Assembly (NCBI GenBank): GCA_012270795.1
Contig: JAAXHO010000107.1
Span: 44,528 to 86,078, forward strand
Origin: Candidatus Poribacteria bacterium
Lineage (GTDB): Bacteria; Poribacteria; WGA-4E; WGA-3G
DNA length: 41,551 nucleotides
Direction of reading: 5' to 3'
Shown: positions 1 through 41,551 of the stretch, piece by piece
Layout of the letters: each line of letters begins with the position of its first letter
Position numbering within the stretch: the stretch's first letter is position 1
Made by a program: the position numbers and the translations under genes
Notes under the pieces: generated by a model
What the model was told of the DNA's origin: nothing
What the model saw: only the letters and a program-made list of their open reading frames with translations
The model's database searches: none

Positions 1-298
1 TTAGAAACCCCTCCAACAATATATAAAGCTCTTAAGTTTACACCCGGGGAATGCCATAAGGCATCCATACCGTTGATTTATGGGTTTCGCTGCGCTCTAC
101 CCGACCTACGCATCTAATTCACGAATGTTATGAATATCTGCCAAAATACAGAAACTAAACAACCCTGATCTTCGCTAACAATAGTTGAATAAATAGGGCA
201 GATGTCCTAAACCAATCAATAGCATTAAAAGGACATTCGTTTATGTTTGAAATTATAGCACTTTTTATGGTTTTTTACCACATTTATGCACAACGAGA
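1..298. other. Gene-free, repeat-bearing left edge
   Basis: I see no convincing gene here. The first 20 bases are identical to 14228-14247, which is one arm of a hairpin element near the tRNA, so the window opens inside a dispersed repeat. A second repeat lies at 43-79. The remainder, about 80-298, holds no recognisable coding or RNA feature. Confidence 0.6.
43..79 (-). repeat. Dispersed palindromic repeat, CGGTATGAATGCC family, inverted copy
   Basis: Read on the minus strand this is AAATCAACGGTATGG, then GCC-TTAT-GGC, then ATTCCCCGGG. The same unit occurs at 355-418 (two palindromes in tandem), 4865-4911 and 6011-6070, and in degraded form near 11096-11165. Each copy has a short GCC/GGC-type or GCT/AGC-type stem with a variable loop and ends in CCCCGGG. 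All copies lie between genes. This looks like a REP-like family that moves or is copied as a palindrome; the mechanism is unknown. Confidence 0.65.
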
Positions 299-545
299 GT
301 GTGTAAAGTTTTGGTTACTTGTCTGAACCAGGATTTTCAGATTTTCAAATCAAGAAATCAACGGTATGAATGCCTTTTGGCATTCCCCGGGTATGAATGC
401 TATATAGCATTCCCCGGGATTTCCCTTATCAAGAACTTTTGATGCGCCTTTAGGTTCTTTTTTGAATAGGATATGATGGGAAAAATCCTGGAAATCTGTA
501 AATCCTGAAAATCCTGGTTCAGACATAAGCAAAAACTTTACACAC
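299..545. repeat. Non-coding element with ~48-bp imperfect terminal inverted repeats
   Basis: The left end (299-347) reads GTGTGTAAAGTTTTGG, then TCTGAACCAGGATTTTCAG. The right end (497-545) is the imperfect reverse complement, with CTGAAAATCCTGGTTCAGAC and CAAAAACTTTACACAC. Between the arms lie two tandem palindromes of the CGGTATGAATGCC family (355-418). A related end motif, GCAAAAACTTTACACACCC, recurs alone at 5715-5733. No transposase is encoded, so it would be a non-autonomous, MITE-like element or a folding repeat. The apparent reading frame through it (350-532) follows the repeat and is not a gene. Confidence 0.6.
355..418 (+). repeat. Double copy of the CGGTATGAATGCC palindrome
   Basis: Two palindromes follow each other directly: TATGAATGCC-TTTT-GGCATTCCCCGGG, then TATGAATGCTATATAGCATT followed by CCCCGGG. 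The stems differ in sequence but remain self-complementary, which suggests the fold itself is kept. The pair sits inside the inverted-repeat element 299-545. Confidence 0.6.
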
Positions 546-634
546 CCCTCAATGATTCATGGTTATTCAGTTTTCGGTTTTTCAGGTAGATTTTATCATA
601 AACGTTAGTAATACTATTTGCTTATTTTCAGATA

Positions 635-2693
635 TTAATTTTCTTTATGTGAGACTTTACCCACTGATTGAGGCATAATTTCTGTTACGTCCCAAAATAA
701 GGTGGATCCGTCGTGACTCCCACTTGCGAGTGTTTTTCCATCTGGAGAAAACGCTACGGAAGAAACATCATCTTTATGTCCGAAGAGTATTCGCTCAAGT
801 TTACCTGTCTGTGCATTCCATATATGAATGTTCCATCTATCACAACCGCTGGCTAACAACATACCATCTGGTGAATAAGCAACCGCATGCACCTGATATC
901 CCATCTGCCGTTGATTGTTCATGAGTGTAGATTTGATATTTCCGCTCTCTAAATCCCACAAGTGTATAACACCATTATCAATTCCGCTTGCTAATGTTTT
1001 TCCATCTGGAGAAAACGCAACCGAAAGCACATAATGTAAATTATCAGCAAGTGTGAGTTTTTGCTTACCTGTTGATGCATCCCATAGTCGTATGTTTGCA
1101 TCTAAGCTGCCGCTTGCTAATGTTTTACCGTCTGGTGAATATGCTAATGACCACACAGTTTTGGTGTGTCCAGAAAGAGTCTGCTTCTGGACATTGGTTG
1201 AAACGTCCCACAAGACAATTGTATTTTTGGGACCACTATAGGCAATTGTATTTCCATCTGGGGAAAATGCAACAGAGTGGACATGAAAATTGCGTTGATT
1301 AAAATTCAATGTTTGCTTTTTTATTCCAGTTTGTACATCCCACAATAGAATAGCACCATTAGCCCCTGTAGACACAAGCGTGTTACCGTCTGGTGATATG
1401 CAAGTGAATTGACAGCAGAAGTAAGTCCAGAAAGTGATTTTTTATGTGTATTTGTAGTTACATCCCATAAACGGATGCTATTTCCGTATCCACCCGTAGC
1501 CAGAGTGCTACCATTAGGTGAGTATGCTAAAGACCGGATCCCGTTAGCATGTTCAAGTGTATACTTCAATTTTCCAGTACTTACATCCCAAACATTTAGC
1601 ATGCTGCGTCCACCTACACTTGTAAGTGTCTTACCGTCAGGGGAATAAAGGAGTGATGTAATTCTTGAAACATGTCCGTTAAGTGTCTGCAATTGTTGTC
1701 CTGTTTCTGCGTCCCACATAATAATGGTGTTCCCGTTTCCATTTGCGATTGTTTTACTATCTGGAGAGAAGACAAATGGTGCATGTCCAGCAAGTGTATG
1801 TTTGCGTTTACCACTTAATACATCCCATAAATAGAATTTTATATCCCCATCGGTGCCAGCTGCGAGTGTCTTGCCATCTGGTGAATATTGGACTACATTG
1901 ACATATATATCACAAGTAAGTCTATGTTTAAGAGTACTGTTTTCTGCATCCCACACAAGAATTTTAAAGTCATTTTTTCCTGAACCCTTGGACCAATTGT
2001 TTGGTCTACCAACGCTTGCAAAGGTTTTACCGTCTGGTGAATATACGAGTGAGCCAACCTGATGTATATGGTCAGAAAGAGTCTTCTTGTGTTTTTCTGT
2101 AGTCACATCCCATAAATGGATCTTAGTCTTGTCCCTTATTCTACCTCCACTGTATACGATCTTGGTCCCGTCTGGTGAAAACGTCAAAATAGTACTTTCA
2201 CTTCTATCCCCAATTGTCTTTTTGTGCTGCCCAGTTGTGGCATCCCACAACTGAATTGCATCGCCATGGCTCCAACTTACCAATGTATTTCCATTAGGTA
2301 AGAAACCAAAAGTGGATGGGGAATTGTATTCTATCATATAAGAATTTAATGGTATTGTATAAAGGTATGTTCCAGTTGTTGCATTCATCGAAAAGAGTTC
2401 ATCTCTATTTCTTCCGGTAAGCATTTTACCGTTTGGTGAAAAGGCAACTGAATCAACAGATGCCATAGGACCTGTGTGCAAGGTGCGTTCTTCCCCTGTG
2501 TTGACATCATAGATCCATGTGCCAATAGTGCTTGCCACAACTAATTGCTTACTATCTGGAGAATAGGTAACATCTCTTATCTGTCCTTTCCCAAGCCGTG
2601 CTGAAGCATCCTTTGGTAAGTTTCCATTGCGAGATATTCGGTTTTTTATTTTGAGTGAGTATTTGTTTCTCAACTTGTGTGTGAGTGGAAATA
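635..2693 (-). pseudogene. WD40 repeat protein, second tandem copy, frameshifted and without signal peptide
   Basis: The translation is a long chain of WD40 blades (repeated SPDGKTLASG...IRLWD), a beta-propeller scaffold. Its N-terminus carries the conserved lead-in LPKDASARLGKG, homologous to LPEGVNARLGKG of the upstream copy. No signal peptide precedes this lead-in; the bases before it are the 3' end of copy one, as if a deletion had joined the two genes. The frame is broken twice. Near 2620-2630 there is an apparent extra A between QW and NLPKD. Near 1396 one base is missing (Ala-Tyr-Ser becomes Ala-Tyr-His), which splits the reading frame into a 5' part ending at 1321 and a 3' part from about 1375 to 635. 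Either this is a decayed gene or the consensus has errors. Function unknown; such proteins usually bind proteins at the cell surface or in the periplasm. Confidence 0.7.
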
Positions 2694-2695
2694 TC

Positions 2696-4718
2696 CTACA
2701 GCAATATCGTGCCGTCATCACTAATGCTTGCTAATTCTCCGCCATCAGGAGAAAAAGCAACTGAAGTAACACTGTCCAAATGTCCTATAAGAGTTGTTTT
2801 GTATTGTCCAGTCTGCGCGTGCCACAAACTAATAGTATTATCTTGATTTCCACATGCGAGCATTTTATTATCCGGTGAATAAGCAAAAGAAGTAATTTTT
2901 CCTGTAGGTATAGTAATTTTTTGTTGAAGCGTTCCAGTTTCCGTATTCCAAAGATAGATAAGATTATTGGAACTTGCTCCTCCGACGATTTTCCCATCAG
3001 GAGAAAATGTAATGGAATTAATTCCAAAAATTTACCTTGTATAATACCTTCTCTGATAAACTGTAAATTAATTGTTCTGATAAGTTGTTGGTTTTGAGCG
3101 TTCAATATGTTAATCTCTGAATACATGCCATTTTCTTGAATGTGTCCATCGGTTGTGCCGCTAATCAGAATGCTACTATCCGAGGAATAACCCAAGAAGG
3201 TGGATGGATAATTATGGTCTATGAACGTTTGTTGATGACCTTCGCGATTCAGATCCCAGAAATGAATATTGCCACTGCTACTACCGCCAACAAGTGTTTT
3301 CCCATCTATAGAATATGCTATAATGCGGTGATAGTGTGTGGATTGCTATTTTGATTATTCTCATCAGGGGGTTGTGCTAAATCATCTGTTACCTTGAATT
3401 TCAGTTTGAGCTGGCCTCTATCCGTTTCCCATAGGCGTATGGTATTGTCCTTATTTGCTATTGCGAGTGTGGTTCCATCTGGGGAATAAGCGAGGGGAGT
3501 TGCCAACCCTTTGATAATATTCAATCTGTTATGTCTATGAGATAATTTCGGTGTTTGTTTGTCATTCAGACTTTCAATAAGTTCCAGTTTGTGTTGGAAT
3601 GTTTGAGTATCCCACACAGATACGTCACCTCTTTTATTCATACATGCAAGAGTTTTGCCGTTTGGTGAAAATGTTAGGAAGTTGAAACTATGTATATGTC
3701 CTGTAAATATGCGTTTTGGCAATTGACTCACTGCACCCCACAGACGAATATTTCCATCTAAACTTGCAGTGGCGAAAATGTTACCATCTGGAGAATATAC
3801 AACTGATGTCACCTTGTCTGTATGTCCTTCAAGGGTTCGTTTGTGTTCACCTGTTGTTTTATCCCACAAGTTTAATTTACCGTCATGACTTCCAGTAACA
3901 ATAGTGCTATTATTTTTTGAAAATGCTAACGAATAGATAGAACTTTTAGATTGTATAGCAAATGATTTTAATTTTCTATTATCTATGTTCCAGATACGCA
4001 TCTTACCGTCACACCAACTTGCCAACGTCTTTCCATCCGCAGAGAATGCAACAGACATCATATAATCCAAGTATTCCTTAGGGGAACCATGGCGTTTGTG
4101 TGCGTTAAGCATCTCTATTTTTTGTTGTTTTAGAGTATCCCACACGTGTAAGTTGCCTTTTTTGCTACTACCTATAAGAGTATTACCATCTGGAGAATAC
4201 ACAACTGAAGTGATTTCAGTAAACACATTCTTATACAGTTTCTGGTGTTGCCAGTTTTTAACATCCCATGTATAGATTCCATCATCCCCTCCACTTGCAA
4301 GCGTTTTGCCATCCGGTGAATACACGACAGAATTAACTGCTCCTTTATGTCCTTGAAGTGTTTTTATGTGTTTTAGATTTTCCATATCCCATAGTCGGAT
4401 TGTCCAATCAAGGCTTCCACTTGCAAGCGTTTTGCCGTCAGGAGAATATTCGATTGAGGTAACCAATTCTGTATGTCCACTAAGAAGTGCTTCTTCAGTG
4501 CCAGTTTGTACGTTATATAGCCAGATGCCGATAGAGGTTGCGACAGCGAGTTGGTTTCCATCAGGAGAAAACGTCATGTCCGTAATCCATCCTTTACCAA
4601 GACGTGCGTTGACACCTTCGGGTAAACCCCATTGGTTGTAGTCCTGTGTTATACCGTTTTGGTTAAGTATAAGAAAAAATATTAGCAGGCTTAGTATGGT
4701 CATAAATGGCTTTTTCAT
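2696..4718 (-). pseudogene. Secreted WD40 repeat protein, first tandem copy, with frameshifts and a nonsense codon
   Basis: The start chosen is the ATG at 4718: GAGGAG lies about 8 nt upstream and the protein opens with a signal peptide (MKKPFMTILSLLIFFLIL). An upstream extension to 4871 only translates a hairpin repeat. The mature part begins QWGLPEGVNARLGKG and continues as many WD40 blades. An uninterrupted frame runs to 3318. WD40 coding then continues in other frames: a shift near 3325-3345 in a CACACA run, another near 3026-3033 in an A5T3 tract, and finally a TAG at 2696-2698 where the blade motif ILLWD needs TGG (Trp). With three lesions the 3' end is not translated as one chain. The 3318-4718 part could still make a truncated secreted propeller protein. 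Confidence 0.75.
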
Positions 4719-4803
4719 CTTATGACTCCTCGTGGAAAATACAATTTTTGGGACTGCATCTAAATTATAGTGAAATCTAAAATTACTATTACATTGCGGT
4801 AGG

Positions 4804-4866
4804 TTGCGGTTTCCTAACCAATGCAGAATACGCGTGTGGTATTCTGCATTGGTTAGGAAACCGCAA
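4804..4866. repeat. Long perfect hairpin, 27-bp arms with 9-nt loop
   Basis: The arms 4804-4830 and 4840-4866 are perfect reverse complements (TTGCGGTTTCCTAACCAATG... on the left) around the loop CGCGTGTGG. It lies about 85 bp upstream of the WD40 start at 4718. A second hairpin at 11130-11154 carries the reverse-complement loop CCACACGCG with different outer stem bases. This is therefore a dispersed element with a kept loop and diverged, still-paired stems. It could fold in the WD40 leader RNA. Confidence 0.75.
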
Positions 4867-4911
4867 ACCAACGGTATGAATGCCTTATGGCATTCCCCGC
4901 TTACCGGGGAG
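4865..4911 (+). repeat. CGGTATGAATGCC-family palindrome
   Basis: AAACCAACGGTATGAATGCC-TTAT-GGCATTCCCCG, followed by CTTACCGGGGAG, so CCCCG and CGGGG form a second small stem. It abuts the right arm of the 27-bp hairpin, making a composite of two repeat types. Confidence 0.6.
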
Positions 4912-4993
4912 TGTGCACATATTTTTAGATTTCACTATATATCTTAAGTTTAACAATGTTTGAAGTGTAAATCAAGGTATTTCAGTATTGGTC

Positions 4994-5084
4994 CCAGAAG
5001 CATTCAATTGTTGAAATGTACTCTTGAAGTAGGGTTTTCAAATTGTTGAGCGTGTGTAATTTATTGACAATTGAATGCTTCTGG
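4994..5084. repeat. 91-bp element with perfect 18-bp terminal inverted repeats
   Basis: CCAGAAGCATTCAATTGT at 4994-5011 is the exact reverse complement of 5067-5084. The interior is AT-rich and non-coding. The inner part of the end motif, ACAATTGAATGC, also occurs at 12025-12036 (single) and at both ends of the element at 14151-14275 (imperfect on the left). A small non-autonomous element family is the likely explanation. Confidence 0.65.
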
Positions 5085-5103
5085 TTGTGTATCTTGTCCC
5101 GAA

Positions 5104-5640
5104 CATGGAATTTTTTAGTTGTTTTTTTTTGGGTTTTTGACTTTTTTCATAAGTGTTCTCGATCCCGTAGTGGTATAGATTTATGAAGGTTTTATGAATT
5201 TACGAAATTTTGAAAAAAACAACTAAATGGGTTTTTTTATTGTTTTTTTGTAGTGTATTTTGTTTTGGATTTGTCAGCTGCTTTTATGTTATACCATTTC
5301 TATTTAATTTTCTCTCATTAGTGGTTGTTATACCAATTCAAATAAATATTGTCCCATTAAGGAATTCTACTGTTATTGCTGATTGGAGGTCCTCTCTTCG
5401 GTAGGAGCGACCTCCCGGTCGCGACCGGGAGGTCGCTCCTACCAGATATCAGCAACTAATGAGATATAATATATTAGAAATGGTATAATCCCAAAACGAC
5501 ATATTGCGAATTTTTTTTGATTTTTGGTGCGGTTTTTTGTTTGTATTTTTGGTTTTGCATAGCGTTCTTGTTGTGTGCTTATTTTTTGTATATATTATAA
5601 GTGATTTTTAGTGCATTTTGTAGTTTTTTGGGTGTCTGTT
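5104..5640. other. T-rich gene-free stretch
   Basis: The plus strand is strikingly T-rich with many T5-T11 runs, interrupted by the MITE-like element at 5289-5488. A frame from 5210 begins like a signal sequence, but its composition follows the T-tracts and it ends inside the repeat, so I do not call a gene. No promoter or RNA was recognised with confidence. Confidence 0.5.
5289..5488 (+). mobile_element. MITE-like element, copy 1, with 44-bp perfect palindrome
   Basis: The ends are TTATACCATTTCTA (5289-5302) and its exact reverse complement (5475-5488). Similarity continues inward (CTCATTAGT at the same spacing), giving imperfect terminal inverted repeats of about 34 bp. The centre (5400-5443) is a perfect 44-bp palindrome starting GGTAGGAGCGACCTCCCGG. 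No protein is encoded. A second, shorter copy of the interior lies inverted at 5796-5956. The TTATACC ends and lack of coding fit a MITE; I cannot see an unambiguous target-site duplication. Confidence 0.65.
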
Positions 5641-5795
5641 TATTGGGATTTCCAATATATATCCGATAGGTTTGGGGTAAGGGTGAATCATGCGTGATTC
5701 AGACAAAAAGGATGGCAAAAACTTTACACACCCTGTGACAATATTTACCTTGACACTTGAGACTGAACCTGTTATCATAACGCAAGAATAGAATC

Positions 5796-5956
5796 TAATA
5801 CCATTTCTAAAAAATAAGATGCCATTTGTCAAAATGTTCTGGTAGGAGCGACCTCCCGGTCGCGACCGGGAGGTCGCTCCTACCGAAGAGAGACCTCCAA
5901 CTAACGATAAAAGTGAAATTCCTTAATGGAACAATATTAATTTGAATTAGTATAAT
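5796..5956 (-). mobile_element. MITE-like element, copy 2, inverted and lacking the outer ~40 bp
   Basis: Read on the minus strand it matches copy 1 from ATTCAAAT-AATATTG and CCATTAAGGAATT through TTGGAGGTC, TCTCTTCGG and the 44-bp palindrome (5841-5884), ending TAGAAATGGTATTA. The palindrome is identical in both copies while flanking bases differ at many positions, so the palindrome is either young, selected, or gene-converted. The two copies face each other about 300 bp apart. Confidence 0.65.
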
Positions 5957-6010
5957 ACACCAAACACAAAAAATCGGGTCATCTGTGAATCAGACCAAGC
6001 GACTAAATTA

Positions 6011-6070
6011 AAATCAACAGTATGAATGCTCTATAGCATTCCCCGGGTATGAATGCTATAGAACATTCGC
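6011..6070 (+). repeat. CGGTATGAATGCC-family palindrome pair
   Basis: AAATCAACAGTATGAATGCT, then CTATAGCATTCCCCGGG, then a second, partly broken unit TATGAATGCTATAGAACATTC. It lies 55 bp upstream of the SixA-like gene and might sit in its leader. Confidence 0.55.
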
Positions 6071-6124
6071 TACCTACAAGGTGTGCGATGCTAATTTGAA
6101 GTTTATTGTGAGGTAATTGTCTGT

Positions 6125-6622
6125 ATGAAAAGCCTTCTCATACTTAGACATGTGAAATCCAGTTGGGATAATCCTGGCTTATCTGATTATGACCGACCGT
6201 TGAACAAACGTGGTAAGCGGGATGCGCCGCGCATGGGAAAACACATTCGGCAAGAAAAGCTTGTTCCTGACCGTATTCTCACGTCTTCGGCGAAGCGTGC
6301 AAGAAAAACTGCATCTAAGGTTGCAAAGGCATGTGGTTATAAAAGTAAAATCAAGCGTTTGGATAATTTTTACCATGCACCACCGAGTGTCTATATTGAA
6401 GAATTACAGGTGTTACGCAGTAAGTATCAACGCGTGATGGTTGTTGGACATAATCCGACAATGGAACAACTTGTGCGACATCTAACAGGACAGATTTTGC
6501 CGATGCCTACTGCTGCTCTTGCGCACATTGAACTACCAATTGAGAATTGGGACATGCTTGATTTCTCTACCAGAGGTAAACTGGTTAACCTATGGACACC
6601 CAAAACACTCTTCACAGATTGA
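6125..6622 (+). CDS. sixA: SixA-like phosphohistidine phosphatase (histidine phosphatase superfamily)
   Basis: A 165-residue protein with the branch-1 histidine phosphatase signature LRHVKSSW at residues 7-14, where His9 would be phosphorylated. R30-G-K-R follows a conserved DRPLN-x-RG motif typical of SixA, and a second catalytic His lies in GHNPTMEQL (His109). Members of this family remove phosphate from phosphohistidine in phosphorelay or phosphotransfer proteins. GAGG lies about 11 nt before the ATG, a loose ribosome site. The 3' end overlaps the start of the following secreted-protein gene by 31 nt, so the two are probably cotranscribed, although no functional link is evident. The substrate is not known. 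Confidence 0.88.
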   Translation: MKSLLILRHVKSSWDNPGLSDYDRPLNKRGKRDAPRMGKHIRQEKLVPDRILTSSAKRARKTASKVAKACGYKSKIKRLDNFYHAPPSVYIEELQVLRSKYQRVMVVGHNPTMEQLVRHLTGQILPMPTAALAHIELPIENWDMLDFSTRGKLVNLWTPKTLFTD

Positions 6623-7989
6623 GTTCTCTATCTGTTAGGTTCTTACTATTCCTCTTTTTTGGATTTTTCCTTCTTTTGCATCCCTTTGCTGCTTCTGAAA
6701 TTACTGTGGTTACATCTGCTAAAGATGGGCAATTCTTTCCATCAGTTGTGGAAGATGGCAAAGGGGGTGTTATTGTGGTTTGGGAAGATCACCGCACTGG
6801 AAAAGATTGGGATGTTTATGCCCAACGAATGGTGAAAAACAGAACCTTTTGGCAACCCAATGGTCTCTCATTATCACGTAAGGAAAGAAATCAGCGGCGT
6901 TTACGAACAGTCCGAAACGGTTCACATGCAATTGTTGCTTGGAACGATAGACGGCATGGAAGTAGTTGGGATATATATGCGCAAGCGGTGAATCTTGATG
7001 GGAAAGTGCTATGGGAAGTTGATGGAATACCTCTTTGTACAAATGCTGCCGACCAGTCTACACAAGCGATCTTGAGCGATGGTAAGGGGGGTGCGATTGT
7101 TGTGTGGGAGGATGAGCGTAGGAGTTCCGAATTCCAGGACCTTTATATGCAGCATATCAATCCGGAAGGGAAAGTGAGGTGGGAAAGTGACGGTATTCCC
7201 GTTTTTCCATCTGAATCACTGCAAAGTGATCCGATCCTAATTGCTGACGGACAAAACGGGTTTTATGTTGTGTGGTGGGATGTTGTGGGTTATGATGCGT
7301 GGCATATCATGGCATATCGGTTGAACTTTGATGGTGAACCGTTATGGGACGCGCCGTTGCTAATTAAACCTGCAGATGGCATGCAAGGTGAACCGCGTGT
7401 TATTTCTGATGGGGATGGTGGCATTATTGTTGTCTGGCAGATATATGAGAATTTCATCAACGATCAGCTCTATGGACAACGTATCACTGCTGATGGCAAG
7501 AAACTGTGGCAAGATGAAGGTGTACCCATCTGTACTGCTGATGGAATTCAAAAACACGCCACAATTGTGAATGATGGAGAACAAGGCATCATTGTTGTAT
7601 GGCGTGATGAACGCGATATTTTTGGTGACCTATATATGCAGGGTGTCCGTTCTGATGGCACATTAGCGTGGGCAAAGGATGGTATTCCACTTTGCACAGC
7701 AGGTGGACATCAAGATAAACCCTTCATCATCCGAACTGCAGCAGATCAGTTTTTTGTTGCCTGGTTAGATTTTAGAGGAGATTTCGGTGAGGAGAGTAAA
7801 GATGCAATCTACTGTCAGCAAATTGACATGCGGGGGAAACTCTTGTGGCACGAGGATGGTTTGCCGATTTCGACGAGTGAGGGACAGCATTCACCGCCTG
7901 TTGTTGTAGGTGTTGGTAATGGGGAGTGGGTTGTTGTATGGAGTAACAGTGAACGAGATAATGGAGATATATATCTGAAGTGGTTTTAG
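6592..7989 (+). CDS. Secreted repeat protein, probable beta-propeller
   Basis: 465 residues. The N-terminus has a basic start and a long hydrophobic segment (FLLFLFFGFFLLLHPFAAS), a signal peptide with likely cleavage after AAS near residue 35. The rest consists of seven or so repeats of about 50-60 residues with the pattern GG-IVVWxDxR-(DIYAQ)-G-xWxxDGxPLCTAxGxQ. The WxD/DxR and aromatic positions resemble beta-propeller blades; I do not recognise a named family with certainty. It is likely exported to the periplasm or cell surface. The start chosen is the ATG inside the sixA 3' end; a later TTG would also preserve the signal peptide. It converges with the TPR gene downstream, with only about 20 bp between stops. 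Confidence 0.8.
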   Translation: MDTQNTLHRLSSLSVRFLLFLFFGFFLLLHPFAASEITVVTSAKDGQFFPSVVEDGKGGVIVVWEDHRTGKDWDVYAQRMVKNRTFWQPNGLSLSRKERNQRRLRTVRNGSHAIVAWNDRRHGSSWDIYAQAVNLDGKVLWEVDGIPLCTNAADQSTQAILSDGKGGAIVVWEDERRSSEFQDLYMQHINPEGKVRWESDGIPVFPSESLQSDPILIADGQNGFYVVWWDVVGYDAWHIMAYRLNFDGEPLWDAPLLIKPADGMQGEPRVISDGDGGIIVVWQIYENFINDQLYGQRITADGKKLWQDEGVPICTADGIQKHATIVNDGEQGIIVVWRDERDIFGDLYMQGVRSDGTLAWAKDGIPLCTAGGHQDKPFIIRTAADQFFVAWLDFRGDFGEESKDAIYCQQIDMRGKLLWHEDGLPISTSEGQHSPPVVVGVGNGEWVVVWSNSERDNGDIYLKWF

Positions 7990-8010
7990 ACTTATTTTTT
8001 GGTCAAAACC

Positions 8011-8958
8011 TTATCTTTTCCACCAAGGTTTTTTATCCTGATATGAAGCCATTAGTTTTGAGATTATTTTGTCTTTTTTGTCTAATTTCAACACATTTTC
8101 ACATGCATCAATTATCTTCTGTTTGTCGGAATCTGCACCATTTTCTTGATATAAGTGATGGTATGTCTGTGCAATAGCAGTATAATATCCTATCCTATCA
8201 ATATTGTCGGGTACTTCCGCGGGTGGTTCACTAATAGTTGCAGCCGCCTCATGCCACGACTCAAGTGCAGCGTAGCAAATAACCATCTGATATAATGGAT
8301 ATTGATTGGATTTATCAAGCCAATACGCTTGTTCATAACATTTTATCGCTTCGGAGTGGGCAGAATTATTATTATGTAGTTGTGCAAGTGCGATATAAAA
8401 CGCGTGTAATCCAATATCTGCAATAGAGTATAGTTCAACTCCTGTATTGATAAGCCATTCCCTTTCTATAAGAAAATCAATTGCAGAATTCCGTTCTGGT
8501 TCAGTGATACTGATGTCTGTCAGTAGATGTTTTGCGACTGCAGCGTTTGGGAATATTTTTGTACGGCTTTTCATCAGTGGATATGCTTGTATTGGTTTAT
8601 CCATTGCTATGAGTTTGATGCCGGTTGCGATGCGAAAAAGTGATACAATTTGATCGCTGTTTTGGCGTGACATTTGGTCTGTAATTTGCTCTTGGTTCTG
8701 AGTGAAGTGTAGATTGAGATTGTCAACCGCATCTCTGATTTCTGTGTTTTCAGGATTTAGTTTGTGTGCTTGGGATAAGAACCTTTGTGCAGCGAAGAGT
8801 TCACCCCATTCTTGATAGATGTGTCCGAGTCTAAAATGTGCGGAGCCAAGTGTTGTTGGTTCGTTTTCGTAGCGGATGACATCTTCATAAGCTTGTATTG
8901 CTTCTGCTGTTTTCGCGTCGGATTCTAATTTTTTGGCTCGTTCAAGTAGGTTTGACAT
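8011..8958 (-). CDS. Tetratricopeptide-repeat protein
   Basis: 315 residues, no signal peptide or membrane segment. TPR-like helical pairs are visible at residues ~4-75 (AKTAEAIQAYEDVI; AHFRLGHIYQEWGELFAAQR) and ~195-235 (EAIKCYEQAYWLDKS). The middle is helical and less regular. TPR arrays bind partner proteins; there is no catalytic motif. The gene starts 50 bp after the holB stop on the same strand and is probably cotranscribed with it. No more specific function can be read. Confidence 0.8.
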   Translation of the reverse strand: MSNLLERAKKLESDAKTAEAIQAYEDVIRYENEPTTLGSAHFRLGHIYQEWGELFAAQRFLSQAHKLNPENTEIRDAVDNLNLHFTQNQEQITDQMSRQNSDQIVSLFRIATGIKLIAMDKPIQAYPLMKSRTKIFPNAAVAKHLLTDISITEPERNSAIDFLIEREWLINTGVELYSIADIGLHAFYIALAQLHNNNSAHSEAIKCYEQAYWLDKSNQYPLYQMVICYAALESWHEAAATISEPPAEVPDNIDRIGYYTAIAQTYHHLYQENGADSDKQKIIDACENVLKLDKKDKIISKLMASYQDKKPWWKR

Positions 8959-9008
8959 AGAATTATGGAGTATTAAATTCTTGAAAATGAATTAAATCAA
9001 AAAGTGAT

Positions 9009-9968
9009 TTATCTACCAATTATTAACTTCAAACACATGACCTCAATCGCAAGATATTTGTTGACATTTGTTTGTAACAGTGATTTTGTTTGAAAAATAG
9101 TTTTGATAGCGCGTTGGAGTCGGATTTGGGGGTAGGACGGTACATAAGTTCTTAGCGTATCAATTGCATTTGTGTGCGTAATCAATTCTTTCGGAGCATC
9201 TTGTTGAAGCAGTAAGAGATCGCGATACCACGTAATCAAATCATCTAAATTTTCTGGATTCTTCTCATATTGTTCAGCAAATCTAAAAGCTGCTAATGGG
9301 TCAGTTTCTTTTAGGATTTCTGGTACGGTCTCACTTTCGGTGATGTCTTTTTCTATTAGCGTTATTGCTTTTCCGACCACCCCGCGTGAGAGGATTGCAG
9401 CGTCTGAAGCTGTGTTAGTTTCAACAGAAAATCGTTCCACTAATGCTTTGGTTAGTTCTTCAGTTGGTAGTGTATTAAATGTGAGTATTTGGCATCGGGA
9501 ACGAATTGTCGGTAGCATAACTTTTAGGTTTTCGGTCAATAATATTAATGTTGATGCGGCTGGGGGTTCTTCAAGCGTTTTTAGAAGTGCATTCGCTGCG
9601 GCATCGTTCATTCGTTCGGTATTTGTTAGGATGTATATTTTTCTTGTGCCTTCAAGGGGTTGGTAGATTATTTCTCTTTGCAGTTCACGTATTTGGTCTA
9701 TTTTCATCTGTGTGCCGTCAGGTCGTATGATGCGTAGGTCTGGGTGGTTGCTATTTTTTATTTTTCGGCACGCGCGGCACTCCCCACATGGAATTGAACC
9801 TTCCACAGTTCCATCACATAGAATCAAAGTGGCAAAATATAGGGCCACGGTCTCTTTGCCGACCCCTTGTTGTCCAGTGAACAGGTATGCCCCCGCTACG
9901 CGTTCTGAAGTGACAGCGTTTTGAAGTTGCGTGATAATGTTCTGATGACCGATTATCGGATTATCCAT
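9009..9968 (-). CDS. holB: DNA polymerase III delta-prime subunit
   Basis: 319 residues, normal size for HolB, a clamp-loader subunit. An AAA+ P-loop GQQGVGKET lies at residues 32-40. A zinc module follows with Cys51, 61, 64 and 67 (CGECRAC), then NSNHPD. IYILTNTERM leads into NALLKTLEEPP, the conserved sensor region of clamp-loader subunits, and IRSRCQ is the SRC motif. The intact Walker A and SRC are commoner in DnaX-like subunits, but the lack of a C-terminal extension favours delta-prime. It precedes the TPR gene at 8958. Confidence 0.88.
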   Translation of the reverse strand: MDNPIIGHQNIITQLQNAVTSERVAGAYLFTGQQGVGKETVALYFATLILCDGTVEGSIPCGECRACRKIKNSNHPDLRIIRPDGTQMKIDQIRELQREIIYQPLEGTRKIYILTNTERMNDAAANALLKTLEEPPAASTLILLTENLKVMLPTIRSRCQILTFNTLPTEELTKALVERFSVETNTASDAAILSRGVVGKAITLIEKDITESETVPEILKETDPLAAFRFAEQYEKNPENLDDLITWYRDLLLLQQDAPKELITHTNAIDTLRTYVPSYPQIRLQRAIKTIFQTKSLLQTNVNKYLAIEVMCLKLIIGR

Positions 9969-10082
9969 TTAGATTAATATGACCTAAGTTGCTATATCTT
10001 AAGGAACACAAACTGTATGAAGCTTACGTTTGTGCTACAAAAAAGAGACATTTTCAATTAGATGCGGTATTACAACAGATTG

Positions 10083-10981
10083 TTATGTATCCAACATATT
10101 TATGAAAGTATCAAGACTTTGTACATTTGATGCCGCAATGTGGAGTTCTTCCAATCGTTGTAAATCCTCTATACTTTCAACTTTGGCAGACATGTTTCTG
10201 ACAGCATCTTCAGAAAATCTGCTTTCAAGTAATGCTAAAATGTGTCTAATTGTAGTGTTTCTTACCCCTTGTTCAATACCTTGTGCAATACCTTGTGCGA
10301 TGAATTTTTCACGTAGGAATTGGTAATATTTAGATTCTTGCATGTTTTTCTCCTGTATGAGTCTTTTGAAGAGTTCACCATCATGGACAATACTCCCGAA
10401 AAGAGATATAGCACAGAGCAAATCGCTTTGCATCTGTTGATCAGTTGAGACTGCAATTGCCGTATCAATACAGTTTTGAACCCACTGTTCTGTATCCATA
10501 CCTGCTTTAGGTTTCATAAGTGGCAGGAAAGGTAGCAATCCAGGGGTCGGCTTAGCCAAGATCGTTTCTCCATCTATCTGAGAAAGTCTGATCACCTTAT
10601 ATTGTAACTTATATTCATAACCTTGCCAACTATATTGGTGGAGTCCTGTGTCGTTTCTCCCCGCATTTGGGTGAAAGTAAATAACGTTAGAGTAGACAGG
10701 TAACTGATGTTCACCAACAAGTAACCGTGGTAAGCTGCGTTTCGTGCCCACATCGGTTTGCGTGTGCTATCATGTAACTGTAATTCAATATGTAAAATTG
10801 CTTCGCGATTATTTACACGAATACGTTTTGTGCTGTCGGTGCGTTGCCCAACGATTATTTGTTGTTCTGTATCAATGTTTTCGATCACTTCAACGTCTGT
10901 CACGCCGAGTACAAACTGTGAGATTTCTGTGGCATAATCTGTTAGAAGATTTTTCGCCATATTATCATATTCTTGTGTCAT
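10083..10981 (-). pseudogene. Rpn-family (PD-(D/E)XK) recombination-promoting nuclease/putative transposase, frameshifted
   Basis: Two overlapping frames form one protein of about 299 residues. The 5' part from 10981 contains the nuclease-like core (TDVEVIEN..., then EAILHIELQLHDS, fitting the E-x-Q core of Rpn enzymes, and MWARNAAYHGYLL). The 3' part continues EHQLPVYSNVIYFHPNAG and ends in the typical Rpn tail with repeated AQGIAQG and a helical C-terminus. The frame changes near 10714-10716 by apparent loss of one base between YHGYLL and EHQLPV. Rpn proteins promote RecA-independent recombination in E. coli and are often called transposase-like. A gene of this kind may accompany the surrounding repeats, but no link is shown. 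Confidence 0.75.
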
Positions 10982-11095
10982 ATAAGTATTATATACTGAA
11001 AAGGTGAAATTTTCAAGATAAACAGAATTGAATCGGGGTTATTTATGGTAGATTATGGAATTAATTACACACTTAACAGGTAGGAGCGACATCCA

Positions 11096-11165
11096 AATCA
11101 ACGGTATAAATCATGGCGAATCATGTAGAATACCACACGCGTATTCTACCAAGCGCATTCCTCGG
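11096..11165. repeat. Degraded composite palindrome with conserved CCACACGCG loop
   Basis: AAATCAACGGTATAAATCAT, then the hairpin GTAGAATA-CCACACGCG-TATTCTAC, then CATTCCTCGGG. It combines the CGGTATGAATGCC repeat family with the 9-nt hairpin loop seen at 4831-4839 in opposite orientation. It is nested between AGGTAGGAGCGAC and GTCGTTCCTACCT, the outer bases of the 44-bp palindrome at 5400 and 5841. Confidence 0.6.
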
Positions 11166-11206
11166 GTCGTTCCTACCTTAAGAAACCTATGTTAGAATTT
11201 GCGCTC

Positions 11207-11266
11207 GGCTATTCTCGGTTTCTATAGGCTATTCTCGGTTTCTATAGGCTATTCTCGGTTTCTATA
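11207..11266. repeat. Three perfect tandem copies of a 20-bp unit
   Basis: The unit GGCTATTCTCGGTTTCTATA occurs at 11207-11226, 11227-11246 and 11247-11266 without mismatch. It covers the stop codon of the small secreted gene (stop at 11242). Because 20 is not a multiple of three, each gain or loss of a copy changes the reading frame of that gene's C-terminus. Confidence 0.9.
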
Positions 11267-11504
11267 TCTGAATCTTTGTTCAGGTAGACCCCAGGCCAAG
11301 ATGATACTTGCGTAAAACGAAACGATATTTCTCCTGATGAGTCTAAACCTGTGACAGTAACGAGAAAAGTAAGTTCATTATCATAAGTTGGTTCCCAATC
11401 ATTATACGTTGACTCATTTAGTGGTTCAATCTCAACATTCGTTGCTTGCACACGTGGAACAATTGTAAATAGAAATAGTAGAACATAAAAAAACATCTTT
11501 TCAT
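11242..11504 (-). pseudogene. Small secreted protein, frame-disrupted at both ends
   Basis: An ATG at 11504 has AAGGGA about 8 nt upstream, but its frame fails after MKRCFF because an A7 tract (11487-11493) is one base short. With eight bases the protein would read MKRCFFYVLLFLFTIVP, a good signal peptide. The frame that is open starts at the inner ATG (11496) and gives MFFYVLLFLFTIVPRVQA, still a plausible export signal. The mature part (EIEPLNESTYNDW... TFLVTVTGLDSSGEISF) looks like a short beta-sandwich, family not recognised. The frame ends inside the 20-bp tandem repeat, so the C-terminus is probably truncated. Confidence 0.55.
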
Positions 11505-11523
11505 AATGTAATTCCCTTTAAAT

Positions 11524-11964
11524 TTAAAGATCCTCAGCTTGCTTATCCTGTATTATAGATATAAGATAGGATAGATCAGCACTTTTTATCTCAGGTAAAC
11601 CTTGGTAGATGGCAATCGCTTTTTCATATTCTCCGATCTTGTAATAACACCTACCCAAAAGGTGTCCTTTTATACGACTATCCAGTAGCATTGCCTTTTG
11701 CATGTATTCAATGGCTAACTCTGTTTCTTTAAAATCGTAAAAGTAAAAATGAGCAATGAGTTCATGTCCACCAGCGTAATTCGGAAACTTGCTCAGCATC
11801 TCTTTGTATGCTGAAAGTTGTTGGCCTGATGGATGACAGTTTACCCAGATATTCATCGCCTCAACAGAGTCCGGATTCTCGCGTATAGCACGTTCAGCGT
11901 ATTCAATACCAATAGTCTCTGCAATAAGCGCACTTTTGGACAATAGATATTTTGCAGCAGTCAT
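11524..11964 (-). CDS. Small tetratricopeptide-repeat protein
   Basis: 146 residues from the ATG at 11964 (MTAAKYLLSKSALIAE). A GTG at 11988 would add eight residues that merely translate a repeat-like sequence (GATTCACGGAAGACACGGAA), so I prefer the ATG. TPR-like helices are at about residues 75-130 (ETELAIEYMQKAMLLDSRI; YKIGEYEKAIAIYQGLP). No signal peptide. It lies about 80 bp after hpt on the same strand. Function beyond protein binding cannot be read. Confidence 0.7.
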   Translation of the reverse strand: MTAAKYLLSKSALIAETIGIEYAERAIRENPDSVEAMNIWVNCHPSGQQLSAYKEMLSKFPNYAGGHELIAHFYFYDFKETELAIEYMQKAMLLDSRIKGHLLGRCYYKIGEYEKAIAIYQGLPEIKSADLSYLISIIQDKQAEDL

Positions 11965-12043
11965 TTTCCGTGTCTTCCGTGAATCCACGCCTTCCGCGAT
12001 TCCGAACCCAAGTCCGCAAAAACCGACAATTGAATGCCTCTGT

Positions 12044-12586
12044 CTATTGGGGTGTGTTTTCTAATACAGCGATGTACGGTAGATTACGGTGTAATTGTGC
12101 ATAATCAAGTCCATAACCGACAACAAAGACATTTGGTATTTCAAAACCGAGATAATCAATTTTAAGAGCGACCTCTCTACAATGTGGTTTATCAAGAAGG
12201 GTACAAATTTTTAGCGATTTTGGGTTTAATTTTTTTAAGTGTTCTGTGAGAAGTTTCAATGTTTGACCAGTGTCAATAATATCTTCGACAATAAGGATAT
12301 GTCTATGCTTAATATATTTACTGCCAGCGGAAATGGGTTGAATTTCTTTTGATGGTACAATGCTGTCATGATAACTTGAGATCTGCAGGAACTCAAACCG
12401 GAGCGGTATCGATATTTCCCTTGCCAGGTCGGCTAAAAAAAACGCGGCTCCCCGCAAGACACATAGGAGAACAAGTTCTTAGTTTTCATAGTCTTTGGAA
12501 ATTTGTTTTCCAAGTTCACGGATACGGTTTCGTATCTGTACTTCAGTATAAAGTACAGAGTTAGGATATGGTTCTGTTTTTTTCAT
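12044..12586 (-). pseudogene. hpt: Hypoxanthine phosphoribosyltransferase, interrupted by in-frame TAA
   Basis: From the ATG at 12586 the frame reads MKKTEPYPNSVLYTEVQIRN and continues to KQISKDYEN, meets TAA at 12479-12481 (codon 36), then continues in the same frame as ELVLLCVLRGAAFFLADLA. The full frame is 180 codons, the normal length of Hpt. The PRPP-binding loop VEDIIDTGQT is at codons 100-109 and the substrate region GLDYAQLHRNLP is near the end. Hpt salvages hypoxanthine and guanine to IMP and GMP. The 5' end overlaps tilS by 26 nt, the tilS-hpt order known from Firmicutes. A Lys codon AAA changed to TAA would explain the stop. Restart at the TTG at 12457 would lose the N-terminal strand, so activity is doubtful unless the base is a consensus error. 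Confidence 0.8.
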
Positions 12587-13976
12587 ATCTTATGTGAAGA
12601 CACCTCTTAGTTGTAGTTTGGATTTTGAACTTTTCGCTGGTGGTAAAACCGACGACCCACATTATTTCTTCACCGCAAACAAGCAGTGGAATTCGACTGC
12701 GTTGATCGTGTGGGACTTTTTCATCAATAAAGAAATCCTTTATCTTTTTTGTGCCTTTCAAGCCATAGGGTTGAAAGCGGTCACCATGTCGTCTATTCCT
12801 TAATTTCAGTGGTAAATCTATATTGCAATAGTCAAACAATGCATCTTTGGTCCCGTCAGGTATAGTAGGCAAATCATTTATGTTAGTATCAAGGAAAGTT
12901 GCAGTGATTTCTGCATTTAGGATAGAAAGCTTAGTTTTGCCTGGGATATTGAGAATGTAATTATAATCTATTATCTCATCAGAATTTCTTTGTAAAATAA
13001 GCTTTTGATAGGCGCGTTTGAACACGAATACGTTTGGTAATGTAAATTTAGCATTGGGTTTATCTCCGTTGACGATGTTAAGAATTGTTTGACAATGGTC
13101 ATAAGAGAAATCATTGAGTTCTCCCAAAATATCAGAAACAGCATGTCTTAGAATTCGTCTCTGCAATGCAATGTGATATTGTAGGAATTTTTGTCGATCT
13201 AATATTAATGAAGCAGTATCTGAAGTTGTTAGTTCACATTCTGTATAGGCTTGTTGAGCGATTTTATCAAGGTATGAAGATTCACTTCCTAAGATTTCTG
13301 CGGTGCGACATAATCCGTTTTTCATATTTGGATTATACTCTTGCTCAAGAATGGGAATTAAATTGTGTCGGATACGGTTTCGCAAAAATTGTTTGTCTTT
13401 ATTCGTTGGGTCCTCTCTCGGAACAACGTCAATTGACTTGAGATATGTTTCAATATCTTTTCGTGTGTATGTAGCAAGGGGTCTAATATACTTACCGTCT
13501 CTGATAGGAGCAATTCCCTTCAAACCACTACTCCCTGTGCCGCGGATGATATTCATCAAGACAGTTTCTGCGATGTCGTCTTTGTGATGTCCGAGTGCTA
13601 CTTTGGTCGCGCCTGTATTTGAACAGACAGATTCATAGAAATCATATCGCGCTTTTCGTGCTGCAGTTTCAATAGAAAGTTTCCATTCTTTGCTTAACCG
13701 CGAAATATCAATGGTATGTCCAGAGAAAGGTAAGTCTAATTTCGTTGCCTGTTCCTGAACAAATTCTGCATCTGCTGCAGAATCCGGTCTGAGACAGTGA
13801 TCAATATGAACTACGTGGAGCTGGCAGCTTAGTTGAGTTTGTAGTGCATGCAGTCCGTATAGTAGTGCAATGGAATCAGCACCACCTGAAACTGCAATGA
13901 GAACGGTCTCACCATACTCAATCATAGCATGTTTTTTTATGAAGTGATGGAGGTTTTGCACAAAACGGGAGTTCAT
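12561..13976 (-). CDS. tilS: tRNA(Ile)-lysidine synthase
   Basis: 471 residues with the N-type ATP-pyrophosphatase P-loop SGGADS at residues 30-35 and HIDHCLRPDSAADAEF shortly after, both typical of TilS. GHHKDDIAETVLMN and GIAPIRDGKYIRPL follow, then a central linker domain and the C-terminal TilS domain (KLRNRRHGDRFQPYGLKG, then KKIKDFF). The enzyme changes C34 of the CAU anticodon of tRNA-Ile2 to lysidine so that it reads AUA. It is intact. A CAU tRNA lies 23 nt upstream on the same strand, and hpt overlaps its 3' end. Confidence 0.95.
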   Translation of the reverse strand: MNSRFVQNLHHFIKKHAMIEYGETVLIAVSGGADSIALLYGLHALQTQLSCQLHVVHIDHCLRPDSAADAEFVQEQATKLDLPFSGHTIDISRLSKEWKLSIETAARKARYDFYESVCSNTGATKVALGHHKDDIAETVLMNIIRGTGSSGLKGIAPIRDGKYIRPLATYTRKDIETYLKSIDVVPREDPTNKDKQFLRNRIRHNLIPILEQEYNPNMKNGLCRTAEILGSESSYLDKIAQQAYTECELTTSDTASLILDRQKFLQYHIALQRRILRHAVSDILGELNDFSYDHCQTILNIVNGDKPNAKFTLPNVFVFKRAYQKLILQRNSDEIIDYNYILNIPGKTKLSILNAEITATFLDTNINDLPTIPDGTKDALFDYCNIDLPLKLRNRRHGDRFQPYGLKGTKKIKDFFIDEKVPHDQRSRIPLLVCGEEIMWVVGFTTSEKFKIQTTTKRCLHIRYEKNRTIS

Positions 13977-13999
13977 GAGGGTAGACCTTCAAAGAAGAA

Positions 14000-14071
14000 T
14001 ACCGGTGCGGAGAGTCGAACTCCGGACCACACGATTATGAGTCGTGCGCTCTACCACTGAGCTACACCGGC
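14000..14071 (-). tRNA. tRNA with CAU anticodon (elongator Met; Ile2 possible)
   Basis: The cloverleaf folds well: acceptor GCCGGTG with CACCGGT (the first pair is G-U), D arm GCTC/GAGC, anticodon stem CACGA/TCGTG with loop CTCATAA (anticodon at 14037-14039), T arm CGGAG-TTCGACT-CTCCG, discriminator A. CCA is not encoded. It lacks the initiator-type GGG/CCC anticodon stem, so it is an elongator. CAU could mean Met, or Ile2 after lysidine modification by TilS. The acceptor bases GGTG TAGCTCAG resemble elongator Met, which I favour. It ends 23 nt before tilS and may share its transcript. Confidence 0.9.
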
Positions 14072-14135
14072 AAATTGATAGACAAGTCTATGAGAATTAG
14101 TATACCATATACTTTGCAATAAGTCAAATATTTGT

Positions 14136-14289
14136 CTTCAGCAACCAGAGACATTCAATTTTCGGGTTTCCTTGTTGTTGGATGGGTTTCTAACCCCGAT
14201 TTGAGATACAAAACAGCAGAAATCGGGTTAGAAACCCCTCCAACAATGATGTTTTGTGACAATTGAATGCCTATGCTTCAGCAACAGAG
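14136..14289. mobile_element. Small hairpin element flanked by direct repeats
   Basis: CTTCAGCAACCAGAG (14136-14150) and CTTCAGCAACAGAG (14276-14289) flank the element as a near-perfect direct repeat, like a target duplication. The ends show the ACATTCAATT / AATTGAATGC inverted motif also present at 4994-5084. The centre is a hairpin: TTGTTGGATGGGTTTCTAAC plus CCCGATTT at 14175-14202 pairs with 14220-14246 with one mismatch and one extra base. The right arm (14228-14247) is identical to bases 1-20 of the window. Confidence 0.6.
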
Positions 14290-14348
14290 ATCCGGAAAAT
14301 ATTCTGTAGTCTCATATATCTATTGTTCTACGAATTCTGGTGATGTGT

Positions 14349-14654
14349 CTATTTTGAAGTTGTTTTTTTACGCTGAAACAGAGAAACAAATAGAGCTTTA
14401 ACAACTTTAAAAACAATCAAGATCACTATAATGACTATCCCGATAAGTATTATCCAGTCTATCAAGCTGAGAAATATATTCATTACCTCGGCTTCAAAGA
14501 CTTTTGTTGGTTTCTCCCAACTCGGTCCCGAATAACTTGGAACATCTACACGAAAGCGGGATTTTTCAAATCCGAAGAAGTGTAGATATAATATTCCAAC
14601 AACAGAAGCAGCACATCCACTAAGAATTAGAAATAACTTGTTTTTTTGCATCAT
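14349..14654 (-). CDS. Small membrane protein of unknown function
   Basis: 101 residues from the ATG at 14654, with AGAGGA about 9 nt upstream; a longer frame to 14744 only overlaps the oxidase gene. Two hydrophobic segments are present: residues ~6-25 (LFLILSGCAASVVGILYLHF) and ~66-90 (WIILIGIVIIVILIVFKVV). A basic tail (FQRKKTTSK) would face the cytoplasm and the polar middle would lie outside. No family recognised. It starts 13 nt after the stop of the sarcosine oxidase-like gene. Confidence 0.65.
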   Translation of the reverse strand: MMQKNKLFLILSGCAASVVGILYLHFFGFEKSRFRVDVPSYSGPSWEKPTKVFEAEVMNIFLSLIDWIILIGIVIIVILIVFKVVKALFVSLFQRKKTTSK

Positions 14655-14667
14655 TATATTTGTCCTC

Positions 14668-15819
14668 TTACAGAAAAATTTGAATTCTCTTCTTAATAGT
14701 TTGACGACCAATCCGAAATGGGTTAATGTCAAATGCTGATTCACCGGTTAGTGCTAACTCGCTCATGATACATCCAACAAGTGAACAAAACTTAAAGCCG
14801 TGCCCCGAAAAGCCAGCTGCAATTAGGACATTCGGACAATTGGGGTGTTTATCAATTACAAAATCTTCGTCAGGTGTTTCGGTATATAGACAAACCTCAG
14901 CGTGTGTGGATTTTCCAAGTTGTGGAATACGTTCAGATACATAAGCATCCATTAGATTGATATAGTCTGTATCAGGTTTCCGATTGCATCTATCAGGGTG
15001 TACACGATTCCCTTTCCCATGGCGTGCGACTTTTAATCCATTTTTTCCAAAATATGGCATACCGTACAGAAATTCTCCATTCTTTGTGGTTTCTGTAAAA
15101 ATTAGAAACCTATCGGGTTGAAAAAGAGGTGACACATTTTTGTAGTAACAGACCTGTTGCCTTGTAACGTTGAGCGGAAAATCAATTTCGGCAAGTAGTA
15201 TGTTTGTCCAAGCTCCTGCTGTTACGACAATTTTTTTACCGTAAAATTCACTATCTCCAGCATAGACTGTTGGAACATCCATTTCCCAATCAATATGGTT
15301 TACTTGGGTTTCTTCTCGAATTTTTGCCCCATGTTGTTCAGCCAATTGCAGGTGAGTCGAAACACATTCGGAAGCATAAAGAAAACCGGTATCTTTCTGC
15401 CAGAGGATATCCATATCATTTGACACTCGGAATTGTGGGAACTGTTCTGTCAATTGTTTCGCATCCCACCACTCCGATTCGACACCTGCAGCATCTAAAC
15501 TTTGCCTAACTGAAATTACGTAAGGATTTCCGCTTGGACCTAAATTGACGCTTCCAGTAATGAACAGTAGTTGTTTCCCCGACGCTGATTCAAGATCGCG
15601 CCATTCGGCATAAGCAGTTTTCACAAGTTCAGCGTAGAAAAGTTTATCGTAGAAGAAGCGGATGATTCGGGTTTCCCCATGTGAACTACCGAATTTGTGT
15701 CCACGTTGAAACTGCTCTAATACGAGTACATCTGCACCCGATTTGGCAAGGTGATATGCAGTGGCACTTCCCATTCCACCTGCTCCGATAACGATTGCGT
15801 CATAGATATAAGATTGCAT
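14668..15819 (-). CDS. Monomeric sarcosine oxidase / N-methyl amino acid oxidase family flavoprotein
   Basis: 383 residues. The FAD-binding Rossmann motif VIGAGGMGSATAYHLA is at residues 10-25. GSSHGETRIIR (about residue 44) and the C-terminal GFSGHGFKF are typical of the MSOX/MTOX family. Cys310 in EVCLYTETPDEDF matches the cysteine that binds FAD covalently in monomeric sarcosine oxidase. The family demethylates N-methyl amino acids such as sarcosine, giving glycine, formaldehyde and H2O2. A PhyH oxygenase lies 40 bp upstream and a creatininase-family gene a few genes away, which could supply methylated amines, but the true substrate is not shown. Confidence 0.88.
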   Translation of the reverse strand: MQSYIYDAIVIGAGGMGSATAYHLAKSGADVLVLEQFQRGHKFGSSHGETRIIRFFYDKLFYAELVKTAYAEWRDLESASGKQLLFITGSVNLGPSGNPYVISVRQSLDAAGVESEWWDAKQLTEQFPQFRVSNDMDILWQKDTGFLYASECVSTHLQLAEQHGAKIREETQVNHIDWEMDVPTVYAGDSEFYGKKIVVTAGAWTNILLAEIDFPLNVTRQQVCYYKNVSPLFQPDRFLIFTETTKNGEFLYGMPYFGKNGLKVARHGKGNRVHPDRCNRKPDTDYINLMDAYVSERIPQLGKSTHAEVCLYTETPDEDFVIDKHPNCPNVLIAAGFSGHGFKFCSLVGCIMSELALTGESAFDINPFRIGRQTIKKRIQIFL

Positions 15820-15858
15820 TTTTATTTTTTATGAATCGGCACAACCTAAAAGGTTATG

Positions 15859-16617
15859 CTACGAAAAAGGGAACGGATTTGGCACGGTGCTAAAATTCTG
15901 GTACTGATCTTCCCCACGCAAGAGAATTGGTTTCCACGGGCGTTTCAATGAATTATCTTCTGCTTGTTTCACTGATGGTGGGATGTATCGGACTGTTAAA
16001 CCGCAACGCCTTCGTGTAGAATGATTCGGTAAGCTGCCGTGAATTATCATACCGTGATGGATCGACATTTCACCTGCTTTGAGAACAAGGTTAACAGCAG
16101 TATCTGCTTCTGCTTCAGTGACTGGTACTTCCTGATTGATGCTGAGTAAATTACCTTCCTGTTCTGATTTGCCGTGTTCTTGAATGCCTTTATGGTGGCT
16201 GCCGGGAATAACTTGCATACATCCGTTTCCAGTGTCGCTGTCATCTATGGCATACCAGGCAGTTACTGCATCTGGTGGTTCCAGTCCCCAATAGGTAACG
16301 TCTTGATGCCATGCAACGAATTTCTCACGTGGTCCATATTTGCAAAAGAAGTGGGTGGCTAACAGCATGATGTCTGGTCCGATAAGTGCTTCAATGACAT
16401 CAAGGATTTTAGGGTGCGTGGATATTTTCCAAATAAACTCATAGTCAAAGTGCCAATCAATGAGTCCGATTTCGCATTTTTCTGCCCCAACTTTTGCTTC
16501 TAACGCATCATATTCATTACGATAGTTTGTTGCTTCATCTTCATCTGCTACTTGAATATCTGTTAAGAAACCGTCTTTATGATATGCTGCTAAGAGTTGT
16601 TTATTGTTAGTTTCCAT
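15859..16617 (-). CDS. Phytanoyl-CoA dioxygenase (PhyH) family Fe(II)/2-oxoglutarate oxygenase
   Basis: 252 residues. The iron triad is visible as WHQDVTYWG (His104, Asp106) and a distal His in IIHGSLPNHS (His193), followed by an arginine-rich strand RRRCGLTVRY for 2-oxoglutarate. GNGCMQVIPGSH is the usual PhyH strand. These enzymes hydroxylate diverse small molecules; substrate not predictable. It is cytoplasmic, with no signal peptide. It precedes the sarcosine oxidase-like gene by 40 bp, so the two may act in one pathway. A paralogue is at 31159. Confidence 0.88.
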   Translation of the reverse strand: METNNKQLLAAYHKDGFLTDIQVADEDEATNYRNEYDALEAKVGAEKCEIGLIDWHFDYEFIWKISTHPKILDVIEALIGPDIMLLATHFFCKYGPREKFVAWHQDVTYWGLEPPDAVTAWYAIDDSDTGNGCMQVIPGSHHKGIQEHGKSEQEGNLLSINQEVPVTEAEADTAVNLVLKAGEMSIHHGMIIHGSLPNHSTRRRCGLTVRYIPPSVKQAEDNSLKRPWKPILLRGEDQYQNFSTVPNPFPFS

Positions 16618-16735
16618 TCCATGTCCTTTCTGATTTAATCTTGAATATTTTTGTATTTAACTCAGGTTGCTACATAAATAGTATAAACTTCCAGTTGTAT
16701 CATAAGGACGCAAACTGGGTTGTTACAAAATGGTA

Positions 16736-18304
16736 TTACTTTGGGAGTTCATTCAAGATAGATTCAGCCACTTTAACATAATCTTTATCCTTAGATTGTT
16801 TAGCAACCCGCTGTAGATACCATTTTGCCATTTGAGTTTTGCCACGATAATAGTGTACTAACCCTAAATAGAGTTCGAATTGCTCAAATACGTGTGGACC
16901 TTGCTCATAAGGTGCATTTTTTACACTGCGATAATTTGTTAACAGCTTCTTATAGAATTCATTATTGTTTTCGTAGAATCTTTTGTTATTCAAAACAAAC
17001 TTTGTTCCGTTCCATTCGTAAAGGCTTATCCATTCTGGACGTGATGCACCAGGAATTCCTTGGACTGTTATTGTGTCTGGTATTCTGATTTCGTATATGC
17101 CATCGTTATCCAAATCAACGTACTCCTGTCCCTCTTCTTTAGAGTATGAGAAGCAGCTAAATACCTCTTTGAATTCACCGTTTTGAAATGAGATTACAGC
17201 AGCACCGTAAGCGCAATCGACCCAGATGTCTAATATTCCATCTCCAGTTAAATCAATCAGTGTAAAGCCAAGGGCGTAGTAACCCCATGGTTGTCCTTTC
17301 CAAGGCTTCCTGACTACATAGGGAGAGTTTTGCATTCCAATTGATTTTGCAGGCACATCAAATTTATGCGTTTCAGCATCAAAAAGTTTGAATAAATCTA
17401 TTTTCTTTGGTATTTCTGACTTTGAATCCGTAATAAGGATGAACGCTTGGACCCATTCATCGCCGGGTCCATCCACACCAGTTTCAGCAGCCAATAGAAC
17501 AACGGTTTCTTTTTCTGGTGTGTTGTCTACATTTGCGATGGCTTTACTTTGCGAATTATAATAGAGATTATAGTGGGGTGACTTTGGTGGGGGTGCCGCT
17601 AAATAACGTTGATACATCTCACTCTCAGGTTCCATAGGAGCTCTGTACCAATATTTTTCTATTTTAATTGCATCGTCAAGTTTCTGCCTGTCTATTTTGT
17701 AGCTGCTCAAGACTTCCCTGAATTCGCCGTTCTGGAAAGAAATGAGTGCGACACCATAATCACATTCAACCCACAAGTCTAATTTGCCATCTCCAGTTAT
17801 ATCTAAGAGTCTAAAAAAAACTTTATTAGTTTTAGGGTTTTTCTGTTTTTCTGAGAAGACAGATGCGTGGTTATGAAGTTTTAGGGTTTTTGCTGCTGGC
17901 ACCTTCAAGGGATGCGTTCCCGTATCAAAAATTTTGAATAGTTCAATTTTCTTAGGATTCCAAAAATCATGATCTGCAATGAGGAGATATGCTTGTATTG
18001 TGTTATCAAAGTATGAACGACTATTGATATCTTGAGGCGTTTTTGGTTCTACAATTATTAGGACAATCGTCTCTTTATTTGGTGTATCATCAATATTTGC
18101 CATGGAAGTTATTCGAGTGTGGTAATTGAGTTCTTCGGGCACAGGGGAAGGCAAAAACCTTTGGTATTGCTTCTTCTCATCATAAAAAAGCCATTGATAC
18201 ACAACACCATCGGTTGATGTCTTAGCGATCTCTGCGGTCACATGTAAAGTAAAAAGCACAAATAGAACAGAAAACAGTGAAAACGTGTTGATATATTTTT
18301 TCAA
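16736..18304 (-). CDS. Secreted FG-GAP/VCBS-like protein with internal duplication
   Basis: 522 residues with a signal peptide (MKKYINTFSLFSVLFVLF, cleavage after HVTA). Two homologous halves each contain IDDTP/VDNTP-ETVVLI, a KIDLFKLFD segment, and an Asp-rich loop DITGDGKLDLWVECDYG / DLTGDGILDIWVDCAYG like calcium-binding FG-GAP or VCBS loops, then ISFQNGEF. The C-terminus has DLDNDGIYEIRIP and a helical TPR-like end (LGLVHYYRGKTQMAKWYL). The halves look like two tandem genes fused after a deletion. A closely related, broken paralogue lies just upstream (18372-19417). Function unknown; likely periplasmic or surface. Confidence 0.75.
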   Translation of the reverse strand: MKKYINTFSLFSVLFVLFTLHVTAEIAKTSTDGVVYQWLFYDEKKQYQRFLPSPVPEELNYHTRITSMANIDDTPNKETIVLIIVEPKTPQDINSRSYFDNTIQAYLLIADHDFWNPKKIELFKIFDTGTHPLKVPAAKTLKLHNHASVFSEKQKNPKTNKVFFRLLDITGDGKLDLWVECDYGVALISFQNGEFREVLSSYKIDRQKLDDAIKIEKYWYRAPMEPESEMYQRYLAAPPPKSPHYNLYYNSQSKAIANVDNTPEKETVVLLAAETGVDGPGDEWVQAFILITDSKSEIPKKIDLFKLFDAETHKFDVPAKSIGMQNSPYVVRKPWKGQPWGYYALGFTLIDLTGDGILDIWVDCAYGAAVISFQNGEFKEVFSCFSYSKEEGQEYVDLDNDGIYEIRIPDTITVQGIPGASRPEWISLYEWNGTKFVLNNKRFYENNNEFYKKLLTNYRSVKNAPYEQGPHVFEQFELYLGLVHYYRGKTQMAKWYLQRVAKQSKDKDYVKVAESILNELPK

Positions 18305-18371
18305 GATTTTGTCTCCGTTTCAACTCGCCTGCAGTTAGTGGTACTTAGAACACTTTTTAGATATTGTGATG

Positions 18372-19417
18372 TCAATCGATCCCTTTTTTGTCTTTTTGGG
18401 CTTTTTTCAAAATAGATTTTGCTGTCTGAATGTATTCGTCCTTCTTTGAGTTTGCAATGATCCATTGTAGATGCTTTTGTGCTGATGGAATGTTATCACG
18501 ATAGTAGTACATCAACCCTATGTAGAAATTACATGTCTCAAAAAGATCATTAAATCTTTCTTCTTTAGTCGTTCGATAATGATTGTATGTTCTCAGCCAA
18601 TCACTGAGAAATTCGTCATTGACAGAATAATATTTTGAGTTATTCAAAATAAAATCAGTACCATCCCATTCGTAGAGATTAATCCATCCCCGAGTAAATA
18701 TGGATGGTACTTTGCATGGAATTTTTATTTCATATATACCGTCTTTATCCAGGTCGAGGAATTCAGTATGCATGTATCTGTCTACTGCTGGTCTTGCTAA
18801 GTAGAAATTATTTTTATAACTGCTGAAGAGCACCTTGAACTCATCATTCTGAAAGGAAATTACGAAAACTACATTGCTGAATTCGACCCAGATGTCTAAG
18901 TTTCCATCACCCGTTAAATCAACGAGTCGGAAGGAGGCATGATGTGGAGACCGAAAATAACCTCTCTGTTGTTTCATAAAAGCAAATGGTGGATCGTGAA
19001 TTCAACAGTTTTTGCGGGGATATCTAATTCATGCTTACCAGTATCATAAAGTTTGAATAAGTCTTTTTTCTTTATCTGATTTGGTTGGTTTTCAGTAATG
19101 AGAAGATAAGCTTGAGTCCAGTTTCCTGTGAAAATATGTTTTCTTGTATCAACGATGATAAGAACAACTGTCTCATCTTCTGGTGTGTCATCAATGTTAG
19201 CTGTTGCTTTCATCCGCGTATCGTAAAAGAGTTCTTTGGGGGCAGGGATCTGTAGAAGTCGGTGATATATTTGTCCTTCAGGATCATTTGGGTCACTGTA
19301 ATAATGATGCTTGATATTAGACGTATCGTTGGTTTCGGAGGCAGCATTCGCTGTTGAATACCACAGCATTATCCAGATAGAAGCTGCGAGAAAAATAGTT
19401 TGAATGTGCGGTTTCAT
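18372..19417 (-). pseudogene. Secreted FG-GAP/VCBS-like protein, paralogue of the next gene, frameshifted
   Basis: The 5' frame from 19417 has a signal peptide (IQTIFLAASIWIMLWYS) and the IDDTPEDETVVLIIVD and KKDLFKLYDTGKHELDIPAK segments. The 3' frame (to 18372) continues with LVDLTGDGNLDIWVEFS, ISFQNDEFK, DLDKDGIYEIKIP and the TPR-like tail. They join between FAFM-KQQRG and AKTVEF only if one base is restored near 18995-19001 (a GAATTC-AC tract). The intact gene would give about 348 residues, one unit of the duplicated neighbour. Decay or a consensus error are both possible. Confidence 0.75.
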
Positions 19418-19464
19418 TGTTACTGTCTCCGATACATCAACTTCTTGCTAACTGCGGATCACCC

Positions 19465-20352
19465 TTATGAAATGTCAGGAATTTTCCATTGACGAAACCA
19501 TTGTGAATCTTCGGGTGGCGGTTCACCTGCATTTTGCATGGTCTTAAAGGATTTCAAAGCAGGGGTTACATGTTCTGTCCAAATACTTTCAAGTTCTTCA
19601 AAGGTTACGGGTTGGCGTTCAGTGATATTCTGTTGTGCGTATGCATCAAGTAATTCCTGCATCTTGTTACCTAGCCAAGTGACTTCATCATTGACCATGC
19701 GCTCACCGATGCGTCTGTCCGAATCATAAGCATTTGATCCCATTGCGAAGTGTGGTCCGGGTGCCTCTTTTGCTGGCATCCGAGACATGTCGACGCAGTC
19801 CGGTTCTAACGCCCATAATAACGAAGTTTCAACTCTACCCGCGTGGTCTGCACCATCACCTTGTTTACTGAAACCGATATGATTTGCCTCAAAATCTGGT
19901 AGTCCATACAAACGCATCGCAAAGTGCGGTTGAATTAACTCCAGCAATGTTTTTAGGTCTTCCCAATTTGGTCCATAGTGCCCTGTGAGGAAGATGGCAG
20001 CGTGAAATCCGAGCGCATCCGCAGCACGGACATGATAACACACATTTTTGAAATGCTGCCATGCGGGCATAGCTGTCATCCAACTCCGTACTTCTCCGAC
20101 ATTCTGTTGTGCCCAGTTCGCATACATCCCGTGTTCATGGATGTGCCAATAGTCTGGCGGCGCGACAATGCCGCCGTGTGTTTGTGCTGCACGACACGCA
20201 ATTGCGTGTGCCTTGAGTGCATCCAGCCCGACTGTGTTTTGGGGTCCGTGTGGTTCACACAATCCATAAGTAAAATAAACGCTTGGACATGTCGCAAAGG
20301 CAGCTTCTAATTCATCAGGGAACATGCGTTCCCAACGTACTTCTTTTGGCAT
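19465..20352 (-). CDS. Creatininase-family amidohydrolase
   Basis: 295 residues. The metal-site motifs of the family are present: CEPHGPQNTVGLD (Glu33, His35, Asp44), HIHEHGMY, GHYGPNW (His125, usually GHGGN), and DHAGRVETS (His170, Glu175). The family includes creatinine amidohydrolase and several other cyclic-amide hydrolases such as those of cofactor biosynthesis. The GHYGPN variant means creatininase activity itself is unproven. No signal peptide. A sarcosine oxidase-like gene is about 4 kb downstream, which recalls the creatinine-to-sarcosine route, but no creatinase is present in the window. Confidence 0.85.
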   Translation of the reverse strand: MPKEVRWERMFPDELEAAFATCPSVYFTYGLCEPHGPQNTVGLDALKAHAIACRAAQTHGGIVAPPDYWHIHEHGMYANWAQQNVGEVRSWMTAMPAWQHFKNVCYHVRAADALGFHAAIFLTGHYGPNWEDLKTLLELIQPHFAMRLYGLPDFEANHIGFSKQGDGADHAGRVETSLLWALEPDCVDMSRMPAKEAPGPHFAMGSNAYDSDRRIGERMVNDEVTWLGNKMQELLDAYAQQNITERQPVTFEELESIWTEHVTPALKSFKTMQNAGEPPPEDSQWFRQWKIPDIS

Positions 20353-20364
20353 TGGAGTTTCCTC

Positions 20365-20456
20365 TTAAAGTCCCTCTGAAAAGGGGATTTAGAGGGTTAA
20401 ATCACTGAAATAACGACTTTTTAACCCCCCTAACCCCCCTTATCAAGGGGGAATGT
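20365..20456. repeat. C/G-rich inverted repeat between genes
   Basis: CCCTCTGAAAAGGGGATTTA then GAGGGTTAA, followed after about 25 bases by TTAACCCCCCTAACCCCCCT, then TATCAAGGGGG. The blocks are mutually complementary (TTAACCC... against GGGTTAA and GGGGG), giving alternative hairpins. It lies between the zinc-ribbon gene and the creatininase gene and could fold as a transcript barrier or be a small dispersed repeat. Similar C-run repeats are common between genes in some bacteria. Confidence 0.5.
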
Positions 20457-20472
20457 GTAAGTCCTGTAATTT

Positions 20473-20658
20473 CTATTCTTTCCACTCCTTGAAAACAACA
20501 CCGCATCTTGGACACTGTGTTGACCATCCCGTTTGTCGCTGTCCACAATTGGGACAAAACCCTCTATGGCCTTTACGGTGTGCATACATCCAAATTGCAG
20601 ATTCGATAACAAGGATTACAATAAACGGTAGCATCGACTTTATTATTTCTCCTGTCAA
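20473..20658 (-). CDS. Small membrane-anchored zinc-ribbon protein
   Basis: About 61 residues from a TTG at 20658, which has AGGAGA about 6 nt upstream; a farther TTG at 20685 would add nine basic residues. A single hydrophobic helix (MLPFIVILVIESAIWMY) is followed by a basic stretch and a C-terminal zinc ribbon, FCPNCGQRQTGWSTQCPRCG, with two CxxC pairs. It is a probable inner-membrane protein with the ribbon in the cytoplasm. It lies close behind the DnaJ/TPR gene and probably shares its transcript. Role unknown. Confidence 0.65.
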   Translation of the reverse strand: MTGEIIKSMLPFIVILVIESAIWMYAHRKGHRGFCPNCGQRQTGWSTQCPRCGVVFKEWKE

Positions 20659-20701
20659 TTTTCTTCTCCTGTGCTTCCTATTCAACCAAATGACCTTTAG
20701 C

Positions 20702-21589
20702 TTAAGACATTGTTTGCAGGTTTGTCATGTTCAAAGTTCTGCAAATCTTTTTTGCACCAACAAGTTTAGGTTGTAGTTCAAACGCCATCAGCAAAACTTT
20801 ACGTGCTTCTGGGAACAAATTGATTTCAACATAGAATTCAGCAATCTTTTTATACATCCATGCAGTTTCTCTTTTGGGAAGTTCTAATGCGCTTATCTTT
20901 GATAACGGAATTTGTGATGTCTGCTGGTATCCTTCAACACTAAAACAGTATAGATAGATTTTCTTGAGTCTATCTTTTACCTCTTTTATGAAGTGCTTGA
21001 AACAGGGGCGGCGTCCTTCTGCGGACAACAAAGATTCGTATATTTGCATTGCTAATTCTATTTTGCGATGTCGTTCTGAATCAGAACCATTTCTGTTTGT
21101 GAATGCAAGATTTTGGTATGCTTCTGCAATAAGAAATTCGCAATCTCTACTATCTTCGTAGTTGAAGAAATCGTCTATACACCATTTTTTTCCGTTTTGT
21201 TCACATCTGCTACATAGTTGCTCATACATAGATATTCCTGTTTCGTAGTTCTGGTGTAGGAGTGCTTGGAATAACAATTCTAATTTTGAATAATCTTGAT
21301 TCAGTTTATTGAGTCTGTCATAATATGAACGGTATGATTGCTGCTGACGTTCAAGGTTCTGTAGTATTCGGTCATAGTCAGCTTTGCGTTTTTCGTCCTG
21401 TAGGACATCATAGGCATTGCAAACCTGCTTGAACTTCTGTTCAGCATTTGCTACATCATCGGAGTTATTGCTGATGTCTTGTTTATCGGGATGGTATCGT
21501 TTTGCAAGTTTTCTGAACGCGCTTTTTATTTCGGTTGTAGTAGCATCACGATTTATCTCTAAGATTTGATAGTAGTTTGGGATTTGCAT
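20702..21589 (-). CDS. J-domain protein with TPR-like C-terminal region
   Basis: 295 residues. The J domain occupies residues ~5-65 (YYQILEINRDATTTEIKSAF) with the HPD motif at 33-35, which stimulates Hsp70 ATPase. It lacks the Gly/Phe, zinc-finger and C-terminal domains of DnaJ itself. Residues ~90-290 are helical and TPR-like (EFYVEINLFPEARKVLLMAF near the end), with several cysteines around 128-150. It is likely a specialised co-chaperone rather than the main DnaJ. The zinc-ribbon membrane protein follows directly. Confidence 0.82.
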   Translation of the reverse strand: MQIPNYYQILEINRDATTTEIKSAFRKLAKRYHPDKQDISNNSDDVANAEQKFKQVCNAYDVLQDEKRKADYDRILQNLERQQQSYRSYYDRLNKLNQDYSKLELLFQALLHQNYETGISMYEQLCSRCEQNGKKWCIDDFFNYEDSRDCEFLIAEAYQNLAFTNRNGSDSERHRKIELAMQIYESLLSAEGRRPCFKHFIKEVKDRLKKIYLYCFSVEGYQQTSQIPLSKISALELPKRETAWMYKKIAEFYVEINLFPEARKVLLMAFELQPKLVGAKKICRTLNMTNLQTMS

Positions 21590-21732
21590 GTGTATACTAT
21601 GTTTTCAGATAGATATAGTATTATAATTCCATGTATTGAAGGATTTGTCAAGTGTAAATTTGGAGGTAAGATCAAGGTATAATGAAATTGGAAAGGTTGG
21701 AGTATATTAACCTTTATGCTGTTTGCAAGTTG

Positions 21733-22925
21733 TTAAACCCACCCTGCTGTAATGAGATGGCGGAGTTCAAGCAGCAAACGAGGTTGATGTCTTAATAGTG
21801 TTTGAAAAATCTTAGCCATTGTTATCTGCTCACAGGGGATTTTAGCGAGTGTTTCTGTATACTTATCAAGAGTTTCGTCACTAAATTTGATAATACAATT
21901 TCTTATGCGACAAATATTTTTTAAATGCTTACCGAATTTGTTATTCCAACGTTTTGTATATGCTGCTAATACTGTTTCGGAGACATCGCCGTTGCGAATG
22001 CCCTCAACTGCGGCTTCGGCAGCGAATTTCCCTGAATACATTGCGTTAGCGATTCCCCCACCAGACATCGGATCGCTGTGATGTGCAGCATCGCCTACAA
22101 TTAAGATACCATCCCCGACAAGTTTCGGCAAACTTTCCGCAACTGGAACTGCCCCACAGACCAATCCTAAAATTTTACCCTTTGGAAACTTCCGTTTGAC
22201 AAACTCGTTCAGATAATCAATCGCGAGTTTGCCACCTTTGCCAGAAATGGCACCACCAATACCGACTCCAACATTGGCAATATCATCGCCTTTTGGAAAT
22301 ACCCAGACATAACCCCGCGGTGCGACCTCGCGTCCGAAGTAGAAGTCACAGTAGTCAGTTCCAATTTTCATATTTGAAATAAGATATTGTGCGCATATCC
22401 CCACATCGCGCAGTTGGTGGGTGGTATCAATACCTGCCCATCGTGCAACTTGAGATTCAACGCCATCAGCTGCAATAACTACCTTCGTTTTACAGGTGTA
22501 GTCGCGCCCTGAATGTCGGAACACGACACCGTTCACAGCCTCGTTATCAGAAGTAGTGACACCTGTGGCGCGGGCTTTAACCATTACTTCAGCTCCTGCG
22601 GTAGCTGCCATTTCTGCAATAGCTCTATCAAACACCTTGCGTTCAAGGATGTAGGCTATCCTTGGATGATGAAATGTAACGTTAGTTTCATTTGGCGAAA
22701 AAAACGTGCCCCATGTATGTCGTGGGACACCCAAGTTGCGTCAGGTTGAATAAATTCGCACAGAGCCTCTGTACCGATTGCCTCCGCTCAGCGGACGGGT
22801 GTCCCGATTTCTTGCCGTTTTTCTAACAGGAGAACTCGTAATCCATTTTCAGCAGCGACTTTTGCTGCGATGGAACCGCCAGGACCAGCCCCAACGACAA
22901 TGACATCATATTCTGAGTGTAGCAT
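21733..22925 (-). CDS. Geranylgeranyl-reductase-family flavoprotein, candidate selenoprotein (TGA at codon 46)
   Basis: From the ATG at 22925 (AGAGG about 5 nt upstream) the frame reads [18 protein letters not shown], the FAD Rossmann motif, and reaches [18 protein letters not shown]. The TGA (22788-22790, codon 46) replaces the conserved Cys of the PVRC-x-E motif, matching Cys47 of the archaeal enzyme. The same frame continues to about 22705, where the protein resumes in another frame ([20 protein letters not shown]) because the A7 tract at 22698-22704 is one base short. The rest has YVWVFPKGD (the PxxYxWxFP-like motif) and [14 protein letters not shown]. The corrected length is about 397 residues, normal for the family. 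It reduces isoprenoid double bonds in lipids, quinones or pigments. The ferredoxin upstream is the probable electron donor. If TGA is not read as selenocysteine the gene is broken. Confidence 0.75.
22758..22774 (-). promoter_or_regulatory. SECIS-like hairpin downstream of the in-frame TGA
   Basis: Read on the minus strand: GTACAGA, loop GGC, TCTGTGC. It forms seven pairs including one U-G, with G at the first loop position. Twenty bases separate the TGA from the loop. Known bacterial SECIS elements lie inside the coding region just after UGA, with a G in the first two loop positions at a similar distance. The stem is short and could occur by chance. Confidence 0.45.
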
Positions 22926-22950
22926 TCATACCTCTGTGCAGTTTCCGTAA

Positions 22951-23169
22951 TCAGAAAAGTCCTCTATCGGGATAATCGAAAGAGTAAATTTTTCCGTTTC
23001 GTTCCATAGAGAGGACACCAATTGGGCATCCCTTGACACATTTCATGCAATCAATGCACTTGGGTTGATCTATTTTCAGGTAGGTATCAACCAAATCGAT
23101 AATATTCACAGGACAGACTGCAACGCATGCCCCACAATAGACGCAAAGTTCTTCTTTAATATGAATCAT
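22951..23169 (-). CDS. Bacterial-type 2[4Fe-4S] ferredoxin
   Basis: 72 residues with two complete clusters: Cys9, 12, 15, 19 (CVYCGACVAVCP) and Cys38, 41, 44, 48 (CIDCMKCVKGCP). This is a soluble low-potential electron carrier. The C-terminal extension (NGKIYSFDYPDRGLF) is short. The stop is 25 bp before the start of the geranylgeranyl-reductase-type gene, so the two form a unit. In methanogens a GGR and its ferredoxin gene are likewise adjacent and function together. No clear ribosome site was seen upstream of the ATG at 23169. Confidence 0.92.
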   Translation of the reverse strand: MIHIKEELCVYCGACVAVCPVNIIDLVDTYLKIDQPKCIDCMKCVKGCPIGVLSMERNGKIYSFDYPDRGLF

Positions 23170-23325
23170 ATTCAGCTTTGTTTCTTATTCATCTTGTAAG
23201 TGTTTAAAATTATAATGCAATTGAAAAAGAAAATCAACAAATAGAAATAGACAAAATATAGACAATCAGTTTTTTCGTTGTTAAGGTTGGAAATCTCACA
23301 AGCAAAAACCGACCTGTACTAAATT

Positions 23326-26300
23326 CTACAATATCTCACGTAGAAAACGTGCGGTGTGAGATTCTTTGATCTTGGCAACTTCTTCGGGAGTCCCCATCGC
23401 AACAATGTAACCACCAGCATCGCTACCTTCTGGGCCTAAGTCGAGCACCCAGTCAGCAGATTTTATAACATCCAAATTATGTTCTATGGCAACAATCGTA
23501 TTTCCTGCATCAACAAGTTTGTTGAGTACGTTGAGCAGTTTTTGGACATCATCAAAGTGCAATCCGGTCGTGGGTTCATCCATGATATAAAGCGTGGTGC
23601 CTGTTTGTCGGCGTGCCAATTCTTTTGCAAGTTTGACGCGTTGTGCTTCTCCCCCTGAGAGTGTAGTGGCTGCCTGACCTAATTGGATATAATCCAAACC
23701 GACATCTGCTAATGTCTGTAGTGGGCGTTTGATACGAGCAACGTTACCAAATAGTTCAAGTGCTTCTTGAACCGTCATCTGTAGGACTTCTGCAATGTTT
23801 TTACCTTTGTAGCGCACCTCAAGCGTTTCAGCGTTATAACCTGTGCTGTTGCAGTTTTCACATGGTATCCACACATCTGGTAAAAAGTGCATTTCTACCC
23901 GGTTGTAACGGTGTCCGTCACATACTTCACACTGTCCATAAGAGAGATTGAAACTAAATCTTCCTCTATTGAAACCTCTACGTTTTGCATCCGGTAATTC
24001 TGCGAACATTTCACGGATTTTGGTAAACAGTTCGGTATAAGTTGCTGGATTGGAACGGGGTGTTTCTCCGATTGGTTTTTGATCTATATGTATCATTCGT
24101 TCAATTGGAGTTGTGCCTTGGATTTTATCGTATAGAGGAGTGCCATAAGTATTGCCTGAACTTTGGTTTCCTTGTCTTATGGATCGTTTTGTTTCTAAAG
24201 CAGGTCGGAGTGTGCCTTCAATCAGTGAGCTTTTGCCACATCCTGAAACACCAGTAACGCAAGTGAGAGTTCCATAGGGGATTTCTATGTCAATGTCCTT
24301 TAGGTTGTTTGTTTTCGCGCCAAATAATTTCAGCCATTTTCCGGATCCTTTACGTCGGACTGCAGGAACGGGTATTTGCATTTCATTAGAAAGATAAGCT
24401 TGAGTCAATCCTTTTTCAGTTGCTTTTATTTTTGTCTTATCCGAGTTATCGTTGCTTTTTGTATTTTTAGGATTGTGAATTGGAATAGGTTGTGAATTGG
24501 TAAAGGAGTCAGGTGTTCCTGTAGCAATAATTTCACCACCCTGTTTACCTGCTTTTGGACCGAAATCAATGATGTGGTCTGCGGATAGAATTGTATCCTT
24601 ATCGTGTTCTACGACCAAGACGCTATTCCCTATATCGCGTAAATCCTTCATTGCAAGGATCAGTTGTTCTTGGTCGCGAGGGTGTAATCCGATACTGGGT
24701 TCGTCAAGGATATATGTTACACCAGTGAGCCCTGTTCCGAGTTGACTTGCGAGTCGAATTCTTCGGATTTCTCCTCCAGAAAGTGTTGGTGCGGGTCGGT
24801 CTAATCCGAGGTATCCGAGGCCGATATTTTCAAGGAACTTGAGACGCACTTGTAATTGACGTAGCAGTTGTGCTTCAAATTCGGGTGAAGTATGGGAGTG
24901 AAGTGTTGGATGTGTTGCTCTTGATATAGACACATCTTTGACCTGTTCCCTTGCGGCTTTTGCTTCCTTTGCCCCTGCGGCTGTGGTGAGATGTTTTTCA
25001 ATTGTATCAATCCGTACATCAAAAAACTTAATTGTCTCAGATATTGAAATCGCCATGAGTTCGGCAATTGTCTTATTAGAGAATTGGACGTTGCGTGGAA
25101 ATTCATCTAAACGTGTGCCATTGCATTCTTCACAGATTTGCTGTTGATCTATAGGGGATCTTCCGATACCATCACAAGAACTGCATGCCCCTAACCTATT
25201 ATTAAAGGAGAAATGTCTGGGTGTAAGTTGCAAGAAATTTCGACCACAGTTTGAACACATTGCATGTTCACTGTAGAAGACTCTATTAGGTTTATCATCA
25301 TCAATCTTTTCTTCAAAAATGACAAACCCCTCACTTTCGATGAGTGCTAATTCTACTGCTTCTGTAAGTCTGCTTTTTTCATCATCATTGAGTTGTATGC
25401 GATCAATTACGAGAAAAACTTCATGCCTCCGGCGTTTATGGATTGCTGGCGTTTCATCAAGTCTGTAGATCTCGCCATCAATTTGTACCCTTGCGAAACC
25501 TGTTTTTTGCAATCTACGAAAAGCGTCTGCGTAATCTTCTTTACCTTTTAGGCCGGGGGTACGTTCTGCACCTATCAAGACTTCAGCATTACCTTCAAAA
25601 GATTTAAAGTTTGTAAGTGGTGCCATCACATCTACACGTTTATCCTTCATGAGGTTCAAGATGTTTTCAACAATTTGTTGTGCGGTTTGGGGGCGGACTT
25701 CTACTTTGCAATCTGGGCAGTGCGGTTGTCCCCATCGTGCATAAAGCGTCCGAAGACCGTCATGTATTTCGGTTATTGTTGCGACTGTGGAACGTGGGTT
25801 TTGACTTGGGCTTGAGTGTGTGATTGCTATTGCTGGTGACAGTCCATTAATTTTTGAAACCTTCGGTTTCTCCATCGTTCCGATAAATTGACGTGCATAA
25901 GTGCTAAGTGTCTCAATATATCTGCGTTGTCCTTCAGCGTAGATCGTATCAAGTGCGAGTGATGTTTTACCTGAACCACTTACTCCAGTTAATGCGGTTA
26001 GTCTTTGGTGGGGTATGTCAATGTCAATACTTTTTAGGTTGTTTTCTTCTGCTCCTTGCACAGAAATAGTCTTAGGGTTATTGGAGATAGTTTCCTCTAG
26101 GAAGGATTTTGGTAATCCGCCATTATCAGAAGTAGTCTGTTGTTTATCCATGTCTTTCCATAGATCGAATTCTCCACGAAGAGCTTGCCCTGTATATGAC
26201 TCAGGTATATCCATAACTTCTTCGGGGGTGCCGCCAGCTACAATTTCTCCACCAGCTATGCCCCCTTCTGGTCCTAAATCAATCAGATAGTCTGCGGAAT

Positions 26301-29052
26301 TAATAACTTCAAGATTGTGTTCAACCACAACGACTGTGTTCCCTTCATCAACGAGTCTGTGTAGAATAGACAACAACTTATTGACATCATCAAAGTGTAA
26401 GCCTGTTGTAGGTTCATCAAGGATATAAAGGGTCTTACCAGTACTTCGTTTTGAAAGTTCCTTAGAGAGTTTAATTCGTTGTGCTTCGCCACCGGATAGC
26501 GTTGGTGCGGGTTGTCCAAGTTTAATGTAATCCAAACCTACATCGTGAAGCAGTTGTAACCCTCTTGCAATTTTGGGTAGGTCTGCGAAATGTTCAAGCG
26601 CAGTCGCAATATCCATTTGTAAGACATCAGAAATGTTTTTCCCTTTATATTTGATAGTAAGTGTTTCATTGTTATATCTTTTTCCACTGCAGACATCACA
26701 CTCCACCCATACATCAGCAAGTATCCCCATATCTATTTTTTTGGCACCGTTCCCTGAGCATGCTTCACATCGTCCACCGGGTACATTGAAGCTAAACCGA
26801 CCGGGTTTGTATCCACGGAGTTTTGCATCAGGTAGGTTTGTGTAAAAAGCTCGTATTGCGTCAAACACCTTTGTATATGTAGCAGGATTTGAACGTGGTG
26901 TCCGTCCGATTGGTGCCATGTCAATGTTGATAATTTTATCAACGACATCAGAAACGGGAACAAGTTCTTCTTCAATAATACCTTGAATTGAGTCGTAGTC
27001 TCCGGGTACAGTTTTTGCTCTCATCAGGTCTCTTGCGAGTGCACAGTAAAGTATGTCATGTATGAGAGAACTTTTCCCAGACCCACTTACACCTGTTACA
27101 CAGCATAACGTTCCGAGCGGAATTTTAGGACTAATTTCTTTTAGGTTGTTCTGTCGTGCGTTGCAGATTTGCACCCATTTATCGCCTGTTGATCTTCGTG
27201 AATCGGGATGGATAATCTCTTTATCACCCCTAAGATATTGTGCGGTAAGTGAGTCGTTGTCATTTATGATTTGGTCGGGTGTTCCCATGCCGGTAATTTC
27301 TCCACCTCTTATTCCTGCGCCGGGCCCGAAATCCACAATCCAATCTGCTACCAACATTGTTGCTTCGTCATGCTCAACGACAATAACGGTATTGCCTTGA
27401 TTCCGCAGATTCATTAGGGTTTTTAGTAATCCTGCGTGGTCACGTGGGTGTAAACCGATGCTGGGTTCATCAAGGACATAAGTCACATCCCGTAGGCCTG
27501 CACCGACTTGACTTGCAAGCCGTATCCGTTGTGCTTCTCCACCGGACAAGGTTGGTGCGGAACGGGACAGTGTTAGATATCCCAAACCCACATCCAGTAG
27601 AAAACCGAGTCGTGAACGAATTTCTTTCAAGAGTTCTGAAGCGATGAAAGCCTGTTTTTCAGGGAGTTCAAGGGAATTAAAGAAAGCAGCAGCATCCTTA
27701 ATAGACATATCAAGTATTTCTGTTATGTTAACACCTGCTATCGTCACCGCTTTAACCCTATCATTCAAGCGAGTTCCGTCACATTCTCTACACGGCATCT
27801 TTACAAAGTAATCTGGCAAATGAGGATTTCCACCACCATCTTCATTTACATCCAACCAGAAGTATTGCTGTTCATGAGCTGGGATCAGTCCTTGAAATCT
27901 GCCTTTCATTCTTCTTCCACGTCGTCTTTTATTCACTGATGGTTGACGAAAAGTTAGAATTGTCTCACCCGTACCATACAAAATTGCATGTTGTTGTTCG
28001 TGTGTAAGATCTTTCCATGGGGTGTTTTGTTTAAAACCGAGGTGTGCAGCTAATGTTTGTAAAATCATCTTCTGGTCTAAATTCGGTTTTTCCCATAATA
28101 GTAAAGCACCTTTTACGATTGGTAAGTTTTCATCAACAACTATCAACTTCGGTGAGATTGCCATTTGTACACCTAAACCTCGGCACTGCTCACACATACC
28201 GTAAGGACTGTTGTAAGAAAAATGACGGGGCTCAGGGACGTTATAACTTATTTGACATTTTGTGCAGGAATACTGCCGACTAAACAGTAGGTCTTCACTT
28301 GATGATTTTTTTCTTGAAGAAGGATTATCTGAGGAAACGATATTGACGATGAGGGTATCATCTCCTAAGTTGAGCGCAGTTTCAACGGCTTCAGCAACAC
28401 GGCTTTGAACATCGTCTTTAATAATGATTCTATCAACCACAAGATCAATGTTGTGTCGTTGATTTGGATTGAGTGCGATGTTTGAACTAATTTCATGGAC
28501 TTCTCCGTCAATGCGTGCGCGAATGAATCCCATTTTCCGAGCGTCTGATAACTCTTTTCTATACTCACCGCGTCTGCCTCTGACGATTGGAGCTAAGATC
28601 ATTATACGTGTACGCTGAGGTAGATTCATAATGCTTGAGACGATATCTGCAATTGTTTGTGAACCCACCGGTTGTCCGCATTCAAGACAGTGGAATTCGC
28701 CTGCACGTGCAAAGAGTACACGAAAGTAATCGTAGATTTCGGTTACGGTTGCAACCGTTGAACGTGGATTATGACCAGTTGATCCTTGATCAATTGCGAT
28801 GGATGGGGACAACCCTATAATTTTGTCTACCTCAGCTTTACCGAGTTGTCCTAAGAACTGTCTTGCATACGCAGAAAGTGATTCAATGTAACGTCTTTGA
28901 CCTTCTGCATATAGTGTATCAATTGCGAGTGATGATTTACCAGAACCACTTACCCCTGTGAAGACGATGAGTTTATCTTTAGGGAGTCTCACATCAATAT
29001 TATTTAGATTATGTTCTCTTGCGCCGTAAATTTCAATTGACGCTTCTGCCAT
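23326..29052 (-). CDS. uvrA: Double-length UvrA (two fused UvrA copies in one polypeptide)
   Basis: 1908 residues, twice the usual ~950. Residues 1 to ~975 form one UvrA and ~995 to 1908 a second, diverged UvrA. There are four Walker A motifs: GVSGSGKSS (~33), GVSGSGKSS (~652), GVSGSGKTS (~1020) and GVSGCGKSS (~1598). Signature motifs are LSGGEAQR in three places and LSGGEIRR in the third nucleotide site. Zinc modules are present in both halves (CEAC/CDVC and CEVC/CENC). Each half keeps GRTPRSNPATYT or GETPRSNPATYT. UvrA is a dimeric damage sensor of nucleotide-excision repair; a fused pair would act as a built-in, asymmetric dimer. The frame is intact. Downstream is era, 50 bp upstream in genome order on the same strand. 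Confidence 0.95.
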   Translation of the reverse strand: MAEASIEIYGAREHNLNNIDVRLPKDKLIVFTGVSGSGKSSLAIDTLYAEGQRRYIESLSAYARQFLGQLGKAEVDKIIGLSPSIAIDQGSTGHNPRSTVATVTEIYDYFRVLFARAGEFHCLECGQPVGSQTIADIVSSIMNLPQRTRIMILAPIVRGRRGEYRKELSDARKMGFIRARIDGEVHEISSNIALNPNQRHNIDLVVDRIIIKDDVQSRVAEAVETALNLGDDTLIVNIVSSDNPSSRKKSSSEDLLFSRQYSCTKCQISYNVPEPRHFSYNSPYGMCEQCRGLGVQMAISPKLIVVDENLPIVKGALLLWEKPNLDQKMILQTLAAHLGFKQNTPWKDLTHEQQHAILYGTGETILTFRQPSVNKRRRGRRMKGRFQGLIPAHEQQYFWLDVNEDGGGNPHLPDYFVKMPCRECDGTRLNDRVKAVTIAGVNITEILDMSIKDAAAFFNSLELPEKQAFIASELLKEIRSRLGFLLDVGLGYLTLSRSAPTLSGGEAQRIRLASQVGAGLRDVTYVLDEPSIGLHPRDHAGLLKTLMNLRNQGNTVIVVEHDEATMLVADWIVDFGPGAGIRGGEITGMGTPDQIINDNDSLTAQYLRGDKEIIHPDSRRSTGDKWVQICNARQNNLKEISPKIPLGTLCCVTGVSGSGKSSLIHDILYCALARDLMRAKTVPGDYDSIQGIIEEELVPVSDVVDKIINIDMAPIGRTPRSNPATYTKVFDAIRAFYTNLPDAKLRGYKPGRFSFNVPGGRCEACSGNGAKKIDMGILADVWVECDVCSGKRYNNETLTIKYKGKNISDVLQMDIATALEHFADLPKIARGLQLLHDVGLDYIKLGQPAPTLSGGEAQRIKLSKELSKRSTGKTLYILDEPTTGLHFDDVNKLLSILHRLVDEGNTVVVVEHNLEVINSADYLIDLGPEGGIAGGEIVAGGTPEEVMDIPESYTGQALRGEFDLWKDMDKQQTTSDNGGLPKSFLEETISNNPKTISVQGAEENNLKSIDIDIPHQRLTALTGVSGSGKTSLALDTIYAEGQRRYIETLSTYARQFIGTMEKPKVSKINGLSPAIAITHSSPSQNPRSTVATITEIHDGLRTLYARWGQPHCPDCKVEVRPQTAQQIVENILNLMKDKRVDVMAPLTNFKSFEGNAEVLIGAERTPGLKGKEDYADAFRRLQKTGFARVQIDGEIYRLDETPAIHKRRRHEVFLVIDRIQLNDDEKSRLTEAVELALIESEGFVIFEEKIDDDKPNRVFYSEHAMCSNCGRNFLQLTPRHFSFNNRLGACSSCDGIGRSPIDQQQICEECNGTRLDEFPRNVQFSNKTIAELMAISISETIKFFDVRIDTIEKHLTTAAGAKEAKAAREQVKDVSISRATHPTLHSHTSPEFEAQLLRQLQVRLKFLENIGLGYLGLDRPAPTLSGGEIRRIRLASQLGTGLTGVTYILDEPSIGLHPRDQEQLILAMKDLRDIGNSVLVVEHDKDTILSADHIIDFGPKAGKQGGEIIATGTPDSFTNSQPIPIHNPKNTKSNDNSDKTKIKATEKGLTQAYLSNEMQIPVPAVRRKGSGKWLKLFGAKTNNLKDIDIEIPYGTLTCVTGVSGCGKSSLIEGTLRPALETKRSIRQGNQSSGNTYGTPLYDKIQGTTPIERMIHIDQKPIGETPRSNPATYTELFTKIREMFAELPDAKRRGFNRGRFSFNLSYGQCEVCDGHRYNRVEMHFLPDVWIPCENCNSTGYNAETLEVRYKGKNIAEVLQMTVQEALELFGNVARIKRPLQTLADVGLDYIQLGQAATTLSGGEAQRVKLAKELARRQTGTTLYIMDEPTTGLHFDDVQKLLNVLNKLVDAGNTIVAIEHNLDVIKSADWVLDLGPEGSDAGGYIVAMGTPEEVAKIKESHTARFLREIL

Positions 29053-29101
29053 TGGTTTTTTACCCCTATATATAATTGTTGTCAGTAATTTTTTGTCGTA
29101 T

Positions 29102-30055
29102 CTATAAATCTAAGAATCCACCTAATTCTTTTAGTTTTCGTACATCTCTCCGCCAATTTTCTTTTACTGTCACATACAATTCCAAATAGACAGGTGAGTC
29201 CAGGAATTTTTCAATTTCAAGACGTGCCAATTCCCCGACACGTTTAATTAACTTTCCACCTTTTCCAATAATAATCTGTTTTTGTGTCTGCTTTTCAGCA
29301 TAAACTATAGCTCGTATATAAATTATATCTTCTGCTTTACCTCGTTGTTTTCTTTCAAATTCTTCTATGACCACAGCTGATGCATAGGGAACTTCCTGTT
29401 GTGTAATCAACATAATTTTTTCTCTGACTGTTTCTGAGATGAAGAAACGTTCCGGTAAGTCGCTCAGCTGGTCATCTGGAAAGTATTGCGGTCCGGGTGG
29501 TAGAAAAGATTTTATCTGATTGAGAAGTTCTGGCACACCGTCACCTGTCTTTGCTGAGATGGGTATGATATTGTCAAATTCTAATTTTTCACTGTAGCTT
29601 TCAATAATAGGCAGTAGTTTTCGTTTATCTATTAGGTCTACCTTATTAAGAATAAGAACTTTTCTGGTGTTTTTTACCCTGCATAGTCGCTCTAGGATTT
29701 TTTCTTCAATCTTTTCATTTTGTCTTGCGGCATCTATTACGAATAGTACAACATCTGCGTCCCGTAAAGCACCGTAAGCAGTTCGAACCATTTCTGATTG
29801 TAGGCGATACTTTGGGTCCATTAGTCCTGGTGTGTCGATAAAAATCATCTGATGGTTGTCAGTTGTTAGTATTCCGCGAATCTGGTTTCGTGTTGTTTGC
29901 GGTTTTGGTGTGACAATCGCTAACTTTTGGCCTAAAATGGTGTTTAGTAGTGTGGATTTCCCAACATTAGGTGCGCCGATAATACTTATGTATCCAGACC
30001 TAAAGTCGTGGTCCTCTAAGAAGTCTTCTGCATCATGATTAAGATTTACTGACAT
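29102..30055 (-). CDS. era: GTPase Era
   Basis: 317 residues. G1 GAPNVGKS at 27-34, the switch region TPKPQTTRNQI, G3 DTPG at 74-77 and G4 NKVD at 137-140. A C-terminal KH domain has IIIGKGGKLIKRVG (~260-273), followed by YLELYVTVKENWRRD. Era binds the 3' end of 16S rRNA and assists 30S assembly. Length and motifs are typical, with about 15 extra acidic residues at the N-terminus. The long uvrA gene follows after 49 bp. Confidence 0.96.
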   Translation of the reverse strand: MSVNLNHDAEDFLEDHDFRSGYISIIGAPNVGKSTLLNTILGQKLAIVTPKPQTTRNQIRGILTTDNHQMIFIDTPGLMDPKYRLQSEMVRTAYGALRDADVVLFVIDAARQNEKIEEKILERLCRVKNTRKVLILNKVDLIDKRKLLPIIESYSEKLEFDNIIPISAKTGDGVPELLNQIKSFLPPGPQYFPDDQLSDLPERFFISETVREKIMLITQQEVPYASAVVIEEFERKQRGKAEDIIYIRAIVYAEKQTQKQIIIGKGGKLIKRVGELARLEIEKFLDSPVYLELYVTVKENWRRDVRKLKELGGFLDL

Positions 30056-30106
30056 GTGATAATCCTAAAGAGAATAGGAGTAGTTATGTATTGAGGTATA
30101 TCATTT

Positions 30107-31111
30107 TCACCGCTTAGGTCGCGCAGGTATCTTGGTTTCAGCAGATTCGTATATCAGGTCCATCAGTTCGGATTGAATTATGCCGTTCAATGGATTCGTG
30201 CGCGGTTCTGCTCTTCCTAAGATAGCGTCAATGAAATTGGTATCTGGATTCCCCGCTGACATCTCAGGAGTTATTGGAGGCGGATTTAACGCTTCTCCCC
30301 CTTTCCATACTCTTATCCAACCGCCACCCCATCCATCAACTTCAATCCTACCGTTGTCAAAGATAAGTGCCATGTGTGTGCCGCCAGGACTTGAACAGTT
30401 CCCACTGATTACCATTGATGCAAGTACACCGCTTTCAAATTTGATGTTAATGGATGAATTAATATCTACTTCGGTGTCCATATTGTCTGTATATGCATAA
30501 ACTTCTTCAACTTTTGCTTCAACTGTCCAACAGAGACTGTTTAAGAGGTGTGCACCACTATCGTAAGCCTGTCCCCCGCCAGAGAGTGCAAGTTTCTGTC
30601 GCCATTTGCCGGTGGTACCACGTTTCCAGTTTTGGGTAATGTAACCTACGACCAACTCCAATTTGCCGAATTCTTTGTTTCGGACAATTTCACGTATATA
30701 ATGGAAATTCGCAGAGCATGGTGTATTGTAACCGATTGTTAGAATGCGTCCTGTTTGTTCAACCTTTTCAGCAAGTTTATACGCATCCTCTGAGGAGGTA
30801 ACCATCGGTTTTTCCATCAAGACGTGGCATCCTGCATCAAGAGCTTGCATCCCTTGTTCAAAGTGTAATGTGTGTGGCGTAGAGATTACGACTGCATCCG
30901 GTTTTACATCTGCAAGCATTTTTACTATATCATCAAAAGCCTTCGGACGCGGGGTAAGGTCTGGTAGATTTCGATCAATATAGTTGTTCGCTATATCGGT
31001 ATTAACATCACATGTGCCAACGATTTGCACATCAGGATTTCCGTTCATTCTCCGAGCATGTCCCGAAGAGTTACCGCCACATCCAATCATGGCGAGTCGA
31101 ATTTTTGACAT
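30107..31111 (-). CDS. Gfo/Idh/MocA-family oxidoreductase
   Basis: 334 residues. The N-terminal Rossmann fold has MIGCGGNSSGH (8-18) for NAD(P). EKP at 100-102 (HVLMEKPMVTS) is the conserved catalytic-region motif, followed by the family's C-terminal beta-sheet domain. The usual role is oxidation or reduction of sugars, inositols or related polyols; the substrate cannot be told. AGGAG lies about 6 nt before the ATG. A PhyH oxygenase gene lies immediately upstream (48 bp), suggesting a shared catabolic step. Confidence 0.9.
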   Translation of the reverse strand: MSKIRLAMIGCGGNSSGHARRMNGNPDVQIVGTCDVNTDIANNYIDRNLPDLTPRPKAFDDIVKMLADVKPDAVVISTPHTLHFEQGMQALDAGCHVLMEKPMVTSSEDAYKLAEKVEQTGRILTIGYNTPCSANFHYIREIVRNKEFGKLELVVGYITQNWKRGTTGKWRQKLALSGGGQAYDSGAHLLNSLCWTVEAKVEEVYAYTDNMDTEVDINSSINIKFESGVLASMVISGNCSSPGGTHMALIFDNGRIEVDGWGGGWIRVWKGGEALNPPPITPEMSAGNPDTNFIDAILGRAEPRTNPLNGIIQSELMDLIYESAETKIPARPKR

Positions 31112-31158
31112 TCTAAACTCCTAATTCATTTTTTCAAAAAATATGGTCAATATCAATC

Positions 31159-31959
31159 TTAAGCAGTTTTTGCTAAATCTTCAACTGTCAACGCACCTTC
31201 TCCGAATACGCGTCTAAAGGTAGAACCACGATGTGATTTTGTATCTCCGTGCATGTAGCAGACACTGAACGCCCTTCTCGGTATATCTGTTTGATTTGTA
31301 CCAGAACTGTGCAACATCCAATTGTGTAGTAGGACCACTTCGCCTGCTTTCAATTCCAGTGGGAGTGGCCTAGAATTTGCAACTATGTCGTCAATTTGTT
31401 CCTGATTGAGGAACCCTGAACCGTGGGACGGGTTAATGAGTTTACTATGTGAGCCTGGGATAATATGTACACACCCATTGGCAATTGTTGCGGGATCTAA
31501 TGCTGTATAGATCGTTATTTGGGGATCACGGTCAAGGTCTGTCCATCTATCCTGATGCCAGACAAGATATGTACCTTCGCCAGCGGGTTTGTTCATAAAC
31601 ATTGCGCGGAAACATAGAATAGGCACATTTTCTCCATAGATGTTTGCACAGACTTCCTTGAAGGTAGGATTTTGAAGATATTTTAAGAAGTATGGATCCA
31701 ATTCAAGATTCTGAATTTTTCTATAGAGTAAAGTAGCTCCTTTATGTCCAGATGATTGAGGTCCGGGTGCATTTGTTCCTGGTGCTCTATCCAGCTGCAT
31801 CATGATTTTGCTGTAATCTATGGGGGCTTTTCCGAGCATGATGTCGTCCATGCGTTGTTGTAACGCCGCTAATTCGTCATCAGTTGCTACCTGACCGATA
31901 CGAACATAACCGTATTCCGAGAAATGTTCCCACTGTTCATCTGTTATCTGTTTTTTCAT
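31159..31959 (-). CDS. Phytanoyl-CoA dioxygenase (PhyH) family oxygenase
   Basis: 266 residues from the ATG at 31959, which has GGAGG about 5 nt upstream; the in-frame TTG at 31971 overlaps that ribosome site and is rejected. The iron ligands are WHQDRWT (His135, Asp137) and the distal His in LHSSGTNQT (His217); IPRRAFSVCY carries the 2-oxoglutarate arginine. GCVHIIPGSHSKL is the typical PhyH core. It is only distantly like the paralogue at 15859. It probably forms a unit with the Gfo/Idh oxidoreductase that follows. Confidence 0.9.
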   Translation of the reverse strand: MKKQITDEQWEHFSEYGYVRIGQVATDDELAALQQRMDDIMLGKAPIDYSKIMMQLDRAPGTNAPGPQSSGHKGATLLYRKIQNLELDPYFLKYLQNPTFKEVCANIYGENVPILCFRAMFMNKPAGEGTYLVWHQDRWTDLDRDPQITIYTALDPATIANGCVHIIPGSHSKLINPSHGSGFLNQEQIDDIVANSRPLPLELKAGEVVLLHNWMLHSSGTNQTDIPRRAFSVCYMHGDTKSHRGSTFRRVFGEGALTVEDLAKTA

Positions 31960-32041
31960 GCATTCCTCCAACCGATTAAATTATAACATGCAAGAATAAC
32001 ACAATTGCCAACAATTATTTTATTACGATGGTGCAAACAAA

Positions 32042-34024
<1,983 letters not shown>

Positions 34025-34070
34025 AAACAATACACAAGCAACATAAGGTAGTCGCCGCCCTCAACTAATG

Positions 34071-35240
34071 TTATCTGACTCCTGTTAGAATCTCAAATGT
34101 GAGTTGATCTAACTTTTCGTATCCCAGTCCTTTTTGTGCGATTGCCTCAGGTTTGAAATCAACTTTCCTTATTTTTTCTGAATTTTCAGAACTGTAATTT
34201 GCCATGAGTGATTCAAGTTCAGGATCTCGTGCTCGGAGTTCAGCCAGAATTCCCTGTATTTCTGCATCTTCATTGAATTGCAGTGCTTTTTCTTTCAATA
34301 TGAGATAGCTACGCATACATCCTGCTGCGAAATCCCAAACACCTTGTTCATCTTCGGTTCGGTACGCGTGTGCATCAAAGTGTCTGTTACCATCCCAGTT
34401 TACATCTTCAAGGAATTTAACAAGGAAGAACGCACTTTTGATATTTTCTGAACCGAAGCGTAAATCCTGATCGAATCTGCTCATTTTTTGGTCATTGAGG
34501 TCGATGTGAAATAACTTACCTGCTTCATAAGCTTGTGCAACACCGTGAATAAAACTCAATCCTGCCATAGTTTCATGTGCAAATTCGGGATTAACACCAA
34601 CCATTTCAGGATGGTCAAGCGTTTCAATGAAATGAAGCATGTGTCCGGTTGTGGGTAGGTAAATGTCCCCGCGTGGTTCATTTGGCTTGGCTTCTAAAGC
34701 AAATTTGAGATCATACCCCTGATCTTTGACATAATGTGTAAAGAAGTTCATCGCCTCTCTGTTCCATTTGATTGTATCAGGACCGTGTTTAGCGGCATCT
34801 ACCTCTGCTCCTTCGCGACCACCCCAGAACACATACACAGTTGCCCCCAGTTCAACACCGAGATCAATGGCGTTTAATGTCTTCTGAATAGCAAATGCTC
34901 TCACCTTTGGGTCATTTGAGGTAAAAGCACCATCTTTAAAGATCGGATGATAAAAAAGGTTGGTAGTTGCCATCGGTACTTTCATACCGTGATCATCAAG
35001 TGCTTGCTTGAAATCACTGACAATTTGATCGCGTTCAGTTGCCGTAGCATCAAATGGAACTAAGTCGTTATCGTGTAGGTTAACACCATACGCCCCCAAT
35101 TCGCTCAATTTTTGGACACTATAAGTAGGTTTCAATGTGGGTCTAACAACGTCTCCAAATGGATCGCGTCCTGGGTTTCCCACGGTCCACAACCCAAAAG
35201 TAAACTTATGTTCAGGTTTGGGTTGAAACTGATCTGACAT
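34071..35240 (-). CDS. xylA: Xylose isomerase
   Basis: 389 residues, the size of the short (actinobacterial) class. Key motifs: [11 protein letters not shown] (His56), YVFWGGREG, the metal region [10 protein letters not shown] (usually [10 protein letters not shown], so Pro is replaced by Ala), [16 protein letters not shown], and HIDLNDQ. The enzyme interconverts D-xylose and D-xylulose, and D-glucose and D-fructose, with divalent metal. It lies between thrC upstream and cstA downstream on the same strand, fitting sugar use in a carbohydrate-degrading symbiont. Confidence 0.95.
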
Positions 35241-35307
35241 GCATTAACTCCTATTATTAATCGTTTACGTTGGATTATAGCACAATTTCAATATTATTAC
35301 CAAATTT

Positions 35308-36630
35308 TTATACACCCAATTGTTTGTCAATTTGCTTGAGTACACTGTCATAGTTAGCTTCTAATTCAATTGGGGCGTTATAATATTGTGGGGCAGGTTC
35401 ATTGGGAACAAAATTATGGTATGCAACTTTGAAATCAGGAAATTTGAGTCCATTTGCTGTTGAAATGACAATGACTCTATCAGTTTTTTGTATCTGTTTT
35501 CGTTCTACCATTTTTATGAGAACAGCCAATGCTACGCCTGTGTGTGGACAGTTGAAAAGTCCTGTTCTATCAGCTCTTGCTGCTGCATCTGCTAATTCAA
35601 CTTCAGATGCCTGATCCACTATTCCGTCAAACTGCTTCAAGACACGAATTGCTCGGTGAATTGAAACGGGATTACCGATTTGGATTGCTGTTGCTTGTGT
35701 TGATTGTGCTGTGATGGCTTTAAATTCTGTGAACCCAGTTTTATAGCTGCGATATAGTGGGTTGGCGCGCGCTGCTTGTGCACATGCAATGCGCGGCAGT
35801 TTGTCTATTATCCCCAGTTGCTTCATCATTAAGAATCCTAAACCGAGTGCTGAAACATTGCCAAGGTTTCCGCCGGGGATAATTATCCAATCCGGTACTT
35901 CCCAATCAAACTGCTGCACTATTTCAATACTAATAGTTTTTTGTCCTTCAATACGAAGCGAATTGATAGAATTTGCAAGATAGAAATCCTTTCTTGCAGC
36001 AAGTTTTTGAACGATTGCCATGCAACCATCAAAGTCGGTTTCAAGTGATAAAGTCAACGCCCCGTTGGCAATAGGTTGGATGAGTTGTTCGCGTGTAACC
36101 TTCTCCTTCGGTAGAAGGATAATCGCTGGGATTCCGGCTGCAGAAGTGTAAGCCGCTAAAGAAGCAGAAGTATCACCTGTAGAGGCACACATGACTGCTC
36201 GGATATTTCCCCCATCTGATATAATCTGGTTCACCATAGAAACCAGCACCGTCATACCAAGGTCTTTGAACGAACCGGTATGGCTATTACCGCACTGTTT
36301 TATCCAAAGGTCTGATAGTCCCAACTGTTTCCCGAAACGTTCTGCCCAAAACAGATTGGTGCCCCCTTCATACATTGAGATAATGTTGCCATCATCAACT
36401 ATAGGACATACAAGTTCTTTTTTTCCCCAAACACCACTACCATAAGGATATTGAGTTCGCATATAACGTTGTTCAAAAAGATTTTTCCAGTCCTCCGCAC
36501 TTCTTTGTTTCAAAACATCAAAGTCGTGTTTGACGTTTAATAGGCCATTGCAGTTTTTGCAACGATAGATAACTTCAGTAAGTGGATAGGTGCAACCTAA
36601 ATCACATTCAAACCATGCATTGTAATTCAT
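35308..36630 (-). CDS. thrC: Threonine synthase
   Basis: 440 residues. The PLP lysine is in HTGSFKDLG (Lys122). The N-terminus has a small Cys-rich module (Cys9, 13, 24, 27) seen in several threonine synthases. IIPGGNLGNVSALG is the phosphate-binding glycine loop. The enzyme converts O-phosphohomoserine to threonine. Its start overlaps the scpB stop by 4 nt (ATGA), so translation of the two is coupled. Confidence 0.93.
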   Translation of the reverse strand: MNYNAWFECDLGCTYPLTEVIYRCKNCNGLLNVKHDFDVLKQRSAEDWKNLFEQRYMRTQYPYGSGVWGKKELVCPIVDDGNIISMYEGGTNLFWAERFGKQLGLSDLWIKQCGNSHTGSFKDLGMTVLVSMVNQIISDGGNIRAVMCASTGDTSASLAAYTSAAGIPAIILLPKEKVTREQLIQPIANGALTLSLETDFDGCMAIVQKLAARKDFYLANSINSLRIEGQKTISIEIVQQFDWEVPDWIIIPGGNLGNVSALGLGFLMMKQLGIIDKLPRIACAQAARANPLYRSYKTGFTEFKAITAQSTQATAIQIGNPVSIHRAIRVLKQFDGIVDQASEVELADAAARADRTGLFNCPHTGVALAVLIKMVERKQIQKTDRVIVISTANGLKFPDFKVAYHNFVPNEPAPQYYNAPIELEANYDSVLKQIDKQLGV

Positions 36631-37259
36631 TCTTCAACTTCTTCCTGACTGTTGTGAAGGTTCTCAAGTCCATTTGATGTGGAAAGGAGTTGTTCAATTT
36701 CCTCAAGAGAGGGTAATTCGGAAGGGTCTTTCAATCCAAATTGCTGAAGAAATGTATCCGTGGTAGAAAATAGGAGCGAACGGCCAGCACCTTCTTTTCT
36801 TCCAGAAACACAGACGAGTCCCTTTTCTACGAGAGAACTGATGACACTGTCGCTGTTAACACCCCGAATAGTAGAAACTTCATTTCGAGTTACAGGTTGC
36901 TTATATGCGACTATCGCAAGCGTTTCTAACGCAGAGGGGGAGAGGGTTACACGGACTTGTTGAATGTAAAACTTCCGTATCCATTCAGAGAATTCTGGAC
37001 GAGTGCATATTTGATAACCGTTTGCAATTTCCATTAACCGAAAACTTCTATTCATGTTTTGATAATCATCTCGAATTTCTGTGAGTGCTTTTCTTATATC
37101 GCGGGCATGCATCCCTGGCATTGCATGTTGAAACTGCTTTACTGTGATTGGTTCGCTGGCAGCAAATAGTATCGCCTCCAATATTGATTTTGGATTCTTC
37201 TTAGGTTGTTCATCCTGAGTGGGTGTTAAATTACCAGCATTTATATTTTCTGTTTCCAT
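36627..37259 (-). CDS. scpB: Segregation and condensation protein B
   Basis: 210 residues. Two winged-helix domains are visible: SILEAILFAASEPITVKQF at ~25-43 and LSPSALETLAIVAYKQPVTR with EVSTIRGVNSDSVISSLVEKGLV at ~108-155. YKQPVTR and RGVNSDSV are hallmarks of ScpB. It dimerises and bridges ScpA to SMC in the bacterial condensin. It lies 27 bp after scpA and overlaps thrC. Confidence 0.95.
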   Translation of the reverse strand: METENINAGNLTPTQDEQPKKNPKSILEAILFAASEPITVKQFQHAMPGMHARDIRKALTEIRDDYQNMNRSFRLMEIANGYQICTRPEFSEWIRKFYIQQVRVTLSPSALETLAIVAYKQPVTRNEVSTIRGVNSDSVISSLVEKGLVCVSGRKEGAGRSLLFSTTDTFLQQFGLKDPSELPSLEEIEQLLSTSNGLENLHNSQEEVEE

Positions 37260-37286
37260 TTGATATTATTCCTTAGAAGATACCTA

Positions 37287-38063
37287 TTAAGAACTACTGT
37301 TATCAGTAATTGCTTTGATGATATAAATGCTTTCAAACAATCCAGTCTGTACAGTGACGATAGTGCCTAATCTAATCAGTTCTAAAATGGCAAGAAATGT
37401 AACAATAAGGTCTATTTTACTTGATGTAAGTGGGAACAAATCATCAAAGATTAACTGGTCATTGTTGTCTAATTGTCTTTCAATAAAAGCAATTTTGTCC
37501 TCAACAGTAATAGTTTCTTCTTCAACTGTATGGTATTCTTCATCCGGTTCAAACTTTGATATTCGGTCATTTATGTTCTTAAAAGCAGTAAGTAAATCAA
37601 AAAGGGTTGCTTTTATTTCGTAGGTACGTGTTCCATCTAAATCAGAGTGTAGCTTAGAACTCCGATTGAATATTAACGTGCGTTTCTCTGCATAAACATC
37701 CAATACCTGGGCTGCTTCCTTATAGCGTTTATATTCCAAAAGTTGTTGAACAAGTTGAGCTTGATTTCCAATTGGATACTTAGTAGTTACAGCAATTTGT
37801 GGAAGAATACTCTCCGATTTTATATGTAGGAGTCTTGCTGCCATAACCAAGAATTCAGACGCTACATCCAGATCCAACTGTTCCATTAGATTTACATATT
37901 CAAGATAACGATCTGTAATTATAGAAATCTGAATATCGTGTATATCCATCTCCTCTTTCTGTATGAGTTCAAGAAGCAGGTCAAGTGGTCCCTCAAAACC
38001 GTCAAGTTTTACTGAGTAGATAGGATGTATTGTTGAATTGGTTGATGAGATATGTTCTATCAT
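37287..38063 (-). CDS. scpA: Segregation and condensation protein A (kleisin)
   Basis: 258 residues. YSVKLDGFEGPLDLLLELIQ with EEMDIHDI is the ScpA N-terminal signature that contacts SMC. DVASEFLVMAARLLHIKSES follows, and the C-terminal winged helix is visible around TFLAILELIRLGTI. Together with ScpB it forms the regulatory part of the SMC complex for chromosome segregation. The order M50 protease / scpA / scpB is common in bacteria. Confidence 0.95.
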   Translation of the reverse strand: MIEHISSTNSTIHPIYSVKLDGFEGPLDLLLELIQKEEMDIHDIQISIITDRYLEYVNLMEQLDLDVASEFLVMAARLLHIKSESILPQIAVTTKYPIGNQAQLVQQLLEYKRYKEAAQVLDVYAEKRTLIFNRSSKLHSDLDGTRTYEIKATLFDLLTAFKNINDRISKFEPDEEYHTVEEETITVEDKIAFIERQLDNNDQLIFDDLFPLTSSKIDLIVTFLAILELIRLGTIVTVQTGLFESIYIIKAITDNSSS

Positions 38064-38106
38064 TGATAATTTAATCTGATGTATTTTAACTCAATATGAA
38101 ATGTCT

Positions 38107-38793
38107 CTATCGGACACCTATAATTTTTCCAATAAAGTCATAAATTTCTATAGTCATAAAATACAGAAAATCAAAAATATAATTTGGTATTCCAATAATA
38201 ACCGGAAGAAAAATAATTGCCATTAGAATAGGCATTCCATAGGGTGCAAGTTTAGAGAATTGTCGTGATACACTTTCTGGTAACAAACCATTTACAACAC
38301 TGAAACCATCTAAAGGAAAAAGTGGAAGCATATTAAATGCTGCAAGGAATACACTGATAATGCCAGAATTTCTCAAGAAAGTTTTAATACCGACATAAGT
38401 TCTGGCATCAAATGGTCTATAGTCATGCGTAAGTTCAAAAATATGCATTAAACCAAAAATGGCAAAAGTTAAAACGATATTCATAAAAGGACCTGCCGCA
38501 GCAATTAGCATAAGGTCTCTTCTCGGTTTTTTTAGGTTATACGGATTTACGGGTACCGGTTTTGCCCAACCAAAAAAACCACCCTCCATCAATGAACCGA
38601 TCAATGGCAAAAAAAGCGTTCCGATAGGATCAATATGTACAGCAGGATTTAACGAGAGCCGTCCTTGATCACGCGCAGTCGGATCTCCTAACATATATGC
38701 TGATTTGGCATGTCCCCATTCGTGAAAAGTTAACAAGATAATGAACTGTGTAATTGTAAGAATCGCTAAATATATCTTTTCTGGTGTCAACAT
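38107..38793 (-). CDS. Site-2 protease-like M50 family membrane metalloprotease
   Basis: 228 residues with five or six hydrophobic segments. The zinc site is HEWGH at residues 24-28, and the third ligand is in NMLPLFPLDG (Asp162). GWAKPVPVNPYNL and LSLNPAVHIDPIGTL are typical of the small cytoplasmic-membrane branch without a PDZ domain, the branch often found next to scpA. It would cut transmembrane segments of a substrate that is not identified. It starts 23 bp after the CCA-adding gene. Confidence 0.92.
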   Translation of the reverse strand: MLTPEKIYLAILTITQFIILLTFHEWGHAKSAYMLGDPTARDQGRLSLNPAVHIDPIGTLFLPLIGSLMEGGFFGWAKPVPVNPYNLKKPRRDLMLIAAAGPFMNIVLTFAIFGLMHIFELTHDYRPFDARTYVGIKTFLRNSGIISVFLAAFNMLPLFPLDGFSVVNGLLPESVSRQFSKLAPYGMPILMAIIFLPVIIGIPNYIFDFLYFMTIEIYDFIGKIIGVR

Positions 38794-38815
38794 AAACTAT
38801 GTAATTTCCATTTTC

Positions 38816-40294
38816 TTATTTTTTACTTTGTTTATTAGTATGATTAATAATACTTGAAAAGTGTGCGTATCCCTCAGATTTTGTACTTATTTTCCCATCC
38901 AATTGGGCAGCGAAAAGTTCCCAAAGAATTGTCTGAAAATTCTTTCCAGGTTTTTCACCCCATTGTATTAGGTCATTACCAGTAACGATGGGTTTCTTAT
39001 TACGCAAGTTGATAAGGTAATCTTCAATAATTTCCCGTTTTAATGCAGATTTATTTGTGTCTAAATAACCTAATGTAAGAGCTTCCACTGGTATTTGTTT
39101 CAGCAACTGGTATATCTTGCTTGATGGTGTGCTGTTTGTTAACGAACGCAAAACCTGTATTAATTGACGATAAGTAGTTAAGGGTGTATGAACTTTACAC
39201 AAGTTCCCATCTCCATAGACATAAGTTACTCTGTTTTCATAATCAACAATGCACCATTTTCCGTTCTGATAGTCAAAACTAACTTTGTTTGAAAGCGGAA
39301 TATCAAGTTTCTCAAAAGCCTTTATGATCTGCTTACGACTATCGGGACCTTGTTCCGTTAAAGAAGGTATGCTTGCAATCTTGCGAAGTTGATGATCTAA
39401 AACAAGTCTGAAACAGATTGCTTCAATCAGATATTTTGGCATAACCCATGTATTACTTAATCCGAATAGAGCCATCCATTGAACAATATTCGTTTGAAAA
39501 TCTATATCAGAAAGATTTTGTGATGCCCACGAGATTGCATTTTGTGAAGCCCGGTAGTCTTTTGAAAAAGTTGGTGAGATAAACCACCCTGGAATTATAG
39601 TTTTTAATACATTCCATTCAAAAAGTTGTTGAATTATTGTGGATACACAATCTTCATGAAATATTTGTTCAATCTCATTCCGGATTCGGTCACCACTAAG
39701 AAACCTTATTTGTGGTATTGCCTTTTGAATCAATCGTATATCAGTTTCTGCAATGTTAAAGTTATAACGTGCTGCGTATCTAAATGCGCGAAAGATACGT
39801 GTTGGGTCGTCGGTGTAACTCTTGTTATGTAGAACGCGAATAGTTCCTGACCTTAGATCTCCAAGTCCACCAGTCTTATCAATAATAGATCCGAAGGCAT
39901 CTTTATCTAAACACATCGCTAAGGCATTTATGGAAAAATCTCTACGTAACAAATCCGCATTTATAGTGTTAGGTTCTACCTTAGGTAACGTTCCGGGTAT
40001 ATGATACGTTTCACTTCGTGCGGTTGCGAAATCCACCTTTGGTAGTATCGGATCAGATCGTGTGACGGTCGCAGTCCCGAATTCTGGATATGTCTTCAAT
40101 TTTCCATCCCAACGATTTTGAAGTACTTGTGCAATACGTAATGCATCCCCTTCCACAACAATGTCAATGTCAATAGTTTTTCGTTTTAGTATGAGGTCAC
40201 GAACTGATCCACCAACAAGATAAACATGCTTTCCACCTATCTCACCGATTTCGTGCAACAAATCTGATAGCATATCTGGTATGTTCAGTTCCAT
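38816..40294 (-). CDS. cca: CCA-adding tRNA nucleotidyltransferase / poly(A) polymerase family
   Basis: 492 residues. VGGSVRDLILKRKTIDIDI contains GGSVRD (28-33) and the metal-binding Asp42-x-Asp44. RRDFSINALAM, DDPTRIFRAFRYAARYNF and GDRIRNEIEQIF are class-II nucleotidyltransferase motifs. It maintains the 3' CCA end of tRNA; the tRNA in this window lacks an encoded CCA, consistent with a need for it. A poly(A) polymerase or A-adding enzyme is possible because class-II members differ little. The long C-terminal part is helical with no HD motif that I can see. Confidence 0.88.
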   Translation of the reverse strand: MELNIPDMLSDLLHEIGEIGGKHVYLVGGSVRDLILKRKTIDIDIVVEGDALRIAQVLQNRWDGKLKTYPEFGTATVTRSDPILPKVDFATARSETYHIPGTLPKVEPNTINADLLRRDFSINALAMCLDKDAFGSIIDKTGGLGDLRSGTIRVLHNKSYTDDPTRIFRAFRYAARYNFNIAETDIRLIQKAIPQIRFLSGDRIRNEIEQIFHEDCVSTIIQQLFEWNVLKTIIPGWFISPTFSKDYRASQNAISWASQNLSDIDFQTNIVQWMALFGLSNTWVMPKYLIEAICFRLVLDHQLRKIASIPSLTEQGPDSRKQIIKAFEKLDIPLSNKVSFDYQNGKWCIVDYENRVTYVYGDGNLCKVHTPLTTYRQLIQVLRSLTNSTPSSKIYQLLKQIPVEALTLGYLDTNKSALKREIIEDYLINLRNKKPIVTGNDLIQWGEKPGKNFQTILWELFAAQLDGKISTKSEGYAHFSSIINHTNKQSKK

Positions 40295-40356
40295 TTTTTT
40301 TGTTTCAGAAATAGCAAAGGCTGCGGTATGCTTATGGAGAGTTGCAGCAATATGTA

Positions 40357-41037
40357 TTAAACAAACGCTAGTACACGTGTTGGTGCCCCAGAACTCCGTG
40401 CTAATTTGAGCGGCGCAATGACGACAAAGAAATGTGTTGGAAGTTGGCTCAGGTTACAAAGGTCTTCTACATGAGGTATACCCGCACCCAGAAAAACAAG
40501 ATGGGCAGGCGGTAGACCGTCATACAATGGCGGATGTCCCGCAACTGAATCTATGCTACAAGCATCCGTACCAATTACCTTAATTCCCATTCCTACCAGC
40601 AGCTCTGCAGCATCTTCGCTAAAACCGATCCATTCCCGGTTGAAGTTGTCTTGATAGACAAACCTATCCATCCCTGTTCGCATAAAGACGATACTATCTT
40701 TAGGGATCTCCCCGTTATCATTTACCCATCCGCTAACGTCTTTTGCGGTTACTGCATCCTTAGGTTTCTTGATAGAGGAAAAGTCCATTAAAACAGCGTT
40801 CCCTGTTAGTTTTTCCTTAGGTATTTCTGCTACAGTATAACCATCTGGATACATCAAACAAGGGGTGTCAATATGTGTGGAGCAGTGCCCCGACATGTCT
40901 ACGCGACTTTCAAAATAACCATCCTTTTCTAATGTCGCCTGATCGTAAATATGAACAGGATCAATAGGCAATTCGCGCGGACTGTTTTCATCAACGATAT
41001 AAGATAGATCTAAAACTTTTTGGTAGTTAAGGTGCAT
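40357..41037 (-). CDS. Metal-dependent hydrolase, cyclase family (kynurenine formamidase-like)
   Basis: 226 residues. HCSTHIDTP (His51, His55, Asp57) fits the HxGTHxDxP metal site, with Cys-Ser in place of x-Gly. LDLSYIVDENSP, FMRTGMDR and GTDACSID are other cyclase-family motifs. The family includes arylformamidases and isatin hydrolases, often with manganese or zinc. No tryptophan-degradation neighbour is present. It lies 62 bp upstream of cca and is the rightmost clear gene. Confidence 0.88.
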   Translation of the reverse strand: MHLNYQKVLDLSYIVDENSPRELPIDPVHIYDQATLEKDGYFESRVDMSGHCSTHIDTPCLMYPDGYTVAEIPKEKLTGNAVLMDFSSIKKPKDAVTAKDVSGWVNDNGEIPKDSIVFMRTGMDRFVYQDNFNREWIGFSEDAAELLVGMGIKVIGTDACSIDSVAGHPPLYDGLPPAHLVFLGAGIPHVEDLCNLSQLPTHFFVVIAPLKLARSSGAPTRVLAFV

Positions 41038-41551
41038 GAGTACTTCTCACCTATTTCTCAAATATGAAAATAGTATAACACATATCCCAAAGATAATTCA
41101 AATTGATTAGATTTTTCCGATTAGTTTAAGTCATTTTGCGTCTGTCCTGAAAATCACATTCGCGTGTGCAAAATCAACAAAAACAGTAGAAATTTGAAAA
41201 ATTAGACGATTTTTTACAAAAAAGTTGCAATTTTTTGTAACCGAGGAGATTAAACACACGTAATGCATGGTAGTTAAAGATATTATGTGCGTGTAACATA
41301 GCGTTTCAAAGAAACAGAAAGTTACACCAACGTCAAACATATTTCTTACACATGGGGATTTAATAATGAGTAAGCGAGATATGAAAACCGCAATCCAAAA
41401 AGTGAACACGTCAGGCACCTGTTTCTTGAGCAGGTCCTGTCCGCGTGTTGGACTTGGTGGACGCGTTTTAGCTATAATTAACTCTCAGTTACTCCCCCCC
41501 CCGATAATTCACATTCGTTAATATTTATCAATTACAAAGTCTTATCGCAAG
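41038..41551. other. Gene-poor right end
   Basis: No well-supported gene. A minus-strand frame at 41131-41418 is rich in Phe, Cys and Ile with no motif or ribosome site and is probably spurious. A plus-strand frame at 41366-41521 is described separately. No RNA gene was recognised. Confidence 0.5.
41366..41521 (+). CDS. Possible short ORF or broken 5' end of a gene
   Basis: 51 codons from ATG at 41366 (MSKRDMKTAIQKVNTSGTCF), with GGGGA about 9 nt upstream. The tail reads RVGLGGRVLAIINSQLLPPP and runs through a C9 tract (41494-41502). Such a tract is a hot spot for indels, so the real protein may continue in another frame beyond it. I do not recognise a family. It could equally be chance. Confidence 0.25.
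   Translation: MSKRDMKTAIQKVNTSGTCFLSRSCPRVGLGGRVLAIINSQLLPPPIIHIR

Follow-up and report, generated by a model that had tools for sequence, protein, structure and literature searches.

The window, by which we mean the whole stretch of 41,551 nucleotides analysed here, belongs to a draft genome of Candidatus Poribacteria (5.18 Mb, 298 contigs). At positions 4804 to 4866 it carries a perfect hairpin with a 28-bp stem and a 7-nt loop, GCGTGTG. The original prediction had described a perfect hairpin with arms of 27 bp, and this is correct for the palindrome proper, since the 28th pair, T4804-A4866, borrows the first base of an adjoining insert. Folded as single-stranded DNA, the sequence reaches −33.1 kcal/mol (z = −12.8), a value equalled by none of 200 shuffled sequences. 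The hairpin is a composite of four or more repeats nested in one another, and its loop is part of a small dispersed module. The outermost layer is a MITE-like element (E), which encloses a REP-type palindrome (B), which in turn encloses a hairpin module (C) and, within its right arm, a second module (D); all are listed in Table 1. When the flanks of this D copy are joined, they match the D-free locus L012 at 97% over 70 nt, ungapped. A further D-like copy stands at 6012 to 6068 of the window, with part of a second D hairpin immediately after it.

The loop had also been predicted to recur as its reverse complement at 11138 to 11146. The recurrence is there, on the minus strand, but at 11133 to 11141: for CGCGTGTGG, two occurrences are counted in the window where 0.04 would be expected. 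The second hairpin, GTAGAATAC-CACACGC-GTATTCTAC, spans 11125 to 11149. As anticipated, its outer stem (TAGAATAC/GTATTCTA) differs from that of the first hairpin (CAGAATAC/GTATTCTG), and both are paired. The second hairpin is nested too, with A, a REP other than B, enclosing a D-type module that encloses C. The folding of the whole second nest is modestly above chance (z = −1.6; 13 of 200 shuffles equal it). Beside it, at about 11205 to 11266, a 20-nt unit (GGCTATTCTCGGTTTCTATA) is repeated three times, head to tail.

Table 1. Layers of the two hairpin nests, with positions in the window.
Feature	Position	Strand	Basis
E, MITE-like element, outermost layer	4766-4939		Terminal inverted repeats TATAGTGAAATCTAAAA / TTTTAGATTTCACTATA
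B, REP-type palindrome, left arm (GGTAGG + TTGCGGTTTCCTAACC)	4798-4819	+	Copies of GGTAGGTGCGGTTTCCTAACC genome-wide
TGCGGTTTCCTAACCAATG, 19 nt, reverse complement of 4847-4865	4805-4823	+	Comparison of L008 with L010
C, hairpin module of about 28 nt, CAGAATAC-GCGTGTG-GTATTCTGCATT	4824-4850	+	Copies of the 3' half word; host-site states
Constant loop GCGTGTG (family GCGTNTG)	4832-4838	+	Recurrence and covariation data
B, right arm, first part (GGTTAGGAAACCGCA)	4851-4865	+	B copies; B REPs without C
D, 34-nt hairpin module AACCAACGGTAT-GAATGCC-TTAT-GGCATTC-CCCG, inside the B right arm	4866-4899	+	D-free L012
Remainder of the right arm of B (CTTACC), past the D insertion	4900-4905	+	Joined-flank match
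A, REP-type palindrome GGTAGGAGCGAC ... GTCGTTCCTACC around the second hairpin	11079-11177		Copies of the A word
D-type module (AATCAACGGTATAAAT ... GCATTCCTCG) in A, expanded by inner hairpins	11096-11164	+	Sequence compared with D contexts
C, second copy (GGTAGAATAC-GCGTGTG-GTATTCTACAT), within the D-type hairpin	11123-11150	-	Sequence

The outer layers are dispersed in the genome. The 15-nt end word of E is present in 32 copies genome-wide (at most one mismatch) against one for the reversed control, and E also occurs without an inner hairpin, as a 69-bp version at one place (L057/L058) and as another short form (L076/L077). B is a REP-type palindrome (GGTAGGTGCGGTTTCCTAACCGCACC) whose 21-nt word has 75 genome-wide copies (at most two mismatches; control, 0), and the A word occurs 93 times in 771 kb of sampled sequence. 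Both A and B open with GGTAGG, are palindromic and are almost always intergenic: only 1 of 93 A copies and 0 of 14 B copies in these 771 kb lay inside open reading frames (ORFs) of at least 150 aa. Exact hairpins (stem at least 12, loop at most 30) gave 53 calls in 413 kb, a total in which a few hairpins appear twice; Markov controls treated in the same way gave 3, 1 and 2. In the window, 5400 to 5443 and 5841 to 5884 carry the same perfect palindrome of 44 bp (GGTAGGAGCGACCTCCCGGTCG and its complement) and represent copies of REP family A.

The consensus of C, drawn by eye, is GG-NN-GAATRC-GCGTNTG-GYATTC-NN-CAT, about 28 nt. A genome-wide search for its word CGCGTGTGGTATTC with at most one mismatch returned 43 copies, of which 15 are exact, whereas the reversed control gave 2; thus further copies exist in the genome, above chance frequency. 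When the C core was compared side by side in 30 loci, its surroundings differed. Classed by eye, seven of these loci are symmetric hairpins in REP B, five are asymmetric in REP B, five carry a D inside the C loop next to REP B, seven lie in a D-type hairpin, four combine a D-type hairpin with a D inside the C loop, and two are of other kinds. C was also seen in the loop of another hairpin.

Three states of the host site could be aligned for REP B. When empty (L148 and L159), the site reads ...GG-TGC-GGTTAGGAAACCGCACC. In the asymmetric form, ...GG-CAGAATACGCGTGTGGTATTCTGCATT-GGTTAGG..., C stands in place of TGC (L008, L009 and L011). The symmetric form (L002 and L010) has 19 nt more (TGCGGTTTCCTAACCAATG), which in reverse complement match the opposite arm exactly. 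L008 and L010 have the flank CTTAAATTGACGCTTATGG in common and differ by the 19-nt stretch. The flanks of empty L148 resemble those of asymmetric L009 and L011, and the flanks of empty L159 resemble those of symmetric L002, whose joined form matches an empty site with 2 mismatches in 36. In the first hairpin of the window, the same 19 nt would be the arm copy that separates the symmetric from the asymmetric form, the copied arm being indistinguishable here from its template. The ends of C are less certain than those of D, since the best joins of 17 C copies have 2 to 9 mismatches in 36 after 225 boundary pairs were tried for each.

The long perfect arms look like the outcome of one arm having been copied onto the other. 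In genome G031 (L298) both long arms have changed together, with CCATATC/GATATGG for CCTAACC/GGTTAGG. Judged by sequence, such a concerted change and the three site states fit the pattern expected of quasipalindrome template switching, which has been reported in E. coli and yeast (PMC7202029, PMC3820800 and PMC8604942).

Module D has the consensus AATCAACGGTAT-GAATGCC-NNNN-GGCATTC-CCCG, 34 to 35 nt, and its word is present in 301 copies genome-wide (control, 0). Its habit is opposite to that of C: the stem is mostly constant and the loop variable (TATATA, CTTATG, CATTTAG and others), with a T-A to C-G change of the stem in relatives (GAACGCC/GGCGTTC). Where ORFs of at least 150 aa cover 77% of the 771 kb, 0 of 74 D copies and 2 of 14 C copies fell inside them. 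Some of the stretches compared had been picked for their richness in D, which biases copy numbers per kb. D was found in an F-type REP (two sites), in A (several), in B (one), in a TGTCTGAACCAGGATT repeat, in the C loop and in D itself, the last two being cases of self-nesting.

With D taken out, the joined flanks of 76 of 85 distinct simple copies align across the junction to another place in the own sequence compared, a count that takes in D-in-D and tandem cases. D being a repeat in its own right, a shift control by gapped BLAST discriminates poorly: gapless alignments were obtained for 36/85 copies unshifted and for 27/84, 35/85, 18/85, 18/85, 8/84 and 7/84 at shifts of −15, −10, 10, 15, 25 and −25, respectively. 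An ungapped test was used instead. Ungapped 40-mers across the junction had a partner with at most two mismatches for 13/85 copies versus 0/85 at each of the shifts −12, −6, +6 and +12; with at most four mismatches, the values were 23/85 versus 1, 11, 4 and 0, respectively. For 52 of the 85 copies, the ∼1.1 Mb of own sequence compared held no partner at up to 8 mismatches in 40.

The junctions of D were read from 33 clean, non-self cases. The base to the left is A in 33/33, with C before it in 23; to the right, the first base is G (26) or C (7) and the second G (26), C (6) or T (1). These cases have neither a target-site duplication nor a fixed tetranucleotide, and the junction is mostly A|GG or A|CC. 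The constant A may be the first base of D itself, since empty F-REP and C-loop hosts lack it. A search of relatives for an orthologous pair of filled and empty sites, for D or C, returned none; longer gene matches in them are 65 to 79% identical. No close strain being among these relatives, the empty sites are paralogous host repeats. In G044, the best relative for the WD40 gene (L202), the element appears by eye to be absent upstream, which is weak evidence as the neighbouring gene differs (lepA-like by reading).

The central claim of the original prediction, a constant loop with a covarying stem, was borne out across the genome and the genus. Among 100 distinct 33-mers around CGCGTNTGG (33 from this genome and 67 from relatives, each sequence counted once), 535 of 800 cells over eight pairs were Watson-Crick, whereas shuffles gave a mean of 339.7 and a maximum of 390. 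After removal of duplicate arms, the count was 330 of 576 versus a shuffle mean of 198.5 and a maximum of 240. Seven distinct, fully paired 6-bp stems surround the loop, three of which are confined to one or two rows. Many of the rows from relatives come from loci fetched via GAAT...ATTC patterns (30 loci), D words or arm words, and those from this genome partly from loci fetched via the 3' arm CGCGTGTGGTATTC; pairs 1 and 6 to 8, as well as the stems CAAATG and CAGAAG, are free of those fetch patterns, and none of the 67 rows from relatives derives solely from an own-genome locus. Genome G030 is an exception, with many copies in which GAATCC faces GAATTC and one pair is broken. Several of these copies stand in head-to-tail arrays (L281-L286) with a period of 34 nt, in which two to four AATCAACGCC-GAATCCGCGTATGGAATTC-GTCC-like units lie in REP-like hosts. 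At a glance these arrays are CRISPR-like; they have no spacers.

Covariation of this kind had been taken to point to a fold or recognition site under selection. The loop would then be the recognition element of a structural RNA or protein-binding site (for example a terminator, an mRNA stabiliser or a nucleoid-protein site) and the stem would covary around it. The presence of the loop pattern in all 18 genomes of the genus agrees with such a role, as do the covarying stem and a location mostly outside ORFs (12/14 C and 74/74 D copies). Nevertheless, copying can homogenise both arms without selection, as at L008/L010 and L298, and the modules are nested in other repeats, where D interrupts arms and loops. 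In palindromic repeats, covariation of the stem therefore does not on its own establish a selected fold, because arm copying also makes it; this process yields the same pattern and is visible at the loci. We consider selection on a structure improbable as the explanation, while retaining the covariation itself.

In our view the region is likely to be a nest of small dispersed, probably mobile non-coding hairpins, C and D, which were inserted without duplication and then subjected to arm copying. At the level of sequence comparison, the data demonstrate the nest, hosts free of D or of C, self-nesting, three site states and a constant loop with a covarying stem. C and D would insert into intergenic hosts (REP-type palindromes, a BIME-like repeat and a MITE) and into each other. 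In a first step, C would enter a REP hairpin and make it asymmetric; in a second, one arm would serve as the template for the other, most likely through quasipalindrome template switching, to give the perfect 28-bp stem. We infer this direction of change, the movement of the modules as single-stranded hairpins and the copying of arms during replication. On the evidence of the aligned copies, insertion followed by arm copying is the best account of the long stem. The finding is real, and it is more structured than the original account of it.

The mosaics could in principle have grown with no mobile element, by template switching during replication and microhomology joining of existing palindromes. 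Arm copying is apparently part of their history, and the 34-nt head-to-tail arrays of G030 would suit such a process. Yet a constant-ended unit of 34 to 35 nt is found in at least four host repeats, mostly with an A|GG or A|CC junction, and D also occurs in the C loop and in D, which is hard to obtain from random switching. Template switching alone is thus very unlikely.

If C and D are inserted hairpins, as we favour, a Y1 HUH transposase of the RAYT or IS200 type, acting in trans, may be their present or past mobiliser. The genome has four Y1_Tnp matches in three places (contigs C141, C168 and C186). The first place holds a RAYT by NCBIfam model NF047646 (90.9 bits; cut-off, 80), so that a gene for the REP-associated transposase named in the original prediction does exist, but it is flanked by family A and not by the hairpin at issue: seven A-REP words (GTAGGAGCGACC) lie within about 0.2 kb, and its 3.3-kb locus contains no B, C, D or E words. 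The RAYT gene (L053, 1465-1890) may be truncated or frameshifted, its best stretch ending at profile position 128 of 146. C168 encodes an IS200 transposase (69.9 bits; cut-off, 55). At this place (L051), several palindrome copies of the CCGCTCCAGCGGAGCGG type stand on either side of the IS200-type tnpA and possibly form a REP-like family of their own. The two matches on C186 look like fragments of a single IS200-like gene, and the fragment tested scored 44.9, under the cut-off. C186 is the only one of the three places with modules near, having an F REP between the gene pieces and a B REP and D about 520 to 570 bp beyond them.

Across the 84 genomes searched, the presence of a Y1_Tnp match was not associated with that of D: 47 genomes have both, 3 have D alone (G032, G042 and G076), 26 have Y1 alone and 8 have neither. 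Two genomes of the same genus that carry C and D, including G042 (94% complete), have no Y1_Tnp match. The Y1 enzyme is therefore a candidate mobiliser only, given a RAYT that lies beside another REP family and two C- and D-bearing genomes of the genus without Y1; its action in trans on C and D is possible and remains putative. TnpA_REP is reported to cleave next to GTAG hairpins, at CT or CA (PMC8266576). By analogy, the common left flank of D, CA, would fit such cutting, whereas its right end would not.

These genes bear on an alternative in which the hairpin is a REPIN, a doublet of REPs spread by a REP-associated tyrosine transposase (REPtron), with the loop as the linker of the doublet. 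The outer palindrome does open with GGTAGG, as GTAG-tagged REPs do, a RAYT gene exists with GTAGGAGCGACC words beside it, and A and B are nearly all outside ORFs. Against this, the loop and core are likewise present where the host has no B REP (the second hairpin and D-type hosts), B REPs without C exist, C and D lack an invariant unpaired GTAG, and the RAYT of this one genome is flanked by A, not by B, C or D. The REPIN model accounts for the outer layers but not for the common core, and we regard it as unlikely for the hairpin as a whole. The likeness to REPIN/BIME systems with RAYT (PMC3116915, PMC8266576 and PMC6006769) is confined to A and B, which are GGTAGG-headed, palindromic and intergenic, with RAYT beside A. 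C and D differ from the units described there in having no unpaired GTAG foot and in being inserted inside REPs: the flanks of C vary (GCAG, paired GTAG, GACG and GCCG), and the foot of D is GTAT.

The probable insertion of C and D without duplication invites comparison with other mobile hairpins. IS200/IS605 elements and their non-autonomous derivatives also have a hairpin, and their orientation-specific insertion beside a short target, with no target duplication, is a habit that C and D may share. In contrast to them, C and D have one hairpin rather than one per end, their target is about A|GG or A|CC, and the three Y1 places checked hold no tnpA linked to C or D. REP dimers or elements within longer palindromes are known from A. 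variabilis, T. roseum and H. neapolitanus (PMC3733652). In those GTAG- or CGTC-tagged palindromes, the tagged REP is the insert, whereas here the REP is the host and the untagged C and D are the inserts.

The closest kind of element would seem to be the small dispersed repeats (SDRs) of cyanobacteria. As Elhai et al. reportedly described in 2008, these are dispersed hairpins of 21 to 27 nt with compensatory stem changes, and they are said to be nested in themselves and in minitransposons. The Poribacteria units (C, ∼28 nt; D, 34 to 35 nt) are likewise many-copy, non-coding hairpins with compensatory changes and nesting. They differ from SDRs in being slightly longer, in belonging to another phylum and in having largely REP-type palindromes as hosts; moreover, one class (C) keeps the loop and varies the stem, and arm copying builds long perfect palindromes. 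A precise insertion of SDR5 within HIP1 is recorded in PMC4390886. Among the open-licence PMC articles listed by literature searches, none dealt with these Poribacteria repeats in its title or abstract opening.

The modules are widespread in the phylum. A 20-mer of loop plus arm matched Candidatus Poribacteria records only (16 stretches in five assemblies). The D hairpin was found in 50 of the 84 phylum genomes searched (control, 0), among them 18/18 of the same genus and 31/38 of genus g3. The loop-and-ends pattern GAATNNGCGTNNGNNATTC was present in 18/18 genomes of the own genus, with 916 copies summed versus 2 control matches, and in 28/38 of genus g3; 4 of the 28 remaining genomes had a single match each, resembling chance. 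For a reading of replication-strand bias in the one-contig genome G045, the GC skew over 20 sampled stretches was too weak, as it did not place the origin. A phage origin was rejected, the 186-base nest having no match in phage records and a 22-mer none in viral contigs. An ordinary structural RNA was likewise set aside for window positions 4600 to 11600, where every Rfam match stayed below its gathering score; the five weaker matches concerned four microRNA families and one snoRNA family.

If the reading as inserted, arm-copied hairpins is right, very small mobile hairpins are not peculiar to cyanobacteria, and Poribacteria offer a system with hundreds of copies and natural empty sites, in which three visible stages (empty, asymmetric and arm-copied) show long perfect palindromes being built. 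A bolder version, which we hold to be unlikely, is a hairpin-parasitic system whose enzyme reads only the loop CGCGTRTGG, on any stem, and adds hairpins into the loops or stems of other hairpins. Were it true, palindromes would grow fractally while host template switching rewrote the stem and kept the loop; mobility would be selected on loop and fold alone, in units of 28 to 34 nt that would be among the smallest mobile units, outside cyanobacteria.

Further repeats lie in the window. The stretch at about 5038 to 5261 is a piece of a dispersed repeat of roughly 150 to 300 bp, which, among the matches listed, recurs with 74 to 88% identity at more than 20 places of the own genome and also in G037, G039 and G038. 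At 14175 to 14246 and elsewhere, there are members of a family of long hairpins (TTGTTGGAGGGGTTTCTAACCCC) whose loop, ∼20 nt in length, is variable; the word of this family has 65 copies in the 771 kb.
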